From the NCBI RefSeq assembly GCF_024609325.1, contig NZ_JANHMQ010000004.1:62001-126000 (forward strand): a stretch of 64,000 bases of DNA, read 5' to 3'. This document shows positions 1 through 64,000 of the stretch, in pieces. The notes under the pieces are model-generated. The model was given only the letters and a program-made list of their open reading frames with translations, had not been told where the DNA came from and did not search any database. This DNA is from Geothrix fuzhouensis. Lineage in GTDB: Bacteria; Acidobacteriota; Holophagae; Holophagales; Holophagaceae. Both the position numbers and the translations under genes were made by a program. The stretch's first letter is position 1. Each line of letters opens with the position of its first letter.

Positions 1-354
1 ACCAACCAGCGCAAGGCCCTCATGAAGAACCTCGCGACCGCCCTGATCCAGAGCGAGCGCATCGAGACCACCCTCGTGAAGGCCAAGGAACTCCGCACCT
101 ATGTGGAGCCCTTCATCACCCTCGCGAAGACCGATTCCGTGGCCAACCGCCGTCTGGCGATGGCCCGCCTCGGAAGCAGGGCCGCCGTCCAGAAGCTCTT
201 CGGCGCCGACTTCCGCAAGCGTTTCGAAAGCCGCCCCGGTGGCTACACCCGCATCCTCAAGATGGCCCATCGCCTCGGCGACGCGGCTGACATGGCCCTC
301 ATCGAGTTCGTGGACTACACCCTCCCCGAGCCCAAGGCCGAGGACGCTGAGTAG
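1..354 (+). CDS. rplQ: 50S ribosomal protein L17 (5' end outside window)
   Basis: The reading frame is open from base 1 and ends with TAG at 352-354. The visible product starts at [10 protein letters not shown] and continues with a segment typical of bacterial L17 ([18 protein letters not shown], later [10 protein letters not shown]). L17 normally begins about 15-20 residues earlier with a basic MRHRK-type stretch, so only the N-terminus is missing. It is a large-subunit protein lining the exit-tunnel region. L17 usually closes the alpha operon behind rpoA; that part lies upstream of the window. A strong hairpin follows 17 bases after the stop and ends the operon. Confidence 0.95.
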
Positions 355-371
355 ACCTCCACCGCCATGAT

Positions 372-401
372 GGAAACGCCCCGGTCCGCCGGGGCGTTTC
401 C
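372..401. terminator. Terminator hairpin shared by rplQ and the kinase gene
   Basis: A perfect 13-bp stem (372-384 with 389-401) encloses a 4-base loop (tccg). It lies between two convergent genes and so can terminate both. The T-tract is short on either side. Confidence 0.8.
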
Positions 402-414
402 ACGTACCGAAGGA

Positions 415-1878
415 TCACCCCACCGTCCAGGGGACGTCGGACTGATCCTCAGGTTCCTGGCTGAAGTCCGACTTCCGCAGCCGACGGGAGCGGACCACCG
501 TGACCGTGCAGGGGGCCTGAGCGGCGACCTGGCTGGAGACGCTGCCCAGGAGGGAACGGCGGAGGGAGCTGGCGCGGGCGCCAATCACCACGTGGTCCAC
601 GCGGTTGGCGTTCACGTAATGGAGAATGGCCGAGGCGGAATCCGGAGACTGCAGCACATGGAAGCTGATCCGGCCCTCCTCCAGGCCCAGGCTTTCCGCC
701 CAGTGACGGAGCTCCACCAGGCGCTGGAGGTGGATATTTCGGCCCTGGTCGTCCACGGTCTGATCCAGCGTGATGCGCCCCAGCTTGAACACGTTCAGGC
801 AGGCCACCCGGGCCCCCGGGAGGGCGGGTAGCATGTGGGCCACCATGGTGCGAAGCAGCTCGGCGGTGGGAGCCGCTTCGGGGGAGAGATCGATGGCCAC
901 CGCGAGGATGGGCGCGTCCCCATCGTGCTGAGTGGGGGTCTTGCCCGTGGGAATCGAGAGCTCCCGATCCGCGAAGCGGCGCCGGAGGACCGTGGTGAAG
1001 GAGTCCTGACGCAGCTTCTCCGAGCGGGCGGTCAGCTTCACCTGATCGGGGTGCCGAAGGGCCAGGGCCAGATGGGCGGCGGTGGGGTAGCGCCAGGCCG
1101 GATGCACCTCCAGGCAGCGCAGGATGATTTCCTGGAGCCAAGGCGGGCAGTCCGGGCGGAGCAGACGCGGAGGCACCGAATCCCGCCAGAGGCGGCGCTT
1201 CAGGCCGGACAGGCGCTGGGGATCGCCAAAGGGCCGCACGCCCGTAACGAAGAAATACATCAGCACGCCCAAGGCGAACTGGTCGCTGCGGGGGTCCTTC
1301 CGGAAGCCGAGGACCTGCTCCGGGGCCATGTAGGGCGCGGTGCCGTAGGGCAGCCGGAACTCCTCGCCCATCAAGTCGGGCAACTCATCGTGGTGCGACA
1401 GGCCGAAGTCGATAAGGACCATCTCGCCGGTGGGCCGGGTAAGGAGGTTGGAAGGCTTCACATCCAGGTGGACCACATGCTGGCGATGGAGGTCGTCCAG
1501 GGCCATGGCGATGCGTGCGCCCAGGGCCGCCACCTCCGCCCACGGCAGGGGCAGCTGGGTCAGTCTTGGCAGGAGGGAAGGGCCGGGGATCCGCTCCATG
1601 ACCAGGTAGGGTTGGAGGCCGGTGGTGCCTTGGGCGATGAACTTGGGCACATGGGGTCCCGACAGGCGCGGGAGGATCATCTGCTCCATCTCGAAGCCGA
1701 CGATGGCGGCAGGGTCGGTGCCTTCTGACAGGATCGGCGCCTTCACCAGCAGGGGGAACGGGATGTCGGGATGGGAGGCGGCCCAGAGCGAGGCCATGCC
1801 GCCCCGGTGAATGCGCTCACCGACGCAGAAGCCGTCGAGGATGGTTCCGGGTGCGATCGTCTCCGGGTGCATGCTCAT
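415..1878 (-). CDS. Serine/threonine protein kinase with C-terminal universal stress (UspA) domain
   Basis: This 487-residue protein has an N-terminal Hanks-type kinase domain. Visible elements are a Gly-rich loop (RGGMAS, about 25-30), the probable ATP lysine K46, the catalytic loop HLDVKPSN (D139, K141, N144; HLD replaces HRD), IDFG (D157) and YMAPEQ. Residues about 325-475 form a UspA-like alpha/beta domain whose end carries the nucleotide-binding pattern GARASS...GSVSS. No membrane segment follows the kinase, unlike PknB-type receptors, so it is likely a cytoplasmic stress-sensing kinase. Its start overlaps the stop of the upstream phosphoesterase by ATGA, so the two are translationally coupled. 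A second in-frame ATG at residue 3 is also possible. Confidence 0.88.
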   Translation of the reverse strand: MSMHPETIAPGTILDGFCVGERIHRGGMASLWAASHPDIPFPLLVKAPILSEGTDPAAIVGFEMEQMILPRLSGPHVPKFIAQGTTGLQPYLVMERIPGPSLLPRLTQLPLPWAEVAALGARIAMALDDLHRQHVVHLDVKPSNLLTRPTGEMVLIDFGLSHHDELPDLMGEEFRLPYGTAPYMAPEQVLGFRKDPRSDQFALGVLMYFFVTGVRPFGDPQRLSGLKRRLWRDSVPPRLLRPDCPPWLQEIILRCLEVHPAWRYPTAAHLALALRHPDQVKLTARSEKLRQDSFTTVLRRRFADRELSIPTGKTPTQHDGDAPILAVAIDLSPEAAPTAELLRTMVAHMLPALPGARVACLNVFKLGRITLDQTVDDQGRNIHLQRLVELRHWAESLGLEEGRISFHVLQSPDSASAILHYVNANRVDHVVIGARASSLRRSLLGSVSSQVAAQAPCTVTVVRSRRLRKSDFSQEPEDQSDVPWTVG

Positions 1879-2615
1879 CGTCCTTCCCGGAGCCGCCTCG
1901 CCAGGGCCGGAGGCAGGCCAGCCTCCAGAATTGACGCGGCGGCCGCCTGGACATCATAGGGCACCCGGAAGTGGGTGATCTCGGAAGTGGTGGTGTCGAG
2001 CAGGGCATAGGCCGCGGCTGGATTGCCATCGCGAGATTGTCCGACCGCGCCGACCACGGTCAGCCAGCGGCGGTGGGGAGGCAAGGGCACGGGCACGGAG
2101 GGGACGGGGGTGAAGGAGACCAACTGGCCAGTGGCAGTGATGCCGTGCAGGGCTGGCAAATGGGTGTGGCCGCAGAAGACCGTCTGCGCCCGGCTGGCTT
2201 CCAGCGCCCGGCGGGCATCCCGGCTCTCGCGGATGTAGATCCAGGGTGGATAGGTCTGGGGGCTGGCATGCACGTACAGGCGGGTTCCGTCCTCGAACCG
2301 CAGAGGCAGGCTGGAAAGAAAATCCCTCGCCGCAGGGCCCAGTTGGCCGCGGGTCCAAGCCATGGCGGTCTCCGCATCCGGAGTCATGACGTCCCGGTCG
2401 TTGGCCACGGCCTGATCGTGGTTGCCGGCCACGGCGGTCGCCCCCCGCGCGGCCTCGGCCATGATCTGCTCCATTACTTCGTTCGGCTGGGCGCCGTAGC
2501 CCACGTAATCGCCGAGGAACACGAGGCGATCCATGCGCTGGCCCCGGGCATGCTCAAGGCAGGCCTCCAGCGCGAGCCGGTTGGCATGAATGTCTGCCAT
2601 GAGGGCGATGCGCAT
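1875..2615 (-). CDS. Metallophosphoesterase (calcineurin-like, YfcE/MJ0936 type)
   Basis: The 246-residue soluble protein has the dinuclear-metal phosphoesterase motifs in order: DIHAN (residue 8 onward), GDYVGYG (about 35), GNHD (about 65) and GHTHLP (about 147). It should hydrolyse phosphodiesters or phosphomonoesters; the substrate cannot be told. It is the first gene of a two-gene minus-strand unit with the kinase-USP gene (4-bp ATGA overlap at 1875-1878). This suggests a stress-signalling pair, perhaps with the phosphoesterase reversing a phosphorylation or degrading a nucleotide signal; that link is inference. Confidence 0.85.
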   Translation of the reverse strand: MRIALMADIHANRLALEACLEHARGQRMDRLVFLGDYVGYGAQPNEVMEQIMAEAARGATAVAGNHDQAVANDRDVMTPDAETAMAWTRGQLGPAARDFLSSLPLRFEDGTRLYVHASPQTYPPWIYIRESRDARRALEASRAQTVFCGHTHLPALHGITATGQLVSFTPVPSVPVPLPPHRRWLTVVGAVGQSRDGNPAAAYALLDTTTSEITHFRVPYDVQAAAASILEAGLPPALARRLREGR

Positions 2616-2782
2616 CGGCGTGGTCCGGAGGATGGAGGGTCAGGGACCATGATAGGGGTTCGAGCCCACCCCTGGGGGGTTGGCTGTCCCTGAGGTGGGT
2701 TAGGCGAGCTCCACCGCTCCCCGGAATCTGCCTACCCTCGCGGGCAGGGCTCAGGTCTTCCCGGATGGGGGATCCAGTCACC

Positions 2783-2816
2783 AGGTATAAGGCGATCGGA
2801 TGGTCGTCTTATACCT
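2783..2816. promoter_or_regulatory. 15-bp stem hairpin / inverted repeat upstream of the MFS gene
   Basis: The arms at 2783-2797 and 2802-2816 pair over 15 positions with two G-T wobbles and a 4-base loop; the outer nine (aggtataag/cttatacct) are exact. There is no T-tract directly after it. The preserved outer half-sites suit a dimeric repressor operator as well as an RNA structure. It lies between divergent genes, so it could control either. Confidence 0.5.
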
Positions 2817-3130
2817 CAACTTACGGCAATTTTTCCCCGCTAAAAAAAAATGGGCCTTCGGACAGAGACATGCTTGACCCGGAGGAAAGGAGTGCGTTAC
2901 CTAAGGGTCAGCCAATCCATCCCAACCCGTTCCGCGGGGCCAGTCCATCGCGAACGCCATATAGCCTTCCCTCACTCCCGTCTGGAGTGGTCCAGGCGTA
3001 ACCCATCCAACTGTCCCGGTCCAGGCCGGCATTACGAAGGGGGATATCGAGAGGTTCCGCATCTGATGTGTCATCCAGCCCAAACGCTGAAGGATCACTG
3101 AACGCATAGCTCCAACTTGAAGGAACGCTC

Positions 3131-3137
3131 AAGGAGG
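3131..3137 (+). promoter_or_regulatory. Ribosome binding site deciding the MFS start
   Basis: AAGGAGG sits 9 bases before the ATG at 3147 and selects it over an upstream in-frame ATG at 3117 that lacks a comparable site. Confidence 0.85.
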
Positions 3138-3146
3138 CAACAAGAC

Positions 3147-4808
3147 ATGGCCATTGCAACTGAGCAAGTCGCGGCAAGGACTCCACTCACCAAGGAAGAA
3201 CGCATGGTGATCGTGGCATCGTCCGTGGGGACGGTGTTCGAGTGGTACGACTTCTACCTCTACGCCACGCTGGCGCCCTTCTTCGCGACCCTGTTCTTCC
3301 CCAAAGGGAACGACACAGCCGCCCTGCTCTCCGCCTTCGCGGCCTATGCGGCCGGCTTCCTGGTGCGGCCCTTCGGTGCCCTGGTCTTCGGGCGCATCGG
3401 TGATCTCATCGGCCGGAAGTACACCTTCCTGGTGACCATCGTGGTGATGGGCCTCTCGACCTTCGGGGTCGGCCTCTTGCCAACCTTCGCCAGCATCGGT
3501 TGGTGGGCCCCTATCATCATGGTCACCCTGCGCCTTTGCCAGGGCTTGGCCCTGGGCGGTGAGTACGGCGGTGCTGCCACCTACGTGGCCGAGCACTCCG
3601 CTCATGACCGTCGTGGCTACAACACCAGCTGGATCCAGACCACGGCCACCGTGGGCTTCTTCCTCTGCCTTGGCATCATCATGGCCTGCCGCCACGGCAT
3701 GACCAGTGCGGCCTTTGCCGACTGGGGCTGGCGCATCCCCTTCCTGATGTCCATCATCCTGCTCGGTGTGTCCGTCTGGATCCGCCTGAAGCTGCACGAA
3801 TCCCCCGTCTTCACGAAGATGAAGGCCGAGGGCAAGACCTCAAAGGCGCCCCTCAGTGACAGCTTCCTGAAGTACCCCAACAACAAGTACGCGCTGCTCG
3901 CCCTCCTCGGCGCCACCGCGGGACAGGGCGTGGTGTGGTACACCGGCCAGTTCTACGCCCTCTTCTTCATGCAGATCACGCTGAAGCTGGACTACCAGAC
4001 CACGTACATGATGATCGGCGCCTCGCTGTTGCTGGGCACGCCCTTCTTCATCTTCTTCGGCTGGCTGTCGGACAAGATCGGCCGCCTGAAGATCATCCTG
4101 GCGGGCTGCCTTATCGCCGCCGTCACCTTCTTCCCCATGTTCAAGGCCTTGACCCACTACGTGAACCCGGCCCTGGAGAAGTTCCAGAACTCCACTGTGA
4201 TCACCGTGGCGGGCAATCCCAAGGACGAGACATTCAACCTCTTCGTCGGGCCCTGGAGCAAGTTCTCCGAACTGGACCGCGTGAACGACTTCTTCGGGAA
4301 GCAGGGCCTCAACTTCAACAAGATCGCCCCTGAGCCCGGCAAGATGGCTGTCGCCACCATCGAAGGCAGGAACCCCACCACGGGTCAGGTCACCACCGTG
4401 CGCGTGGAGGGGTGGAGTGCGGCCTCGGAAGGGGCCCTGAAGAAAGCCTTGAACGACCTTGGGTATCCCAAGGAGGCCGACAAGTCCCAGGTCAACTACC
4501 CCATGACCCTCCTGATCCTGTTCATCTTCCTCATCTACGTGACCATGGTGTATGGGCCCATTGCGGCCTTCCTGGTGGAGCTCTTCCCCACCAACATCCG
4601 CTACACCTCCATGTCGCTGCCTTACCACATCGGCAATGGCTGGTTCGGCGGCATGCTGCCCCTCATCGCCACCGCCATGGTGGCCCTGCACGGCAACATC
4701 TATTACGGCCTCTGGTATCCCATCATCGTGGCTCTCATCACGGTGGTGATCGGTGCCCTGTTCTTGAAGGAAACCAAGGATCGGGACATCACCACGTATC
4801 AGCACTGA
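3147..4808 (+). CDS. MFS transporter, metabolite:H+ symporter (MHS) type
   Basis: The 553-residue membrane protein begins with the MHS signature region (GTVFEWYDFYLYA). It carries the RxxD/GRR-like loop motif (FGRIGDLIGRKYT, about 80-92) and FVELFPTNIRYT-type sequence near the C-terminus. About twelve hydrophobic segments are present. A hydrophilic insertion of about 110 residues (roughly 340-450) lies in the second half, which makes it longer than ordinary 430-residue MHS proteins such as ProP or ShiA. It is followed by the acetyl-CoA synthetase gene. A carboxylate substrate is a reasonable inference but is not proven. The start was chosen by AAGGAGG at 3131-3137. Confidence 0.85.
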   Translation: MAIATEQVAARTPLTKEERMVIVASSVGTVFEWYDFYLYATLAPFFATLFFPKGNDTAALLSAFAAYAAGFLVRPFGALVFGRIGDLIGRKYTFLVTIVVMGLSTFGVGLLPTFASIGWWAPIIMVTLRLCQGLALGGEYGGAATYVAEHSAHDRRGYNTSWIQTTATVGFFLCLGIIMACRHGMTSAAFADWGWRIPFLMSIILLGVSVWIRLKLHESPVFTKMKAEGKTSKAPLSDSFLKYPNNKYALLALLGATAGQGVVWYTGQFYALFFMQITLKLDYQTTYMMIGASLLLGTPFFIFFGWLSDKIGRLKIILAGCLIAAVTFFPMFKALTHYVNPALEKFQNSTVITVAGNPKDETFNLFVGPWSKFSELDRVNDFFGKQGLNFNKIAPEPGKMAVATIEGRNPTTGQVTTVRVEGWSAASEGALKKALNDLGYPKEADKSQVNYPMTLLILFIFLIYVTMVYGPIAAFLVELFPTNIRYTSMSLPYHIGNGWFGGMLPLIATAMVALHGNIYYGLWYPIIVALITVVIGALFLKETKDRDITTYQH

Positions 4809-4814
4809 TCCAAC

Positions 4815-4839
4815 TTCCCGGCGGCCTCCCCGCCGGGAA
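4815..4839. terminator. Hairpin after the MFS gene
   Basis: A 10-bp stem (ttcccggcgg, 4815-4824, with 4830-4839) and 5-base loop begin 6 bases after the transporter stop. No T-tract follows. Confidence 0.6.
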
Positions 4840-4846
4840 AGCAGCA

Positions 4847-4883
4847 GGGGCCGGGCGAAGGGATCATCCCGCTGCCCGGCCCC
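4847..4883. terminator. Second hairpin after the MFS gene
   Basis: A 10-bp stem (ggggccgggc, 4847-4856, with 4874-4883) encloses a 17-base loop. It probably forms a tandem terminator or 3'-end structure with the hairpin before it. Confidence 0.5.
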
Positions 4884-5114
4884 ATCTGCCGAGACCCTGG
4901 ATGTGATCTCATTCCTGCCATCGGCCTGGAGTCTCTACCCAAGGTAACGATTACTGGACAGGGGTTCGCCCGGGCCGGAGAATGGTCGCCACCCCCCACC
5001 CCTTCAGCGTCTTTCCCAGCCTGACGGACCTGCGTGGAGATTCAGGCCTCCACAGCCATCCACACGCTCCTCCGCCACTTTTCGAATTCATCCCACCCCT
5101 GGCACGGAGCCGAC

Positions 5115-7067
5115 ATGTCCGAAGACCTCTTCCCCGTGAAGCCCCATATTCGTGAGCGGGCCCATATCAAGTCCATGGAGGAGTACCAGCGGCTGTACCG
5201 CCTGTCGTTGGACAACCCAGAGTGGTTCTGGGGGGAGCAGGCGAAAGCCCTCACCTGGTTCCATCCCTGGCAATCCGTCTTCGACGCGGACTACAAGGAA
5301 GTGGACTTCTCCTGGTTCTCCGGCGGGCGCCTCAACGCCTGCTTCAACTGCGTGGACCGGCACCTGCCGCACCTGGGGGATAAGACTGCCCTCATCTGGG
5401 CCCAGGACGAGCCCGGCGTCTACACCCACATCACCTATCGCGACCTCAAGCACCACGTGGCGCGGGTGGCCAATGTGCTCCTGCACAACGGTGTGAAGAA
5501 GGGTGATCGCGTCTGCATCTACCTCACCATGATCCCGGAGTTGGTCTACACCATGCTGGCCTGCGCCCGCATCGGCGCCGTGCATTCCGTGGTGTTTGGC
5601 GGGTTCTCCGCAGAGTCGCTGCGGGACCGCATCGTGGACGCCCATTGCAAGGTGGTAGTCACGGCCAACGAGGGTCTGCGGGGAGGCAAACGGGTACCGC
5701 TCAAGCGCACCGTGGACCGTGCCATCGAAGGGATGTCCCTGGTGGAGACGGTGCTGGTGGCCCGCCGTACGGACGGTGACGTGCCCATGCAGCCGGGTCG
5801 CGACCTGTGGCTGGACGAGGAGACCGCCAAGCAGCGCTCCACCTGCACCAGCGAATGGATGGGTGCGGAGGATCCGCTCTTCATCCTCTACACCTCCGGC
5901 AGCACGGGCAAGCCCAAGGGCCTGCTCCACACCACCGGCGGCTACCTCACCTACGCCGCGTTCACCCACAAGCTGGTCTTCGACTACCACCCGGACGACA
6001 TCTATTTCTGCGCTGCCGACGTCGGCTGGGTCACGGGCCACAGCTACATCGTTTACGGCCCCCTGGCCAATGGCGCCACCTCGGTGATCTTCGAATCCAC
6101 GCCGCTCTACCCGGATGCGGGCCGCTACTGGCAGATCGTGGACGACCTCGGCGTGAACATCCTCTACACGGCGCCCACGGCCCTGCGCGCCCTGGCCCAG
6201 GCCGGGGACAGCTGGATCAAGAAATACAGCCGCAAGTCGCTGCGCATCCTCGGTACCGTCGGCGAGCCCATCAACCCCGAGGTCTGGCGCTGGTACCACG
6301 ACGTGGTGGGCGAAGGCCGCTGCACGGTGGTGGACACCTGGTGGCAGACCGAAACCGGCGGCATCCTCATCACGCCGCTGCCGGGGGTGACCCCCACCAA
6401 GCCGGGTTCGGCCACCTTGCCCTTCTTCGGGGTGAAACCCGTCATCGTGGATCCCGCCACCGGCGTTCCCCTGGAGGGCAACGATGTCTCCGGCGCCCTC
6501 TGCCTCGGCGCCCCCTGGCCGGGCCAGGCCCGCACGGTCCATGGCGATCACAAGCGCTTCCGGGACACCTACTTCACCCAGTACCCGGGCTACTACTTCA
6601 CGGGCGACGGCGCCCGGCGGGACGAGGACGGCTACTACTGGATCACCGGACGCATCGACGACGTCATCAACGTGTCCGGCCATCGCCTCGGTACGGCTGA
6701 GGTGGAAAGCGCCCTGGTGGCTCACGAAGCCGTGGCCGAGGCCGCCGTGGTGGGCTACCCGCACCCCATCAAGGGCCAGGGCATCTACTGCTATGTGCTG
6801 CTCAACAATGGCTACGCGGAACAGGGCAACCAGCAGCTCATCGGCGCCCTCAAGGAGCAGGTGCGGCAGGTCATCGGTGCCTTCGCCGCCCCGGATGTCA
6901 TCCACATTTCCTCAGGCCTGCCCAAGACCCGCAGCGGCAAGATCATGCGGCGCATCCTGCGGAAAATCGCCTCTTCCGAGTACGACGGCATGGGCGACAT
7001 CTCCACCCTGGCCGAGCCGGATGTGGTCAACCGGCTCATCGAGGAACACCAAAAGAACAACGCCTGA
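5115..7067 (+). CDS. acsA: Acetyl-CoA synthetase (AMP-forming)
   Basis: The 650-residue ANL-family enzyme converts acetate, ATP and CoA to acetyl-CoA via acetyl-AMP. It has the P-loop [11 protein letters not shown] at about residue 259, [16 protein letters not shown], the A8 hinge region [19 protein letters not shown], and [11 protein letters not shown] with the catalytic, acetylatable lysine at residue 609, as in Salmonella Acs. The start [10 protein letters not shown] matches the family and has GGAG at 5106-5109. Length is normal. It sits behind a carboxylate-type MFS transporter, which suggests joint use in acetate or propionate assimilation. Confidence 0.94.
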
Positions 7068-7162
7068 TGCTCTCCGGGGGTTCTCCCCACCACGCATGCG
7101 TGGCGGGGAGAACCCCCGGACCCCCACGGAGAAGCCCGGCAAAGCCGGGCTTCTCCGTTTTT
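7068..7162 (+). repeat. Composite 3'-end hairpin element, copy A (terminator of acsA)
   Basis: It begins at the base after the acsA stop (TGA followed by TGCTCTCCGGGGG). Stem one pairs 7074-7088 with 7105-7119. Stem two pairs 7127-7140 with 7144-7157 and is followed by TTTTT, so it works as an intrinsic terminator for acsA. The same two-part element recurs at 41436-41560, 60892-60968, 61266-61348 and 63342-63405, each time directly after a stop codon. Confidence 0.8.
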
Positions 7163-7175
7163 CTGCTTGTGGGAG

Positions 7176-7991
7176 CTATAGGGGCAGGTCGCGCACGAAG
7201 GCCCGCACCAGGGCCTCGAAGCGGCCCGCGGCCGCCGCGCCGGCTTCGAGCACTTCCTGGTGGGTGAGGGCCTGGGGCAGGATGCCAGCCGCCATGTTGC
7301 AGAGGCAGGAGATCCCCGCCACGCGCATGCCCTCGTGCCGGGCGACGATGGCTTCGGGAACGGTGCTCATGCCCACGGCATCGGCGCCGAGGAGGCGGAA
7401 GGCGCGGATCTCGGCGGGCGTCTCGTAACTCGGTCCGGTCAGCCCCAGGTAGACCCCCTGGCGGAGGGTCTGTCCGAGCCCCGCGGCGCAGGCAGCCAGA
7501 TGGGTCCGGAAGGCCGGATCGTAGACGGCGGTCATGTCCGGGAAGCGCGGGCCGGGCTCCACGTTCAGGCCGATGAGCGGGTTGGTGCCGAACAGGTTGA
7601 TGTGGTCCGTGAGGGCCATGAGCTCGCCCACGCCAAAAGCCGGGTTGAGGGCCCCGGCCGCATTGGTGAGCAGCACCGCCTTCACGCCGAGGCGCCCGTA
7701 GAGGCGCATGGGTGTGACCACGAGGGGCATGGGATGGCCCTCGTAGAAGTGGAAGCGCCCCGCCTGGAGGACGGTCTTCCGGCCTTCGAATTCGCAGAAG
7801 ACCAGCTTGCCGCCATGGCCGGCCACTGTGGGGGCCGGGAAGCCGGGCAGGTCCGTGAAGGGGATGGCTGACCCCGCCATCGCCTCGGCGCTTTCGGCCA
7901 AGGCGCCCAGGCCGGAGCCCAGGACGATGGCGAGTTCTGGAACAAAGGGCGCCCGGGCCTGCAGGGCCTGGAGGGCGGCGGAGGCAGTCAT
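7176..7991 (-). CDS. punA: Purine nucleoside phosphorylase (trimeric PNP-I type)
   Basis: The 271-residue cytoplasmic enzyme splits inosine or guanosine with phosphate. Family elements visible are VLGSGLG (about 23-29), the phosphate-site GRFHFYEGH (about 78), LLTNAAGALN (about 107), TGPSYETPAE (about 185) and VGMSTVPEAIVARHEG (about 202). The usual TN of the base-binding TNxAAG loop reads CNMAAG here; the conserved Asn is kept. ATG at 7991 has GGGAG in front. It is convergent with acsA; the hairpins between them serve as terminators. Confidence 0.92.
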   Translation of the reverse strand: MTASAALQALQARAPFVPELAIVLGSGLGALAESAEAMAGSAIPFTDLPGFPAPTVAGHGGKLVFCEFEGRKTVLQAGRFHFYEGHPMPLVVTPMRLYGRLGVKAVLLTNAAGALNPAFGVGELMALTDHINLFGTNPLIGLNVEPGPRFPDMTAVYDPAFRTHLAACAAGLGQTLRQGVYLGLTGPSYETPAEIRAFRLLGADAVGMSTVPEAIVARHEGMRVAGISCLCNMAAGILPQALTHQEVLEAGAAAAGRFEALVRAFVRDLPL

Positions 7992-8013
7992 GGCAACTCC
8001 CGAAACGGTCGGG

Positions 8014-9939
8014 CTAGAGGCTGGGTGTGAAGCTCACGGTTACCGCGACATCTGGCTGGAGGGCGTCGGGGCTCTTCAACCGCGCGCGGACCGGATAGTA
8101 GACCGGCGGGGTGATGCTCGCTGCGAAGACGATGGCCTGAGTGCTGCCTCCAGCACCCGTGAAGGTGTAGGTCTGGTCAAGGTAGGGCAGGTCCAGGTCG
8201 AGTTCGCCGCCGGCCGCCAGCGCGGGGGAAATCGTCACGCCGATCACGTAGCGCTTGTCGGCGCTCAAGCTGAAACCGCTGTAGAACACCTCGTCCTCGG
8301 ACAGGTTCGGGTAGGTGCCCCGCACCTGGACGGCTTTGGCCATGCTGAGGGTGAAGGGTGCCAGCGGGGTGGTGAGGGCATTGGGATCCGTGCCCCAGCC
8401 CACCGCGAAGGAAGCGTAGGACCCGGTGGTGGGCCGGGGCCAAGGAACACCATAGGGCGCGGTGAGGGAGGTCAGGGCCGAATCGGTGAAGAGGGTGGCG
8501 AGATCGACCGGTTCGATGGCGACCTTGCCCTCCTTGAGGCGGGAAAGCTGAGAGTAGATGTTGAGGGGTTCCGCGCCCTGGGTGCTGTCGGCAGAGGTCC
8601 GGGCGGGGGATATGAAGAAGCGGGCGGCGGTCAGAGCGTTGAGGGTGGACCAGGTGGTGGGCGTTCCAGGGCTGGCCACGCTGTTTGCTTTGAGGATGAT
8701 CTCCCAGGCCAGGGCGCGGAGGGCGGGAGCGGAGTATGGCGTGAGCTGGGCGGAGGTCAGGCTGCTGATGTCCCGGATATCCACCACCGGGGCGGCCAGG
8801 GTGGAGCCCTGGGTGTCCGCCAGGTAGGGGGACTTGAGGATGTTCGCAGCCATGGCCTCAGCCAATCCCTCGATCCGCGCCATATCCGGGCTCAGGTCGG
8901 TGAGGGCCGCCGCGACGGGCAGCAGGGGCGCCCGGGGGATACTGTAGGTCCGGCCGGTGTTGCCGTTGAAGAGGGCGTTCCGCGCGATCAGGGGCAGGAT
9001 CACGCCCTCGTCCCAGGCGTCATCGTTGGTCGGGCCGCCCTGGAGCGAACCGAAATAATGCAGGTTTGCGAGATGGTCGTCGTAGGCCAAGGGGTAGACC
9101 GAGCGGTCGTATTCCACGAAGGACCCGCGGGGCTCAGAGACGCCTGGAGCGTAGTGGAGGTCCAGCGTGGCCCCGGGGGTGGCAAGGCCGTAAATGTTCT
9201 TGAAATTGGCGATGGTATCGCCGATGGCCAGGATGCGACTGCCCGTACCGACCGTCCGGCCAGGCAGGGTGGTCTCATCAATCGGGTTAGCAGCGTCAAG
9301 GGCAACCGAGCTACCGAAGACGTAGCTCGAATTGACCAGCCACCAGGCATCGGTGAGCCCAATCGCGAAATTAACGACGCTATTCCCGGTGGGGATGGCG
9401 GCCGGGGTTGGATTTCCCGCAGGGGTGGTGCCGTCCACTGCCTTGCGCATGGCATAGCGGTAGCGGACCGCCTGGGGGAGGGTGCTGTTGATGCCGGCGG
9501 GGTCGCCGACAAGGTTGATGGAGTGGCCTTCCCCGCCGTCGAAGGTGCTTAGCAGCTCGACCATGAGGGGCTTGTCTTTGGGCACGGACACAGCGTAATT
9601 GCCATTGGCATCCGTGAAGGTCGATCCGCCGGGAAGCACAAGCCAGGAGGATTGGGTGGTTCCATCGGAATTGACCTGGTCATAGCGCTGGTAGACCCGG
9701 ACCATCACGCCCTTGGCGGGCAACGTCGTGAGGTTGGTCGCGACGGTGCTGTCCACCAGGCCGGTGGGCACGCCATTGGTGTCTGTGGCGAGGGGCACGC
9801 GGGTGTAGGTGACGGTTCCGGACACAGCGATGGTCGTGGCGGCGGTGGTGGCCCCGCCCTTACTTCCTCCGCAGGCCAGCGCCGTCGCGAGGAGCGCGAC
9901 GGCCCCCAGGGCTCGAAGGGAAGCTCGGTACAGCGGCAT
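8014..9939 (-). CDS. Predicted secreted lipoprotein, function unknown
   Basis: The 641-residue product starts with a basic N-terminus and hydrophobic stretch ending TALAC (Cys at 23), a lipoprotein-like signal, followed by a Gly/Ser/Thr-rich linker. An early domain (about 35-130) with GSTFTDANGNYAVSVPKDKP resembles the carboxypeptidase-regulatory/beta-sandwich folds that start with a substituted value and end in a Tyr-Val strand. The remainder is Ala- and Pro-rich and is not recognised. ATG at 9939 is preferred over GTG at 9945 because GAGG lies 5 bases upstream. Export to the outer membrane or cell surface is inferred. Confidence 0.7.
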   Translation of the reverse strand: MPLYRASLRALGAVALLATALACGGSKGGATTAATTIAVSGTVTYTRVPLATDTNGVPTGLVDSTVATNLTTLPAKGVMVRVYQRYDQVNSDGTTQSSWLVLPGGSTFTDANGNYAVSVPKDKPLMVELLSTFDGGEGHSINLVGDPAGINSTLPQAVRYRYAMRKAVDGTTPAGNPTPAAIPTGNSVVNFAIGLTDAWWLVNSSYVFGSSVALDAANPIDETTLPGRTVGTGSRILAIGDTIANFKNIYGLATPGATLDLHYAPGVSEPRGSFVEYDRSVYPLAYDDHLANLHYFGSLQGGPTNDDAWDEGVILPLIARNALFNGNTGRTYSIPRAPLLPVAAALTDLSPDMARIEGLAEAMAANILKSPYLADTQGSTLAAPVVDIRDISSLTSAQLTPYSAPALRALAWEIILKANSVASPGTPTTWSTLNALTAARFFISPARTSADSTQGAEPLNIYSQLSRLKEGKVAIEPVDLATLFTDSALTSLTAPYGVPWPRPTTGSYASFAVGWGTDPNALTTPLAPFTLSMAKAVQVRGTYPNLSEDEVFYSGFSLSADKRYVIGVTISPALAAGGELDLDLPYLDQTYTFTGAGGSTQAIVFAASITPPVYYPVRARLKSPDALQPDVAVTVSFTPSL

Positions 9940-10059
9940 GACCACCTCAAAACGGCGAAAGGATCAAGTCTAGCATGGCGTCCACGGCCGATCCCGCGTC
10001 GGGATACGGTGGGACGCTTCCTTCCAGTGCCGCGGGTGGCGCGGAGGTTCAGAGTGCTC

Positions 10060-11133
10060 TTAGCGCCGGGCGCCGGTCCCCAGCAAGGCGTTCTGGGCGG
10101 CGAGTTCGGCCGGCACTTCCTCTTCGTCATCGAGAACCGGCAGCGGGTTCCGCTGCACGCCATCGATCTTGAGCTCGAAGTGGAGGTGTGGGCCTGTGGC
10201 ATTACCGGTGCGGCCCACCTCGGCGATCTTCTGGCCCCGCCGGACGATGTCGCCCTCGTGGACCAGGTTCAGCTTGTGATGGGCGTACAGCGTGGCCACT
10301 CCATTCCCGTGATCCACCACCACATAGTTGCCGTACTGCTTGTGCTTTCCGGCCATCACCACCTGGCCATCCATGGCCGCGAACACGGCCGTGCCGGTGG
10401 GGGCGGCGAGATCGATGCCGCGGTGGCGGCCCTTGTAGCGGATCCGCTTCTTGCGATGATTCTTCACCCGGACGGTCTTGGTGCGCATGCGGGGGCCCCA
10501 GGCCGAGCTGATGGTGCGGGTTTCCACGGGCCAGAGCAGGTCGAGGTGGTCGGGGTCGGCCGGCGTGAAGGTCGGCAACAGGGCATTCAACTCGGCCTCG
10601 CTGACCGGCGGCATCACCGACTGCATCCGGGCCAGGAGCTGGGACGGCGTGCCCGGGGCAAGATGGGCCTCGAGGTGGCCGGAGGTCGCCTGGCCGCCAG
10701 TCGCGGCGGGCACAACGGCGCGGACCTGGTAGGGCAGCAGGCGCTCCAGGTGGGGCATGGGGGTCGAGGGCACCACAGCGGCCGCAGGCAGGGCCGGCAG
10801 GGCCACCCGGGGGGTCACGGGGAGGGCCTGGATCGGAGCCGCGTCGTCCGGTTCCGAAAGGGCGGCCACAGCCGAAGTCCGGGAGGGACGCACCTTCAGG
10901 CGCAGACCGACGGAGAGCTTGGACAGCTTCCGACCAGGGTTCAGGGCCGCGAGGTCAGCGAGGCTCATTCCATGGGCCCGGGCAACCGCACCAGCGGTCT
11001 CGCCTTTGCGCACGAGGTGGACGGCACCATCATCGGCGGGCCTGGAGGAGGTCTTCTTGGAGGTCCGCTTCGGCGCGGCCTGAAGGCCAAGGCTGAGGGA
11101 CGCGAGAACGAGGGTCAGGACGGCAAAACGCAT
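10060..11133 (-). CDS. LysM domain M23 peptidase (murein endopeptidase)
   Basis: The 357-residue protein has a signal peptide (MRFAVLTLVLASLSLGLQA), a LysM repeat (about 38-82; HLVRKGETAGAVARAHGMS) and a C-terminal M23/LytM domain (about 215-335). All zinc and catalytic residues are there: HRGIDLAAPTG (HxxxD) and HLHFE (HxH). It should cut peptide cross-links of the cell wall in the periplasm. This contrasts with the degenerate EnvC-like protein at 40291. A GGGAG site precedes ATG 11133. The last 20 residues are acidic then Ala-rich. Confidence 0.9.
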   Translation of the reverse strand: MRFAVLTLVLASLSLGLQAAPKRTSKKTSSRPADDGAVHLVRKGETAGAVARAHGMSLADLAALNPGRKLSKLSVGLRLKVRPSRTSAVAALSEPDDAAPIQALPVTPRVALPALPAAAVVPSTPMPHLERLLPYQVRAVVPAATGGQATSGHLEAHLAPGTPSQLLARMQSVMPPVSEAELNALLPTFTPADPDHLDLLWPVETRTISSAWGPRMRTKTVRVKNHRKKRIRYKGRHRGIDLAAPTGTAVFAAMDGQVVMAGKHKQYGNYVVVDHGNGVATLYAHHKLNLVHEGDIVRRGQKIAEVGRTGNATGPHLHFELKIDGVQRNPLPVLDDEEEVPAELAAQNALLGTGARR

Positions 11134-11254
11134 GGGGTAACTCCCGGCTGGAACGGAAAAGCCTGCTTCGCTAGGCCTCCTTGAGGGGGTCGTGACCCCG
11201 GTCTTCGATGAAATAGGAAAAGTCCAATCCCCATCCTACCGGGGCCCTGGAACC

Positions 11255-11266
11255 TTGCATATGCAA
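11255..11266. promoter_or_regulatory. Perfect palindrome TTGCATATGCAA
   Basis: A 12-bp palindrome lies between the moaC stop and the M23 gene, about 120 bases before the M23 start. It resembles the TGCAT...ATGCA sites between argD and argR, but stands alone; its role is unknown. Confidence 0.35.
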
Positions 11267-11291
11267 ATGTTTTCCAACTGGGATGGCTGAC

Positions 11292-11792
11292 TCAGGGCTC
11301 CCAGGGGCAATCCGCCCAAGGCAGGGTCACGGTGCCCCGTCGCCCACCCTCCTTGCGGAGGAGGCGGGCCGGACCGATGGCCATGCCGTGGCTCACGGCC
11401 TTGAGCATGTCGTAGAGCACCAGCAGGCCCACGGTCACGCCCGCCAGGGCCTCCATTTCGATGCCCGTGCGCCCCTCGCAGCTCACGGCCACCCGCAGCC
11501 AGGCCCGCCGGGCGACGGGGTCCCAATGGTGGAGGACATCCACGGCCTCGATGGCCAGGGGATGGGCCAAGGGGATCAGGTCCGAGGCCCGCTTCACCCC
11601 GCCCACCGCACCGAGGCGGGCCACCGACCAGGGATCGCCCTTGGGGCCGCCGCCCTTCGCCAGGGCCTCGGCGGCGGGGACGTCCAGTTCCAGGTAGCCC
11701 GCCGCCACGGCCAGGCGTCGGGTCACGGCCTTGGCCGACACATCCACCATCTTGGGGCGACCTTCGGGATCGAGGTGCGTGAGTTCAGCCAT
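11292..11792 (-). CDS. moaC: Cyclic pyranopterin monophosphate synthase MoaC
   Basis: From ATG 11792 the product has 166 residues, the usual MoaC size. It shows the family start (LTHLDPEGRPKMVDVSAK), KGDPWSVARLG, LIPLAHPL, GIEMEAL and YDMLKAV. The enzyme makes cPMP for molybdenum cofactor. The first 47 bases of the gene are duplicated 105 bp upstream, giving an alternative in-frame start at 11897 that would add 35 residues. The inner ATG has AGGAG five bases upstream, while the outer ATG has no good site, so the inner start is preferred. It follows the HAD phosphatase gene on the same strand. Confidence 0.9.
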   Translation of the reverse strand: MAELTHLDPEGRPKMVDVSAKAVTRRLAVAAGYLELDVPAAEALAKGGGPKGDPWSVARLGAVGGVKRASDLIPLAHPLAIEAVDVLHHWDPVARRAWLRVAVSCEGRTGIEMEALAGVTVGLLVLYDMLKAVSHGMAIGPARLLRKEGGRRGTVTLPWADCPWEP

Positions 11793-11897
11793 GCCGGCTC
11801 CTGGGTTGGGGGTGGCCTCGATCTCAGGCTTGGCCTGGGATCGAGCCCGGACCGTCTTGGGGCGGCCTTCGGGATCGAGGTGCGTGAGTTCAGCCAT
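11746..11897 (-). repeat. In-frame tandem duplication of the moaC 5' end
   Basis: Bases 11746-11792 and 11851-11897 are 47-bp direct repeats differing at two or three positions, with a 105-bp period (35 codons). Both encode MAELTHLDPEGRPK. The spacer keeps the frame open. Confidence 0.85.
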
Positions 11898-11905
11898 CGT
11901 CAGCC

Positions 11906-12553
11906 CTACACCCAGGCGAGGAGGATATCCCGCAGCGCCGCCGTATCCGGGGCGTAGGCCCGGGGGCCGCAGGCGGCCAGGGCCTCCTGGGGATAGAAGC
12001 CGTGGCCCACGGCTAGGCTGGGCACCCCGGCGGCCCGGGCCATGTCCAGATCGAAGGGGGTGTCGCCGACCATGAGGATCTCCTCTGGGGCGAGGCCCGT
12101 GCGGGCTTGCATCAGCTCCAGGGTCTCCGGGTGCGGCTTGCCGTGGGTGACGTCATCGGGCGTGATGATGGGATCGAAGAAGGTCTCCCAGCCGAACCGG
12201 GCCATCTGGCGCAGGAGGGGGACGGTCCGCTTGGAGGTGGCCACGCCCATGCGCTGACCCCGGGCCCGAAGTTCCCCCAGCAACTCAGGGATGCCTTCGA
12301 AGGGCTGCATCAGGTACTCATGCTCGGCATGGCCGAAGCTGCGGTAGGCCTGCAGGACCGTGTCGTGGTCCAGGCCCAGGGGCCCGAAGGTGTTCCGGAT
12401 GCCGGCCTCCACGGGGAGGCCCACATATTTGAGCCATTCGGCCATGACAGAGCGCGGCTGACCCAAGGCATCCAGGGCGTGGGCCATGCCGGCCTCGATG
12501 AGGGGGCGGCTGTCCACCAGCGTGCCGTCGAAGTCCCAGGCGATGAGTTTCAA
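11906..12553 (-). CDS. HAD-family phosphatase (phosphoglycolate phosphatase-like)
   Basis: From TTG 12553 the protein is 215 residues. It has the HAD motifs DFDGTLVDS (nucleophile Asp near residue 7), VATSKR, HGKPHPET and VGDTPFDLDMARAAG. A C1 cap domain of helical sequence follows motif one, as in Gph and beta-phosphoglucomutase. The TTG start is chosen because GGAGG at 12559-12563 lies five bases before it and because any earlier start would run into serA. It is eight bases upstream of the outer moaC start and 31 downstream of serA, so all three may form one transcript. The exact substrate is not visible. Confidence 0.82.
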   Translation of the reverse strand: MKLIAWDFDGTLVDSRPLIEAGMAHALDALGQPRSVMAEWLKYVGLPVEAGIRNTFGPLGLDHDTVLQAYRSFGHAEHEYLMQPFEGIPELLGELRARGQRMGVATSKRTVPLLRQMARFGWETFFDPIITPDDVTHGKPHPETLELMQARTGLAPEEILMVGDTPFDLDMARAAGVPSLAVGHGFYPQEALAACGPRAYAPDTAALRDILLAWV

Positions 12554-12584
12554 AGAGGCCTCCAGACCTCCATCATCGCATTCT

Positions 12585-14189
12585 CTACGCGGGAGCGGCC
12601 GAGGGCAGGTGCAGCGCACGGACGAAGGTGGCGTCCGTGGCCCGCTGGAGTTCGGCGACCACATGGGGTGGGACCGGCGTGTCCACGGAGAGGACCACCA
12701 TGGCCTCGCCCTTCCGTTCCCGACGCCCCAGGTTCATGCAGGCGATGTTGACGTCGTGCTGGCCGAGCACGGTGCCGATCTTCCCGATCATGCCCGGGCG
12801 GTCCAGGTAGCTGAGCAGGAGCATGTGCTCCTCGGGCATGAAGTCCATGGCGTAGTCCCGCAGGCGGACGATGCGGGGGGTGCCTTCGAAGAGGGTGCCG
12901 GACAGCACGCGGGTCTTGCCGCTGCCCTCCAGTGTGAGGGTCACCAGGTTGGAGAAGGCGCCGCCGTCCGTGGACTTGCGCTCCTCGACCACCAGGCCGA
13001 TGCGCTCGGCCACCAGGTTGGCGTTGACCATGTTCACGGGCTGGTCCGTGGCGCGGCCAAGCATGGCGGCCAGACCGCTCACCGTGAGGGGCGAACAATC
13101 GTGGTGGGCGATGGCCCCGGCGAAGCCGAAGGTGACGCGGTCCAGACTGCCCTTCAGGAGCTGGAGGCCGAATTCGCTGAGCACGGCCAGGAGCTTGAAG
13201 TAAGGACGCATCTGATCCATGACCGCCGGATCGAAGTGCGGCAGGTTCACGGCGTTCTCCAAGGGGGCACCGTCCAGGTAGCTGAGAATCTCCCGGGAGA
13301 CGTCAATGGCCACATTGACCTGGGCCTCCTGGGTGTTGGCGCCCAGGTGGGGTGTGACCACCATCCGTTCGTGGCCGATGAGGCCCTTGAGCACATCGGT
13401 CTTGGGCGGTTCTTCAGACCAGACGTCCACGGCCGCCAAGGCCACCTTGCCGGAGTCGAGGGCCGCCAGCAGGGCCGGCTCATCCAGGATGCCGCCGCGG
13501 GCCACATTGAGCAGGATGACGCCCTCCTTCATGAGGGCCAGCTGCTCGGGGCCGATCATGCCGCGGGTCTCGTCGTTCAGCGGCGTGTGCACCGTGAGGA
13601 TGTCGCAGGACCGGCAGAGTTCCTCCAGATCGACCAGGCGCACGCCCAGGTCCTGGGCGCGCTTGGCGCTGATGTAGGGGTCGCAGCCCAGCACCTCGCA
13701 CTCGAAGGCCTTTAGGCGTGTGGCCACCCGGCCTCCCACCTTCCCGAGGCCGATCACACCGGCGGTCTTGCCCTTCAATTCCACGCCCGTGAACTTCGCC
13801 CGCTTCCACTCGCCGGCCTTGAGGCTGGCGCAGGCGGCAGGCACGTGGCGACAGGCGGAGAGGAGGAGGGCCAGGGTGTGTTCGGCGGCGCTGTTGGTGT
13901 TGCCGAAGGGGGCGTTCACCACGATGACGCCCTTGGAGCTGGCGTAGTCCACATCCACGTTGTCGATGCCGACGCCTGCCCGGGCCACGATCTTCAGCCG
14001 CGTGGCCGCGTCGAGCAGGGCCTTGTCCACGGTGGTGCCGCTGCGGGTGATGATGGCGTCGTACTCGCCGATGCAGGCGTACAGGGCCTCCTTGGACAGC
14101 CCGAGGCGGACGTCAAGGGTGATGCGTGGGTCGCGCTGGAGCAGGGCTAAACCCTCGCCAGTCACCTCATCGGTCACGATGATCTTCAT
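12585..14189 (-). CDS. serA: D-3-phosphoglycerate dehydrogenase, long form
   Basis: The 534-residue enzyme makes 3-phosphohydroxypyruvate for serine synthesis. It shows the NAD-binding GLGKVGGRVA (about 147), VNVARGGILDEPAL with the catalytic Arg, PHLGANTQEAQ with the catalytic His, an intervening regulatory domain (about 320-450) and a C-terminal ACT domain (RPGMIGKIGTVLGQHDVNIA). This is the length of the Mycobacterium/Bacillus long form, so serine feedback is plausible. Start ATG 14189 gives the family N-terminus MKIIVTDEV; upstream in-frame codons encode unrelated residues. Confidence 0.94.
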   Translation of the reverse strand: MKIIVTDEVTGEGLALLQRDPRITLDVRLGLSKEALYACIGEYDAIITRSGTTVDKALLDAATRLKIVARAGVGIDNVDVDYASSKGVIVVNAPFGNTNSAAEHTLALLLSACRHVPAACASLKAGEWKRAKFTGVELKGKTAGVIGLGKVGGRVATRLKAFECEVLGCDPYISAKRAQDLGVRLVDLEELCRSCDILTVHTPLNDETRGMIGPEQLALMKEGVILLNVARGGILDEPALLAALDSGKVALAAVDVWSEEPPKTDVLKGLIGHERMVVTPHLGANTQEAQVNVAIDVSREILSYLDGAPLENAVNLPHFDPAVMDQMRPYFKLLAVLSEFGLQLLKGSLDRVTFGFAGAIAHHDCSPLTVSGLAAMLGRATDQPVNMVNANLVAERIGLVVEERKSTDGGAFSNLVTLTLEGSGKTRVLSGTLFEGTPRIVRLRDYAMDFMPEEHMLLLSYLDRPGMIGKIGTVLGQHDVNIACMNLGRRERKGEAMVVLSVDTPVPPHVVAELQRATDATFVRALHLPSAAPA

Positions 14190-14308
14190 GGAGCCCCCGT
14201 CGGATCCTGATGCTGCGCCGCATTGGGAATCCATCACGATAGCGGCGGATGGCTTTCGAGACAAGGATTTGGGCCCTGAACCCGCGCCCTACCTCTGGTA
14301 GCGCTTGC

Positions 14309-15613
14309 TCAGATGTCTTGATCAGGCAGCGGTTCGGGATCGGTCCCGAACACGCCTTCCCACCTGGCGACCACCACGCTGGCCAGGCCGTTACCGATGA
14401 CATTCACGGTGGTGCGGGCCATGTCCATGATCTCGTCCACCGCCAGCAGCATGGCGACGCCCGCCTCGCCGGGCAGGCCGAAGCTGCCGCAGGTGCCGGC
14501 GATGATGACGAGGGTGGCCCGGGGCACGCCCGCCACGCCCTTGCTGGTGAGCATGAACGTGAAGACCATCAGCAGCTGCTGGCCCAGGCTCATGTGGATG
14601 CCGGCGGCCTGGGCGATGGTGAGGCTGGCCAACACCAGGTAGAGCGTGGAGCCGTCCAGGTTGAAGCTGTAGCCCGTGGGAATGACGAAGCTGGCCACCT
14701 GGCGGGGCACGCCGAAGCGGACGACCTCCTCCAGCAGCTTGGGCAGGGCGGCTTCGCTGCTGGCCGTGCTGAAGGCCGTCAACGCGGGATCCTTGATGGC
14801 CTTCACGAAGCCCAGGACGCGGATGCCGGCCAGCCAGGCCACGGGCACGAAGACGAGGATGAACAGCAGGGTGAGGGCCAGGTAGAGACTTCCCACCAGG
14901 AGGCTGTACTGCTTGAGCAGGTGGAACACCGCCGGCCAGCCCTTGATGATCGAACCATTCACCGTGTGCCCTGCGGCCATGTGGCTCACGTTGTAGGCCA
15001 TGGCGCCAAAGACGCCCAGGGGCGTGAGGGTCATCACAAAGTCGGTGTACTTGAACATGGTCTGGGCCACGCCATCGAAGAAGGCGAGCACCGGCTTGCC
15101 GCGCTCACCCACCTTGGTGAGGGCGATGCCGAAGAGGGTGGCGAAGATCACCACGGGCAGGATGTCGCCTTCGGCCGCGTGCTGGATGAGGTTGGACGGG
15201 AACATGTGGAGGGCGATCTCCCAGCCGGTCTTCGCCTTGGCGGCCGCCACCCCCGCGTGGGCGCCCAGGTCCATGGGCAGGTTCGCCCCGGGCTTCACCC
15301 AGTTGGCCACGCCCAGGCCGATGAACAAGGCCAGCGTGGTGATGACTTCGAAGTAGATCAGTGCCTTGGCACCCATGCGACCCACGGCCCGGATGTCTCC
15401 GGTCTGGGCGATGCCCACGATGATGGTGGACAGCAGCAGGGGGACGATGAGGCCCTTGATGAGACTGATAAAAGCTTTGGAGAGGAACCGGAAGGTGTCG
15501 TAGGCCCAAGGGTACTGATCCTGGGGCAGGAAGCCGCCGAGCCCCACGCCCATGAGCAGGCCCACGAAGATCCAGAAGGTACTCGAGCGATACCAGGGTC
15601 GCTTGACGGTCAC
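14309..15613 (-). CDS. Dicarboxylate/amino acid:cation symporter (DAACS, GltP/DctA type)
   Basis: The 434-residue membrane protein has the DAACS hairpin and binding motifs: the serine-rich STASSEAALP, SFNLDGSTLY, the HP2 region SKGVAGVPRATLV, and DMARTTVNVIGN. In that last motif the Asp, Arg, Thr and Asn match the residues that bind acidic substrates in archaeal GltPh. Import of glutamate, aspartate or C4-dicarboxylates with Na+ or H+ is expected. GTG 15613 is used, with GAGG five bases upstream. It is divergent from the desaturase gene, with 90 bases between. Confidence 0.9.
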   Translation of the reverse strand: MTVKRPWYRSSTFWIFVGLLMGVGLGGFLPQDQYPWAYDTFRFLSKAFISLIKGLIVPLLLSTIIVGIAQTGDIRAVGRMGAKALIYFEVITTLALFIGLGVANWVKPGANLPMDLGAHAGVAAAKAKTGWEIALHMFPSNLIQHAAEGDILPVVIFATLFGIALTKVGERGKPVLAFFDGVAQTMFKYTDFVMTLTPLGVFGAMAYNVSHMAAGHTVNGSIIKGWPAVFHLLKQYSLLVGSLYLALTLLFILVFVPVAWLAGIRVLGFVKAIKDPALTAFSTASSEAALPKLLEEVVRFGVPRQVASFVIPTGYSFNLDGSTLYLVLASLTIAQAAGIHMSLGQQLLMVFTFMLTSKGVAGVPRATLVIIAGTCGSFGLPGEAGVAMLLAVDEIMDMARTTVNVIGNGLASVVVARWEGVFGTDPEPLPDQDI

Positions 15614-15703
15614 AGAAACCTCACACCGGGAAAGGGCAAGTTTGGCATGGGACGGCGCTTGCCAACCTCCGGTAGAATAAAACTCTGTTTTGGAGTCAAT
15701 GGC

Positions 15704-16849
15704 ATGGTCCATGGCAAGCGCTGGAATCTTCTCAATACGCTCTTCCTGACGGGGACCCTGGCCCTCGCCGTGGTGCTGGTGCCCTGGCGTCTGGCCACCT
15801 CCGGCCTGAGGTGGAGCGAGGCGCTGGTCTTCGCCGCCATGATCTTCGCTGTGGGCACGGCCATCAGCGGCGGCTACCACCGCCTCTTCAGCCACCGGGC
15901 CTACAAGGCTTCCTGGCCCGTGCGCTTCCTCTTCCTCTGCTTCGGGGCCGCGGCCTTCGAGAACTCGGTCCTCAAGTGGTCCAGCGATCACCGGGTGCAT
16001 CACCAGCACGTGGACACCGAGAAGGATCCCTACCAGATCGGCAAGGGCTTCTGGTACGCCCACTGGACCTGGGTCATGGAGGCGAAGGAACTGCCCCTGG
16101 CGGGTGTGGCGGACCTGGAGAAGGATCCCCTCGTGCGATGGCAGCATCGGCACCACTTCCTCATCGGGGCCGTGGTGGCCACCATCCCCCTGTGGATCGG
16201 CCTGGCCACCGGCAACGTCCTGGGCCACCTGGTCTTTGGCGTCGTGCTGCGCATCGTGATGACGCACCACACCACCTTCTTCATCAACAGCGCCGCCCAC
16301 ATGTTCGGCAGCCGCCCCTACACGGATGCCAACACGGCTCGCGACAACTGGCTGCTGGCCCCCCTCACCTACGGCGAGGGCTACCACAACTTCCACCACC
16401 TCTGGCAGTGGGACTACCGCAACGGCGCCCTCTGGTACCAGTGGGACACCACCAAGTGGCTGCTGAACGTCCTGGGCTGGATGGGCCTGGTAGGTCAGTT
16501 CCGGCGCGTGCCCGAGGCGGCCATGACCCGGGCCCGCCTGCACATGGAGGAGAAGCGTCTCCATGAGCGCCTCAGCCTGGCCAGTCCTGGCGTGGCCACC
16601 CCCATGCGCGACCGCCTGGCCGCCGCCCGCCTGAAGCTGGACACCGCCCTCGGCGCCCTGCATGACCGGCACGAAGCCTGGCAGGCGAAGAAGGCCGAAT
16701 GGCGGGCCAAGGGTTTGGCCGAAGCCTGGCGCGAGGCCAAGGCCGAGCGGAGGGCCGCCCTGGCCCTGCATCGCGCCGAGCTCCGGATGGCCTGGGCAGA
16801 GTGGAAGGCGGCCCGACTCGAAGTGCGGTCTGCGCTGGTGTACGCCTGA
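15704..16849 (+). CDS. Acyl-lipid/acyl-CoA delta-9-type fatty acid desaturase with basic-acidic helical tail
   Basis: The 381-residue membrane enzyme has the three histidine boxes of the di-iron desaturases: HRLFSH (59-64), HRVHH (96-100) and HNFHH (228-232), set between hydrophobic segments. It should introduce a double bond into saturated acyl chains. Residues about 275-381 form an Ala/Arg/Glu-rich, probably coiled-coil cytoplasmic tail not found in the short bacterial desaturases. ATG 15704 follows GGAG at 15692-15695. A VOC gene begins 15 bases after the stop, so the two are likely co-transcribed. Confidence 0.88.
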   Translation: MVHGKRWNLLNTLFLTGTLALAVVLVPWRLATSGLRWSEALVFAAMIFAVGTAISGGYHRLFSHRAYKASWPVRFLFLCFGAAAFENSVLKWSSDHRVHHQHVDTEKDPYQIGKGFWYAHWTWVMEAKELPLAGVADLEKDPLVRWQHRHHFLIGAVVATIPLWIGLATGNVLGHLVFGVVLRIVMTHHTTFFINSAAHMFGSRPYTDANTARDNWLLAPLTYGEGYHNFHHLWQWDYRNGALWYQWDTTKWLLNVLGWMGLVGQFRRVPEAAMTRARLHMEEKRLHERLSLASPGVATPMRDRLAAARLKLDTALGALHDRHEAWQAKKAEWRAKGLAEAWREAKAERRAALALHRAELRMAWAEWKAARLEVRSALVYA

Positions 16850-16864
16850 CCTGGAGGGGAGACC

Positions 16865-17236
16865 ATGCGAGGCAATGCCGCGTGCTGGTTTGAGATCTAC
16901 GTCAAGGACATGACCCGGGCCAAGGCCTTCTACGAGGGCGTGCTGTCCACCGTGCTGACGCACCTGGAAGCCCCCGACATCGAGATGTGGACTTTCGGGG
17001 GGGACCCTGAGAAGCCCGGATGCGGCGGGGCCCTGGTCCACCTGGAAGGCGTGCCCTGCGGGGGGAGCGGCACCCTGGTCTATTTCTCCTGCGAGGACTG
17101 CGCCGTGGAGGAGTCCCGGGTGGTGGCCCACGGGGGCCGCATCCATCGGTCCAAGATGTCGATCGGGCCCTACGGCTTCATCACCCTGGCCATGGACCCC
17201 GAGGGCAACTTGATTGGATTCCACTCGCTGAAATAG
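16865..17236 (+). CDS. VOC-superfamily protein (glyoxalase/bleomycin-resistance fold)
   Basis: The 123-residue protein is a single VOC unit: CWFEIYVKDMTRAKAFYEGV at the start and MDPEGNLIGFHS at the end, with two beta-alpha-beta-beta-beta modules between. Similar small proteins are annotated as extradiol dioxygenase- or PhnB-like. The metal ligands are only partly recognisable, so activity cannot be assigned. GGAGG lies about eight bases before ATG 16865. It directly follows the desaturase gene. Confidence 0.8.
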   Translation: MRGNAACWFEIYVKDMTRAKAFYEGVLSTVLTHLEAPDIEMWTFGGDPEKPGCGGALVHLEGVPCGGSGTLVYFSCEDCAVEESRVVAHGGRIHRSKMSIGPYGFITLAMDPEGNLIGFHSLK

Positions 17237-17343
17237 CCCGGATCCAGTCAGGGCCGCTGCGGCGCCACCCCGGCGCCACCTCAGCGCAGACCGCCGGGAC
17301 CGGCAGCTGTGGGATCATGAATTTCGTTTTTTTGGAGCGCAGC

Positions 17344-18747
17344 ATGGCTTCCTTCGATCTCCTCGTCATCGGCTCCGGCCCCGGCGGCTACATCGCCGCC
17401 ATCCGCGCCGCCCAGCTGGGCCTGAACACGGCCCTCGTGGAGAAGGATGCGGGCCTGGGCGGCACCTGCCTCCACCGCGGCTGCATCCCCGCCAAGACCT
17501 GGCTGGAGAGCGCCCACCGCTTCGAGCAGATGCAGGTGGCCGACGACTACGGCATCGACGGCGTGGACGCCAAGAGCCTGAAGGCCAACCTCGCCACCAT
17601 CGTGAAGCGCAAGGGCCGCATCGTCCTGAAGAACGCCAAGGGCATCGAGTTCCTCATGAAGAAGAACAAGGTGACGGTGCTGAAGGGCTTCGGCAAGCTG
17701 CTGGGCGGCGGCAAGGTGGACGTGGCGGGCGAGGTGCACGAGGCCAAGCGCATCATCCTGGCCACGGGCTCGGCCCCCAAGCCCATTCCCGGCCTGGAGA
17801 CGGATGGCGTCCGAGTGCTCAACAGCGACCACATCCTGGACCTCACCGAGCTGCCGAGCCACCTCGTGATCCTGGGCGCCGGCGCCATCGGGGTGGAGTT
17901 CGCCTCCGTCTTCAGCCGCCTGGGTTCCAAGGTCACGCTCGTCGAGTTCATGGACACGATCCTGCCCCTGGAGGACGAGGAGATCGGCCTCGAGCTGGCC
18001 AAGATCTTCAAGAAGACCTACAAGATGGACGTGCGCACCAAGACCAAGATCACCCGCATCGAGAAGCGCGATGACGGCGTGGTGTGCTTCCTCGAAGGGG
18101 AGACCCCCGGCGAGGTGGTGGGCAGCCACCTGCTGGTGGCCGTGGGCCGCGCGCCCATGGTGGAGGGCATCGGCCTGGAGGCCACCAAGGCCCAGGTGGA
18201 CCGCGGCTGCGTCGTCATCGACAAGTTCATGCAGACCGGCGAGCCCGGCCTCTACGCCATCGGCGACATCGTGCGCACCCCCTGGCTGGCCCACGTGGCC
18301 AGCGACGAGGGCATCGTGGCCGCGGAGCACGCCGCCCAGAGCCTGGGCAAGGACGTGCATCCCCACCCCGTTCGCTACGACCGCTTCCCCGCCTGCACCT
18401 ACTGCGATCCCGAAGTGGGCACCATCGGCCTCAACGAGAAGGCCGCCAAGGCCAAGGGCTACGACGTGCAGGTGGGCACCTTCCCCTTCGCCCCCATGGC
18501 CAAGGCCAACATCGTGGGCGAGCCCCACGGCTTCATCAAGATCGTGGCCGACAAGAAGTACGGCGAGATCCTCGGCATCCACATCCTGGGCCCCAAGGCC
18601 ACGGAGCTCGTGGCCTCCAGCGTGGCCCTCATGGGCGGCGAGTTCACCGTGGACGAGCTCATCCACACCATGTATCCCCACCCCAGCCTCAACGAAGTGT
18701 TCCCCGAGGCGGCGCGGGCGGTGTACGGGCGGGCGTTGAATATGTAG
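17344..18747 (+). CDS. lpdA: Dihydrolipoyl dehydrogenase (E3)
   Basis: The 467-residue flavoprotein reoxidises dihydrolipoamide of 2-oxoacid dehydrogenases or the glycine cleavage system. It has the FAD site GSGPGGYIAA (10-19), the redox disulfide CLHRGC (Cys42, Cys47), the NAD site GAGAIGVEFA (about 180), GLYAIGD and the active-site HPSLNEVFPE near the C-terminus. GGAG at 17334-17337 sets ATG 17344; an earlier in-frame ATG at 17317 is less likely. No E1 or E2 genes adjoin, so it probably serves several complexes. Confidence 0.94.
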   Translation: MASFDLLVIGSGPGGYIAAIRAAQLGLNTALVEKDAGLGGTCLHRGCIPAKTWLESAHRFEQMQVADDYGIDGVDAKSLKANLATIVKRKGRIVLKNAKGIEFLMKKNKVTVLKGFGKLLGGGKVDVAGEVHEAKRIILATGSAPKPIPGLETDGVRVLNSDHILDLTELPSHLVILGAGAIGVEFASVFSRLGSKVTLVEFMDTILPLEDEEIGLELAKIFKKTYKMDVRTKTKITRIEKRDDGVVCFLEGETPGEVVGSHLLVAVGRAPMVEGIGLEATKAQVDRGCVVIDKFMQTGEPGLYAIGDIVRTPWLAHVASDEGIVAAEHAAQSLGKDVHPHPVRYDRFPACTYCDPEVGTIGLNEKAAKAKGYDVQVGTFPFAPMAKANIVGEPHGFIKIVADKKYGEILGIHILGPKATELVASSVALMGGEFTVDELIHTMYPHPSLNEVFPEAARAVYGRALNM

Positions 18748-18778
18748 GTTGGGAATCGCGCCCAGTTAGGGCGCGGAG

Positions 18779-18814
18779 ATACCAAAAACCGCCCGGATGG
18801 GCGGTTTTTGGTAT
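18779..18814. terminator. Strong bidirectional terminator after lpdA
   Basis: A perfect 16-bp stem (18779-18794 with 18799-18814) and 4-base loop has A5 on one arm and T5 on the other. It ends lpdA and isolates the AT-rich cassette island that begins at 18831. Confidence 0.9.
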
Positions 18815-18830
18815 GTAGTGAAATTATAAA

Positions 18831-18955
18831 TGTTAACAAATGAATCTATCCGGCCCCGATTGCACTGAGGTGATGAGCGGAGCCTTGATAGCGAAATGTT
18901 GAGAGAGAGGGAAGGCAATGTAGGTGGGGTCCGGCTTCAGAGGGAGAGGTTAGGC
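18831..18955 (-). other. attC-like integron recombination site 1
   Basis: Read on the minus strand the site opens with the inverse core GCCTAAC (18955-18949), which matches RYYYAAC and contains the TAA stop of the 154-residue gene. It ends near 18831 with GTTAACA, a degenerate form of the core GTTRRRY. Inside, ccggccccg (left) and ggggtccgg (right) pair with one extra base, like the extrahelical base of attC arms. The whole 125 bp aligns with site 2 (20197-20317), including TAACAAATGAA/TAACGAATGAA and GGGGTCCGG. Confidence 0.7.
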
Positions 18956-19414
18956 CAAGGTGGACGGAGAATTGTATTCATTGAGCAAATATGAGCGATA
19001 ATCCATATCGATTTCAAAATAACGTCCTTTTTGGTAGTGAATATCCACTGTCGAAAGCCGAGTGATGTGATAAATTAACATTTTTATTTGTAGGCAAAGA
19101 GTGACAGGGCCCGTTGTGACTAAATAAATTTTATGCCAAGATTTTTCTTTAAGTTTATTGGCAACTTTTTTAAGAGCTACATCATAAGACATAAGAATGG
19201 CATCAATGGATTGTAAGTCAATATTACCAATTGTGGCAGAAAGCACTTCGCCATGCAGATGATTCTCAGGAATGGAGTGAATTCCTTCGTTACAAATGAC
19301 TGTTAAGGTGTTGGTTTTGCCGGGTTGAAATAATAACGCTTCAAGAGCCGATGAGACTCGTTCTGGGCCGACGGTAGATAGTGCCATATCAAGAATCTTC
19401 TGAATTTCATTCAT
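18950..19414 (-). CDS. Cassette gene: unknown 154-residue protein, possible Rossmann-like sensor domain
   Basis: The product starts MNEIQKILDMAL. It has an alpha-helical N-terminus and then alternating strands and helices: LTVICNEGIHSIP, IDAILMSYDVAL, KIYLVTTGPVTLCLQIKMLIY and VDIHYQKGRYFEID. The later part, strand-GP-helix followed by a strand and YxxG-Y, recalls SAVED/CARF-type Rossmannoid ligand-binding domains; this is a weak resemblance and only inference. No membrane segment is clear. The ATG lies inside the end of the upstream gene (8-bp overlap, GAGG six bases upstream), so the two are coupled. Its stop codon lies in attC-like site 1. Base composition is far more AT-rich than the neighbours. 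Confidence 0.75.
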   Translation of the reverse strand: MNEIQKILDMALSTVGPERVSSALEALLFQPGKTNTLTVICNEGIHSIPENHLHGEVLSATIGNIDLQSIDAILMSYDVALKKVANKLKEKSWHKIYLVTTGPVTLCLQIKMLIYHITRLSTVDIHYQKGRYFEIDMDYRSYLLNEYNSPSTLA

Positions 19415-20168
19415 TTGGAACCTCGATTGATTCTTCAATAAGTCTATCAATATCATTGGTGAAAAAGTCAAATAAAGGTGTGCCGGCCTTTACGCAGAAA
19501 CCAGGAACATTGGCTCTTCCTGAGCTATTTGTAAACATGCGAATCCAAATCTGATTGTCGGTCTTGACGAAGGAATAACGCAAAATGCGGTTATGGTGAA
19601 ATATTTTGATTAGTTTTTTTTCTTTTGGCTTGAGATCTCTATGGAATAAACATAGTTTAATTTTGTCTATGGCCTCGCTGAGATTCGAGTGCCCTGGGAT
19701 TGATGATATAAGAAATTGTGCCGCATTTTTATTAGGATCAATAACAATGGCGTGAGTTGTTTTGCCATTCTGGTGCCTGTGACAAAAATCGTCAGAATAG
19801 TCATCAAATAGACGATCTGAATAATGTTCACCTATCACAAGATGGTTTGAATTTCTAAACGCATCTCTATGATTGATATCTTTCGAATTAGATGTTGCAT
19901 TCATTATCCCACACGAAAACACTTTTGTTGAGCCCATCACCGTACTAAATATTTCCTCTTGAATGTGATGCCTCACGGCACTATCGAATAGCCAGTGCAG
20001 CATGCCGACGATCATGAATAAGGCTCCAGTGTGGGCAATAATTTCTGGAATTTTTACATTAAAAACTTCGAAATGAAATGAATTTCCAAGTGCAATTAGA
20101 CAAAAACCTAGAAGAATTAGTATGATCCGGGCTCGGCTTTCCAGAAGTTTGATGATGTGTTTTTCCAT
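19407..20168 (-). CDS. Cassette gene: two-TM membrane protein with unknown cytoplasmic domain
   Basis: The 253-residue protein has two transmembrane helices near the N-terminus (about 10-30 and 42-62) separated by a short loop, then about 185 residues of soluble sequence. The soluble part includes FSCGIMNATSNSKD, a stretch with IVIDPNKNAAQFL, and a C-terminal block LRYSFVKTDNQIWIRMF...PLFDFFTNDIDRL. This could be a PLD-like or other alpha/beta domain without intact HKD motifs. ATG 20168 has GAGG six bases before it and lies only 29 bases after the recombination core of site 2, as expected for promoterless cassette genes. It overlaps the 154-residue gene by 8 bp. Small 2TM effectors occur in defence systems, but that role is inference. 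Confidence 0.75.
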   Translation of the reverse strand: MEKHIIKLLESRARIILILLGFCLIALGNSFHFEVFNVKIPEIIAHTGALFMIVGMLHWLFDSAVRHHIQEEIFSTVMGSTKVFSCGIMNATSNSKDINHRDAFRNSNHLVIGEHYSDRLFDDYSDDFCHRHQNGKTTHAIVIDPNKNAAQFLISSIPGHSNLSEAIDKIKLCLFHRDLKPKEKKLIKIFHHNRILRYSFVKTDNQIWIRMFTNSSGRANVPGFCVKAGTPLFDFFTNDIDRLIEESIEVPNE

Positions 20169-20196
20169 AAGATTCCTCATGAATTGATTGACATTG

Positions 20197-20317
20197 GCCT
20201 AACGAATGAAGCTAACTGCACCGCCAGCACCGTGACGCAGAACTGAGCCAAGACAGCAAAATGATGAGAGAGATCGGAAGACGATGCAGGCGGGGTCCGG
20301 GTTGCACAAGGTTAGGC
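20197..20317 (-). other. attC-like integron recombination site 2
   Basis: Minus-strand reading: inverse core GCCTAAC (20317-20311) and core GTTAGGC (20203-20197) are perfect matches to RYYYAAC and GTTRRRY and perfect complements of each other. Between them an imperfect palindrome pairs about 12 of 15 bases (plus-strand CACCGCCAGCACCGT with the complement of the right arm). The 121-bp length is in the attC range. It separates two AT-rich genes of the same orientation and is homologous to site 1. Confidence 0.78.
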
Positions 20318-20393
20318 ACTGCATTGTAATGGTTTGAAAACGTAAAGGCATGATAGAGTGATTGTCTTTCGTTGGACTGAGGTATATGGCTGC

Positions 20394-21509
20394 CTATCCA
20401 CGGGCGTTATCGAGATAGGTGATTGATCTACAAATTTCGTAGATTTGATGACTGGTCCGACCGGAGAATTTGCCAACAATCACAAGTACGACCCCACGAT
20501 CAGGTATCCCCTTTTGAACCGGGAATGAAAGCAGGACGGTGTGCATGCTCATGCACTCATTGTTTTTCTGGCCCTTGATGATGAGTTCCTTGCCAACTCC
20601 GCGGCCATATTGAACTGGGGTGTTGGCAACTTCCGACCATCCGCCAACTCCAAAAATGCTATCAAGGCCCTGTTCTTGACTTCTTATCCCAGCATCGATA
20701 TCAAACTTAACGCCGCTTTTCATTTCATAAAGGGACAATGTGGCTTCAATTTTATGATCTATCCCTGAGAAGGTTCTGTTGGAAACACAGTGCTCTGTGT
20801 CAGCACCTTCCAGCTTCTCGGACATCCCCTTGGGAAGACTTACGTTTAGCCAGTTATTAAATCGTGTAGGTACGAGATTGCTAGTATCATTAATTTCTTT
20901 CCACGCCATTTCATTCTGATGGTTGAGATACATGCCCCAACCAGCGATAGAACCAAAAATTATGACCCACAATACTGCGGTCAGAAGGACACTCATTTTT
21001 TTTGAAATATATTTTATAAGCACAAAATAGGGGGATCTCAGTAATACTGTGACTATAAGAGAAATTATAAAACAATATAAAAAATTAATAAATTTATTAT
21101 GATTAAAACTGGTTATAGGAACTAAAATTAGCAAGAGAATTGAGAATATCCATCCAAAGGATTTCCCCGGCTTTGGGATGTGGAAGCCCTTATTTGATGT
21201 TTCAGGAACACCCGCCATTCCCTCATAACCACTGATGAAGGTTGTAGCCCTGGCGGTCGCTGGTTGGGTGGTGGCTTTGGTGAGATTGATCTCTTCAGTG
21301 GCTGAAGCAAGAACCTCGACCTTAACGGGGCGACTCTTTAGCCATGCTCGATCCCCAAAAGCACTCTCAAATGAGACCCATCCCCCTGAAGTAGAATTAA
21401 ACACGGTAGATTGGCGATCCAACACTCCGTCGTTGAATAGATTTTCAATGGTCGCTTCAGTGATAGGACCAAGTTGCTGTTGGTTTCGGTCTTGAATGAT
21501 GTATTTCAT
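20394..21509 (-). CDS. Cassette gene: GYF_2-domain membrane protein, function unknown
   Basis: The 371-residue protein begins with a GYF_2/DUF4339-like domain (about 1-48; YIIQDRNQQQLGP, then GVLDRQSTVF and GGWVSF). A Thr/Ala linker follows, then three or four membrane helices (about 117-135, 140-160, 175-200) and an extracytoplasmic C-terminal domain (about 205-371) containing two to three Cys. GYF_2 domains are often found on the cytoplasmic side of bacterial membrane proteins; their ligand is unknown. It is AT-rich and ends 76 bases before attC-like site 2. The start has GAGG about 11 bases upstream. Confidence 0.75.
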   Translation of the reverse strand: MKYIIQDRNQQQLGPITEATIENLFNDGVLDRQSTVFNSTSGGWVSFESAFGDRAWLKSRPVKVEVLASATEEINLTKATTQPATARATTFISGYEGMAGVPETSNKGFHIPKPGKSFGWIFSILLLILVPITSFNHNKFINFLYCFIISLIVTVLLRSPYFVLIKYISKKMSVLLTAVLWVIIFGSIAGWGMYLNHQNEMAWKEINDTSNLVPTRFNNWLNVSLPKGMSEKLEGADTEHCVSNRTFSGIDHKIEATLSLYEMKSGVKFDIDAGIRSQEQGLDSIFGVGGWSEVANTPVQYGRGVGKELIIKGQKNNECMSMHTVLLSFPVQKGIPDRGVVLVIVGKFSGRTSHQIYEICRSITYLDNARG

Positions 21510-21853
21510 CTGATGTTAATCCTCATGGAATCCCCAATGGTGAAATGAGTGGGGAGCCGAAAATGGTGAGGCCTAACGGGGGGTTAGACAATCGGAGTAT
21601 AGAAGGGTGAAGATCGCCCAATTCGGAAATACGGAGGTGTCACTGCTGATCGGATATCAAAATTATCAGATGAATCGACCTACTTAGGCAGTCAAAAAGG
21701 GGGACGACCTGGGTCGTCGGCGAATACCGAATACAAGGACCGTTTGATTCTCTCAATGAAGACAGGCTTATCTCGCATTTCCAAGGGAATCATCCAAACA
21801 GGCGGATTCAAGCCCCGAACGGGAGGCTGAGCCCCACAGGACTCCCGCTAGCC
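21510..21853. other. Intergenic region holding the third cassette boundary
   Basis: The part next to the GYF gene contains the core-like sites at 21571-21589. From 21590 to 21853 no gene, promoter or terminator is convincing. A CTTAGGC at 21683-21689 lies 119 bp from the GCCTAAC at 21571, the same spacing as sites 1 and 2, but the arms between do not pair well. It may be a decayed attC. Confidence 0.5.
21571..21589 (-). other. Truncated attC-like site / cassette boundary 3
   Basis: On the minus strand GTCTAAC (21589-21583), five C residues and GTTAGGC (21577-21571) follow each other. Both heptamers fit the attC inverse core and core consensus, but the central palindrome is missing. The GTTAGGC lies 62 bases before the GYF gene, the proper place for the upstream boundary of that cassette. 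Confidence 0.55.
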
Positions 21854-22681
21854 TCAGCACCGCGCGCAGAAGTGGGGCGGCGCGGGCAGGCGGGAGAGGC
21901 CTTCGAAGGCAAGCTCCCAGGCCCGGGCGGGGCCGTGGAAGGCGGTGGCTTCGGGGGTGAGCGTGCGCAGCGCGTGGAGCGGCGCGGGGTCCCCGGGCAG
22001 GGGCAGGAAGGGGATGGGCTGGCCCGTGGCGGTGCGCAGGGCCGTGCGGAGGGCATCGGTGAGGGCCGTGGCTTCCGGCAGCACCAGGGGCGGCACGCGC
22101 AGCTCGGCGCCCTCGGGCAGCGGCACGCCGGGCCAGAGGTCCGCCTCGAAGCCGCCGTGCTCGGCGTGATCCGGCGCCTCGCGCCACTCGGGGCGGCGGA
22201 AGGTCATCTTGCGGCGGGCCTTGTCCCAGTCCGGCAGGAACCGCTTCAGGTCCGCCTTCTCCAGGGGGCCCATGGGGGCCTTCTCCAGGGCCACGGGTAC
22301 GGCCCGGGCGATGCGGCCCGGCAGGCGCCGGACCAGCATGGGCTTCCCGTCCAGCCAGGGCAGGCCCGCATCCAGCGCGCAGACCAGGGCGCCCAGGCGG
22401 CGGCGGTGGAGCTGCAGGGCCTGGGCCAGGTCGCAGCCGGCCACGGGCACGAGGCCCAGCACGTTCACCGCCAGGCCCCGGGCGTGGACCGTGGCCGCGG
22501 CTTCCAGGGGCTCCCACAGGTCCTCCGCCGTGCGGCCGAGCACCAGGATCTGCGGCAGGCCGTGGCCCTGGATCCGCTCCACGAGCACCAGGCTGCCGCC
22601 ACCGGGTGCATTGGGAGCGCCGGGGGCCGACAGCAGCGATCCGCCCAGCTCTGCGGCGAGGCGTAGCGCCTCGGGGTTCAT
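21854..22681 (-). CDS. Unknown protein of the ABC exporter operon
   Basis: The 275-residue protein starts MNPEALRLAAEL, overlaps the permease stop by ATGA and is the last gene of the ABC operon. It is soluble, rich in Ala, Pro and Leu, has VLVERIQGHGLPQILVLGR early and a run of Pro-Leu segments later, and ends PHFCARC, with two Cys in the last four residues. No known family was recognised. Tight coupling to the ABC genes points to a role with that exporter. Confidence 0.75.
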   Translation of the reverse strand: MNPEALRLAAELGGSLLSAPGAPNAPGGGSLVLVERIQGHGLPQILVLGRTAEDLWEPLEAAATVHARGLAVNVLGLVPVAGCDLAQALQLHRRRLGALVCALDAGLPWLDGKPMLVRRLPGRIARAVPVALEKAPMGPLEKADLKRFLPDWDKARRKMTFRRPEWREAPDHAEHGGFEADLWPGVPLPEGAELRVPPLVLPEATALTDALRTALRTATGQPIPFLPLPGDPAPLHALRTLTPEATAFHGPARAWELAFEGLSRLPAPPHFCARC

Positions 22682-24285
22682 CCCAGGGCCTCCACCAGCT
22701 TCTCCCGGCGCCGGTCCAGGGCGGCGGCCGCGGCGGGCAGCAGCAGCAGGTGCGCCGTGAGCACCAACCCGAACAGCAGCGCCATGCCCGGTACCAGCAG
22801 CCGCGGCGAGGCCCAGGCCAGCAGCGCGTAGGCGCTGCCGAAGAGGCCGGCCCAGAAAGCCGAGGTGCCCATGCTCAGCAGGCCCAGGGCGAAAGGCATG
22901 TTGTTGTTCTTGATGGTGTCCATGGCCATGGGGCGCGGCGCCCAGGTGGAGGTCCACTGCCCCACGGCGGTCTGGGCCAGGAAGATGCAGCCCATGAGCA
23001 GCATGCCGCCCAGGAGCGGCGCGAGGCCCGCGTGGTCCAGGGCCAGCAGCAGGAGCGCCAGTGTCAGGGCCTGGAGCCCCTGGTGGGCGGCCAGGCCCAG
23101 CAGCTTCCCCTTGAGCAGGTCCTCCGAGCCCACGGGCAGGAGCAGCAGGCCCTTCACGCCGTGCCGGTCCAGGCCGAACTGGTTGAACACGAAGTTGTTC
23201 GCCACCAGGGACAGGTAGGCGAAGGCCGCGGGCACGGTCCAGAGCGGGTTCGCCTTGAACTGGGCGAAGGGGCCCTTCAGCAGCACCACGGTCATGAGGG
23301 GCATGAGGAAGGCGAAGCGGCCCAGGTGGCTGCGCATGAGGGTCTGGAAGTGGAGCCGCCCCAGGCCCTCCGCCGGGTGACGGAAGCTCCAGAGGCGGTC
23401 GGGGCCGCGGGTCTGTGGCGCCACCGAGGTGCCGTTCGCCTCCCGCGCCATGATGCGGGCGCCCAGCACCATCACCAGGGCCAGCAGGCCCAGCGGGTAG
23501 AGGTGCAGGGCCAGGGCCGCGCCCCAGTGTCCTTCCTGCGCCTTCACCAGGCTCCGGGCGGCACTGTGGGTGGGCAGGGCCTCCAGGACCCGCGCCGCGC
23601 CGCGGCCCAGGGCCTGGACCTTCTCGACCTGGGCGGCCTGGAGGGGGCGGGTCGTGGACCGGGCAGCGGGACCCGGACCGCGCGTCGACAGGCCTGGGGA
23701 CATCAGGGTGGAGCCCAGCCAGGCCAGGATGGCCAGCGCCGTCAGGGCCAGGCGGAGGCGCTTCACCAGGGCCGAAGCGAGGCCGCCCACGAGCACCTGC
23801 AGGGCCAGCAGCATCAGCAGCGTTTCGAGGAGGACGAGGGGCACCAGGATCAAGGTCCGGGGCGCGGCCAGGCCGATCCCCAGCACCAGGCCCGTCAGGG
23901 CCAGACCCATCGTCAGCGGCAGCATGTCCGCCAGGCCCGCCGTCAGCTCGGCCAGGTAGAGGGTCCGCAGCCGCAGGGGGAAGCCCCGGTAGGCCTCCCA
24001 GGCCAGCTCGCGGGCGCCGCCCAGCACGCCGCCGATGAGGCCGCCGCCGAAGCCGAGGAAGGCGAGCAAGGCGCCCAGGATTGTGACCACGACGGGCCGG
24101 TCCAGGCGACCTCCCAGCAGCCAGCCCAGGGCACCCCCACCCAAGATCAGACCCACAGCCCCGAGAAGGGCGAGGATCCCCACCACCAGCGCCAGGACCC
24201 AGGCGCCCTGCCGTCCCAGCTCCCGGGCGGAGCGGTTCCAGGTGGCCTGCCCATGGGCCGCCAGCAGGGCGCGAAAGGGGCTCAC
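22678..24285 (-). CDS. ABC-2 type transporter permease
   Basis: The product of about 535 residues has some twelve hydrophobic segments in two blocks (about 25-200 and 270-525) and soluble loops between, typical of large ABC-2 permeases partnered with a single ATPase. GTG 24285 overlaps the ATPase stop in GTGA and is preferred over GTG 24291. The substrate cannot be read. It forms an operon with the ATPase upstream and the 275-residue protein downstream (4-bp overlaps on both sides). Confidence 0.82.
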   Translation of the reverse strand: MSPFRALLAAHGQATWNRSARELGRQGAWVLALVVGILALLGAVGLILGGGALGWLLGGRLDRPVVVTILGALLAFLGFGGGLIGGVLGGARELAWEAYRGFPLRLRTLYLAELTAGLADMLPLTMGLALTGLVLGIGLAAPRTLILVPLVLLETLLMLLALQVLVGGLASALVKRLRLALTALAILAWLGSTLMSPGLSTRGPGPAARSTTRPLQAAQVEKVQALGRGAARVLEALPTHSAARSLVKAQEGHWGAALALHLYPLGLLALVMVLGARIMAREANGTSVAPQTRGPDRLWSFRHPAEGLGRLHFQTLMRSHLGRFAFLMPLMTVVLLKGPFAQFKANPLWTVPAAFAYLSLVANNFVFNQFGLDRHGVKGLLLLPVGSEDLLKGKLLGLAAHQGLQALTLALLLLALDHAGLAPLLGGMLLMGCIFLAQTAVGQWTSTWAPRPMAMDTIKNNNMPFALGLLSMGTSAFWAGLFGSAYALLAWASPRLLVPGMALLFGLVLTAHLLLLPAAAAALDRRREKLVEALG

Positions 24286-25025
24286 AACCACGAGAGCGCC
24301 CCCTTCTGCGCGCCGCCCACGAGCCCGACGAAGAGCTGCTCCAGGCTCTCGCCGCCGCGGCGCAGCTCATCCAGGGGGCCGAAGCCCTTGAGCCGACCCT
24401 CGTCCAGGATGGCGATGAGGGGGCAGAGCTTCTCCACCACTTCGAGGATGTGGCTGGTGAGGACCAACGTCACGCCGCTCTGCTGCAGGCTCTGGAGGAT
24501 GTCCTTGATGGTGCGGCTGGTGACGGGGTCGATACCCTCGAAGGGCTCATCGAGGAACACGATCTTCGGCCCGTGGATCAGCGCCGCGCAGAGGGCCACC
24601 TTCTTCTTCATGCCGAAGCTGTAGTCCGCGATGAGGGTCTTGGGGCCCGGCGCCAGATCCAGGGTGTCGAAGAGCTCGGCCTGACGGCCATCGATGAGGG
24701 CGTCCGGCATCCCGTACATGCGGCCCACGAAGCGCAGGTACTGGGGGCCCGTCAGCATGTCGAGCAGGGCCATGTCCTCGGGCATGGCACCGATCTGGCG
24801 CTTCACCGCCAGGGGGTCTGCTTCGAGGTCCAGGCCCAGCAGGCGGATGCGGCCGGCGGTGGGCTTCAACAGGCCCGTCACCATCTTCAGCGTGGTGGAT
24901 TTGCCGGCACCATTGCGGCCCAGGAGACCCAGGAAGGCGCCGGGCTCCAGCGACAGGCTGAGGCCGTCTACGGCCGTCGTGTCGCCGAAGCGCTTGGTGA
25001 GGTTCACGAGTTCGAGGGCGGGCAT
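24282..25025 (-). CDS. ABC transporter ATP-binding protein
   Basis: The 247-residue ATPase has Walker A GRNGAGKST (about 39-47), a Q-loop region GAMPEDMALL, signature YSFGMKKKV (an LSGGQ variant common in ABC-2 exporters), Walker B IVFLDEPFEGID and the switch TSHILE. ATG 25025 gives the usual start MPALELVNLTKRFG. It energises the adjoining permease. Divergent from the lipoprotein at 25090, with 64 bases between, where both promoters must lie. Confidence 0.92.
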   Translation of the reverse strand: MPALELVNLTKRFGDTTAVDGLSLSLEPGAFLGLLGRNGAGKSTTLKMVTGLLKPTAGRIRLLGLDLEADPLAVKRQIGAMPEDMALLDMLTGPQYLRFVGRMYGMPDALIDGRQAELFDTLDLAPGPKTLIADYSFGMKKKVALCAALIHGPKIVFLDEPFEGIDPVTSRTIKDILQSLQQSGVTLVLTSHILEVVEKLCPLIAILDEGRLKGFGPLDELRRGGESLEQLFVGLVGGAQKGALSWL

Positions 25026-25076
25026 GCTTCGAGGGTAGCAGTGGCACCCGGTGGCTTCAGGGCCGGGAGGGCTCGG

Positions 25077-25082
25077 TATACT
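25077..25082 (+). promoter_or_regulatory. -10 element close to the start codon of the lipoprotein gene
   Basis: TATACT lies seven bases before ATG 25090, which places the transcription start at or next to the start codon. No ribosome site is seen, so the mRNA may be leaderless. A -35 (gcttca, 25054-25059, 17-bp spacer) is weak. Confidence 0.4.
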
Positions 25083-25089
25083 GCGCGCC

Positions 25090-25665
25090 ATGAAAGCCCC
25101 CCGGATTTTCGTGTCGTCCCTGCTGGCCCTCGCGGCGGTGCTGGCCCTGTCCGCCTGTTCCAAGCCCGAGACGTCCGGCCTGTCTGCCGCCGCCACGGCG
25201 CCCCTGGGCGACCTCAACCTGGTGCGGGCCAAGATCCCGCCGGTCCTGCTGGCAGCTCAGAAGGCCCCCTATGGACTGCCGGCGGATCCCAGTTGCTCGG
25301 GCCTGGTGGCGGAGGTGCAGCAACTGGATGCGGCCCTGCCTCCGGACCTGGATGCCCCTCCGGCGGCGGATCCGAGCCTGGGCGAACGCGGGCGGGCCGA
25401 GGCGGGCGGCGCGGCCGTGGGCGCCGTGCGCCATACGACCGAGGGCCTCATCCCCTTCCGGGGCTGGGTGCGGAAGCTGAGCGGAGCCGAACGCCACTCC
25501 AGGCTGGTGGCCGAGGCCGTGGCCGCGGGCCTGACCCGGCGGGCCTACCTCAAGGGGCTGGGACAGGCCCAGGGGTGCCAATCGCCCGCCGCTCCTCGAC
25601 GCCCCGAGCCGACCCCCACCGTGGCCCAGTTCCCCGAACGTACGTCCCCACCTTCACCCCGGTAG
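25090..25665 (+). CDS. Small predicted lipoprotein, function unknown
   Basis: The 191-residue product has a clear lipoprotein signal: MKAPRIFVSSLLALAAVLALSAC with lipobox LSAC. The mature part is Ala/Pro-rich with three further Cys (SCSGL; QGCQ) and no recognised domain; the C-terminus is a Pro-rich tail. ATG 25090 is the only sensible start for the signal. It ends 14 bases before the SDR gene and may be co-transcribed with it. Confidence 0.72.
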   Translation: MKAPRIFVSSLLALAAVLALSACSKPETSGLSAAATAPLGDLNLVRAKIPPVLLAAQKAPYGLPADPSCSGLVAEVQQLDAALPPDLDAPPAADPSLGERGRAEAGGAAVGAVRHTTEGLIPFRGWVRKLSGAERHSRLVAEAVAAGLTRRAYLKGLGQAQGCQSPAAPRRPEPTPTVAQFPERTSPPSPR

Positions 25666-25679
25666 CCCAGGAGGAACCC

Positions 25680-26468
25680 ATGGATCTCGGCATTCGCGGC
25701 AAGGTGGCCATGGTGGCGGCCGGTAGCAAAGGGCTGGGCCGGGCCGCGGCCCTGGCCCTGGCGGCCGAGGGCTGCGCGGTGTCGGTGTGTGGTCGGGGCG
25801 GCGAGGCCCTGGCGGCGGTCCGGGCGGAGCTGGAGGCCCGGGGCGTGCCGGCCCTGGGTGTGGTGGCGGATGTGGCAAAGGCTGAGGACCTGGCCCGCTG
25901 GCACCAGGCCACGGCCGTGGCCTTGGGCCCCGTGCAGATCCTCGTCACCAACACGGGCGGGCCCAAGGCCGCTGGATTCTCGGGGCTTTCCGATGACGAC
26001 TGGGCCGCCGGGGTGGACTCCACGCTCATGAACGTGGTGCGCCTGACGCGCCTGGTTCTGCCGGGCATGCGGGCGGCCCAGTGGGGGCGCATCGTCCACA
26101 TCACCAGCCTGGTGGCCAAGCAGCCCACGCCCCTGCTCACCATCAGCTCGACGCTTCGGGCCGGCCTCTCTGGCCTCACCCGCACCCTCGCCCTGGAGGC
26201 TGCCGCGGATGGGATCACGGTGAATGCCGTCCTGCCCGGCCACGTCATGACCGACCGCCAGGTCCACCTGGCCGAGGTGAGGTCCGTGGCGGAAGGCATC
26301 ACCACCGACGAGTACTACGCCCGCACGGCCGCCGCCATCCCCGCCGCCCGGCTTGGGAAGCCCGAGGAGATCGGCACTGTGATCGCCTTCCTCTGCGGCC
26401 AGCCCGCAAGCTACCTCACCGGCCAGAGCCTGCTGGTGGATGGGGGGCTGGTGCAGGGTACGTTCTAG
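25680..26468 (+). CDS. Short-chain dehydrogenase/reductase-family protein with altered active site
   Basis: The 262-residue Rossmann protein has the cofactor motif AAGSKGLGRAA (about 12-22), NTGGP in place of NNAG, the catalytic-type Ser in HITSLVAKQ and the C-terminal YLTGQSLLVDGG typical of SDRs. The YxxxK catalytic pair reads SSTLR, so both Tyr and Lys are replaced. A subgroup of FabG-like proteins shows such an S/N-TLRA motif. Enzyme activity is therefore uncertain. AGGAGG at 25669-25674 precedes ATG 25680. Confidence 0.85.
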   Translation: MDLGIRGKVAMVAAGSKGLGRAAALALAAEGCAVSVCGRGGEALAAVRAELEARGVPALGVVADVAKAEDLARWHQATAVALGPVQILVTNTGGPKAAGFSGLSDDDWAAGVDSTLMNVVRLTRLVLPGMRAAQWGRIVHITSLVAKQPTPLLTISSTLRAGLSGLTRTLALEAAADGITVNAVLPGHVMTDRQVHLAEVRSVAEGITTDEYYARTAAAIPAARLGKPEEIGTVIAFLCGQPASYLTGQSLLVDGGLVQGTF

Positions 26469-26506
26469 GGCGGGCCACAGGCCGCGCCGCGCTTCCAGGA
26501 TCGGTC

Positions 26507-27853
26507 CTATGGCTCGAGGCGAGCCATCCGGGCCGCCAGGTCGTTGGGGGCGACGAAGAGGAACGCACGCCCTTCCTTGATCTTCTCGAGGAGTGCCAGC
26601 TCCGCCAGCTGGAGCAGGTCGGTCCGGGCGGTCTGGTAGACGATGCCATGTGTTTTCTGGTGGTCCTCGATGTGGTAGCCCGCGCCTGGATGCTTCAAGG
26701 CATGGGTGAGAAGGGTCTTCTGACGGTGGTTGAGCCTGACACGGAGGGCGGGTGACTCTGCCAGCAGGCGCTCCATGCTTCTTTGTTCTTTCGCTTTCCG
26801 GGCGAGGTAGCCATGGAGGCTCTGGATGGCCTTCCGCATGGTGGTCAGCTGGTGGATGAGGAAGTAGGTGGTGTCTCCACCGTCGGTTTCGGTGAAGAGG
26901 TAGGCTCGCCCGTACTGGGCCGGTGCCTTGCGGAGGATGTGCGAGATGGAGATGAACTCGGCCAGCCAGTACCCGCTCCGGAGCATGGACCAGTAGAAGA
27001 GCCCCCTGGCCGTCCGTCCGTTTCCATCCGCGAAGGGGTGGTCGTAGCCGACCATGAAGTGCAGCAGGATGGCGCGAAGGACCGGATGGACGAAGGGGCG
27101 CTGGTCTTCTCCAGCGTTGGCGAAAGCGCAGAGCCGCTCCAGGCGTTCCGGCAACTCACGATGGTCGGGCGGCTGGTGGAGGATGGTTCCGTCGTCGTTA
27201 TCTACCACCTGGATGTCGTCCGACTGGCGCAGCCTTCCTACATCCCGTGGGTCGTCCAGTGTGTGCTCGGACACCATGCGGTGGATCTCAAGCAGCCGCG
27301 CCAGGGTCATGGGCTCGTTCCTGAAGCCCTGGATGGCGCGCATGGCCAGGAAGTTGTTGAAGATCATCTGCTCGCTTCGGTCCTTCGGAGCCCTTCCGGA
27401 CCGGAGCATCTCGGCGGCCACCCTCCGGGTCGTCGAAGCCCCCTCCAGCTGGCTCGAGGTGATGGCCTCCTCGATGACCGATTTGAGGAGATACCTGTCC
27501 CGGGTGGCGGGCGAGGTGGTCTCGGTGGCGGACTTGATTTCGCCAGCCGCATCCTGGTCGATGTGGTGCAGATCGATCTGGACAGGCTCGGGAGTGCCGA
27601 AGAAGAAGGGACACCCCTTCTTGTCCAGCAGCGGGAGGGGCCTCAGGAGGGCCTGGCGGGCCCACCGGAGACCCAGCCACCACCGCTCGTGGTCCAGACC
27701 CTCCGGGGGCTCCCGATGCCTCAATTCGTCCCAGTGGAGGTAGGTGTCCTTGACCAGGGGACCGGGTTGGAGCTCGAGGATCTTCTGGATGTCTCCAGCC
27801 TCAACGGTTGAAAGAAGTCTGGATATCTCTGGAGGCGCGTGGGGGAGCTTCAT
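26507..27853 (-). CDS. Fic-family protein (AMPylase-type) with winged-helix C-terminus
   Basis: The 448-residue protein has the full Fic motif HPFADGNGRTAR, and an N-terminal inhibitory motif SSQLEG (S/TxxxEG) about 110 residues before it, so it is an auto-inhibited class II Fic. The last 80 residues form a helix-turn-helix-like domain. Such proteins transfer AMP (or other groups) to proteins, and some bind their own promoter. ATG 27853 has AGGTG just upstream; a GTG at 27859 is less likely. The promoter region carries nested palindromes (27858-27898), suggesting autoregulation. Confidence 0.9.
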   Translation of the reverse strand: MKLPHAPPEISRLLSTVEAGDIQKILELQPGPLVKDTYLHWDELRHREPPEGLDHERWWLGLRWARQALLRPLPLLDKKGCPFFFGTPEPVQIDLHHIDQDAAGEIKSATETTSPATRDRYLLKSVIEEAITSSQLEGASTTRRVAAEMLRSGRAPKDRSEQMIFNNFLAMRAIQGFRNEPMTLARLLEIHRMVSEHTLDDPRDVGRLRQSDDIQVVDNDDGTILHQPPDHRELPERLERLCAFANAGEDQRPFVHPVLRAILLHFMVGYDHPFADGNGRTARGLFYWSMLRSGYWLAEFISISHILRKAPAQYGRAYLFTETDGGDTTYFLIHQLTTMRKAIQSLHGYLARKAKEQRSMERLLAESPALRVRLNHRQKTLLTHALKHPGAGYHIEDHQKTHGIVYQTARTDLLQLAELALLEKIKEGRAFLFVAPNDLAARMARLEP

Positions 27854-27857
27854 GGTC

Positions 27858-27953
27858 ACCTACTAATTGATAATCCAATTAGGAATTTGCTAGTAGGTTA
27901 GGGCGGGGTGTGAGGGGTGTCCATAAAAAACTAAAGTCGAAATGAATTAGTAG
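27858..27953 (-). promoter_or_regulatory. Palindromic operator region of the fic gene
   Basis: An outer exact inverted repeat (acctacta, 27858-27865, and tagtaggt, 27891-27898) surrounds an inner exact one (ctaattg, 27863-27869, and caattag, 27876-27882). A further half-site aattagtag lies at 27945-27953, where it overlaps a -10-like TATACT on the minus strand (27957-27952). A possible -35 TTGGAT (27978-27973) is 15 bp away. The layout fits a repressor that covers promoter and leader. Confidence 0.55.
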
Positions 27954-27979
27954 TATATTGACACATCAGGTCATCCAAC

Positions 27980-28010
27980 GAAAAACGCCGGCCCATGGCC
28001 GGCGTTTTTC
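27980..28010. terminator. Terminator between the dipeptidase and fic genes
   Basis: A perfect 14-bp stem (27980-27993 with 27997-28010) has a 3-base loop, with A5 and T5 at the stem bases. It lies just after the dipeptidase stop and before the fic promoter. Confidence 0.9.
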
Positions 28011-28026
28011 CACGAGGAAGGACCCT

Positions 28027-29403
28027 TCAGTTCTTGAGCGAACTCACCGTCTGGAAGTAGTGCGCGAACGCGGCGATGCCGCCGCCGGCCTGCTCCCAAT
28101 CGTAGTTCTCGTTGGGCGCGTGGTAGCCGTGACTGGGCAGGCTGAGGCCCAGGAAGAACACCTCGCAACCCAGGATGTCCTCCATGGTCTTCACGGCGCC
28201 GATGCTGCCGCCTTCGCGGGTGAAGGAGCAGGGCGCGTCGAAGGCGAACTTGTACGCATCCTTGATGGCCTCGGCATAGGGGCCCGTGACGTGGCCCTTG
28301 AAGGGGGCCAGGCCGTGCTCCTCGTGGAACTGCACATCGGGGAAGTGCTTGTTCACGAAGGCGCGGATGCGGTCCATGGTCTTGGCCTCGTCCATGTCCG
28401 GCACCAGGCGGCAGGAGAGCTTCACCTCGGCCCGGGGCGGCACGGCGCTCTTGATGCCGGGGCCCGTGTAGCCGCCCACGACGCCGTGGACCTCCATGGT
28501 GGGCCGACCCCACACGCGCTTCATGACCTTGAGGGGATCCTCGGTGCGCATGCCGGTGATCATGTGGTCCTTCTTGAAGGTCTCCACGCTGAAGCCGGCG
28601 TTCGCCCACTCCTCGAGCTCCTGCTTCGAGGGCTTCACCACCTCGTCGTAGAACCCGGGGATCTTCACCTTGCCCGTCTCGCCGTCCATCATCGCGGCGA
28701 CCACCTTGATGAGCTCGGCCAGGGGGTTGCGGGCCGCGCCGCCCACCACGCCGCTGTGCAGGTCGTGGTCCGCGGTCTCCAGGGTGAGGCGGAAGCCCTT
28801 GAGGCCCCGCAGACCTGCGGGCGTGCTGGGCTTGCCGCGGGTGATCCAGACCGTGTCGCTCACCACGATGGCGTCGGTCTTCAGCCGGTCCTTGTGGCGG
28901 TTCAGGCCACCCTCGAAGCTGGGCGAGCCGATCTCCTCTTCGGTCTCCCACAGGAAGTGGATGTTGAGGGGTACGCCCGCCTTGCGCGCGGCGAGGGCGC
29001 CGAAGAAGGCCGTCACCGCCGGGCCCTTGTCGTCCGTGCTGCCGCGGCCGCGGTAGGTGTCGCCGTCCACCACGAAGGTGAAGGGCTCCGCGGTCCACTC
29101 GGGCTCATTGGCGGGCTGCACGTCCATGTGGTTGTAGACCGTGATGGTCGAGCAGCTGGGATCCTCCCCGAACCAGCCGTGGATCAGCGGGTTGCCGCTG
29201 GTCTCCAGGATCTCGGCCTTCCCACCGTGCCGCTCGAAGAGCGCCCGCGCCGCCTCGGCCACACGCCGCACGTCGCCCTGGTGGGCCGGGTCGGCGCTGA
29301 TGGAGGGGATTTCCACCAGGGCCTTCAGCTCCGCCTCGAAGGCCGCACGGCTCGCGCTGGCGAACTGCCCTAGGGCTTCACGGGTGAGAAGGGAAGGATT
29401 CAT
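28027..29403 (-). CDS. M20-family dipeptidase/metallopeptidase
   Basis: The 458-residue cytoplasmic enzyme has the M20 metal-site sequence: YNHMDVQP (His and Asp), GRGSTDDKGP (bridging Asp), ETEEEIGSP (catalytic Glu), SDTVW, DLHSG in the dimerisation domain and the late HAPNENY (His). This pattern matches the CNDP/PepV-like dipeptidases rather than ArgE or DapE. ATG 29403 is preceded by GGAG. It stands alone between terminator hairpins. Confidence 0.9.
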   Translation of the reverse strand: MNPSLLTREALGQFASASRAAFEAELKALVEIPSISADPAHQGDVRRVAEAARALFERHGGKAEILETSGNPLIHGWFGEDPSCSTITVYNHMDVQPANEPEWTAEPFTFVVDGDTYRGRGSTDDKGPAVTAFFGALAARKAGVPLNIHFLWETEEEIGSPSFEGGLNRHKDRLKTDAIVVSDTVWITRGKPSTPAGLRGLKGFRLTLETADHDLHSGVVGGAARNPLAELIKVVAAMMDGETGKVKIPGFYDEVVKPSKQELEEWANAGFSVETFKKDHMITGMRTEDPLKVMKRVWGRPTMEVHGVVGGYTGPGIKSAVPPRAEVKLSCRLVPDMDEAKTMDRIRAFVNKHFPDVQFHEEHGLAPFKGHVTGPYAEAIKDAYKFAFDAPCSFTREGGSIGAVKTMEDILGCEVFFLGLSLPSHGYHAPNENYDWEQAGGGIAAFAHYFQTVSSLKN

Positions 29404-29804
29404 AGACGCTCCGGAAAGGGTCAATCATCATCCCACATCCGGAAGTCTTGTCTATTAAGGGATCTAGGGGTAGGCGATGGGTGGAGCGGCGGCGAGATCC
29501 AAGGGGCGATCCACCGTCCAAGGGGCGGGCCATTGCCACTGATTCAAGGCAAAAGACTCTTTTAGCCACCAATTTCAGTGATTTCACCGATGACGCCTGG
29601 TATGGGTCCTGCATGGGCCGGCCCAAGGCCGCTTCCGGCTTTGCCGGAAGTCATGGGGGGGGGGGGGGCCAGGGCCGTGCCCTCCATGGGGTGTGCGGCC
29701 CTGGCACCCCCCATGGAGCCCCTGCTGCGTTGGAACAGGACATCATCTTGCATCATTGCAATCACCGAAATCGGTGGCGAATTCACCTTGGCGTCCTGTG
29801 GCGA
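29404..29804. other. 401-bp intergenic region with a structured repeat
   Basis: The first 160 bases hold the dipeptidase upstream region; a direct repeat of ccaaggggcg occurs at about 29499 and 29518. The rest is occupied by the inverted-repeat-bounded element at 29566-29777. No gene is seen. Confidence 0.5.
29566..29777. repeat. MITE-like element with terminal inverted repeats and a G14 run
   Basis: The ends at 29566-29583 and 29760-29777 are 18-bp inverted repeats matching at 16 positions. Inside are a hairpin cttccggctttgccggaag (29632-29650) and a long arm with 14 consecutive G (29655-29668) plus gccagggcc, which faces ggccctggc and cccccc (29697-29712). No coding sequence is inside. It lies just after the argC stop. 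Confidence 0.55.
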
Positions 29805-30803
29805 TCAGCCCGGGTACCCGCCCGCCACCTTCAGCCCCGTCCATTCCGGCAGCCCCAGGGCCAGGTTGAGGTTCTGCACGGCCTGGGTGGCCATGCCCTT
29901 GCCGAGGTTGTCGAGGGCCACCATCACGGCTCCGTGGCCGTGGCGGGCCGCCACGCCGATGTCCGCGAAGGCGCTGCCCGTAGTCGCGGCCACGCGGGGC
30001 GATCCGTCCACGATTCGGACGAAGAAGCGGCCTTTGTAGAAGGCTTCGAAGTGGGCCTGGAGCGTGGCGGCATCCATCCCCGCGGGCAGCGGGAACTGGG
30101 CCGTGGCGAAGATCCCCCGCACCATGGGCGCGCTCTGCGGCACGAAGCTGAGGGGCGCCTCCCAGCCTCCGCTGGCCAGGGTGCGCAGCACCTCGGCCTC
30201 GTGCTGGTGGCTCAGCATCTTGTAGGCGCGAAAATCCGTGGCCCGCGTCGGATGGTGGGTGGTGTCGCTGGGCGCGGCGCCGGAGCCGCTGGAGCCCGTG
30301 GCGGCGGTGACGGCCACGAAGGCGGGCTTCCATCCAGCCAGCGGCAATAGAGCCAGCTGCAAGGCCGTGGCGAAGCAGCCGGGATTGGCGATGCGGGTCG
30401 CACCCTTCATGCGCTCGGGCTTCCAGTCCACCAGGCCATAGACCCAGGCGGGATCCAGGCGGAAGTCCGTGGAGAGGTCGATGACCGTGAGGCGCTCCAG
30501 CAGGCCGTGATCTTTTCCCGCCGCCTCGATCTCCGGCCAGAGCTTCCCGAGCTCGCCGTGGGGCAGGGCCGAGAAAAGGACCGGGTTCGCACTCTTCGCG
30601 AGCGCCGCCCAATCCGGTGTGGCTTCGAAGGTGCCCTCCACCAGCCCCCGCAGGTTGGGGTGCTGGGCGTGGAAGGGCTTGCCCGCGTGGCTCCGGGCCG
30701 TGCCTCGCAGGGACTTCACCGCTGGATGAATCGACAGCCAGCGCAGCAGCTCGCCCCCGCCGTAGCCGGACGCGCCGAGGATGAGGGCATCAATGGAGGT
30801 CAT
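29805..30803 (-). CDS. argC: N-acetyl-gamma-glutamyl-phosphate reductase
   Basis: The 332-residue enzyme reduces N-acylglutamyl phosphate to the semialdehyde in arginine synthesis. It shows GASGYGGGELLR (about 10-21), LSTDFRL, the active-site ANPGCFATA (catalytic Cys about 150) and SHQHEAEV with the proton-relay His. GAGG precedes ATG 30803. It is the last gene of the minus-strand arginine operon and is separated from the P-loop gene by a palindromic repeat. Confidence 0.94.
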   Translation of the reverse strand: MTSIDALILGASGYGGGELLRWLSIHPAVKSLRGTARSHAGKPFHAQHPNLRGLVEGTFEATPDWAALAKSANPVLFSALPHGELGKLWPEIEAAGKDHGLLERLTVIDLSTDFRLDPAWVYGLVDWKPERMKGATRIANPGCFATALQLALLPLAGWKPAFVAVTAATGSSGSGAAPSDTTHHPTRATDFRAYKMLSHQHEAEVLRTLASGGWEAPLSFVPQSAPMVRGIFATAQFPLPAGMDAATLQAHFEAFYKGRFFVRIVDGSPRVAATTGSAFADIGVAARHGHGAVMVALDNLGKGMATQAVQNLNLALGLPEWTGLKVAGGYPG

Positions 30804-30823
30804 GGAAGCCTCAAAGGAAACAC

Positions 30824-30927
30824 TGAATGTTTAACCGCAGATGTCGCAGATGCCGCAAATGAACAGCGAAAAGAAGCGGAGTTTTTTATCTGCGAAATCT
30901 GCGTCATCTGCGGTTTCAAACCAGAAT
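30824..30927. repeat. Palindromic intergenic repeat, copy 1 (arg operon)
   Basis: aaccgcagatg (30833-30843) pairs with catctgcggtt (30905-30915), and inner gcagat/atctgc blocks pair again. Nearly the same sequence occurs at 33283-33390. It fills the gap between the P-loop gene and argC. Confidence 0.75.
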
Positions 30928-30929
30928 CC

Positions 30930-31982
30930 TTAAACCTTTGCGGCGATCTTGGGCTCGACCAGCCCCAGCACGAACTTGCCGAGGGCCTCGGCGTCGGCGC
31001 GGGCGTTGCGGGCGGGGAGGCCGAGGGTGGCCACGAAACGCTCGCCCACGCGATTGTCCGTGGCGGGGCCGGCGATGAGGTCGGCTTGGATGCCGAACGC
31101 GGACTTCAGGTTGGCCACCCCACCGGCCGCACCCACGGGATCGTTGGCGCACAGGATGAACGCGCCGCTCAGGGCCTTCAGATCGGCGTCTTCGAGGATG
31201 GCCTGGACACCGTACTCGCCCATGATGCCGTCGCCGGTCTCAGCCACGATGACGTCCACGCCGTGGGCCGCCAGCTCCGAGAAAATGATGCGCGACACGG
31301 CCGCAGCGCTGCCCGCGTCCGTGCACACGATGCCCGCGTCCGTGAAATCCAGGGCGACTTCGGCGCCGTAGTCGCGCATGGCCAGCGCATCGCGCATGAG
31401 TGACACGCCCGTGAGCTTGCAGGCGCCCACGCGGTAGCCCGCGCGGCTGAGTTGGCGGATGGTGGCGCAGGCCGCCGCGGTCTTGCCCGCGTTCATGCAG
31501 GTGCCGGCCACGTAGACCACGGGGCAGTGAGTGGAGAGGCCTGTTCCTTTGAGCGCGCCCATGCGGATGTGCGCGGGCTGGCCGGCGCGGGACTGGAACT
31601 CGGGGAAGACGAGCACCTGGCCCAGCACCTCCAGCTCGAAGGGCTTGCCCACGTCCGGGTTGTGGGAGAGGCACTTGCCGAGCACCCCGCCCATGTTGAG
31701 CAGGTTCACCGTGTCGCCGGGCTTCAGGGACTCGGGCATGACGCCCTCGTAGCCCTGCAGCGCGTTGCGGTGGCCCAGCGCCCCCACGACGATGTCCCCG
31801 TCGTGCAGGGTGCTCATGCGCCCGTGGGGATCCTCCAGCTGGTTGTAGGAGGTCTTCTCGCCCCGGATGCGGCAGGCGATGACCGAGCCCTCCTCCAGCA
31901 GGATCTCGGGCCCGAGGGTGAGGGTCCGGCTCAGCCGCAGGTTGCGGGTGACCGAAGCGAGCTTGTCGACGTGGATGCGCAT
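30930..31982 (-). CDS. P-loop protein of the arginine operon (DUF1611/BioD-like); candidate N-acylglutamate synthase
   Basis: The 350-residue protein has an N-terminal beta-rich part (about 1-150) and a C-terminal CobQ/BioD-like nucleotide-binding part. The latter has P-loop VAGTCMNAGKTAAA (about 158-171), CKLTGV, DFTDAG, VIVAETGDG and LCANDPVGAAGG. The organisation recalls DUF1611 proteins; one member, DgcN, is described as an N-acetyltransferase acting on D-glutamate (recalled from literature, not verified here). It lies between argG and argC, and no ArgA, ArgJ or GNAT gene is in the cluster. A role in acylating glutamate is therefore a reasonable hypothesis, not a demonstrated function. 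ATG 31982 has GAGG upstream. Confidence 0.65.
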   Translation of the reverse strand: MRIHVDKLASVTRNLRLSRTLTLGPEILLEEGSVIACRIRGEKTSYNQLEDPHGRMSTLHDGDIVVGALGHRNALQGYEGVMPESLKPGDTVNLLNMGGVLGKCLSHNPDVGKPFELEVLGQVLVFPEFQSRAGQPAHIRMGALKGTGLSTHCPVVYVAGTCMNAGKTAAACATIRQLSRAGYRVGACKLTGVSLMRDALAMRDYGAEVALDFTDAGIVCTDAGSAAAVSRIIFSELAAHGVDVIVAETGDGIMGEYGVQAILEDADLKALSGAFILCANDPVGAAGGVANLKSAFGIQADLIAGPATDNRVGERFVATLGLPARNARADAEALGKFVLGLVEPKIAAKV

Positions 31983-32000
31983 GGGGACCTCGAAAGGATT

Positions 32001-32066
32001 CACCACCAAGACACCAAGAACTGCAAAAGCTTTTGTCTTTCTCGGTGTCTTGGTGTCTTGGTGGTG
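32001..32066. repeat. Perfect 19-bp inverted repeat between argG and the P-loop gene
   Basis: caccaccaagacaccaaga (32001-32019) pairs exactly with 32048-32066, and an inner palindrome CAAAAGCTTTTG lies at 32024-32035. It starts 1 base after the argG stop and ends 18 bases before the next start codon. Confidence 0.8.
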
Positions 32067-32067
32067 A

Positions 32068-33255
32068 TCAGTTGCTTTTTGCCTTAAGCGTCAAAACTTG
32101 CTGTACCCCGAAGAGCTTGGCGAAGCCCGCGGCTTCGGCACCGGTCCAGAGCTTGTTGGCTTCGCCGTAGGTGGCGATGCGGGGATCCATCAGGGAGTAA
32201 GGCGACTGGACGCCCTCCACCACGAAGGCCCGGGGGTGCAGGGTGAGGCGCACCTCGCCGCTCACGCGGTCCTGGCTGGACGCGAGGAAGGCCTCCAGGT
32301 CCCGGGCCAGGGGGTCGAAGAAGTGGCCCTCGTGGAGGAGCGAGCCGTAGAGGTTGCCGAGGCTCTCCTTCCAGAAGAGCTGCTTGCCGCTGAGCACCAG
32401 CTTCTCCAGCTCCCGGTGGGCGCCGATGAGCAGGTGCGCCGCCGGGGCCTCGAAGCCCACGCGGCCCTTGATGCCCAGGATGGTGTCGCCCAGGTGCACG
32501 CCCCGGCCGATGCCGTAGGGCCGGCCCACGGCGTTGAGCTGGGCGATGAGGGTGACGGGATCCATGCTGTTGCCGTCCAGGGAGACGGGCACGCCCGCCT
32601 CGAAGCCGATGACCAGCGCCTTGGGGGGCAGGGTGCCGATGACGCCGCCGGGGAAGGCGGCCTCGGGCAGGGTGGTCCAGGGGTCGAGCGTTTCTCGGCC
32701 GCCCACGCTGGTGCCCCACATGCCCTCATTGATGGAGTAGTCCTTCGTCTTCGGGGGGAAGATCACGCCGCGATCAGCGCAGTAGGCCATCTCCTCGGCC
32801 CGGGAGAGGGCCAGGTCGCGGATGGGAGTGAGGATCTGGAGGTCCGGCGCCAGGGCGCGGAAGGCCACGTCGAAGCGCACCTGGTCGTTGCCGGCGCCCG
32901 TGGAGCCGTGGGCGATGGCGGCGGCGCCCATGTCCTTGGCCAGCTCCGCGACGGCTCGGGCCTGGCAGACCCGCTCGGCCGACACGGACAGCGGATACAT
33001 CTGCCCCCGCAGCACGTTGCCGTAGACCAGGTAGCGCAGATAGCCGTCAAAGAGCCCGGCGCGGGCATCCACGGTGGTGTGGCTGATGGCGCCCAGCCTC
33101 GGCGAGGCGGCCTCGATGCGCGCCAGTTCTTCGGGCGAGAAACCCCCCGTGTTCACCGTGACCGTGGCCACGTCGTAGCCCTGCTCCTTGAGGTAGAGCA
33201 CGCAGAAGGAGGTGTCGAGACCCCCCGAGAAAGCGAGAACGGCGAGCTGGCTCAT
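32068..33255 (-). CDS. argG: Argininosuccinate synthase
   Basis: The 395-residue enzyme joins citrulline and aspartate with ATP. The PP-motif AFSGGLDTS (about 8-16), the conserved HGSTGAGNDQVRFD (about 115) and YSINEGMWG (about 173) are present. Sequence around VNTGGFSPEEL and YGNVLRGQMYPLSVSAER resembles the Bacteroidetes type rather than E. coli ArgG. In the minus-strand arg operon it follows argH after a palindromic repeat and precedes the P-loop gene. Confidence 0.94.
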   Translation of the reverse strand: MSQLAVLAFSGGLDTSFCVLYLKEQGYDVATVTVNTGGFSPEELARIEAASPRLGAISHTTVDARAGLFDGYLRYLVYGNVLRGQMYPLSVSAERVCQARAVAELAKDMGAAAIAHGSTGAGNDQVRFDVAFRALAPDLQILTPIRDLALSRAEEMAYCADRGVIFPPKTKDYSINEGMWGTSVGGRETLDPWTTLPEAAFPGGVIGTLPPKALVIGFEAGVPVSLDGNSMDPVTLIAQLNAVGRPYGIGRGVHLGDTILGIKGRVGFEAPAAHLLIGAHRELEKLVLSGKQLFWKESLGNLYGSLLHEGHFFDPLARDLEAFLASSQDRVSGEVRLTLHPRAFVVEGVQSPYSLMDPRIATYGEANKLWTGAEAAGFAKLFGVQQVLTLKAKSN

Positions 33256-33282
33256 GGGAGGCCTTTCAAGAATTCAGAACCT

Positions 33283-33390
33283 TGAATTGAAACCGCAGAT
33301 GTCGCAGATGGCGCAGATAAGAAAAGACAAGCAGGCGGCCGCTTTTTAATTGCGAAATCTGCGCCATCTGCGGTTAAAAAATCAGTATTC
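33283..33390. repeat. Palindromic intergenic repeat, copy 2 (arg operon)
   Basis: It is homologous to 30824-30927: aaccgcagatgtcgcagatg at 33291-33310 faces tgcgccatctgcggtt near 33360-33375. It fills the argH-argG gap and its end overlaps the argH stop. Confidence 0.75.
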
Positions 33391-34747
33391 AGTTCGCCCA
33401 TAGCGCCGCCTCCGCTTGGGCGTGGATCTGCTGCTTGGCCTCGATCCATCCGCGCGCCGCGGCCAGGTCGGCTTCGAGGGCGTCCAGGGCCAGGTTGCCG
33501 GCGCCGCCCAGGTGGGTGGCGGTGAGGGCCGTGCGATCCGGGGCGAAGGTGCCGTCCTGGATCTGCTGGGCCACCTTGCGGTAGGCCTCGCGGAAGGGCA
33601 GGCCCTCCTGCACGAGGACGTAGGCCTGGTGGGCGGCATAGAGTTCGTCACTAGAAGCCGCAGCGGCCGCCTCGGCCTTCACCTGGAGGGCCGGCAGCAG
33701 GGGTTTCAGTACGGCGAAGAGGTCGTCGGCGTGCCGGAGGGCGGTGATCAGCGGCTGCTTCAGCAGCTGGAAGTCCCGGTGGTAGCTGGAGGGCAGGCCC
33801 GAGGCGATTTGCTCCACGAGGCCCGCGGCGCCCCGCAGTTCCCGGCAGCGGCCGCGCGCAAGCTCCACCACATCCGGATTCTTCTTCTGCGGCATGATGC
33901 TCGAGCCGGTGGTGAAGGCGTCCGGCAGCTTGAGAAAGCCGAACTCCTCGGTGCTGTAGAGGGAGACGTCCCACAGGAACTTCTCCAGCACGCCGCCTGC
34001 GGACGCGGCCCACTGCAATACGGCGGCCTCGTGGCGGCCCCGGCTGTTCTGCACGTCGATGGGGCTCCGCTGCACCTTGGAGAAGCCCAGTAGCCGGGCG
34101 GTGAGCTCCCGGTCGATGGGCAGGGGCACGCCGAAGCCGGCGGCGGAGCCCAGCGGGCAGCGGTCCAGGCGGCCATAGACCCCCTGCAATGCCTCCAGCT
34201 CCTCCAGCAGGCCTTCGGCGAAGGCCGTGGCCCAGAGGCCGAAGGTGCTGGGCATGGCCCGCCGCAGGTGGGTGTAGCCCGGCAGGGGCGTGTCCTGGTG
34301 CGCCTTGGCGAAGGCCAGGAAACCCTCGGCCAGGTCCGCCACCCGCAGGCCCAGGATCACCAGGGCGTTGCGGAGGTAGAGGCGCAGGGCCAGGATCACC
34401 TGGTCGTTGCGGGAACGGCCCAGGTGGATGCGGCCGCCCACGGAGCCCAGGTTCCGCGTGAGGTCCGCCTCGATGGCGGTGTGGCCGTCCTCCATGTGGG
34501 GCGGGATGGGAAAGGCCCCCTGCTTGGCCAGGTTGGCGATGCGCCGCAGGCCGCGGACGAGCGAGACTGCATCGGCCTCGGGGATGAGGCCCGTGGCGGC
34601 GAGCATCCGCGCATGGGCGGCGCTGCCCAGGGCGTCCCAGGCCAGGAGGGCCAGGTCGGTCTCGGGATCCTCGCCCACGGTGAAGCGGTGGATGGCCGCG
34701 TCCAGCGGGACATCCTTGGCCCAGAGGGTGGTGGCTTCAGGCCTCAT
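33389..34747 (-). CDS. argH: Argininosuccinate lyase
   Basis: The 452-residue enzyme splits argininosuccinate into arginine and fumarate. It has the superfamily signature TGSSIMPQKKNPD (about 282) and GRSRNDQV (about 107), plus TxxGYTHLR-type sequence PLPGYTHLRRAMPST with the catalytic His. Its ATG overlaps the argE stop in ATGA (34744-34747). Length is normal for the family. Confidence 0.94.
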   Translation of the reverse strand: MRPEATTLWAKDVPLDAAIHRFTVGEDPETDLALLAWDALGSAAHARMLAATGLIPEADAVSLVRGLRRIANLAKQGAFPIPPHMEDGHTAIEADLTRNLGSVGGRIHLGRSRNDQVILALRLYLRNALVILGLRVADLAEGFLAFAKAHQDTPLPGYTHLRRAMPSTFGLWATAFAEGLLEELEALQGVYGRLDRCPLGSAAGFGVPLPIDRELTARLLGFSKVQRSPIDVQNSRGRHEAAVLQWAASAGGVLEKFLWDVSLYSTEEFGFLKLPDAFTTGSSIMPQKKNPDVVELARGRCRELRGAAGLVEQIASGLPSSYHRDFQLLKQPLITALRHADDLFAVLKPLLPALQVKAEAAAAASSDELYAAHQAYVLVQEGLPFREAYRKVAQQIQDGTFAPDRTALTATHLGGAGNLALDALEADLAAARGWIEAKQQIHAQAEAALWAN

Positions 34748-35805
34748 GGTTGCACCTGCATCTTGAAGAACGCGGGGACGAGCTTGGCATAGAAGTCCGC
34801 CCCTGCCTCGAGCTCCTGGATGGTCAGGTACTCGTTGGGGCTGTGGCTGCGGAAGGTGTCGCCGGGGCCCACCTTCACGGCCGGAATGCCGCCCAGGAAG
34901 GCCCAGTCCGAGGTGGTGCCCGAACCGACCGGTCCCGCCTTCTTCGCGGCCTGGAGGGCGGCGCGGACGATGGCGTGCGTGGGATCGGTGCCCTTGGGCA
35001 GGTAGCGCTTGGAGTGGATGGCGACCTCGCTCTCCAGCTGGCGCTGGAAGTCGGCGCACAGGGCGCCGTGGTCCTGGTCCGGGCCCGTGCGGAGATCGAT
35101 GAAGAATTCGCAGGCGTCGGGCACCTGGTTGCGGCGCAGGCCGCCGCTGATCTGCGTGACCTGAGCCTTCTGGCTGCCCAGCAGCGGGTGGGCCGGGAAC
35201 TCCATGGCCGCGACCTTGGCGATATCCCGGGCGGCCTTGTGGATGGCGTTTTCGGCGCCGAGCATCTGGGCATTGGCCACGTGGCCGCTCTGGCCCCGGG
35301 CCGTGCACTTCAGCAGGAGCATGCCCCGCTGGGCGGCGCAGACCCGCAGGCCCGTGGGCTCGCCCACCACGGCGCCGTCCAGGGTGCCGAGCTGGTCGAG
35401 GATGGTGGCGATGCCCTGGCCGCCGGTCTCCTCCTCGGCGGTGAGGGCCACGACGACTTCCCCGTCGAGGGGCTGTGTCGCGAGGTCGAAGGCCGCGAGC
35501 AGGATGGCGGTCACGCAGCCCTTGGCGTCGTTGGCGCCCAGGCCCTGGAGTCGCGACCCGTGCCAGACGGGCGTGAAGGGATCTCCCTCCCAGCCAGCGC
35601 TGGGCGGCACGGTGTCGAGGTGGGAGTTGAGCAGCAGCCGGGCGCCGCCTTTCTTCCCGAAGGTGAACCAGAGGTTGTTCCCCTGACGTTGGACCTCGAA
35701 GCCCTGGGTGGAGACGAGGTTCTGCACCAAGTCCGCAATGGGACCTTCCTCGCCGGACACGCTGGGCGTGCCCACCAGGAGCGTGAGCAGTTCGGCGGGG
35801 CTCAT
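34744..35805 (-). CDS. argE: M20 deacylase, ArgE/DapE type (N-acylcitrulline or N-acylornithine deacylase)
   Basis: The 353-residue metallohydrolase has LNSHLDTVPP (metal His and Asp), GLGANDAKGC (bridging Asp), TAEEETGG (catalytic Glu), VGEPT and SGHVANA in the lid domain. It removes the N-acyl group in arginine synthesis. Because the carbamoyltransferase of this operon is of the N-acylornithine type, its natural substrate is more likely N-acylcitrulline, as for the Xanthomonas enzyme. ATGA overlaps join it to argB (upstream) and argH (downstream). Confidence 0.85.
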   Translation of the reverse strand: MSPAELLTLLVGTPSVSGEEGPIADLVQNLVSTQGFEVQRQGNNLWFTFGKKGGARLLLNSHLDTVPPSAGWEGDPFTPVWHGSRLQGLGANDAKGCVTAILLAAFDLATQPLDGEVVVALTAEEETGGQGIATILDQLGTLDGAVVGEPTGLRVCAAQRGMLLLKCTARGQSGHVANAQMLGAENAIHKAARDIAKVAAMEFPAHPLLGSQKAQVTQISGGLRRNQVPDACEFFIDLRTGPDQDHGALCADFQRQLESEVAIHSKRYLPKGTDPTHAIVRAALQAAKKAGPVGSGTTSDWAFLGGIPAVKVGPGDTFRSHSPNEYLTIQELEAGADFYAKLVPAFFKMQVQP

Positions 35806-36719
35806 CCGGCCACCGCCGCTGGTTGGGCGGAGACGACCATCGTCCCGCTGCCCTCGTTGGTGAAGATCTCCGCCAGCAGCGCGTCCGGGGCGGTGCCACT
35901 CACCAGGTGGGCGCTGGCGACGCCACCCTGGATGGCCGCCTTCACCGCCGCCACCTTGGGCCGCATGCCGCCGCTGATGATGCCCTTGGCCTCGAAAGCC
36001 GCGAGCTCGTCCAGGGTGGCGTGGGGGATGAGCGAGGAGGACTTGGTGACGTCCTTCAGCAGGCCTGGCACGGACAGCAGGAAGAACAGCTTCTCGGCGT
36101 GCAGGGCGGTCGCAAGGCTGGCCGCGATGGTGTCCGCGTTCGTGTTGTAAATGGCGCCGTCCTCCCCCCCGGAAAGCGGCGCCACCACCGGCACGAAGCC
36201 TCCTTCGAGCAGGTGGCTGAGTACATGGGGATCCACGGTGTCGATGTCGCCCACCAGGCCGTAGTCCACCAACTGAGGCTCGGTGGCGCCGTCCGGCACC
36301 ACGGCCACAGGGGGTCGCCGTGTGGCCTTCAACAAGCCAGCGTCCAGGCCTGTGAGGCCCACGGCGGGCACGCCCGCGGCCTGCAGCTCCGCCAGCAGGT
36401 CCATGTGCACCTGGCCCGCGAAGACCATCTTGGCGGCGTCCAGCACCTCGGGGCTCGTCACGCGCCGGCCCGCCACCTTCTGCACGGGGATGTTCATGGC
36501 CTCGCAGACGGCGTCCAGCTCGGCCCCGCCGCCATGCACCACCACCACCCGGATGGAGAAGGACCACAGCAGGGCGATCTGCTCGCAGAAGGCCTTGCGG
36601 ATCTTGGGCTCGGCGATGACCTCGCCCCCCACCTTCACCACGAACGTCTTGCCGCGGAACAGGCGCACGTACCGGGAGGCTTCCTTGAGGGCGGCGTAGG
36701 GATTGGGGGAGAGCGGCAT
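35802..36719 (-). CDS. argB: Acetylglutamate kinase
   Basis: The 305-residue amino-acid-kinase-fold enzyme phosphorylates N-acylglutamate. Visible are VVKVGGEVI (about 28), VVVVHGGGAELD (about 59), the substrate-site GRRVT (about 84), YNTNADTIAA (about 191) and IISGGMRPKV (about 245). An N-terminal extension of about 20 residues (YAALKEASRYVRLFRGK) resembles the arginine-sensing N-helix of hexameric, arginine-inhibited ArgB proteins, so feedback control is plausible. GGAG lies six bases before ATG 36719. Confidence 0.93.
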   Translation of the reverse strand: MPLSPNPYAALKEASRYVRLFRGKTFVVKVGGEVIAEPKIRKAFCEQIALLWSFSIRVVVVHGGGAELDAVCEAMNIPVQKVAGRRVTSPEVLDAAKMVFAGQVHMDLLAELQAAGVPAVGLTGLDAGLLKATRRPPVAVVPDGATEPQLVDYGLVGDIDTVDPHVLSHLLEGGFVPVVAPLSGGEDGAIYNTNADTIAASLATALHAEKLFFLLSVPGLLKDVTKSSSLIPHATLDELAAFEAKGIISGGMRPKVAAVKAAIQGGVASAHLVSGTAPDALLAEIFTNEGSGTMVVSAQPAAVAG

Positions 36720-36743
36720 GGATAACTCCGGAATCGGGCGGGG

Positions 36744-37733
36744 TCAGGCGTTCAAAAGGTGGTCGATGGTGGCCCGCTGCACGTGGAAGCGGTTCTCGGC
36801 CTCGTCCACGACGCGGCTCCAGGGGCCGTCCAGGACGCTGTCGTGGACTTCCAGGTTCCGGCGCACGGGCAGGCAGTGGGTGAAGATGGCCTCCTTCGCG
36901 GCCTTCTGCATGTGGGCGGCGGTGGGCATCCAGGCGCCCAGGTCGGCCATGGGCGCGGCCTCCAGGCCCGACGTGGTGGAAGGGCCCCAGGCCTTGGCGT
37001 AGACGGCGGCGCTGCCCTCCAGGGCGGCGTCCTGGTCCGTGGTGTAGATCACCTTTCCGCCCGTGGCGGCCGCGTACTTCTCGGCCTCGGCCCGGACTTC
37101 CGGCGCCAGCTCGTAGCCCTTGGGGTGGGCCACGCGGATCTCCGCGCCACAGGCCGCGGCCGTCAGCAGGAAGGAGTTGGGCACGGCCTTGGGCAGGGGC
37201 TTCATGTGGGGCGCCCAGGTGAGGGTCACGGGCACCTTGGTGGTGCCATGGGTCTCCTGGATGGTGAGCAGGTCGGCCAGGCCCTGGTGGGGGTGCTCCC
37301 GGGCGCTCTCCATGCTCAGCACGGGCACGGTGGAGAAGCGCCGGAAGGCGTTGATGACGGGATCCAGCTCATCGATGGCGTCGCCATCGCCGTGGGAGAA
37401 GGTGCGCACGGCCAGGGCATCCACGTAGCGGCCCAGCACGGGTACGCCTTCGCGCACGTGCTCGGCGCGGTCCTGGTCCATGACCGCGCCGTCCCGGTCC
37501 TCCAGCTTCCAGGTGCCCGCGCCCACCTCGAGCACGATGGCGTGGCCGCCGTGGCGCAGCATGGCCGCCTCGAAGCTGGCCCGGGTGCGCAGGCTGGGAT
37601 TGAAGAAGACCATGCCCAGGATGCGGTCCGCGAAGATGGCGCCGGGGCGCTGCTTCTTCCAGGCGGCGGCCTTGGCCAAGATGTGCTGGACGCCCTCGGG
37701 GCCCAGGTCGGCGATGCGGGTGAAGTGCTTCAT
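36744..37733 (-). CDS. argF': N-acylornithine carbamoyltransferase (ArgF'; succinyl- or acetyl-ornithine type)
   Basis: The 329-residue protein follows the AOTCase/SOTCase pattern, not ordinary OTCase. It has FFNPSLRTRASFE (43-55, carbamoyl phosphate site), VMDQDRAEH (84-92), VLGRYVD, the HPHQGLADL block, LTWAPHMKPLPKAVPNS, VYAKAWG, THCLPVRRN and DEAENRFHVQRA. Residue 90 is Ala. The aligned position is Glu92 in the Xanthomonas acetylornithine enzyme and Pro90 in the Bacteroides succinylornithine enzyme, and small residues there are reported to favour the succinyl substrate (recalled). Succinylornithine is therefore a real possibility. GGGAG precedes ATG 37733. Confidence 0.88.
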   Translation of the reverse strand: MKHFTRIADLGPEGVQHILAKAAAWKKQRPGAIFADRILGMVFFNPSLRTRASFEAAMLRHGGHAIVLEVGAGTWKLEDRDGAVMDQDRAEHVREGVPVLGRYVDALAVRTFSHGDGDAIDELDPVINAFRRFSTVPVLSMESAREHPHQGLADLLTIQETHGTTKVPVTLTWAPHMKPLPKAVPNSFLLTAAACGAEIRVAHPKGYELAPEVRAEAEKYAAATGGKVIYTTDQDAALEGSAAVYAKAWGPSTTSGLEAAPMADLGAWMPTAAHMQKAAKEAIFTHCLPVRRNLEVHDSVLDGPWSRVVDEAENRFHVQRATIDHLLNA

Positions 37734-37747
37734 GTCGGCTCCCGGAT

Positions 37748-38890
37748 TCAGGGCTTGGCGAAGGCGTGGATGGCGGCGACCAGGGTGGTGAGGGCCGCGT
37801 CGCTGACGTTGAGGGGCGGCATGAGGCGCAGCACCTGGGGATCGCCGGAGCCGCCCAGGAGGATGTGCTGCGCCATGAGGTGCTTCTTGAGGGCGGCGGC
37901 CTGGGGCGTGCGGAGGCCGAGGAGCAGGCCCTCGCCTTGGACAGTCTCGACGACCGATCCTTTCAGTTCCTTCCGAAGCCGTGCGGCGGCGGCGACGGCG
38001 TTGGCCATCAAGCCCTCGGACTCGATCACCTCCACCGTGGCCAGCAGGGCCGCGCAGGCCAGGGGGCCGCCGCCGAAGGTGCTGCCCAGGTCGCCGCCCT
38101 TGAGCTTCGAGGCCACGGCGGCGGTCATGAGGAGCGCCGCCATGGGCACGCCGGAGGCCAGGCCCTTGGCGGAAGTCATGAGGTCGGGCCGCACGCCGTA
38201 GAACTGAGACGCGAAGGGCGTGCCCATGCGACCCATGCCCGTCTGGATCTCGTCGAAGATGAGCAGGGTGCCGGTGGCGTCGCACTTGGCGCGCAGGGCC
38301 TGGAACCACTCTCGCGAGGCGGTCTTGATGCCGGCCATGCTCTGGATGGGCTCGAGGATGACGCCGGCCACGTCCGAGAAGTCCGCCGCGTCCAGGGCCA
38401 ACCGGTCGCCGAAGGGCAGGCGCAGGCAGGGCGTGAGGCTGTCGGCGAAGGGCTGGGTGATCTTGGGGTCGTCCGTCACGGAAAGGGCGAGGGTGGTGCG
38501 GCCGTGCCAGCCGCCCTCGAAGGCGCCGAGCTGCTTCCGGCCCGTGAGCAGCAGGGCGACCTTGAGTGCGTTCTCGTTGGCCTCGGCGCCGCTGTTGCAG
38601 AAGAAGACCGAGTCCATGCCCGAGAAGGCCGTGATCGTCGCGGCGGCGGCGTCTCGCACGGGCAGGGCCGCCGCGGCGGAGTAGAAGAGCAGCGAGGCGG
38701 CCTGATCGGCCACGGCCTTGACCACCTTGGGGTGGCTGTGGCCCGTGGCGCACACGCAGTGGCCGCCGTAGAAGTCCCACCAGGCCTGGCCCCAGTCGTC
38801 GAAGACCCGGTCGCCCTCGCCCTTCACCAGCGGGAAGGGATAGGGGGCGTAGGTGGGGAGCAGAGCGGGAACGGCGGGCGTGGTGGGCAT
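37748..38890 (-). CDS. argD: Acetylornithine (N-acylornithine) aminotransferase
   Basis: The 380-residue class-III PLP aminotransferase has NSGAEANENALK (about 95), FEGGWHGRT (about 120), VILEPIQ (about 175), IFDEIQTGMGR (about 206) and the Schiff-base lysine in TSAKGLASG (about 238). It is the first gene of the minus-strand arginine operon; its promoter region is full of TGCA palindromes shared with divergent argR. ATG 38890 is preceded by AGGA; upstream codons lie inside the operator array. Confidence 0.93.
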   Translation of the reverse strand: MPTTPAVPALLPTYAPYPFPLVKGEGDRVFDDWGQAWWDFYGGHCVCATGHSHPKVVKAVADQAASLLFYSAAAALPVRDAAAATITAFSGMDSVFFCNSGAEANENALKVALLLTGRKQLGAFEGGWHGRTTLALSVTDDPKITQPFADSLTPCLRLPFGDRLALDAADFSDVAGVILEPIQSMAGIKTASREWFQALRAKCDATGTLLIFDEIQTGMGRMGTPFASQFYGVRPDLMTSAKGLASGVPMAALLMTAAVASKLKGGDLGSTFGGGPLACAALLATVEVIESEGLMANAVAAAARLRKELKGSVVETVQGEGLLLGLRTPQAAALKKHLMAQHILLGGSGDPQVLRLMPPLNVSDAALTTLVAAIHAFAKP

Positions 38891-38902
38891 GCGGAAATCC
38901 TG

Positions 38903-39053
38903 TGCATATGCGTGCATGGGCACGCATAATCATGCAATCAATTGCATAATATGCACACTTTGAATCTCCAAAATCAAGAAATATTTCTCTATTTTCTGTA
39001 ACTAGAGATTCGATGGCTTGCGATTCCATGCAATTTCATGCAACATCCATGCA
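38903..39053. promoter_or_regulatory. Array of TGCA-type operators between argD and argR (probable ArgR sites)
   Basis: Exact palindromes are TGCAATCAATTGCA (38933-38946) and TGCATAATATGCA (38943-38955). Related sites are TGCATATGCGTGCA (38903-38916), TGCAATTTCATGCA (39029-39042) and TGCAACATCCATGCA (39039-39053). A minus-strand promoter for argD (TTGATT at 38977-38972, 18-bp spacer, CATATT at 38953-38948) would have its -10 inside the array. The argR start codon lies in the last site. Spacing resembles E. coli ARG boxes (TGAAT...ATTCA) but with TGCAT/ATGCA half-sites. Confidence 0.7.
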
Positions 39054-39457
39054 TGGACTTGGATCAGCTCATCCTCCAGTTGCTGGAGGCCCACCCCATC
39101 GCGGACCAGACGGATCTGCTGGAGCGCCTGTCCGCCGAGGGCCATGACCTCACCCAGTCCACCCTGTCCCGGCGCCTCAAGCGCCTGGGCGTCATGAAGG
39201 TCCAGGGGCGCTACCGGAGGGTGGAAGCCGCCGCCCAGGTCCTGCCCGAAGTGACGATCCGCGAAGTGCCGCCCAACCTGCTGGTGCTGAACACCGCCCC
39301 CGGCTATGCCCAGGCCCTGGGCCTCAGCGTCGATGCCGATCCCGTTCCGGGCCAGATGGGCACCCTCGCCGGCGACGACACCGTGTTCGTAGCAGTCCTA
39401 CCCGAGCGACTGGCCGACGTGAAGGCGCATTTAGCGCGGGTCGTGGCGGGGCGGTAG
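39053..39457 (+). CDS. argR: Arginine repressor
   Basis: The 134-residue regulator has an N-terminal winged helix (TQSTLSRRLKRLGVMKVQGRY, recognition helix about 32-45) and the C-terminal hexamerisation/arginine-binding domain with GTLAGDDTVFVA (about 103-114), the ArgR hallmark. It should repress the divergent arginine operon and itself when arginine is bound. The start at ATG 39053 gives MDLDQLILQ; no ribosome site is visible, and the codon sits within an operator-like palindrome, so the mRNA may be leaderless or very short-leadered. Confidence 0.92.
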   Translation: MDLDQLILQLLEAHPIADQTDLLERLSAEGHDLTQSTLSRRLKRLGVMKVQGRYRRVEAAAQVLPEVTIREVPPNLLVLNTAPGYAQALGLSVDADPVPGQMGTLAGDDTVFVAVLPERLADVKAHLARVVAGR

Positions 39458-39546
39458 GGGCTTCGAGGGTCGGTTGGGGAATGCACGCGTGCCCGATGTC
39501 TGAAGGCAGCCTGTAGACTGATACCTCACATCGTCTGGAGCCCTTC

Positions 39547-40287
39547 ATGGACCGTTTCGGGAGTTCGAAGCTGCGCATCGGCTGGACGCTGGTCTGCCTG
39601 TTCTTCGCGGGACTGGTGCTCATGGGTGTCCGGGGCCAGCAGGGGGCCGATGGATCGCAGATTGTCGTATTCGGAACCCAGGTGCCCCTGGGCGCGGACT
39701 CGCTGCGGGCTTACGCCGTGGGGAGCCTCCAGGGGGTGATGTACTGGTTGGTGTCGCTGGTGGTGCTGTTGGGCGCCTTCGTCCCTGTGACCCAGTGGAC
39801 CGCCGCGGCGGCCCGCGGGGAGCGGCTCAAGGGCTTCTTCGCGGGGACGGGCCTGGGTTTCGTGCACGGGCTGTTCCTGTCCCAGGTGGCGCTGGTTCCC
39901 GTCTGGGTGTTGAGCTGGCGCCTCATCGGCGAGGCTTGGCCGCCGGAGCTGCTGCGGGCGGATCTGCACGGCCTGCTGCTGGGCCTGCAGATGCTGCTGT
40001 GGGCGGTGCTGCTCTCGCGTCTGCTTAAGTCCAGCACCGGTCTGGCCCTGCTGCTCACCCTGCTGCTGCGGGAGCTGGGACCGCGGCTGAGCTTCTTCCT
40101 GGATTTCGGCCAGGACCTGGGCTGGAGCGCTGGGCAGGTGAAGGTGCTGGACATCTTCGTCCACCTGCTGCCCATGGCCCAGCTGCCTTCGGATCCCTTC
40201 TCTCCGCTGGCGCTGCCCCTGTCCATCGGCGGGCCGCTGGTGCTGGGCGCCCTGGCCATGCTGCTTCCGGCGGGCAGCCGAAAGTAG
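39547..40287 (+). CDS. Multi-pass membrane protein, function unknown
   Basis: The 246-residue protein has about six hydrophobic segments (about 12-30, 62-82, 98-120, 140-160, 163-178, 218-240) and few charged residues. No family was recognised. GGAG lies seven bases before ATG 39547. The EnvC-like gene starts three bases after its stop, so the two probably work together at the envelope, but the protein does not show the FtsX pattern (four TM with a large periplasmic loop). Confidence 0.72.
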   Translation: MDRFGSSKLRIGWTLVCLFFAGLVLMGVRGQQGADGSQIVVFGTQVPLGADSLRAYAVGSLQGVMYWLVSLVVLLGAFVPVTQWTAAAARGERLKGFFAGTGLGFVHGLFLSQVALVPVWVLSWRLIGEAWPPELLRADLHGLLLGLQMLLWAVLLSRLLKSSTGLALLLTLLLRELGPRLSFFLDFGQDLGWSAGQVKVLDIFVHLLPMAQLPSDPFSPLALPLSIGGPLVLGALAMLLPAGSRK

Positions 40288-40290
40288 CCG

Positions 40291-41430
40291 GTGCGCCGCG
40301 GCCTGGGGTTCCTCCTCCCGGTGCTCCTGCTGGGCCAGGCGGCCCAGGAACCGGCGGAGCTGCGCCAGAAGCTCGCCGTCATCCAGGGGCGGCTGGGTCA
40401 GGTGGACCAGCAGCTGGCTGCCTTGAAGAAGCGACGCAAAGGCGTGCTGGTGGAGATCCAGGGCATCTCGCTTCAGCGGGACCGGGCCAAGGCCCAGGTG
40501 GATGGGGCCCGGCTGCGACGGGACCAGGCCCAGAGCGAAGTCCAGATGATTGGCCGCGAGCAGGCCCGCATCCAGGGCGAGGTGTTGAAGCTCCAGGGCG
40601 ATCTGCGCAAACAGGTGCGCTGGATGCAGGCGCTGGGCCCCTGGGGCGACTTCGGCCTCTACGCCACCTTCAAGGATCTGGACGCCTGGTTGGTGCGCGG
40701 CCGCATGCTGGCCTGGGCCCGCCTGCAGGAGCGGAAACGTCTGGACCGGATTCACCAGCTTCAGGGTGATCTGGCTGCCAAGGAGAAGGCCCTGAAGGAG
40801 GTGCTCGCCCGTCTGGCCAGCGACGAAAAGGAAGCTGCCCAACTCCAGGCCGCCCTCCGCCTCCAGGAGGACAAGCTCAACAGCTTCCTGGAAGGCCTCC
40901 AGAAGGACGAGACCGCCCAGAAACAGGCCCAAGCGGAACTGGCGGAAGAGGCCATCCAGCTCGAACGCCTGCTGGCGGGCCTGCTGACCAAGCCCAAGGG
41001 CGAGGCCTTCGAGTCCGCGGTGAGCTTCGCCTCCCTGCAGGGCAACCTGCCTCAGCCGGTGGAGGGTACCCTGGCTCTGGGTTTCGGCGAGCACCTGCAT
41101 CCGCGGTTCCACACCAAGACCATGCAGAGCGGGCTGCTCATCGAGGCCAGGGGTGGCGCCCCCGTGGCGGCCGTGGCGGATGGCAAGGTGGTCTACGCAG
41201 ACTACTACCAGAGCTACGGGCCCATGGTGATCCTGGAGCATGGCGGCGGCTGGTTCAGCTTATACATGCACCTGCTCGGCCTCCAGGTGGCCAAGGGCCA
41301 GGTGCTCCAGGCCGGCGAAACCCTGGGCGCCGTGGGCGACACCGTGGATGGCCCGCGCCTCGGCTTCGAAATCCGCCACCAGGCCCAGCCCCAGGATCCG
41401 CAGAAGTGGCTGAAGAATCGGTATCGCTAG
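40291..41430 (+). CDS. EnvC-like coiled-coil protein with degenerate M23/LytM domain
   Basis: The 379-residue protein has a signal peptide (MRRGLGFLLPVLLLGQAA), a long coiled coil (about 20-235) and a C-terminal LytM fold (about 265-375). The zinc ligands are lost: the HxxxD site reads HTKTMQSG and the HxH motif reads RLGFE. Such inactive LytM proteins (EnvC, NlpD) activate cell-wall amidases instead of cutting peptidoglycan. GTG 40291 is the start. It follows the membrane protein gene by three bases. Confidence 0.85.
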   Translation: MRRGLGFLLPVLLLGQAAQEPAELRQKLAVIQGRLGQVDQQLAALKKRRKGVLVEIQGISLQRDRAKAQVDGARLRRDQAQSEVQMIGREQARIQGEVLKLQGDLRKQVRWMQALGPWGDFGLYATFKDLDAWLVRGRMLAWARLQERKRLDRIHQLQGDLAAKEKALKEVLARLASDEKEAAQLQAALRLQEDKLNSFLEGLQKDETAQKQAQAELAEEAIQLERLLAGLLTKPKGEAFESAVSFASLQGNLPQPVEGTLALGFGEHLHPRFHTKTMQSGLLIEARGGAPVAAVADGKVVYADYYQSYGPMVILEHGGGWFSLYMHLLGLQVAKGQVLQAGETLGAVGDTVDGPRLGFEIRHQAQPQDPQKWLKNRYR

Positions 41431-41435
41431 GATGA

Positions 41436-41560
41436 GAAAGCAGATCCCCGGCTTTGCCGAGGATCTGCGCGGGGGTCCGGGGGTGTTCGCGCAGCGGAGC
41501 GGAGCGTGCCCATCAGATCCTGGCGACGCATGCGTCGCCGGGGGAACCCCCGGAGGACAC
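41436..41560 (-). repeat. Composite 3'-end hairpin element, copy B (after gspF)
   Basis: On the minus strand it begins right after the gspF TGA with GTGTCCTCCGGGGGTT. A first stem pairs CCGGGGG with CCCCCGG and contains a cgacgcatgcgtcg palindrome (41524-41537). A second stem has its arms near 41440-41450 and 41457-41468 (agatccccggc/...gaggatct). It lies between convergent genes and closely matches copy A in arrangement. Confidence 0.7.
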
Positions 41561-42748
41561 TCAGCGCACCACGCTGCTGGCGTTGAACAGGGGCACGTAG
41601 ATGGCCAGCAGCAGGGCGAGGACGACGACACCCATGAAGAGAATCAGGATGGGGCCGATGAGGCTGGTGACGGCGGTGGTGGCCTTTTCCACTTCCTGGT
41701 CGAAGAAGTCGGCCACGTGGTCGAGCATCTCGGGGAGGGCGCTGCTCTGCTCGCCGACGCGGACCATCTCGACGGCCAGGGGATCCAGGATCTTCGCCTG
41801 TTCCAGAGCCAGGTTCAGGCTGCTGCCGGCGCGCACCTTGTCGGTGACAGTGGCCAAGCCCGCCTTCATGCGCTCGCTGGGGCTGGTGCGCTGAACCACC
41901 TCGAGAGCCTGCACCACGGGCAGGCCCCCGGACAGCAGCACGCCCAGGGTGCGCGAGAAGACGCTCGAGTGGTACATCCGGTAGAGGGTGCCGACCTTGG
42001 GCAGCATCAGCAGCAGGCGCTCCGCCAGCTTGCGCCCCGCCTCGGAAGCCACCATCCACCGGATGAGGACCGCCAGCCCGGCGAGGAGGATGCCCTGGAG
42101 CCAAAGGGTGGAGCTGATCAGTTTGCCCATGCCCAGCAGGACCCGTGTGATCAAGGGCATCTCGATGTCGCCGCCGGCGTAGAACTCCGCGAAGCGGGGC
42201 AGCACCACGTTGAAGATCACGCCCAGGGCCAGGATCAGCACCAGGACCAGGAAGGCCGGGTAGAACAGGGCCTCGATGATCCGGCGGCGGCTGGTCTGGG
42301 CGAATTTCTGGAAGGATAGCCAACGGGCCAAGACATCGGGCAGGGTGCCGCTGCGCTCGCCCGCCACCACGTTGCTGCGGTAGACCGGCGGGAAGGTTCC
42401 GGCCTGTTCCAGGGCGTCCGAGAACGACATGCCCTCGCGCACCAGTCCCACCACCTGGGCGAGGCTGCGACGCAGCTGGGGATCCTTGCCATGGCCCACC
42501 AGCAATTCCAGCGACTGCAGCAAGGGGATGCCGGCCTTCAGCAGGGCCAGCAGCTCCTGGTTGAAGAGCACCAGGGATTCGGTCTTCAGCTGGGCGCGGC
42601 TGCTGAAAGCCGTATCGGTGCGGGTGATCTCCAGGGGGAAGCCGCCTTCGGCGAGCACCCGGGCCCGCAACGCCTCGAGGCTCTCCGCCTCAAAGTCCCG
42701 AACGAGGACCTCGCCGTTGGAATGGGTGAGCCGGACCGTGAATCGCAT
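41561..42748 (-). CDS. Type II secretion / type IV pilus inner-membrane protein (GspF/PilC)
   Basis: The 395-residue protein has two tandem GspF domains (about 65-190 and 270-390). Each has the ELLALLKAGIPLLQSLE-type start and EGMSFSDALEQ/AGSSLNLALEQ segments, with three hydrophobic helices at about 165, 215 and 365. It anchors the assembly ATPase and pseudopilus or pilus machinery in the inner membrane. An N-terminal 60-residue domain precedes. No other secretion genes adjoin here, so it is an orphan copy. ATG 42748 is preceded by AGGTG. Confidence 0.9.
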   Translation of the reverse strand: MRFTVRLTHSNGEVLVRDFEAESLEALRARVLAEGGFPLEITRTDTAFSSRAQLKTESLVLFNQELLALLKAGIPLLQSLELLVGHGKDPQLRRSLAQVVGLVREGMSFSDALEQAGTFPPVYRSNVVAGERSGTLPDVLARWLSFQKFAQTSRRRIIEALFYPAFLVLVLILALGVIFNVVLPRFAEFYAGGDIEMPLITRVLLGMGKLISSTLWLQGILLAGLAVLIRWMVASEAGRKLAERLLLMLPKVGTLYRMYHSSVFSRTLGVLLSGGLPVVQALEVVQRTSPSERMKAGLATVTDKVRAGSSLNLALEQAKILDPLAVEMVRVGEQSSALPEMLDHVADFFDQEVEKATTAVTSLIGPILILFMGVVVLALLLAIYVPLFNASSVVR

Positions 42749-42783
42749 GGGCACCTGGGACGACTTTCGAGGATACCGGGAAA

Positions 42784-42853
42784 CCGGGCGCAGGCTGGAG
42801 GTTGGAGACTGGAGGTGGTACCTCCAACCTCCGGCCTCCGACCTCTCGCCCGG
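42784..42853. repeat. Nested inverted repeat upstream of the outer-membrane gene
   Basis: Outer arms ccgggcg (42784-42790) and cgcccgg (42847-42853) enclose 15-bp arms 42793-42807 and 42822-42836 (one mismatch), themselves built from ggaggttggag units. It lies in the divergent region between gspF and the 829-residue gene. Confidence 0.65.
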
Positions 42854-42888
42854 ATCCGGGTAGCCTCAAGCGGTGACCCGGAGGCTTC

Positions 42889-45378
42889 GTGCTGCGTTGC
42901 CCATTCTTCGTGCTGCCTGTCCTCACCCTCACCCTGGTGGCTCAGACGCCGCCCTCGGCCCCCCTCCGCAGCGGCGTGCCGGAACCCGCGGTGCTGGATC
43001 TGCGTACGGTGGATGGGGCCCTGCTGGTGCCGAAGGACAACCGCGACGCGGCCCAGGTGGAAGCGGCCCGGCAGCATTGGGCGCCCCTGGTGGCGGACTT
43101 GAAGGGGGCGTCCGCCGTGCGGCTGCGTCTGCCCTTGGGCGAAGGCCGGCTCCCCCTCCTGCTGGCGGCGGCCCAGGCCCTGAAGGCCCAGTCGCCGGAC
43201 CAGCGCCTCTACGTGGCCTTCGATCCTCAGGCCGCGCCCATCCTGGAGGAGACCGCCTGGGGCGCCGTGGATGGCGGGGCCCTGGTTCCCGCGGACCTGA
43301 ACCTGGATCCAGCCCAGTGGCGGGCCCAGCTCACCCGGGCCCAGGACACCTTCCCGGGGCGCCCTTGGACCCTCTGGCTGCCCACGGATCCCGGCGCCCT
43401 GGTGTCGACGCTCATGGGCGACGGCGGGCGGGTGGTGGTGCCCGCCGGCGGTCCCGGGGCACGGCTGGCCGAGGCGCTGCCCGCCGGCTTCACGGAGGTC
43501 GAGGGGGGGCAGGGCGACCTGACCCTGCGCAACCGGACCGGGGCCCTGCGGCGTTGGACCTTCACCGGTGGGGCCTGGGTGGCCGTGCCCCTGCCCAAGG
43601 ACCGGACCGAGGTGGCCGTGAGTGCCGCGGATGCCTACGACGTGGGCAGCCTGTTGGCCAAGGTCCGGGCCACCCAGCTGCGGTACCGGGCCCTGGCCCG
43701 GACCGTCCAGGCCAAGGCGGAGCTGGATCTGCATCTCCAGGCTCCCGCGGGTCGTGGCGGTGACCTGGGCTTCAGCTTCGGGTATTTCGAGAAGGCGGGC
43801 GAGTGGCCGGAGCTGCTCCAGAAGTCGGTCCGCTTCAACGGCGTGACCGCGAAGCTCGATGGCGAGGTGCAACTGCCCCTCATCGAAAGCCGCCAGTCCA
43901 TGTCGCTGCCCGTGGCCCTGGGCATGACGGAGCGCTACCGCTACCGCGACGGTGGCCCGGCTGGCCCCGGCCTCCGCCGGCTGCGCTTCGAGCCGGTGGA
44001 CGCGGATCCACTGCTGTACTCAGGTGATCTGGAGGTGGATGAGGCCTCGGGCCGGATCCTGGTGGAGCACCGGGAACGAACCAACATGCCTGGAACGGTG
44101 AAGAGCGAACGTGAGATCCTGACCTACGGCGAACCGGCGCCGGGCCTGTGGCGGCCCGTCATGGTCCAGACCTTCGAGCGCTGGGTGAGCGCGAGCGGTG
44201 TGGTGCAGGTGCAGCGGCGGTTCACCTATCGGGATTTCCAGGTCAACAGCGACGGCTTCGAGGCGGCCCGCACCGCCGCCCGGGGCTCGGAATCGACCAT
44301 GTTGAAGGTGACCCCGGAGGGAGTCCGGTACTTCACGAAACAGAGCGACGGCACGCGGAAGATCGAGGAGAAACCCAAGAGCAGCGGCCGGGCCCTGGCC
44401 GCGGTGGTGCTGGTGGATCCGGGCCTCACTCCGCCGGTGGCACCCCTGGGTGGCCTCCTCTACTTCGACTACAACGCCTTCGGCAAGGGCGTGCAGCTGA
44501 ACGCCCTCACGGCCATCCTCTTCAACACCGCCAGCCTGGCCATCCCCAGGGGCCTGGGCAGCTTCGACGTGAGCGCCGACGCCACGGCCCTGCTGCTGAA
44601 GACCACCGAGCGTCCCGTGGTGAATGGGCGGCTGTCCGACCAGGAGGGCGTGGGTCGCCGCTTCGGGAAGGTCGGCCTGGAACTGGGCCGCGACCTGGGC
44701 TTGGGCTTCCGCCTCGAAGGCCGGGGCGACATCCAGTACGACGACTACGCCGAAGGGGACAGCAAGTACCGCACACCGGGCTTCCAGCTGCCACCCTCGG
44801 GCCTGACGCGCATTGGCACGCTCCAGGGCTCCTGGCTCTTCCGGGGCTTCCAGGTGCGGGCCTACCACGGCTGGGGCAAGCGCCCCGAGGGCATGTACGG
44901 CCTGGCTTCGGCCCCCCAGGAAGTGCCCGAAGGCGGTGACTTCCGGCGCTGGGGCGGCAGCCTGGGCCTGGATCGGGAAGTGGTGCCCGGCTTCTGGCTC
45001 CACGGCGAGGCGGGCTGGGCTTCGGGCCGCGCCTTCGACCGCTTCATGGCCCTGGACGTCGGCGGCATGGGAGGTGCGGTGCGCATCGCGGGCATCCGGT
45101 CCAATGCCATCACGGCGGATCGGCTGGTCTACGGCAAGACCTCCCTCGCCATCCCCACGGGACCGAACCTACGCCTCTCCCTCAGCCTCGAGTACGCCCG
45201 TGCCCGCAGCCTGGATGACCAGAAGACCTATGGGATGAGCGGGGTCGGCATCACGGGCGACCTGCCGGGGTTCTGGCTCTTTACGGCCGTGCGTGTGGAC
45301 CTGGGTGTGGGTGTGCAGAGCGACATCGCCGGGGTGCGGACCGTAAATGGGTACGTGGCGTTCCTCAGGGTGTTCTAG
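42889..45378 (+). CDS. Large predicted outer-membrane protein with beta-barrel C-terminus
   Basis: The 829-residue protein has a signal peptide (about 1-19, ending VAQTPP) and a periplasmic alpha/beta region (about 30-220) whose IDLRTVDGALLVP start resembles an N-terminal extension. A middle section (about 255-480) has beta-rich sequence. The C-terminal half has alternating amphipathic strands and ends VAFLRVF, with the terminal Phe typical of BAM-inserted barrels. The function is not recognised. GGAGG lies four bases before GTG 42889. Confidence 0.78.
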   Translation: MLRCPFFVLPVLTLTLVAQTPPSAPLRSGVPEPAVLDLRTVDGALLVPKDNRDAAQVEAARQHWAPLVADLKGASAVRLRLPLGEGRLPLLLAAAQALKAQSPDQRLYVAFDPQAAPILEETAWGAVDGGALVPADLNLDPAQWRAQLTRAQDTFPGRPWTLWLPTDPGALVSTLMGDGGRVVVPAGGPGARLAEALPAGFTEVEGGQGDLTLRNRTGALRRWTFTGGAWVAVPLPKDRTEVAVSAADAYDVGSLLAKVRATQLRYRALARTVQAKAELDLHLQAPAGRGGDLGFSFGYFEKAGEWPELLQKSVRFNGVTAKLDGEVQLPLIESRQSMSLPVALGMTERYRYRDGGPAGPGLRRLRFEPVDADPLLYSGDLEVDEASGRILVEHRERTNMPGTVKSEREILTYGEPAPGLWRPVMVQTFERWVSASGVVQVQRRFTYRDFQVNSDGFEAARTAARGSESTMLKVTPEGVRYFTKQSDGTRKIEEKPKSSGRALAAVVLVDPGLTPPVAPLGGLLYFDYNAFGKGVQLNALTAILFNTASLAIPRGLGSFDVSADATALLLKTTERPVVNGRLSDQEGVGRRFGKVGLELGRDLGLGFRLEGRGDIQYDDYAEGDSKYRTPGFQLPPSGLTRIGTLQGSWLFRGFQVRAYHGWGKRPEGMYGLASAPQEVPEGGDFRRWGGSLGLDREVVPGFWLHGEAGWASGRAFDRFMALDVGGMGGAVRIAGIRSNAITADRLVYGKTSLAIPTGPNLRLSLSLEYARARSLDDQKTYGMSGVGITGDLPGFWLFTAVRVDLGVGVQSDIAGVRTVNGYVAFLRVF

Positions 45379-45511
45379 AGGGTCTAGATCAAAAGATCTA
45401 TGTATTTATTTGATTGACTTTAAATGTGAATATTTGAATTGCGCAAGTGCCCTTCCGGGACCATGATGGCTGTCCTGATGCCTTTTCCTGGGCACGGTTT
45501 CGGAGGTGAAC

Positions 45512-46681
45512 ATGCTGAACTGGCGCACATCGTTTCTGGGGTTGGCCGGCCTGGGTTTGGCCCTAATGGTGGCCTGCAGCAGCGGGTCGAGTTCCGGCAG
45601 TAGCGGCAACGTCCCAAATGGAACCATGAATGTGCACCTGGTGGACGGGCCCATCGCCGGCTATCAGGAGATCAACGTCAACATTCAGACGGTTGAGATC
45701 AACCGCAATGGAACCTGGGTTACCCTCGGGACCCCGAACAAGACCATCAACCTGCTAAACCTCGTCGGCGGTGTGGATGAGACGCTGGCCGCGGGCGCGA
45801 CCCTGCCGGCCGGCCACTACGACCAGATGCGTCTGGTCCTTGGCTCCGGCAACACCGTGAAGCTCTCGGATGGTACCGTCGAGCCCCTGAAGGTGCCCTC
45901 AGGCATGCAGAGCGGCATCAAGCTCATCGTGAACTTCGATGTGGCCGCGGGCACCACCAAGGATGTGTGGATCGACTTCGACGCGGCCCACTCCATTCAG
46001 GTGGTGATGGCCGGGATGTCGGGCCAGTACATTCTGCGGCCCACCTGCTGGGCCTTCGATAAGGTCGCCACGGGCTCCATTCACGGGCTGCTGACCGATA
46101 CCGCCACGACGACTGGTCTGCCGGGTGTCATGGTCTATGCCGAAACCCTGGACGGTTCCGGGAATGCCCGGATCGCCCGCAGCACGGTCACCGACGCCAC
46201 GGGCGCCTACACCCTGGACCTGCTCCCCGTGGGCTCGACCTACTTTGTGGTGAGCCAGCCCTCCACTGGTTCGACGACGACCCTCAAGGCCTATGACGCG
46301 AAGGCCAGCGATGGCTTCGACCTGACCGCCGCCACGCCGGTGTTCACCTACAGCGCCGCGTTCACGGCGAATGCCTCCATCGGGGGTGTGGGTGGCGGCC
46401 TCACGCCACTGGCCACCACCAGCCAGAGCGACCAGGTCAACCTGCTCCAGGCCCTGACCACCTCCTCCGGCAGCCACACCTTCATCGTCCAGTCGATGAT
46501 GGCCACCGTGGGCACCTCCACGGAGACCTACGCTTTCCTGACGGTTCCCATCGGCACCTACAGCGTCCAGGCAGTGCGATCCACTCTGAACCTGGATGGG
46601 ACCACCACCACGACCACCTCGACCGTCCAGCCGGCCACGGTGACCGCGAACACGACGACGACCGTGAACCTGGGGCTCTGA
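45512..46681 (+). CDS. DUF4382-domain lipoprotein, paralog 1
   Basis: The 389-residue protein has a lipoprotein signal (Cys at 22, MVAC) and Ser/Gly linker. A DUF4382 domain (about 38-180; VHLVDGPIAGYQEINVNIQTVEI, VWIDFDAAHSIQV) and a carboxypeptidase-regulatory-like beta-sandwich (about 188-250; TDATGAYTLDLLPVG) follow. Surface or periplasmic-side exposure is likely. It is about 70-75% identical by eye to the protein at 56322-57473, and the two flank the Ehr operon in the same orientation. GGAGG is five bases before ATG 45512. Confidence 0.85.
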   Translation: MLNWRTSFLGLAGLGLALMVACSSGSSSGSSGNVPNGTMNVHLVDGPIAGYQEINVNIQTVEINRNGTWVTLGTPNKTINLLNLVGGVDETLAAGATLPAGHYDQMRLVLGSGNTVKLSDGTVEPLKVPSGMQSGIKLIVNFDVAAGTTKDVWIDFDAAHSIQVVMAGMSGQYILRPTCWAFDKVATGSIHGLLTDTATTTGLPGVMVYAETLDGSGNARIARSTVTDATGAYTLDLLPVGSTYFVVSQPSTGSTTTLKAYDAKASDGFDLTAATPVFTYSAAFTANASIGGVGGGLTPLATTSQSDQVNLLQALTTSSGSHTFIVQSMMATVGTSTETYAFLTVPIGTYSVQAVRSTLNLDGTTTTTTSTVQPATVTANTTTTVNLGL

Positions 46682-46694
46682 GCCCCGCCGTACC

Positions 46695-46732
46695 GAGGTC
46701 CGGAGGCCCTGGCACCAGGGCTTCCGGACCTC
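46695..46732. terminator. Terminator after DUF4382 paralog 1
   Basis: An 18-bp imperfect stem (46695-46712 with 46715-46732) starts 13 bases after the stop. It separates the lipoprotein gene from the Ehr operon. Confidence 0.8.
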
Positions 46733-46906
46733 GCTCTATCTGCGGCCGGTCGTAACCTTATCGGTATCTGCTTTGAAGACACGCCCGGGTTGGGAGTAGC
46801 ATGGGCCCAACCGACCCCGGCCCATCTGATGACGAGCCCCCTTCCCAGGGTGGCCCCAGCCAAAACCTGAGCCGCCGGGCTCGATTCCTGAACCCGGAGC
46901 GTGCAG

Positions 46907-48880
46907 ATGCTGGATGTGGCCTTGGTCCTCGCGTCCTCTGGATGCTGGTTCGCTGGGGCCCTGCTGTCCGCCTCTTCCCGGCCGCCGGAGCGGCTGGCCA
47001 CGGGTCTTGGTCTCCTGGGCAGCCTTCTGGCGCTCGGGGCATCGATCCATCTCCTGCTGGGCGGCAGTGCCTCGGGCCTGACGTTCCGGGTCTGGGGCCT
47101 GCCGGCCCGCCTGGAGTTGGATGCCCTGTCCGCCGCCTTCCTGCTGCCCCTTCACCTGGTGGGAGGGCTTGGCCTGATCTATGGACAGCGCTATTGGCCG
47201 GTCCAGACGCCCTGGGGCTCGGGCCGTTTCCTGCGCTTCTTCTATGGGCTGCTGGTGGCGGCCATGACGCTGCTGTTCATCGCCCGGCATGGGCTGGTGT
47301 TCCTTGTGGCGTGGGAACTGATGGCGGTGTCGGCCTTCTTCCTGGTGGGGACTGAACATGAGCGGCCCGAAGTCCGGCGGGCGAGCTGGGTCTACCTGGC
47401 CTGCACCCACACCGGCACCCTGCTGCTAACGGCCATGGTGATCCTGATGGCCCAGCGGATGGGTGGGCTGACGTGGATTGCCCTTCCAGTTTCCACTTCG
47501 CCCCTGTTCGAGGGCGGCATCCTCGTTCTGGCCCTGGCGGGGTTCGGCTTCAAGGCGGGCGTGCTGCCTCTGCATTTCTGGCTGCCCTCGGCGCATGCCA
47601 GCGCGCCCAGCCACGTGTCGGCCATCCTGTCCGCGGTCATGCTCAAGACGGGCATCTACGGTCTGCTGCGCGTATCGAGCCTGCTTCCCGGAATTCCCCG
47701 GGGCGTGGGCGGCGCGCTCCTGGCCCTGGGCGCACTCACCGCCGTCTACGGCGTGGGGAACGCGCTGGCGCAGCGGGACTACAAGCGGCTCCTGGCCTAT
47801 TCCAGCATCGAGAACCTGGGGATCATCCTCATGGGTGTGGGCCTGGGCTGGACGGGCCGGGCCACGCACGATCCCTGGCTGATGGCCCTGGGCTTCGGCG
47901 GCGCCCTCTTCCACATCTGGAACCACTCGCTCTTCAAGAGCCTCCTGTTCTATGGGGCGGGGGCCGTTCTGCACGCCACGGGCACCCGGGATATGGAAGC
48001 GCTGGGCGGCTTGGCGCGACGAATGCCCCGCACGGCCCTGGTCATCTTTCCGGCGGTGCTGGCGGTGACGGCGCTGCCTCCCTTCAACGCCTTTCTCAGC
48101 GAATGGTTCCTGTACCGAGGCCTCTTCAGTTCTCTCGCCCGGGGCTATCCGTGGTCCGCGGCCCTGGGCCTGGTGGCCCTGGCGCTGGCGGGGGGCCTGG
48201 CGGCGGTGGCCTTCGCCCGGTTCTTCGGCACGCTGTTCCTGGGTTCGCCCCGGAGCGAGGTCGCGGAGCACGCCCATGACCCCGCCTTCTCCATGCTCCT
48301 ACCCATGGCCATCCTCGCGGGACTCTGCCTGGCGGTGGGTCTGGGTTCCTTCCTGCTGCTGCCCCTGCTGGACCGGGTGGTTGCCGTGGCGGCGCCCGGG
48401 GCGCCGGCGCTGCTGGACCGGGGCCTGCGCACGGATCTCCACTTGCTCGCCGGGGTGGAGCTGGGACTCCTGGTCCTGGTCGGTGCGGGCATCGCCTGGC
48501 TCCGTCGTCCGGAAGGCGTGGTTGCCGATTCGGCCCAGGAGGACCTGCCGACCTGGGGTTGCGGGTACGCCACGACTGCGGCCCGGGCCCAGTACACCGG
48601 CAGCTCCTTCGCGGATGCCTGGGCGCCGGTCCAGCCAGGCCTGCGGAGGCGGATGCCCCATCTGCGGGGCCTGTTCCCAGGTGGGGCCTCGTTCCGACAG
48701 GCTTTCCGGGAGCCCATCGGCGAAGTCTTCCTGGCCCCGCGGGTCGCCCGCCTCGCCGAGCGTCTGCTGCGGTTTCGCCGTCTGCAACCGGGCCACCTGT
48801 CGGTCTACCTCCTCTACGTGCTGCTGACCCTCCTGGCTGTCTTCCTCTGGATGCTGCTGAGAACGAGGCTGCTGGGATGA
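46907..48880 (+). CDS. Ehr/Hyf complex antiporter-like membrane subunit 1 (NuoL/HyfB family)
   Basis: The 657-residue protein has some fourteen transmembrane helices and the proton-transfer features of this family: a conserved Glu in VAWELMAVSAFFLV, KAGVLPLHFWLPSAHASAPSHVSA (Lys and His), and the second Lys-bearing DYKRLLAYSSIENLG. The C-terminal extension with the WGCGYA motif occurs in HyfB/HycC. It should form a cation channel of the membrane arm. ATG 46907 is chosen (GGAG seven bases upstream). It opens a seven-gene operon with ATGA overlaps. Confidence 0.9.
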   Translation: MLDVALVLASSGCWFAGALLSASSRPPERLATGLGLLGSLLALGASIHLLLGGSASGLTFRVWGLPARLELDALSAAFLLPLHLVGGLGLIYGQRYWPVQTPWGSGRFLRFFYGLLVAAMTLLFIARHGLVFLVAWELMAVSAFFLVGTEHERPEVRRASWVYLACTHTGTLLLTAMVILMAQRMGGLTWIALPVSTSPLFEGGILVLALAGFGFKAGVLPLHFWLPSAHASAPSHVSAILSAVMLKTGIYGLLRVSSLLPGIPRGVGGALLALGALTAVYGVGNALAQRDYKRLLAYSSIENLGIILMGVGLGWTGRATHDPWLMALGFGGALFHIWNHSLFKSLLFYGAGAVLHATGTRDMEALGGLARRMPRTALVIFPAVLAVTALPPFNAFLSEWFLYRGLFSSLARGYPWSAALGLVALALAGGLAAVAFARFFGTLFLGSPRSEVAEHAHDPAFSMLLPMAILAGLCLAVGLGSFLLLPLLDRVVAVAAPGAPALLDRGLRTDLHLLAGVELGLLVLVGAGIAWLRRPEGVVADSAQEDLPTWGCGYATTAARAQYTGSSFADAWAPVQPGLRRRMPHLRGLFPGGASFRQAFREPIGEVFLAPRVARLAERLLRFRRLQPGHLSVYLLYVLLTLLAVFLWMLLRTRLLG

Positions 48881-50826
48881 GCCTCTTCCTCCTCGCCCTC
48901 CTGGCCGCAGCGGCCTCCGGTGTGCCGGGGCTGTTCCTGCGGCGGAAGGGCGGGGAAGTGGCGGCCGGCTTGCTGGGTCTGGCGGCGGTATTGGGTCTGT
49001 GGGCCTCGCTTCGGGTGCTGTCAGGCGTCCCTGGTGGCGCAGTCACCTTGCGTACGGCGTCGCTGGGAGCCCCGGGGTTCCTGGTGCTGGATCCGCTGGC
49101 GGCCTTCTTTGCGATTCCGGTCCTGCTGTTGTCCGTGGCTGGAGCGCTTTACAGCCTGGGCTACTGGGAGGGCCGCCGGGGCAACACCCCGGCCTTGCGC
49201 CTGGTCTATGGGCTGCTGACGGCCTCGCTGCTGATGCTGGTGATGGCGTCCCACGCCCTGACCTTCCTGCTGGCCTGGGAGGGCATGGCCATCACCGCCT
49301 TCCTGCTGGTGATGGCCGAGGATCGTGAGCCCGAAACCCGGCGGGCCGGCTGGATCTACCTGGTCGCCACCCACACCGGCACCCTGCTCCTGTTCGCGGC
49401 CTTCGCATTGCTGGCCAAGATCCATGGCCATTCAGGCTTTGCCGCGCTGCCGACGGGCCTGGCCGCCACCCGTGGCGGCACGGCCCTGTTCGCGCTGTTC
49501 CTGCTGGGCTTCGGCTTCAAGGCCGGCGTGCTGCCGCTGCACTTCTGGCTGCCGCCGGCCCATGCCGCCGCCCCCAGCCACGTCTCCGCGCTGATGTCCG
49601 GTGTGATGCTCAAGATGGGCATCCTCGGCCTGGTCCGGTTCCTGTCCTGGGTACCGGATCCGCCCATCTGGTGGGGCGGGGCGCTGGTGGCGCTGGGCGC
49701 CCTGTCGGGCGTCCTCGGCGTGGCCTTCGCCCTGGGCCAGCACGACCTGAAGCGCCTGCTCGCCTACCACTCCATCGAAAACATCGGGATCATCCTGCTG
49801 GGCCTGGGGCTCGGCGCCCTCGGCAAGAGCCTGGGGAATCCGGTGATGCAAACCCTGGGCTTCGCCGGGGCCCTGCTCCACGTGGTGAACCATAGCCTCT
49901 TCAAGGGGCTGCTGTTCCTGTCCGCGGGCTCGGTGTTGCACGCCACGGGCACCCGAAATCTGGAGCAGCTGGGCGGGCTCGGCCAGCGCATGCCCTGGAC
50001 CTCCGGGGCCTTCCTTGCGGGTTCCTGGGCGATCTGCGGCCTGCCACCCCTCAACGGGTTTGTGAGCGAGTGGCTGATCTACCTGGGGGCGTTCCGGGGG
50101 CTTGGACCGAATCTGGGGCCTGGCCGGCAAGGCTGGCCCGTGGTGATCCTCCTGTCCCTGGCCCTCATCGGAGCCCTGGCCCTGGCCTGCTTCGCCAAGG
50201 CCTTCGGCGCGGTCTTCCTGGGCCTGCCGCGGACCGGGACGGCGGCCCGAGCCCACGAAGCCCCGCGCACGATGCTCCTGCCCATGGGGCTGCTGGCCCT
50301 CGCCTGCCTGGCCATCGGCGTGGCGCCCATCCTCTTCGCACCCGCCCTCGGCCGCGTCGCCGATGCGATGGGCCCCGCGACCGGCGCGGCCCTGCCCGCC
50401 TTGGCCGGTCTTCCCATGATCTCCCTGGTGGCCCTGGTCCTGGGTCTGCTGGCCCTCCTGCTCTGGCGCTGGCTCCGCCCCATGCCGCGCAGGGACGACC
50501 GGCCCACCTGGGATTGCGGCTACGCGGCGCCGGACGCACGCATGCAGTACACCGCCTCGTCCTTCGCGGACGGCCTGGTGCGGGGGCTCCGCTGGGCCCT
50601 GCGGCCGGCGGTGCATCTTCCCAAAGTGTCCGGCTGGTTCCCACGTCCCACGCGGTACGAGAGCCATGTGCCCGACCCGATCCTCGACCGGGCGGCGGCT
50701 CCCGCCCTGCGGTTCACCGTCCGGGGTGCCGCCCTGCTGCGCATAGCCCAGGGCGGCGCGTTGCCCGTCTACCTGCTGTATGTCCTGCTCACCTTGCTTG
50801 CGCTCCTGGTCTGGATGGTGGCCTGA
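48877..50826 (+). CDS. Ehr/Hyf complex antiporter-like membrane subunit 2 (NuoL/HyfB family)
   Basis: The 649-residue protein is a close paralog of subunit 1, sharing GFGFKAGVLPLHFWLPPAHAAAPSHVS, DLKRLLAYHSIENIG and the C-terminal WDCGYA motif. Two large HyfB-like subunits in tandem add a second ion channel to the membrane arm, as in the HyfB/HyfD arrangement. Its ATG overlaps the previous stop (ATGA, 48877-48880). Confidence 0.9.
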   Translation: MSLFLLALLAAAASGVPGLFLRRKGGEVAAGLLGLAAVLGLWASLRVLSGVPGGAVTLRTASLGAPGFLVLDPLAAFFAIPVLLLSVAGALYSLGYWEGRRGNTPALRLVYGLLTASLLMLVMASHALTFLLAWEGMAITAFLLVMAEDREPETRRAGWIYLVATHTGTLLLFAAFALLAKIHGHSGFAALPTGLAATRGGTALFALFLLGFGFKAGVLPLHFWLPPAHAAAPSHVSALMSGVMLKMGILGLVRFLSWVPDPPIWWGGALVALGALSGVLGVAFALGQHDLKRLLAYHSIENIGIILLGLGLGALGKSLGNPVMQTLGFAGALLHVVNHSLFKGLLFLSAGSVLHATGTRNLEQLGGLGQRMPWTSGAFLAGSWAICGLPPLNGFVSEWLIYLGAFRGLGPNLGPGRQGWPVVILLSLALIGALALACFAKAFGAVFLGLPRTGTAARAHEAPRTMLLPMGLLALACLAIGVAPILFAPALGRVADAMGPATGAALPALAGLPMISLVALVLGLLALLLWRWLRPMPRRDDRPTWDCGYAAPDARMQYTASSFADGLVRGLRWALRPAVHLPKVSGWFPRPTRYESHVPDPILDRAAAPALRFTVRGAALLRIAQGGALPVYLLYVLLTLLALLVWMVA

Positions 50827-50827
50827 G

Positions 50828-51754
50828 ATGGTTCGATCCCTGCTTCCGACGATGCTCCAAGTCCTGCTGCACGGACTCACCGTGCTGCTGCTGCCACCGC
50901 TCCTGCCCGGCCTGATCGCCAAGACCAAGGCCGTGATGGCCGGGCGGAAAGGCCCGCCGGTGTTCCAGCTCTACTACGACCTGGCCAAGCTCGCCCGCAA
51001 GCAGGCGGTCTTCAGTCGAACCACTACCTGGGTGTTCCTCGCCGGTCCCGTGGGGGGCGTGGCCGCGGGCCTGGCCGCCTCCTGCCTGGTCCCGTTCGGG
51101 CACACGCCCGCGCCGGTCTCGTTCGAAGGCGACGTCATCCTCTTCGCCTACCTCTTCGGTCTGGCCCGGTTCCTCACGATCCTCTCCGCCCTCGACACGG
51201 GCTCCAGCTTCGAGGGCATGGGCGCGGCCCGGGAAGCGACCTTCTCGGCCCTGGCGGAGCCCGCGCTCTTCCTGGGCTTCGCGGCGCTGGCCAAGGCCAC
51301 CTCCAGCTTGTCGCTGGGGACCATGCTGGCCTTTCCCGGCAGCCTCACGGCCCGCTTCACGGGGCCCCTGATCCTCGTCCTGGCGGGGTGGGCCATCGTC
51401 TACCTCGCGGAAAATTCGCGCATCCCCGTGGATGACCCCAACACCCATCTGGAGCTCACCATGATCCACGAGGTGATGGTGCTCGACCACTCGGGTCGGC
51501 CCTTCGCCCTGGTGCTCTATGGCGCCAGCCTCAAGCTCCTGGTGCTGGGCGCGCTCATCCTGACGCCAGCCCTGCCCCGCGCCCCGCAGGCCTGGCAGAA
51601 CTGGCTGGCGTTCTATGCGGCCCTGGGGCTGCTGGCGGTGGCGGTGGGCCTGGTGGAGAGCTCCATGGCCCGCTTCCGCATGACCAAGGTTCCGCAGTTC
51701 CTCGTGGCCGGAGTGCTGGCCACCGGGTTCGCCTTCCTGCTGCTGCTGGTGTAG
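50828..51754 (+). CDS. Ehr/Hyf complex membrane subunit (NuoH/HycD/HyfC family)
   Basis: The 308-residue membrane protein has eight hydrophobic segments and the cytoplasmic loops of NuoH homologs: KAVMAGRKGPPVFQLYYDL and IPVDDPNTHLELTMIHEVM, with acidic residues that couple the FeS arm to ion movement. It starts one base after the previous stop. In this family it forms the docking site for the large and small soluble subunits. Confidence 0.92.
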   Translation: MVRSLLPTMLQVLLHGLTVLLLPPLLPGLIAKTKAVMAGRKGPPVFQLYYDLAKLARKQAVFSRTTTWVFLAGPVGGVAAGLAASCLVPFGHTPAPVSFEGDVILFAYLFGLARFLTILSALDTGSSFEGMGAAREATFSALAEPALFLGFAALAKATSSLSLGTMLAFPGSLTARFTGPLILVLAGWAIVYLAENSRIPVDDPNTHLELTMIHEVMVLDHSGRPFALVLYGASLKLLVLGALILTPALPRAPQAWQNWLAFYAALGLLAVAVGLVESSMARFRMTKVPQFLVAGVLATGFAFLLLLV

Positions 51755-51757
51755 CCC

Positions 51758-52393
51758 ATGATGCCCGACCTGCTCATCGCCCTCACCATGCTGTCCAACT
51801 TCAGCCTCGTGGCCACCAGCCGCGTCAGCAAGGCCATCCAGTTCGCCGTGTTCCAGGGCGTGCTGCTGGGCCTGATGCCCCTGGCCATGGGTCTGGGCCG
51901 GCACTTCCACATCGTCCTGCTCGCCATCGCGGCCGTCACGGTGAAAGGCTGGCTCATCCCCTTCCTGTTCCGCCGCGCCCTGAAGCAGGTCCACATCCAG
52001 CGCGAGGTGGATCCCTACATCGGCTACACCGTGTCCCTCATGCTCTGTGCGCTGGGTACGGGTCTCAGCCTGGTGCTCGCCCACAACCTCCCGCTCAAGC
52101 CAGGCACGGAGTACACCCTGCTGGTGCCCGCCTCGCTGGCCACGCTCTTCACGGGCTTCCTGCTGCTGGTGTCGCGCCGGAAGGCCCTCACGCAGGTGGT
52201 GGGCTACCTGGTGCTGGAGAACGGCATCTACCTCTTCGGCTTGCTGCTGGTGGAGGACATGCCGGCCCTGGTGGAGGCGGGGATCCTGCTGGATCTCTTC
52301 GTGGGCATCTTCGTGATGGGCATCGTCATCAACCACATCCGCGTGGCCTTCGATTCCACCGATACCCGGCACCTGGCCGAGCTGAAGGACTGA
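51758..52393 (+). CDS. hyfE: Ehr/Hyf complex membrane subunit (HyfE family)
   Basis: The 211-residue protein has six hydrophobic segments and the HyfE pattern VTVKGWLIPFLFRRAL (NuoK-like, with Lys) and LVLENGIYLFGL with a buried Glu. HyfE corresponds to NuoK in complex I. It lies four bases after the preceding stop; MM at the start leaves ATG 51758 or 51761 open. Confidence 0.88.
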   Translation: MMPDLLIALTMLSNFSLVATSRVSKAIQFAVFQGVLLGLMPLAMGLGRHFHIVLLAIAAVTVKGWLIPFLFRRALKQVHIQREVDPYIGYTVSLMLCALGTGLSLVLAHNLPLKPGTEYTLLVPASLATLFTGFLLLVSRRKALTQVVGYLVLENGIYLFGLLLVEDMPALVEAGILLDLFVGIFVMGIVINHIRVAFDSTDTRHLAELKD

Positions 52394-52396
52394 CCC

Positions 52397-53854
52397 ATGG
52401 TGTGGCTCCTCATCCTCGTTCCTCTGCTGGCCGCGGCTGTGGCCTTCGCCGTCTCCTCGCCCACCCTGCGCGCCTGGATCCTGCCGGCCGTGGGCCTCCT
52501 CCACCTCGGGATCCTGCTCGTGGCGTTGGCCGGCTGGCGGACCCTGCCGGCCACGGCCTGGTTCGGCCTCGACGCCCTGGGCGGCTGGGTGCTGTTGGTG
52601 ATCAGCGTCCTGTTCTGCATCTGCGCCTTCTACGCCCCGGCCTACCTGGCCCTGCGCCCGGAGCGCGACCACCGCGTGCTCTCCACCTGCCTCCTGGGTT
52701 TCCTGGGCCTGGCCTCGCTGCTGGCACAGGCCCGCCATCCCGGCATCGCCTGGGTGGCCATGGAGACCACCACCCTGGTGACGGCGCCCCTCATCTACTT
52801 CAACCACAACCGGCGCTCGCTGGAGGCCACCTGGAAGTACCTCGTCATCGGCTCCGTGGGCATCGCCCTGGCGCTCCTGGGCACGCTGTTCATCGCCTAT
52901 GCGGCCCACATGGGCGGATTGGATGAGCCGCTGCAGTACACGCGGCTCATGGAGAACGCCTCGCGCCTGTCGCGACCCTGGCTGCGGGCCGGGTTCGTGC
53001 TCACCCTGGTGGGCTACGGCACCAAGATGGGTCTCGCACCGCTCCACACCTGGAAGCCCGATGCCTACGGCGAAACCCCGGGCCTGGTGGGCGCCCTCCT
53101 TGCGGGCGGGGTCACCAGCTGCGCGTTTCTCGCCCTGCTGCGGATCTACGCGGTGGTGGGGGCAGCGGGCGAGGGGGCCTTCGCCCGGGAGCTGCTGGTG
53201 GCCTTCGGCATGCTCTCCATGGCCTGGGCCCTGGTCTTCATGGTGCGGCAGACCGATTTCAAGCGGCTGCTGGCCTACTCCAGCGTGGAGCACATGGGCA
53301 TCCTCGTCTTCGGCATCGGCATCGGCGGCCTGGCGGCGAAGTTCGCCCTCTTTCACCTGGCGGCCAACGCCCTGGTGAAGAGTGTCCTCTTCCTGTCGGC
53401 CGGGAACATCCACCGGAGCTATGCCAGCAAGCAGTTGCCCTTCGTGACGGGCGCCCTTCGGCGGACGCCCGTGTCGGGCTGGCTCTTCCTGCTGGGCTTC
53501 CTGGCCATCACAGGCATGCCGCCCTTCGCGCCCTTCCTCAGCGAGTTCAACATCGCCTCGGGAGCGCTGAGCACAGGCCACATCCTGGGCGGGACGGCCT
53601 TTCTCGTCCTGCTGGGTGGCATCTTCCTGGCCATGAGCGAGACGGTGGTCCAGGTGGTCTTCGGCACGCCCAGTACCCAGCGGGTCCGCACGCCCTACAA
53701 GGACGCCCCGGCCACCACGGCGCCCCTCATCGTCGCCCTGGGACTGGCCCTGGTTCTGGGAATCTGGATGCCCCGTCCGCTCCAGGCCATGCTCAACCAC
53801 GCCGCCACCACCGTCGACGGTGGTCTGTCCGCCCGGATGGAGGTGCAGCCATGA
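52397..53854 (+). CDS. hyfF: Ehr/Hyf complex antiporter-like membrane subunit 3 (HyfF family)
   Basis: The 485-residue NuoN/M-like protein has about fourteen helices, the conserved Lys-His region GTKMGLAPLHTWKPDAYGETP (typical of HyfF), and DFKRLLAYSSVEHMGIL. It is the third antiporter-like channel of the operon. It begins four bases after hyfE and its end overlaps the next gene by four bases. Confidence 0.9.
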   Translation: MVWLLILVPLLAAAVAFAVSSPTLRAWILPAVGLLHLGILLVALAGWRTLPATAWFGLDALGGWVLLVISVLFCICAFYAPAYLALRPERDHRVLSTCLLGFLGLASLLAQARHPGIAWVAMETTTLVTAPLIYFNHNRRSLEATWKYLVIGSVGIALALLGTLFIAYAAHMGGLDEPLQYTRLMENASRLSRPWLRAGFVLTLVGYGTKMGLAPLHTWKPDAYGETPGLVGALLAGGVTSCAFLALLRIYAVVGAAGEGAFARELLVAFGMLSMAWALVFMVRQTDFKRLLAYSSVEHMGILVFGIGIGGLAAKFALFHLAANALVKSVLFLSAGNIHRSYASKQLPFVTGALRRTPVSGWLFLLGFLAITGMPPFAPFLSEFNIASGALSTGHILGGTAFLVLLGGIFLAMSETVVQVVFGTPSTQRVRTPYKDAPATTAPLIVALGLALVLGIWMPRPLQAMLNHAATTVDGGLSARMEVQP

Positions 53855-55368
53855 GCGCCGCTGATCTGCCGGTGCTCCGGAACGGCCAGGGCCTGCCCCT
53901 GCGGGAGGTGCCGGAGCTTCCCATCGGTGCGTTCCGGGACGCCATCCTACAGCGCATCCGTGAAGGGGACCGCCTCGCCTGTCTCTGCGGCGATCTGGAC
54001 CTGAGCCTCTACGCCGTGCTTGCCGACGATGCCGGACACGCCCTGCGCGTCTTGCGCACCAAGCTGGATGCGCCGCGCTATCCCGCCCTCACGCCGGACT
54101 GCCCCCAGGCCCACCTCTTCGAACGGGAGCTCGCTGAGCAGACCGGCATCATCCCCGAAGGTCATCCTTGGCTGAAGCCCGTGCGCTTCCACCTCCCCTG
54201 GAACGGCGCGCCGGATCCCTGGCAGCGCGGCGGGGTGCCGGTTCCCGGGGTGATCGACTTCTTCCGCGTGGAGGGCGAAGAGGTCCACGAGGTGGCCGTG
54301 GGGCCGGTCCACGCGGGCGTCATCGAGCCCGGGCACTTTCGGTTCCAGTGCCACGGCGAGCGGGTCTTCCATCTGGAGATCGCCCTGGGCTACCAGCACC
54401 GCGGCGTGGAGAAGGCCCTCCTCGGTGGTCCCCATCCCCTCAGCCTCAAGCAGGCCGAGACGGCCTGCGGGGACAGCAGCATCGCCCACGCTTGGGCCTA
54501 CTGCCGCCTGCTGGAGGGCCTGGCGGGCGTGGAGGTGCCAGCCCGCGTGGAGCTGGTGCGCGGCGTGGCCCTGGAACTGGAGCGCGTGGCCAACCATGTG
54601 GGGGACCTCGGCGCGCTGTCGGGGGATGTGGGTTTCCTGCCCACGGCCTCCTTCTGCGGCCGCATCCGCGGCGACTGGCTGAACCTGAGCGCCGAGGGTT
54701 GCGGCAGCCGTCTGGGCCGGGATTGGCTGCGCCCCGGGGGCCTGCGGCAGGAGCTGGAACCTGCCCTGGCCGCCCGGATGCGGCCGCGCCTGGAGCAGGC
54801 CTGGGCGGATACCAAGGACGCGGTGGAGCTGCTCTGGGGCGCCGCCTCCGTGATGATCCGCTTCGAGGCAGCGGGACGGGTGGATCTCGATAAGGCCCGG
54901 GAGATCGGTTTGGTGGGCGTGGCGGCTCGAGCCTCGGGCCTGGGCCGGGATGTGCGCCACGACCACCCCTACGGGCCGTACGGAGCCCATCCCATCCCCG
55001 TGGCGCAGGCCGAGAGCGGCAACGTGCATTCCCGGGCCTGGGTGCGTTGGCTTGAATTGGGCGACAGCATGCGCTTCCTTTCCGCGGCCCTGGCCACCCT
55101 GGCGGAGAGTGAAGCGCCCGTGAAAGCGCCGCCGCTGCCACCCCTGGCCCCGGAGCACCTTTGCGTGTCGCTCACGGAAGGCTGGCGCGGCGAGGTGCTG
55201 CACCTGGCCTGGACGGATGCCCAGAGCCGCTTCGCCCGCTACAAGATCGTGGATCCCTCCTTCCACAACTGGTTCGGGCTGGCCTTGGCCCTGCGCGGGG
55301 AGCAGGTCTCGGACTTCCCACTGTGCAACAAGAGCTTCAACCTCTCCTACTGCGGGCACGACCTATGA
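53851..55368 (+). CDS. NiFe-hydrogenase-like large subunit (NuoC-NuoD fusion) without Ni-Fe ligands
   Basis: The 505-residue protein is arranged like HycE/HyfG, with a NuoC-like N-terminal domain (about 30-140) and a NuoD/large-subunit domain (about 145-505; GPVHAGVIEPGHFRF, YQHRGVEK). In hydrogenases the first ligand motif is RxCGxC; here it reads ACGDSS, leaving only Cys206. The C-terminal DPCxxC motif reads DPSFHN. Both CxxC pairs are thus gone and a NiFe centre cannot form, as in the Ehr group (energy-converting hydrogenase-related) and NuoD. No maturation protease gene is nearby. ATGA overlaps link both neighbours. Confidence 0.9.
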   Translation: MSAADLPVLRNGQGLPLREVPELPIGAFRDAILQRIREGDRLACLCGDLDLSLYAVLADDAGHALRVLRTKLDAPRYPALTPDCPQAHLFERELAEQTGIIPEGHPWLKPVRFHLPWNGAPDPWQRGGVPVPGVIDFFRVEGEEVHEVAVGPVHAGVIEPGHFRFQCHGERVFHLEIALGYQHRGVEKALLGGPHPLSLKQAETACGDSSIAHAWAYCRLLEGLAGVEVPARVELVRGVALELERVANHVGDLGALSGDVGFLPTASFCGRIRGDWLNLSAEGCGSRLGRDWLRPGGLRQELEPALAARMRPRLEQAWADTKDAVELLWGAASVMIRFEAAGRVDLDKAREIGLVGVAARASGLGRDVRHDHPYGPYGAHPIPVAQAESGNVHSRAWVRWLELGDSMRFLSAALATLAESEAPVKAPPLPPLAPEHLCVSLTEGWRGEVLHLAWTDAQSRFARYKIVDPSFHNWFGLALALRGEQVSDFPLCNKSFNLSYCGHDL

Positions 55369-56180
55369 TCCACATCCTGCTTTCCCGCTGGCGCCAGGGC
55401 TACCGCACCTTTCCCTATCCCAAGGCACTGCCCGCGCTCCCCGAGCGGTTCCGGGGCCGGCCCCACATCCAGGCGGATCGCTGCCCCGACGACTGCCGGG
55501 TTTGCGCGGACGCCTGTGCCACGGAGGCCATCACGTTCGGAGCTGCCGGCCCGCGCATCGACTTGGGGCGCTGCCTGTTCTGTCCCGATTGCGTGGAGGC
55601 CTGTCCCGAGGGCGCCATCGAATACACCGGAGAACACCGTCTCGCCACCCGCACGCGGGAGGATCTGGTGGTCGACGCCAAGGAGGAGTACCGGCTGGCG
55701 GCGGCCCTGGATGGGGAGATGAAACGGCTCTTCGGCCGGTCGCTCAAGCTCCGCGTGATCAGCGCGGGCGGCTGCAACGGCTGCGAGGTGGATGTGAACG
55801 TGCTGGGCACCCTGGCCTGGGACCTGGGGCGCTTCGGCATCCAGTACGTCGCTTCGCCGCGCCACGCCGACGGCCTGCTCATCTGCGGCCCCATTACGCG
55901 GAACATGGAATTGGCCGTCCGCAAGACCTACGACGCCGTGGCCCACCCCAAGCTCGTCATCGCCGTGGGGGCCTGCGCCATCGCGGGCGGGCCCTACTAC
56001 CGCCAGGAGGAGCAGCTCGGCGGCGCCGCGTCGGTGCTGCCGGTGGACCTGTTCATCCCGGGTTGCCCGCCCCATCCGCTGACCATCCTGGACGGCCTGC
56101 TCCGGCTGCTGGGGCGGATCAGAACCGACGGCCGAGTTGGAGCTACGCCTTTGGATGGGGGCGAAACGTCACAAAAGTAG
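55365..56180 (+). CDS. Fused ferredoxin (HyfH/NuoI) and small subunit (HyfI/NuoB) of the Ehr complex
   Basis: The 271-residue protein joins two parts that are usually separate genes. Residues about 33-90 carry two 4Fe-4S motifs (CPDDCRVCADAC with a C-x3-C-x2-C-x3-C variant, and CLFCPDCVEACP). Residues about 125-260 form a NuoB-like domain with GGCNGCEVD, GACAIAGG and PGCPPHP, which bind the N2-type cluster. The electron path to the large subunit is therefore kept even though the NiFe site is not. It is the last operon gene. Confidence 0.9.
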   Translation: MIHILLSRWRQGYRTFPYPKALPALPERFRGRPHIQADRCPDDCRVCADACATEAITFGAAGPRIDLGRCLFCPDCVEACPEGAIEYTGEHRLATRTREDLVVDAKEEYRLAAALDGEMKRLFGRSLKLRVISAGGCNGCEVDVNVLGTLAWDLGRFGIQYVASPRHADGLLICGPITRNMELAVRKTYDAVAHPKLVIAVGACAIAGGPYYRQEEQLGGAASVLPVDLFIPGCPPHPLTILDGLLRLLGRIRTDGRVGATPLDGGETSQK

Positions 56181-56321
56181 ACACTTATCTGTCTGCGATT
56201 TTTATGATCATTTTTTAATGTGTCTAAACATTCATATTCTTGCCATTTGAGACTGGTGCCGCCTTTCCCGCCCTTCAACCTAAGAATGGCTTCGGGACTC
56301 AATAACCCCGAGGAGGCAACC

Positions 56322-57473
56322 ATGAACCGTTGGCGTGGCCTGTCCACCGTCGTCCTGGCAGCCCTAGGCTTGGCATTTCTGCTGGCCTGTGGAGGCTCAT
56401 CCGGTTCCAGCAATGGGGCCTTGACCGTCCACCTGGTGGATGGTCCCATCAGCGGTTACCAGGAGGTCAACGTCCACATCCAGACTGTGGAGATCAGCGG
56501 CAACGGCGGCTGGATGACCCTCGGTACCCCGAACAAGACCTACAACCTGCTGAGCCTCACAGGCGGCGTGAGCGAGCTGCTGGCCTCCGGGGCGACGCTG
56601 CCGGCGGGGCACTACCAGCAGATGCGGCTGGTCCTTGGCGCGGGCAACACCGTCAAGCTGTCGGACGGCACTGTGCAGCCCCTCACCGTGCCCTCGGGCC
56701 TCCAGTCCGGCGTCAAGCTGATCGTGAGCTTTGACGTGATGGCGGGCACCACGAAGGATGTGTGGATCGACTTCGACGCGGCCCACTCCATCCAGGTGGT
56801 GCAGGCCGGGGCGTCAAGCCAGTACCTCCTGCGGCCCACCATCTGGGCCTACGACAAGATCGTCACGGGCTCCATCTCCGGCAAGCTGACAGACACCGCC
56901 ACCTCCACGGGCCTCGCCAGTGCCGTGGTCTACGCTGAGACCCTGGATGGGTCCGGCCATGCCCGGATCGCTCGCAGTACCATCACGGATGCGACGGGGG
57001 CCTACACCCTGGACCTGCTCCCCGTGGGCGCCACCTATTACGTGGTGAGCCAGCCGGTGCTGGGGACCACGACGCCGAAGGCCTATGACGCCAAGGCCAG
57101 CGAGGGCTTCGCCCTCAGCGGCACCACCCCCGTCTTTACCTACAACGCGGCCTTTACCGCGGACGTGGCCACCGGTGGCGTGTCGGGCGGCCTAACTCCC
57201 GTGGCCACCAGCAGCCAGAGCGATGCGGTGAACCTGCTTCAGACCTTGGCCACAGGCTCGGGCAGCTTCGCCTTCATCGTGGACAGCGGCATGGCCGCCG
57301 TGGGCACCTCCACCGAGACCTATGGCTTCGCGACGGTGCCCGCCGGGGCCTACAGCGTGCAGGCGGTGCGGACCACCCTCAACACCGACGGCACCACCAC
57401 CGTGAGCACTTCCACCGTCCAGCCCGCGACCGTGACGGCGGGGGTCAGCGTGACGGTCGACCTCGGGCTGTAG
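56322..57473 (+). CDS. DUF4382-domain lipoprotein, paralog 2
   Basis: The 383-residue protein has a lipoprotein signal (lipobox LLAC) and Ser/Gly linker. It has the same DUF4382 plus carboxypeptidase-regulatory layout as the protein at 45512-46681 (VHLVDGPISGYQEVNVHIQTVEI; AGTTKDVWIDFDAAHSIQV is identical in both). It follows the Ehr operon after 141 bases that contain a 7-bp inverted repeat TAGACAC/GTGTCTA (56178-56184, 56220-56226). AGGAGG precedes ATG 56322. Confidence 0.85.
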   Translation: MNRWRGLSTVVLAALGLAFLLACGGSSGSSNGALTVHLVDGPISGYQEVNVHIQTVEISGNGGWMTLGTPNKTYNLLSLTGGVSELLASGATLPAGHYQQMRLVLGAGNTVKLSDGTVQPLTVPSGLQSGVKLIVSFDVMAGTTKDVWIDFDAAHSIQVVQAGASSQYLLRPTIWAYDKIVTGSISGKLTDTATSTGLASAVVYAETLDGSGHARIARSTITDATGAYTLDLLPVGATYYVVSQPVLGTTTPKAYDAKASEGFALSGTTPVFTYNAAFTADVATGGVSGGLTPVATSSQSDAVNLLQTLATGSGSFAFIVDSGMAAVGTSTETYGFATVPAGAYSVQAVRTTLNTDGTTTVSTSTVQPATVTAGVSVTVDLGL

Positions 57474-57482
57474 GGGAGACCA

Positions 57483-57521
57483 ACCGCAAAGAAGAGGTGC
57501 GGAGCGCCCCTTCTTTGCGGT
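57483..57521. terminator. Terminator between DUF4382 paralog 2 and gdhA
   Basis: A perfect 12-bp stem (accgcaaagaag, 57483-57494, with 57510-57521) closes a 15-base loop between convergent genes. Confidence 0.75.
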
Positions 57522-57536
57522 CAGGGCCAAGCTGAC

Positions 57537-58790
57537 CTAGGCGTAGAACCCACGGTACTTCATGGCCTGCGCCACGCGGTCCAGGGCCAGGATGTAGGCG
57601 CCGATGCGGGGGTTGGTCTTGTACTTGTCGGTGGTGGCGAAGGTGGCCTGGAAGGCGTGGGTCATGTAGTCCACCAGCCGCTCGTTCACTTCGCGTTCGC
57701 GCCAGTAGAAGCCCTGGCGGTTTTGCACCCACTCGAAGTAGCTGACGGTGACGCCGCCGACGTTAGCCAGGATGTCGGGCACCACGAGGACGCCGTGCTC
57801 CAGCAGGATGGGGTCCGCCTCGGGCGTGGTGGGGCCGTTGGCGCCCTCCACGATGACCTTGGCTCGGACCTGGGCCGCGTTGGCTTCCGTGATCTGGTTT
57901 TCCGAGGCCGCGGGTACGAGGATGTCCACGGGGTGGGTGAGGAGCGCGGTGGGATCCATGGGTTCGGCGCCCTTGAAACCGACGACGGTACGGGCTTCGG
58001 CCACATGCTTGAGCAAGGCATGGATGTCCAGACCCCGGTCATTCTTGATGGCGCCCTGGATGTCGCCGATGGCCACGATGCGGGCCCCGGCCTCATGCAG
58101 CAGGCGCGAGGCCTGGCTGCCTACGTTGCCGAAGCCCTGCACGGCCACCGTGGCGCCGGCCAGGGGCTTGCCCAGGCGCTGCATGGCTTCTCGAGCCGTG
58201 ATGAGGATGCCGCGGCCCGTGGCCTCGTTGCGGCCCAAGCTGCCGCCGAGACCCAGGGGCTTGCCGGTGACCACCGCGTTCTCCGTCTGGCGGACGTGCA
58301 TGGAGTAGGTGTCCAGCACCCAGGCCATGGTCTGGGCATCCGTGCCCATGTCGGGGGCCGGCACGTCGCGATCGGGGCCGATGATGTCCATGATTTCGGC
58401 GATGTAGCGGCGGGTGAGGCGTTCCTTCTCGCCCAGGCTCAGCTTGGAGGGATCGCACACGATGCCGCCCTTGCCGCCGCCGAAGGGCACATCCACCACG
58501 GCGCACTTCCAGGTCATCCACGCGGCCAAGGCCTTCACCTCGTCCAGGGTCACGTTCATGTCGTAGCGGATGCCGCCCTTGGCGGGGCCGCGGGCGATGT
58601 TGTGCTGTACCCGGTAGCCGGTGAAGACCTCCCACTGGCCGTTGTCCATAAGTACTGGCAGGCTCACGATCATGGACCGGCTGGGGGCCATGAACACCTT
58701 GAAGAGCGCGTCGTCCAGTCCATAGAGCTGGGAGGCGACTCGCAGGCGGGCCTGCATGGCTTCGAACGCGTTGGTCTGGTCGGTCGGCAT
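57537..58790 (-). CDS. gdhA: Glutamate dehydrogenase
   Basis: The 417-residue enzyme interconverts glutamate and 2-oxoglutarate plus ammonia. It has the catalytic region PFGGGKGGIVCDP (Lys), PAPDMGT with the catalytic Asp, VAVQGFGNVGSQAS for the dinucleotide and ANGPTTPEAD. The size and N-terminus fit the hexameric class close to archaeal and Bacillus RocG/GudB enzymes. ATG 58790 is nine bases after AGGAG, whereas ATG 58799 directly abuts it. It ends the rplU-rpmA-obgE-nadD-rsfS-gdhA series. Confidence 0.93.
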   Translation of the reverse strand: MPTDQTNAFEAMQARLRVASQLYGLDDALFKVFMAPSRSMIVSLPVLMDNGQWEVFTGYRVQHNIARGPAKGGIRYDMNVTLDEVKALAAWMTWKCAVVDVPFGGGKGGIVCDPSKLSLGEKERLTRRYIAEIMDIIGPDRDVPAPDMGTDAQTMAWVLDTYSMHVRQTENAVVTGKPLGLGGSLGRNEATGRGILITAREAMQRLGKPLAGATVAVQGFGNVGSQASRLLHEAGARIVAIGDIQGAIKNDRGLDIHALLKHVAEARTVVGFKGAEPMDPTALLTHPVDILVPAASENQITEANAAQVRAKVIVEGANGPTTPEADPILLEHGVLVVPDILANVGGVTVSYFEWVQNRQGFYWREREVNERLVDYMTHAFQATFATTDKYKTNPRIGAYILALDRVAQAMKYRGFYA

Positions 58791-58802
58791 GGAGGTCATC
58801 TC

Positions 58803-59177
58803 CTACGGACGTGCTTCAGATGCGGGGTGGACCTCGGCGGGCAGTTCCAGCTCGCGGCCGGCGCTCCAGAGCCCCTCGAGGTTGTAGTGCCGGCGGGTCT
58901 CCTCGTCCATGACATGGACCACAAGGTTGCCGTAGTCGAGCAGCACCCAGTTGCCGTTGGCTTCGCCCTCGCGGGAGATGGGGTGTTCGCCAGCCGCCTT
59001 GAGCGCATCCTCGATGGCTTCGGCGATGGCGCGGTTCTGGCGGTCGCTGCCCCCGCTCATGAAGGCGAAGATATCGGTGAAGCTGGCGATGTCCTTCACG
59101 TCCACGAGGCGGATGCGGAAGGCTTTCTTCGACCGGGCGGCGTCGACGACGGTCGCAAGCCGGGAATCAAGGGTCAT
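58803..59177 (-). CDS. rsfS: Ribosomal silencing factor RsfS
   Basis: The 124-residue protein belongs to the RsfS/YbeB/Iojap family: VVDAARSKKAFRIRLVDV, FVVHVMDEETRRHYNLEGLW-type C-terminus and SGGSDRQNRAIAEAIED in the middle. It binds L14 and blocks subunit joining in starvation. The nadD-rsfS order is widely conserved. ATG 59177. Confidence 0.93.
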   Translation of the reverse strand: MTLDSRLATVVDAARSKKAFRIRLVDVKDIASFTDIFAFMSGGSDRQNRAIAEAIEDALKAAGEHPISREGEANGNWVLLDYGNLVVHVMDEETRRHYNLEGLWSAGRELELPAEVHPASEARP

Positions 59178-59194
59178 GCGGGCTCCAGAGCAGG

Positions 59195-59808
59195 CTAACG
59201 ATACAGGTTTTCGGCGCGGATGGCAGCCAGAACTTGGGACGGAATGCCCGCGGGATCATGGGCAGGATCCGCCGCCAGGCGCTGGCGAAGGTCCGACGAG
59301 GCCAGATCCAGTTGGGTGGGGGGAAGCCAGACCAGCTCCCCGGGCTGGCCCGACCAGACGGCGGCTGGGTGAAGGCCCGGGACGTCGGGTACTGCAGTGT
59401 CCGCGCCGGGGCGGAGGGCCACGGCGGCAGAGGCGAGTTGGAAGATCCGCTCGGGCCGCCGCCACTGCGGGAGGCCCGGCAGCTGGTCACTGCCCATGAT
59501 GAGGATCCAGGCCGCCTCGGGCTCCCGGGCGGCAAGGGTCTCCAGGGTGTCCACGGTGTAGCTGGTGCCGCCGCGCTCGAGTTCGGCCACTTCCACCCGG
59601 CAGCGCGGGTCGAAAGCCTTCAAGGCCTCAGCCAGCAGGCGCAGTCGGGCCTCGGTGTCGGGACCCCCGGGATCGGGCTTGTGGGGGCTGACGGCGGAGG
59701 GCACGAAACGCAGCTCGTCCAGGCCCAAGTGGTCCAGAGCAAGGCGTGCCAGTTTGAGGTGGCCTTCGTGTGGGGGATTGAACGCCCCCCCGAGCAGGCC
59801 GACGCGCA

Positions 59809-59809
<1 letters not shown>
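59195..59809 (-). CDS. nadD: Nicotinate-nucleotide adenylyltransferase
   Basis: The 204-residue nucleotidyltransferase has GGAFNPPHEGH (about 7-17), PHKP, GSDQLPGLPQW and SSDLRQRL, the family's ATP- and NaMN-binding motifs. GTG 59809 shares one base with the obgE stop (TAGTG) and lies seven bases after GAGG, so it is preferred over TTG 59815. It makes deamido-NAD. Confidence 0.92.
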
Positions 59810-60867
<1,058 letters not shown>

Positions 60868-60891
60868 TCACTTCCTGGTAGGTGTGCAATG

Positions 60892-60968
60892 AGCACAGGC
60901 CGGGCTTCGCCCGGCCTGTGCGTGGGGGCTCCGGGGGTGTGCGCGAAGCGCGGGACCCCCGGACAACA
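60892..60968 (-). repeat. Composite 3'-end hairpin element, copy C (after rpmA)
   Basis: On the minus strand TGA of rpmA is followed by TGTTGTCCGGGGG. Stem one pairs CCGGGGGT with ACCCCCGG around a gcgcttcgcgc hairpin. Stem two is GCACAGGCCGGGC/GCCCGGCCTGTGC (60894-60920). It lies inside an operon, before obgE. Confidence 0.75.
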
Positions 60969-61229
60969 TCAACCCTCGATGGGATCGATGTGAATGAAGC
61001 GGCCGGATTGGCCCTTGTCCTGGAAGCGCACCTTGCCGTCGATCTTGGCGAACAGGGTGTGGTCCTTGCCCATGCCGACGTTGATGCCGGCCTTGAACTT
61101 GGTGCCGCGCTGGCGGACGAGGATGGAGCCGCCGGGGACGACTTCCCCGCCGAATTCCTTCACGCCGAGGCGCTGGGAATGGGAATCACGACCGTTGCGG
61201 CTGGAACCGACGCCTTTTTTATGAGCCAT
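60969..61229 (-). CDS. rpmA: 50S ribosomal protein L27
   Basis: The 86-residue protein starts [16 protein letters not shown], with the conserved N-terminus that reaches the peptidyl-transferase centre, and continues [22 protein letters not shown]. No N-terminal cleavage extension of the Firmicutes type is present. GAGG lies upstream of ATG 61229. It sits between rplU and obgE. Confidence 0.96.
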
Positions 61230-61265
61230 GGAAGAACCTCTTCAAAATCAGGATTCGTGAATAGG

Positions 61266-61348
61266 GGGAAGGATGCGAGTTCGGGCTTGGCCCGGGCGAG
61301 CATCGGGGGTCCGGGGGTGTGCGCGCAGCGCGGGACCCCCGGAGAGCA
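61266..61348 (-). repeat. Composite 3'-end hairpin element, copy D (after rplU)
   Basis: On the minus strand TGA of rplU is followed by TGCTCTCCGGGGG, identical to copy A. The first stem pairs CCGGGGGT with ACCCCCGG around gcgcgcagcgcg. The second stem (gagttcgggcttggcccgggcgagc) is imperfect. It lies between rplU and rpmA. Confidence 0.75.
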
Positions 61349-61660
61349 TCATCCCTTGATGGCCTTGATGCGGACCTCAGTGTAGTTCTGGCGATGGCCC
61401 TGCGTGCGCTGATAGGTGGTGGTCTTCTTCTTCTTGAAGATGATGACCTTCTTGGCTCGGTCGTGGGTGATGACCTCGGCCTCGACCGTGGCGCCCTGCA
61501 CGGTGGGCTGACCCACCTTCAGGTCCCCGTCCTTGTCGATGAGCAGCACCTGATCGAAGGTGACGGCCTGCTTGGGATCCTTCGCCAGCGTCTCCACGCG
61601 GAGGATATCGCCCTCGGTGACGCGGTACTGCTTCCCGCCGGTCTTGATGATTGCGAACAT
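61349..61660 (-). CDS. rplU: 50S ribosomal protein L21
   Basis: The 103-residue protein has MFAIIKTGGKQYRVTEGD at the start and KKVIIFKKKKTTTYQRTQGHRQ at the basic end, both typical of L21. GAGG precedes ATG 61660, and earlier in-frame codons encode unrelated residues. It is the first gene of the rplU-rpmA-obgE-nadD-rsfS-gdhA series and divergent from ubiD. Confidence 0.96.
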   Translation of the reverse strand: MFAIIKTGGKQYRVTEGDILRVETLAKDPKQAVTFDQVLLIDKDGDLKVGQPTVQGATVEAEVITHDRAKKVIIFKKKKTTTYQRTQGHRQNYTEVRIKAIKG

Positions 61661-61846
61661 GGAAACCTCTTCGATGGGGGCGTGTGGGCGGCAGTCCATC
61701 GGACGCGCTTGGGGAGCCCACGGCCAGGGCAAGGCCCATCAGTATGCGGGGAATTCCCTGTCGGCTCAAGGGAAATTCCTGAAGCGAGGGGGATTGGGCT
61801 CCTCCCAGTCGACGGGGGATGGGATGATCGAAATCTGGAGAATCCC

Positions 61847-63316
61847 ATGGGCCGTGACTTCCAGACCTTCCTCAAGCAGCTCGAGGCTGCGGGCGAGCTG
61901 AGCCGCGTGACGCCTGAAGTCGATCCCTATCTGGAGATGGGCGCCATCGCCGATCGGGTGTCCAAGCAGCCCGGGGGCGGCAAGGCCCTGCACTTCGACC
62001 GGCCCAAGGGCAAGGCCATGCCTGTGGCCATGAACGCCTTCGGCAGCCTGAAGCGCATGGAGATGGCCCTGGGCGTGGATCAGGAGTCCCGAGGCCTCGA
62101 CGCCATCGCCGACCGCATCGAGAAGCTGGTGCAGGAAGCCATGCCCAAGCCGGGCACGGGATTTTTCGAGAAGCTGGCCAAGCTGCCCGTGCTGGCGGAG
62201 GTTTCCAACTGGATGCCGAAGACCGTACGCAAGGGGATCTGCCAGGAGGTGGTGCTGAAGGGCGACCAGGTGAAGCTCACGGACCTGCCTGTGCTCACCA
62301 CCTGGCCCGAGGACGGCGGCCCTTTCATCACCCTCGGCCTGAGCCACACCCGCAACAAGCAGACGGGGCACCGCAACACGGGTCTCTACCGCCTGCAGGT
62401 CTACGATGACCGCACCCTGGGCTTCCACACCCAGCTCCACCACGACGGCGCCCGCAACCGCCACGGCTACGACCGCGACGAACGCATGCCCGTGGCCGTG
62501 AGCTTCGGCGGCGACCCGGTACTGACCTACGCTGCCACGGCGCCGCTGCCGCCCTTCCTCAGCGAGGTGATGTTCGCCGGCTTCCTGCGGGGCGAAGGCA
62601 TCGAGATGGTGCCCTGCGTGACGAACGACCTGGAGGTTCCGGCGGATTCCGAGCTCGTCATCGAGGGCTATGTGAACCCCGGGGAGCTGCGCCGCGAGGG
62701 CCCCTTCGGCGACCACACAGGTTACTACTCCCTGGCCGACGACTACCCCGTGCTGCACGTGGAAGCCATCACCCTGCGCAAGAACCCGGTGTTCCCCGCC
62801 ACCATCGTGGGCCGGCCGCCCCAGGAGGATGCCTACCTGGGGCTGGCCACGGAGCGGATCTTCCTGCCCCTCCTTCGCATGGTGCTGCCCGAGATCCGTG
62901 ATATGCACCTGCCCGCCGCGGGCGCCTTCCACAACCTGGTGATCCTCTCCATGAAGAAGGAATATCCGGGGCACGCGCAGAAGGTGATGAACGCCATCTG
63001 GGGCACGGGCCAGATCATGTTCACCAAGGGCATCGTGGTGGTGGACGAGGACATCGACCCCCACGACCTGACCGAGGTGCTCTTCCGCCTCACCAGCAAT
63101 GTGGACCCCAAGCGCGACCTGCTCTTCACGGAAGGGCCCCTGGACGTGCTGGACCACAGCGCCGACCGCTTCGCCTTCGGCAGCAAGGTGGGCATCGACG
63201 CCACCCGCAAGAACCGCCCCTGGGATGGCTTCCCCCGCGAATGGCCGCGGGACCTGGTGTTCCCGGAAGAGGTCCTCGATCGCATCGGCAAGCGCTGGAA
63301 GGACTACGGACTCTGA
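61847..63316 (+). CDS. ubiD: UbiD-family decarboxylase
   Basis: The 489-residue protein is a prenylated-FMN-dependent decarboxylase of the UbiD family. It begins MGRDFQTFLKQLEAAGEL and has GRNTGLYRLQVYD-like sequence, ELRREGPFGDHTGYY with the catalytic Arg-Glu region, the metal/prFMN site region and FGSKVGIDATRKN near the end. It probably acts in quinone or aromatic-acid metabolism; menaquinone-type pathways are likely in anaerobes, but no ubiX or men gene is nearby. GGAG is six bases before ATG 61847. Confidence 0.88.
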   Translation: MGRDFQTFLKQLEAAGELSRVTPEVDPYLEMGAIADRVSKQPGGGKALHFDRPKGKAMPVAMNAFGSLKRMEMALGVDQESRGLDAIADRIEKLVQEAMPKPGTGFFEKLAKLPVLAEVSNWMPKTVRKGICQEVVLKGDQVKLTDLPVLTTWPEDGGPFITLGLSHTRNKQTGHRNTGLYRLQVYDDRTLGFHTQLHHDGARNRHGYDRDERMPVAVSFGGDPVLTYAATAPLPPFLSEVMFAGFLRGEGIEMVPCVTNDLEVPADSELVIEGYVNPGELRREGPFGDHTGYYSLADDYPVLHVEAITLRKNPVFPATIVGRPPQEDAYLGLATERIFLPLLRMVLPEIRDMHLPAAGAFHNLVILSMKKEYPGHAQKVMNAIWGTGQIMFTKGIVVVDEDIDPHDLTEVLFRLTSNVDPKRDLLFTEGPLDVLDHSADRFAFGSKVGIDATRKNRPWDGFPREWPRDLVFPEEVLDRIGKRWKDYGL

Positions 63317-63341
63317 TCAGCCCAGGGTCGAAGTCCCCGGC

Positions 63342-63405
63342 GAGCAAAGCAAAGCCCGGCCATGCCGGGCTTTGCGCGGAGGTCCGGGGGTTCTCCCGGA
63401 GAGCA
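63342..63405 (-). repeat. Composite 3'-end hairpin element, copy E (after the 177-residue gene)
   Basis: On the minus strand TAA is followed by TGCTCTCCGGGAG. The first stem is shortened. The second, gcaaagcccggc/gccgggctttgc (63349-63360 with 63364-63375), is perfect. It separates two convergent genes (ubiD and the outer-membrane protein). Confidence 0.75.
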
Positions 63406-63939
63406 TTAAAATCGAATAGTCACGCCTGCCTGCAGGGCGTCCGCCTGGAAGCCACTGGCGATGCGGGAATGCAGGAACCGGGCTTCTGTGCCGACGGTGG
63501 CGTTCCACTGGTAGCCGACACCGCCCGCCAAGCCCAGCTTGGTGGTGTCACTGGTCACCTTCGAAAAGGCATCCTTGGTCTCGAAGGACCAGCGCATGGC
63601 GGAGATGCCGGCAGTGAAATAGAGCCCTTCGGGCTTGCCCGCGATGAAGTAGAGGTAATCGCCGCCCAGGCTGAGGTTGGAGGCGCTCTGCTTGAGGCTG
63701 CCGAAGGTGGCCTCCGGATAGACCGAGTAGTCCAGCCGGGGCCGGATCATGTGGCCATCCCCCAGATCGAAGGTGCCGTGGACGCCGACGCCAGGGCCGG
63801 GCTTGCTATCCACGAAATCCTTGAGGTCGCCCAGCGGAATGTTCACCAGACCCTGCACGCCGTACCGGGGGCCTTCAGCCTGTAGGGAGAGCGCGGCGGC
63901 GGCCAGCATGGCCAGAGTCAGCGGGGACGAGATCTTCAT
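63406..63939 (-). CDS. Small predicted outer-membrane beta-barrel protein
   Basis: The 177-residue protein has a signal peptide (MKISSPLTLAMLAAAALSLQA) and about eight amphipathic strands (YGVQGLVNIPLG, GVGVHGTFDL, YFTAGISAMRW, KLGLAGGVGYQW), and ends AGVTIRF with a terminal aromatic. This matches the eight-stranded OmpA/OmpW-like barrels; the function is unknown. GGAGG is four bases before ATG 63939. The gene ends in a composite hairpin element. Confidence 0.82.
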   Translation of the reverse strand: MKISSPLTLAMLAAAALSLQAEGPRYGVQGLVNIPLGDLKDFVDSKPGPGVGVHGTFDLGDGHMIRPRLDYSVYPEATFGSLKQSASNLSLGGDYLYFIAGKPEGLYFTAGISAMRWSFETKDAFSKVTSDTTKLGLAGGVGYQWNATVGTEARFLHSRIASGFQADALQAGVTIRF

Positions 63940-64000
63940 GGTTCCTCCGGGAAGGCGCTGGCCCAGGATGGGCCGAGCGAGCACCCGCGGCCATGTTCCC
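63940..64000. other. Window end, upstream of the small outer-membrane gene
   Basis: Only the leader of the minus-strand gene is visible. No further gene can be assigned. Confidence 0.4.

Follow-up and report, generated by a model that had tools for sequence, protein, structure and literature searches.

The window analyzed here, a 64,000-nucleotide stretch of DNA from Geothrix fuzhouensis (host genome 3.3 Mb, 97.45% complete), contains an arginine biosynthesis operon on the minus strand in the order argD, argF′, argB, an argE-like M20 gene, argH, argG, a gene for a P-loop protein, and argC (Table 1). Genes of the operon account for all pathway steps other than the first, confirming the original prediction that argB, argC, argD, argE, argF′, argG, and argH are all present in the operon and that argA, argJ, and a GNAT gene are not. 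The P-loop gene between argG and argC is, as predicted, the sole extra gene of the operon, and its open reading frame is real; it starts with ATG, with an alternative TTG start possible 27 nt upstream.

Table 1. Coordinates of the features of the arginine locus, numbered from the first nucleotide of the window.
Feature	Position	Strand	Basis
M20 dipeptidase-like gene, downstream of argC	28027..29424	-	Sequence similarity
argC, N-acylglutamylphosphate reductase, directly downstream of the P-loop gene	29805..30803	-	TIGR01850, 276 bits against a cutoff of 233.6
P-loop gene, candidate N-acylglutamate (probably N-succinylglutamate) synthase, 350 aa	30930..31982	-	Open reading frame; AlphaFold2 model (predicted)
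E-x-G-D-G motif, residues 248-252, Walker B-like	31227..31241	-	Alignment of 33 members
Walker A motif GTCMNAGKT, residues 160-168	31479..31505	-	Alignment of 33 members
N-terminal beta-rich domain, residues 1-148	31539..31982	-	Model and alignment
argG, argininosuccinate synthase, directly upstream of the P-loop gene	32068..33255	-	TIGR00032, above cutoff
argH, argininosuccinate lyase	33389..34723	-	TIGR00838, above cutoff
argE-like M20 deacylase	34744..35811	-	TIGR01892, 159 bits (below cutoff of 297.7); TIGR01900/dapE, 137 bits (below cutoff)
argB, N-acylglutamate kinase, without fused acetyltransferase domain	35802..36719	-	TIGR00761, above cutoff
argF′, N-acylornithine carbamoyltransferase	36744..37733	-	NF003384, 396 bits against a cutoff of 288
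Ala90 codon of argF′, equivalent to Glu92 of the Xanthomonas enzyme	37464..37466	-	Register set by PDB entries
argD, N-acylornithine aminotransferase	37748..38923	-	TIGR00707, 324 bits (below cutoff of 410), and operon position
argR, arginine repressor, divergent	39038..39457	+	Both Pfam ArgR domains

The M20 dipeptidase-like gene downstream of argC possibly encodes a deacylase or peptidase; some, though not all, of the Geothrix loci and a few relatives have such a gene at a distance of up to about 9 kb from the P-loop gene. Repeats with the core ATCTGCGTCATCTGCGG occupy the gap between the P-loop gene and argC (30833-30915, with 31-nt inverted arms) and that between argG and argH (33293-33373), and the core occurs five times in the window, where 0.01 occurrences are expected. 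The repeat is absent between the P-loop gene and argC of Geothrix oryzisoli, where the two genes overlap.

Neither Pfam nor NCBIfam has a family that the P-loop protein matches above cutoff, and neither a PF00583 nor a PF04768 domain was found in it by Pfam search. Its AlphaFold2 model (pLDDT 95.5, pTM 0.93) predicts two domains, one beta-rich at the N terminus and one containing the P-loop. In an alignment of 33 members of the family, G160, M163, G166, K167, and T168 of the Walker A motif and E248, G250, D251, and G252 of the E-x-G-D-G motif are invariant, while S10, Y46, E50, and R72 of the N-terminal domain are invariant or nearly so, as are GTCMNxGKT, K189, D198, D215, E-x-GDG, Y257, and D281 as a set. 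The intact Walker lysine suggests that a nucleotide, or the phosphates of CoA, may be bound. Among solved folds, those closest to the P-loop domain are BioD, SRP GTPases, MeaB, and HypB; the DUF1611 structure 2g0t ranks 31st. The N-terminal domain modeled alone (pLDDT 94) had no detectable relative in the PDB (Foldseek best E 0.4), and a search of a viral structure library returned nothing useful.

The gene had been labeled DUF1611/BioD-like, of which the distant P-loop resemblance stands and the DUF1611 membership is not supported. In Pfam, DUF1611_C comes closest (E = 0.0087, 15.9 bits where the cutoff is 25, over 45 residues), followed by MobB and CbiA, each of these matches involving nothing but the P-loop, and hhalign of the family against DUF1611 profiles gives a probability of 28.8% with an alignment mostly across the P-loop part. 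Both groups of proteins have about 350 residues, an N-terminal domain joined to a P-loop domain, a related glycine-rich loop, and an E-G-rich motif, their P-loop domains overlap in weak profile and fold matches, and DgcN (EC 2.3.1.312), which we take to be a DUF1611 protein, acts on the amino group of glutamate, as proposed below for the P-loop protein. The N-terminal domain of the P-loop family is a different one, however, and comparison of the two alignments gives GTCMNxGKT, KLTGV, and E-x-GDG for this family against GTDxAVGK, GTGQT, and EGQG for DUF1611. True DUF1611 proteins were moreover found alongside the P-loop family in four of the searched genomes, and we reject membership on these grounds together with the match below the Pfam cutoff. 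By analogy, the resemblance would support only that some P-loop protein can acylate glutamate.

BioD shares the fold of the P-loop domain, giving one of the best PDB matches (E about 1e-5), and its sequence match is confined to the P-loop (E = 0.0034 at best, by profile), with nothing above threshold outside it. In contrast to BioD, CobB/CobQ, and CTP synthase, the P-loop protein has an additional N-terminal domain and stays tied to arg operons. With a match to the P-loop only and an arg context at 113 of 113 loci, the family was not assignable to dethiobiotin synthetase, an assignment that would have told against the original prediction. Seven weaker homologues (L076-L082) located outside arg loci constitute a separate paralogous family, homologous over the full length, 28-33% identical, and carrying the motifs GTSMNAGKTT and E-I-A-D-G; judged by eye, their neighbors are apparent ABC transporter, ATP-grasp, or M20-like genes.

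Matches to the P-loop family were obtained in 82 of 297 genomes of the phylum, 75 of them strong (E < 1e-40, 32-100% identity), and the gene is present in all 21 sampled Geothrix genomes (89-100% identity). Of the strong loci, 33 were read in detail, that of the host among them, and every one lies in an arg operon. A scan of GTDB genomes yielded 565 or more relatives, and the top 80 are without exception situated in arg operons and belong to the Acidobacteriota, Myxococcota, Gammaproteobacteria, Armatimonadota, Planctomycetota, Bdellovibrionales, Eisenbacteria, and others. Arg operons resembling those of Geothrix, at about 70% identity between the proteins, occur in the Myxococcota genera Corallococcus, Pyxidicoccus, Hyalangium, and Myxococcus (L120-L147), and this similarity suggests that the whole operon may have been transferred between phyla.

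At all 113 loci examined, the first arg gene encountered downstream of the P-loop gene is argC, encoded on its strand. The gap between them has a median of -4 nt and the genes overlap in 70 of 112 cases, which points to translational coupling; long open frames hinted that the P-loop protein and ArgC might be fused, a reading discarded because the two genes simply overlap (ATGA). On the upstream side, argG is usually present (95 of 113 loci). At seven loci, the P-loop gene occurs with argC, argD, and argB and no other arg genes nearby, a cluster that would form a complete module from glutamate to acylornithine if the P-loop gene provides step 1. One of these module-only genomes (L237) encodes an ordinary ornithine carbamoyltransferase (NF001986, 380 bits against 306), and the association of the P-loop gene with both the acylornithine and the ordinary ornithine carbamoyltransferase routes indicates that it is not part of the later acylcitrulline steps.

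A genome-wide check of the host for argA, argJ, and GNAT-type synthases, suggested with the original prediction, revealed no recognized enzyme of these kinds. Neither ArgJ (PF01960) nor a PF04768 NAT domain was found, the short-NAGS model NF005840 had no match, and none of the 17 PF00583 GNATs reaches the cutoff of any N-acetylglutamate synthase model. Across genomes, the known synthases searched for were ArgJ, short NAGS, and PF04768 NAT. Two relatives with genomes of 1.2 Mb have kept the full operon with the P-loop gene and encode four GNATs each, three of which have relatives among the 17 of the host and one of which is RimI-like. We discounted a Xanthomonas-like fusion of the synthase to ArgB (100 ArgB proteins from operons with the P-loop gene all lack a NAT extension), LysW-type arginine synthesis as the cause of the missing ArgA (LysX/LysW are not in the host operon), and NAT-domain ArgA (PF04768), which is present in two genomes of the phylum, both without the P-loop family.

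Among 203 argC-positive acidobacterial genomes, 74 encode the P-loop family and 110 encode ArgJ, with no genome encoding both and 19 encoding neither (Fisher p = 7e-38 for the exclusion, a value inflated by kinship). When taxonomic families were counted in place of genomes to lessen the effect of kinship, 17 had the P-loop family, 26 ArgJ, and none both (p = 2e-9). Strong short-NAGS matches (NF005840, > 75 bits) turned up in genomes with ArgJ and three of those with neither, and in 0 of the 74 P-loop genomes, where two weak hits score 51-55 bits against the cutoff of 154. Similarly, 22 genomes of other phyla with the P-loop family contained no ArgJ (0/22) and no short NAGS over cutoff (0/22). 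The P-loop protein would share its reaction and pathway position with the GNAT N-acylglutamate synthases (ArgA, short NAGS, NAGS-kinase, CG3035, and BT3761), but it lacks a GNAT domain, has an unrelated fold, and is mutually exclusive with them across genomes. ArgJ (ornithine acetyltransferase), likewise comparable in the proposed supply of N-acylglutamate, belongs to an unrelated family.

The likely acyl group can be read from ArgF′. Its specificity residue was placed by reference to PDB structures of N-acetylornithine carbamoyltransferase from Xanthomonas, both wild type and mutant, the wild type having Glu at this position. According to GapMind, which cites earlier work, enzymes with Ser, Pro, Ala, or Val here prefer the succinylated substrate (PMC7311316). 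The Ala of the host enzyme predicts succinylated intermediates and makes N-succinylglutamate likelier than the acetylated product; of 88 well-aligned ArgF′ proteins from operons with the P-loop gene, 76 have Ala, Pro, Ser, or Val, 10 have Thr, one each has Ile and Gln, and none has Glu. The product of the P-loop protein is therefore, as far as this residue can tell, probably N-succinylglutamate. The succinylated pathway of the Bacteroidetes similarly combines an ArgF′ residue of the succinyl class with the absence of ArgA and ArgJ (GapMind, PMC7311316), but its first step is catalyzed by a GNAT (BT3761), in place of which we propose the P-loop protein here.

From the observed operon linkage, the exclusion of known synthases, the nucleotide-binding motifs, and the ArgF′ residue, we infer the reaction, the acyl group, and the donor. 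The P-loop protein would acylate the alpha-amino group of L-glutamate, most likely with a succinyl group, in the first step of arginine synthesis, standing in for the GNAT-type ArgA and for ArgJ, and the acylglutamate would then be used by ArgB, ArgC, ArgD, ArgF′, ArgE, ArgG, and ArgH of the same operon. We consider it likely, on these genomic grounds, that the protein catalyzes step 1 in replacement of ArgA/ArgJ. That it starts the pathway had been proposed originally by way of DUF1611/DgcN membership, a route that we abandon, and the proposal itself is now supported by gene neighborhood and mutual exclusion.

The 19 argC-positive genomes with neither the P-loop gene nor ArgJ bear directly on this role. 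Three have a short NAGS (G022, G076, and G100), which in G076 is a curated one at the end of an arg operon without the P-loop gene, a converse case that favors the step-1 role, and one has a NAT domain (G059). Six (G005, G006, G010, G031, G262, and G281) have argC-argB-argD clusters that are LysW-type in appearance; such genomes were set apart through a LysX gene or an ATP-grasp gene adjoining the argC-like gene, with a LysX model match in G006, ATP-grasp genes beside others, and G005 and G031 assigned by similarity of layout only. G074 is a fragmented assembly from a taxonomic family in which the P-loop gene is common. The remaining eight (G129, G137, G161, G169, G215, G192, G120, and G178) have argC and argH without the P-loop gene, ArgJ, short NAGS, or NAT, and are the main counter-evidence to the step-1 role. 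In seven of them (L178-L183 and L189; all but G178) the operon is otherwise like that of relatives, and for G178 the call is based on the argG-argH region and an argC match. Either another enzyme performs step 1 in these genomes or the gene is sometimes dispensable, and they may hold a further solution for this step.

All eight of these genomes contain GNATs of unassigned substrate, and an unlinked, unrecognized GNAT (for example of the L001, L004, or L009 type) might conduct step 1 more widely, with the P-loop protein serving in arginine sensing or an accessory role. This would be in keeping with the eight genomes themselves, with the several host GNATs among the 17 that have no assigned substrate, and with the host orthologues of three of the four GNATs in the 1.2-Mb relatives. 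However, no GNAT is linked to operons with the P-loop gene, the L009 type is RimI-like, and an accessory role leaves the exclusion of ArgJ and short NAGS and the clusters of the P-loop gene with argC, argD, and argB unexplained, so that we regard this explanation as unlikely. No GNAT was found beside argG/argH in the relatives lacking the P-loop gene, and a partial sampling of GNAT sets in relatives with and without it gave three groups restricted to the latter, one of them aminoglycoside acetyltransferase-like.

ArgE-type enzymes are metal-dependent, and a metallochaperone-like P-loop protein (compare HypB, MeaB, and UreG) could instead mature the M20 deacylase ArgE. Genomes with ArgJ need no ArgE, hence this alternative also predicts the exclusion with ArgJ, and HypB and MeaB are among the structural neighbors of the modeled P-loop domain. 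Against it, G022, G076, and G100, with argC and no ArgJ, should need a deacylase yet have a short NAGS and no P-loop gene, the P-loop gene is found beside argB, argC, and argD in clusters without argE, and no metal-binding His/Cys cluster of the HypB/UreG kind is evident among the invariant residues; a maturation role is accordingly very improbable. Least probable of all is a supply of N-acetylglutamate from D-glutamate in the manner of DgcN with the racemase DgcA, for although a D-glutamate N-acetyltransferase and a racemase are known to convert D-glutamate to N-acetyl-L-glutamate (PMC11747546) and the P-loop domain distantly resembles DUF1611_C, the operon has no racemase gene and the protein is not a DUF1611 member.

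If the P-loop protein does catalyze the first step, as we favor, its acyl donor has a slightly better than even chance of being acyl-CoA and a slightly less than even chance of being a free acid activated with ATP. In BioD, CobB/CobQ, and CTP synthase, ATP activates an oxygen acid, which is then attacked by nitrogen, and this chemistry makes an ATP-dependent acyl ligase a serious alternative to an acyl-CoA transferase. It is a conceivable though doubtful extension that ATP-dependent glutamate N-succinyl ligases, formed by a P-loop enzyme with a novel N-terminal domain and using succinate and ATP in place of acyl-CoA to make N-succinylglutamate, open a succinylated arginine pathway and are widespread in several phyla.

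No description of the P-loop family was found in a literature search covering few subscription journals or preprints, nor did we find a published statement that Geothrix is prototrophic for arginine. In these bacteria, which include the cultured genera Geothrix and Corallococcus, arginine synthesis has no recognized enzyme for step 1, and annotation tools would show a gap. The candidate enzyme has a new domain architecture and is directly testable, its hosts being culturable; as its product is likely succinylated, an argA mutant of E. coli may fail to use it and simple complementation could mislead. The family is uncurated and, as an N-acylglutamate synthase, would represent a new type without homology to the known ones. 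If the proposal is true, a single uncurated family fills the step-1 gap in several phyla as a non-homologous replacement of the GNAT and ArgJ enzymes, and succinylated arginine synthesis would reach well past the Bacteroidetes.
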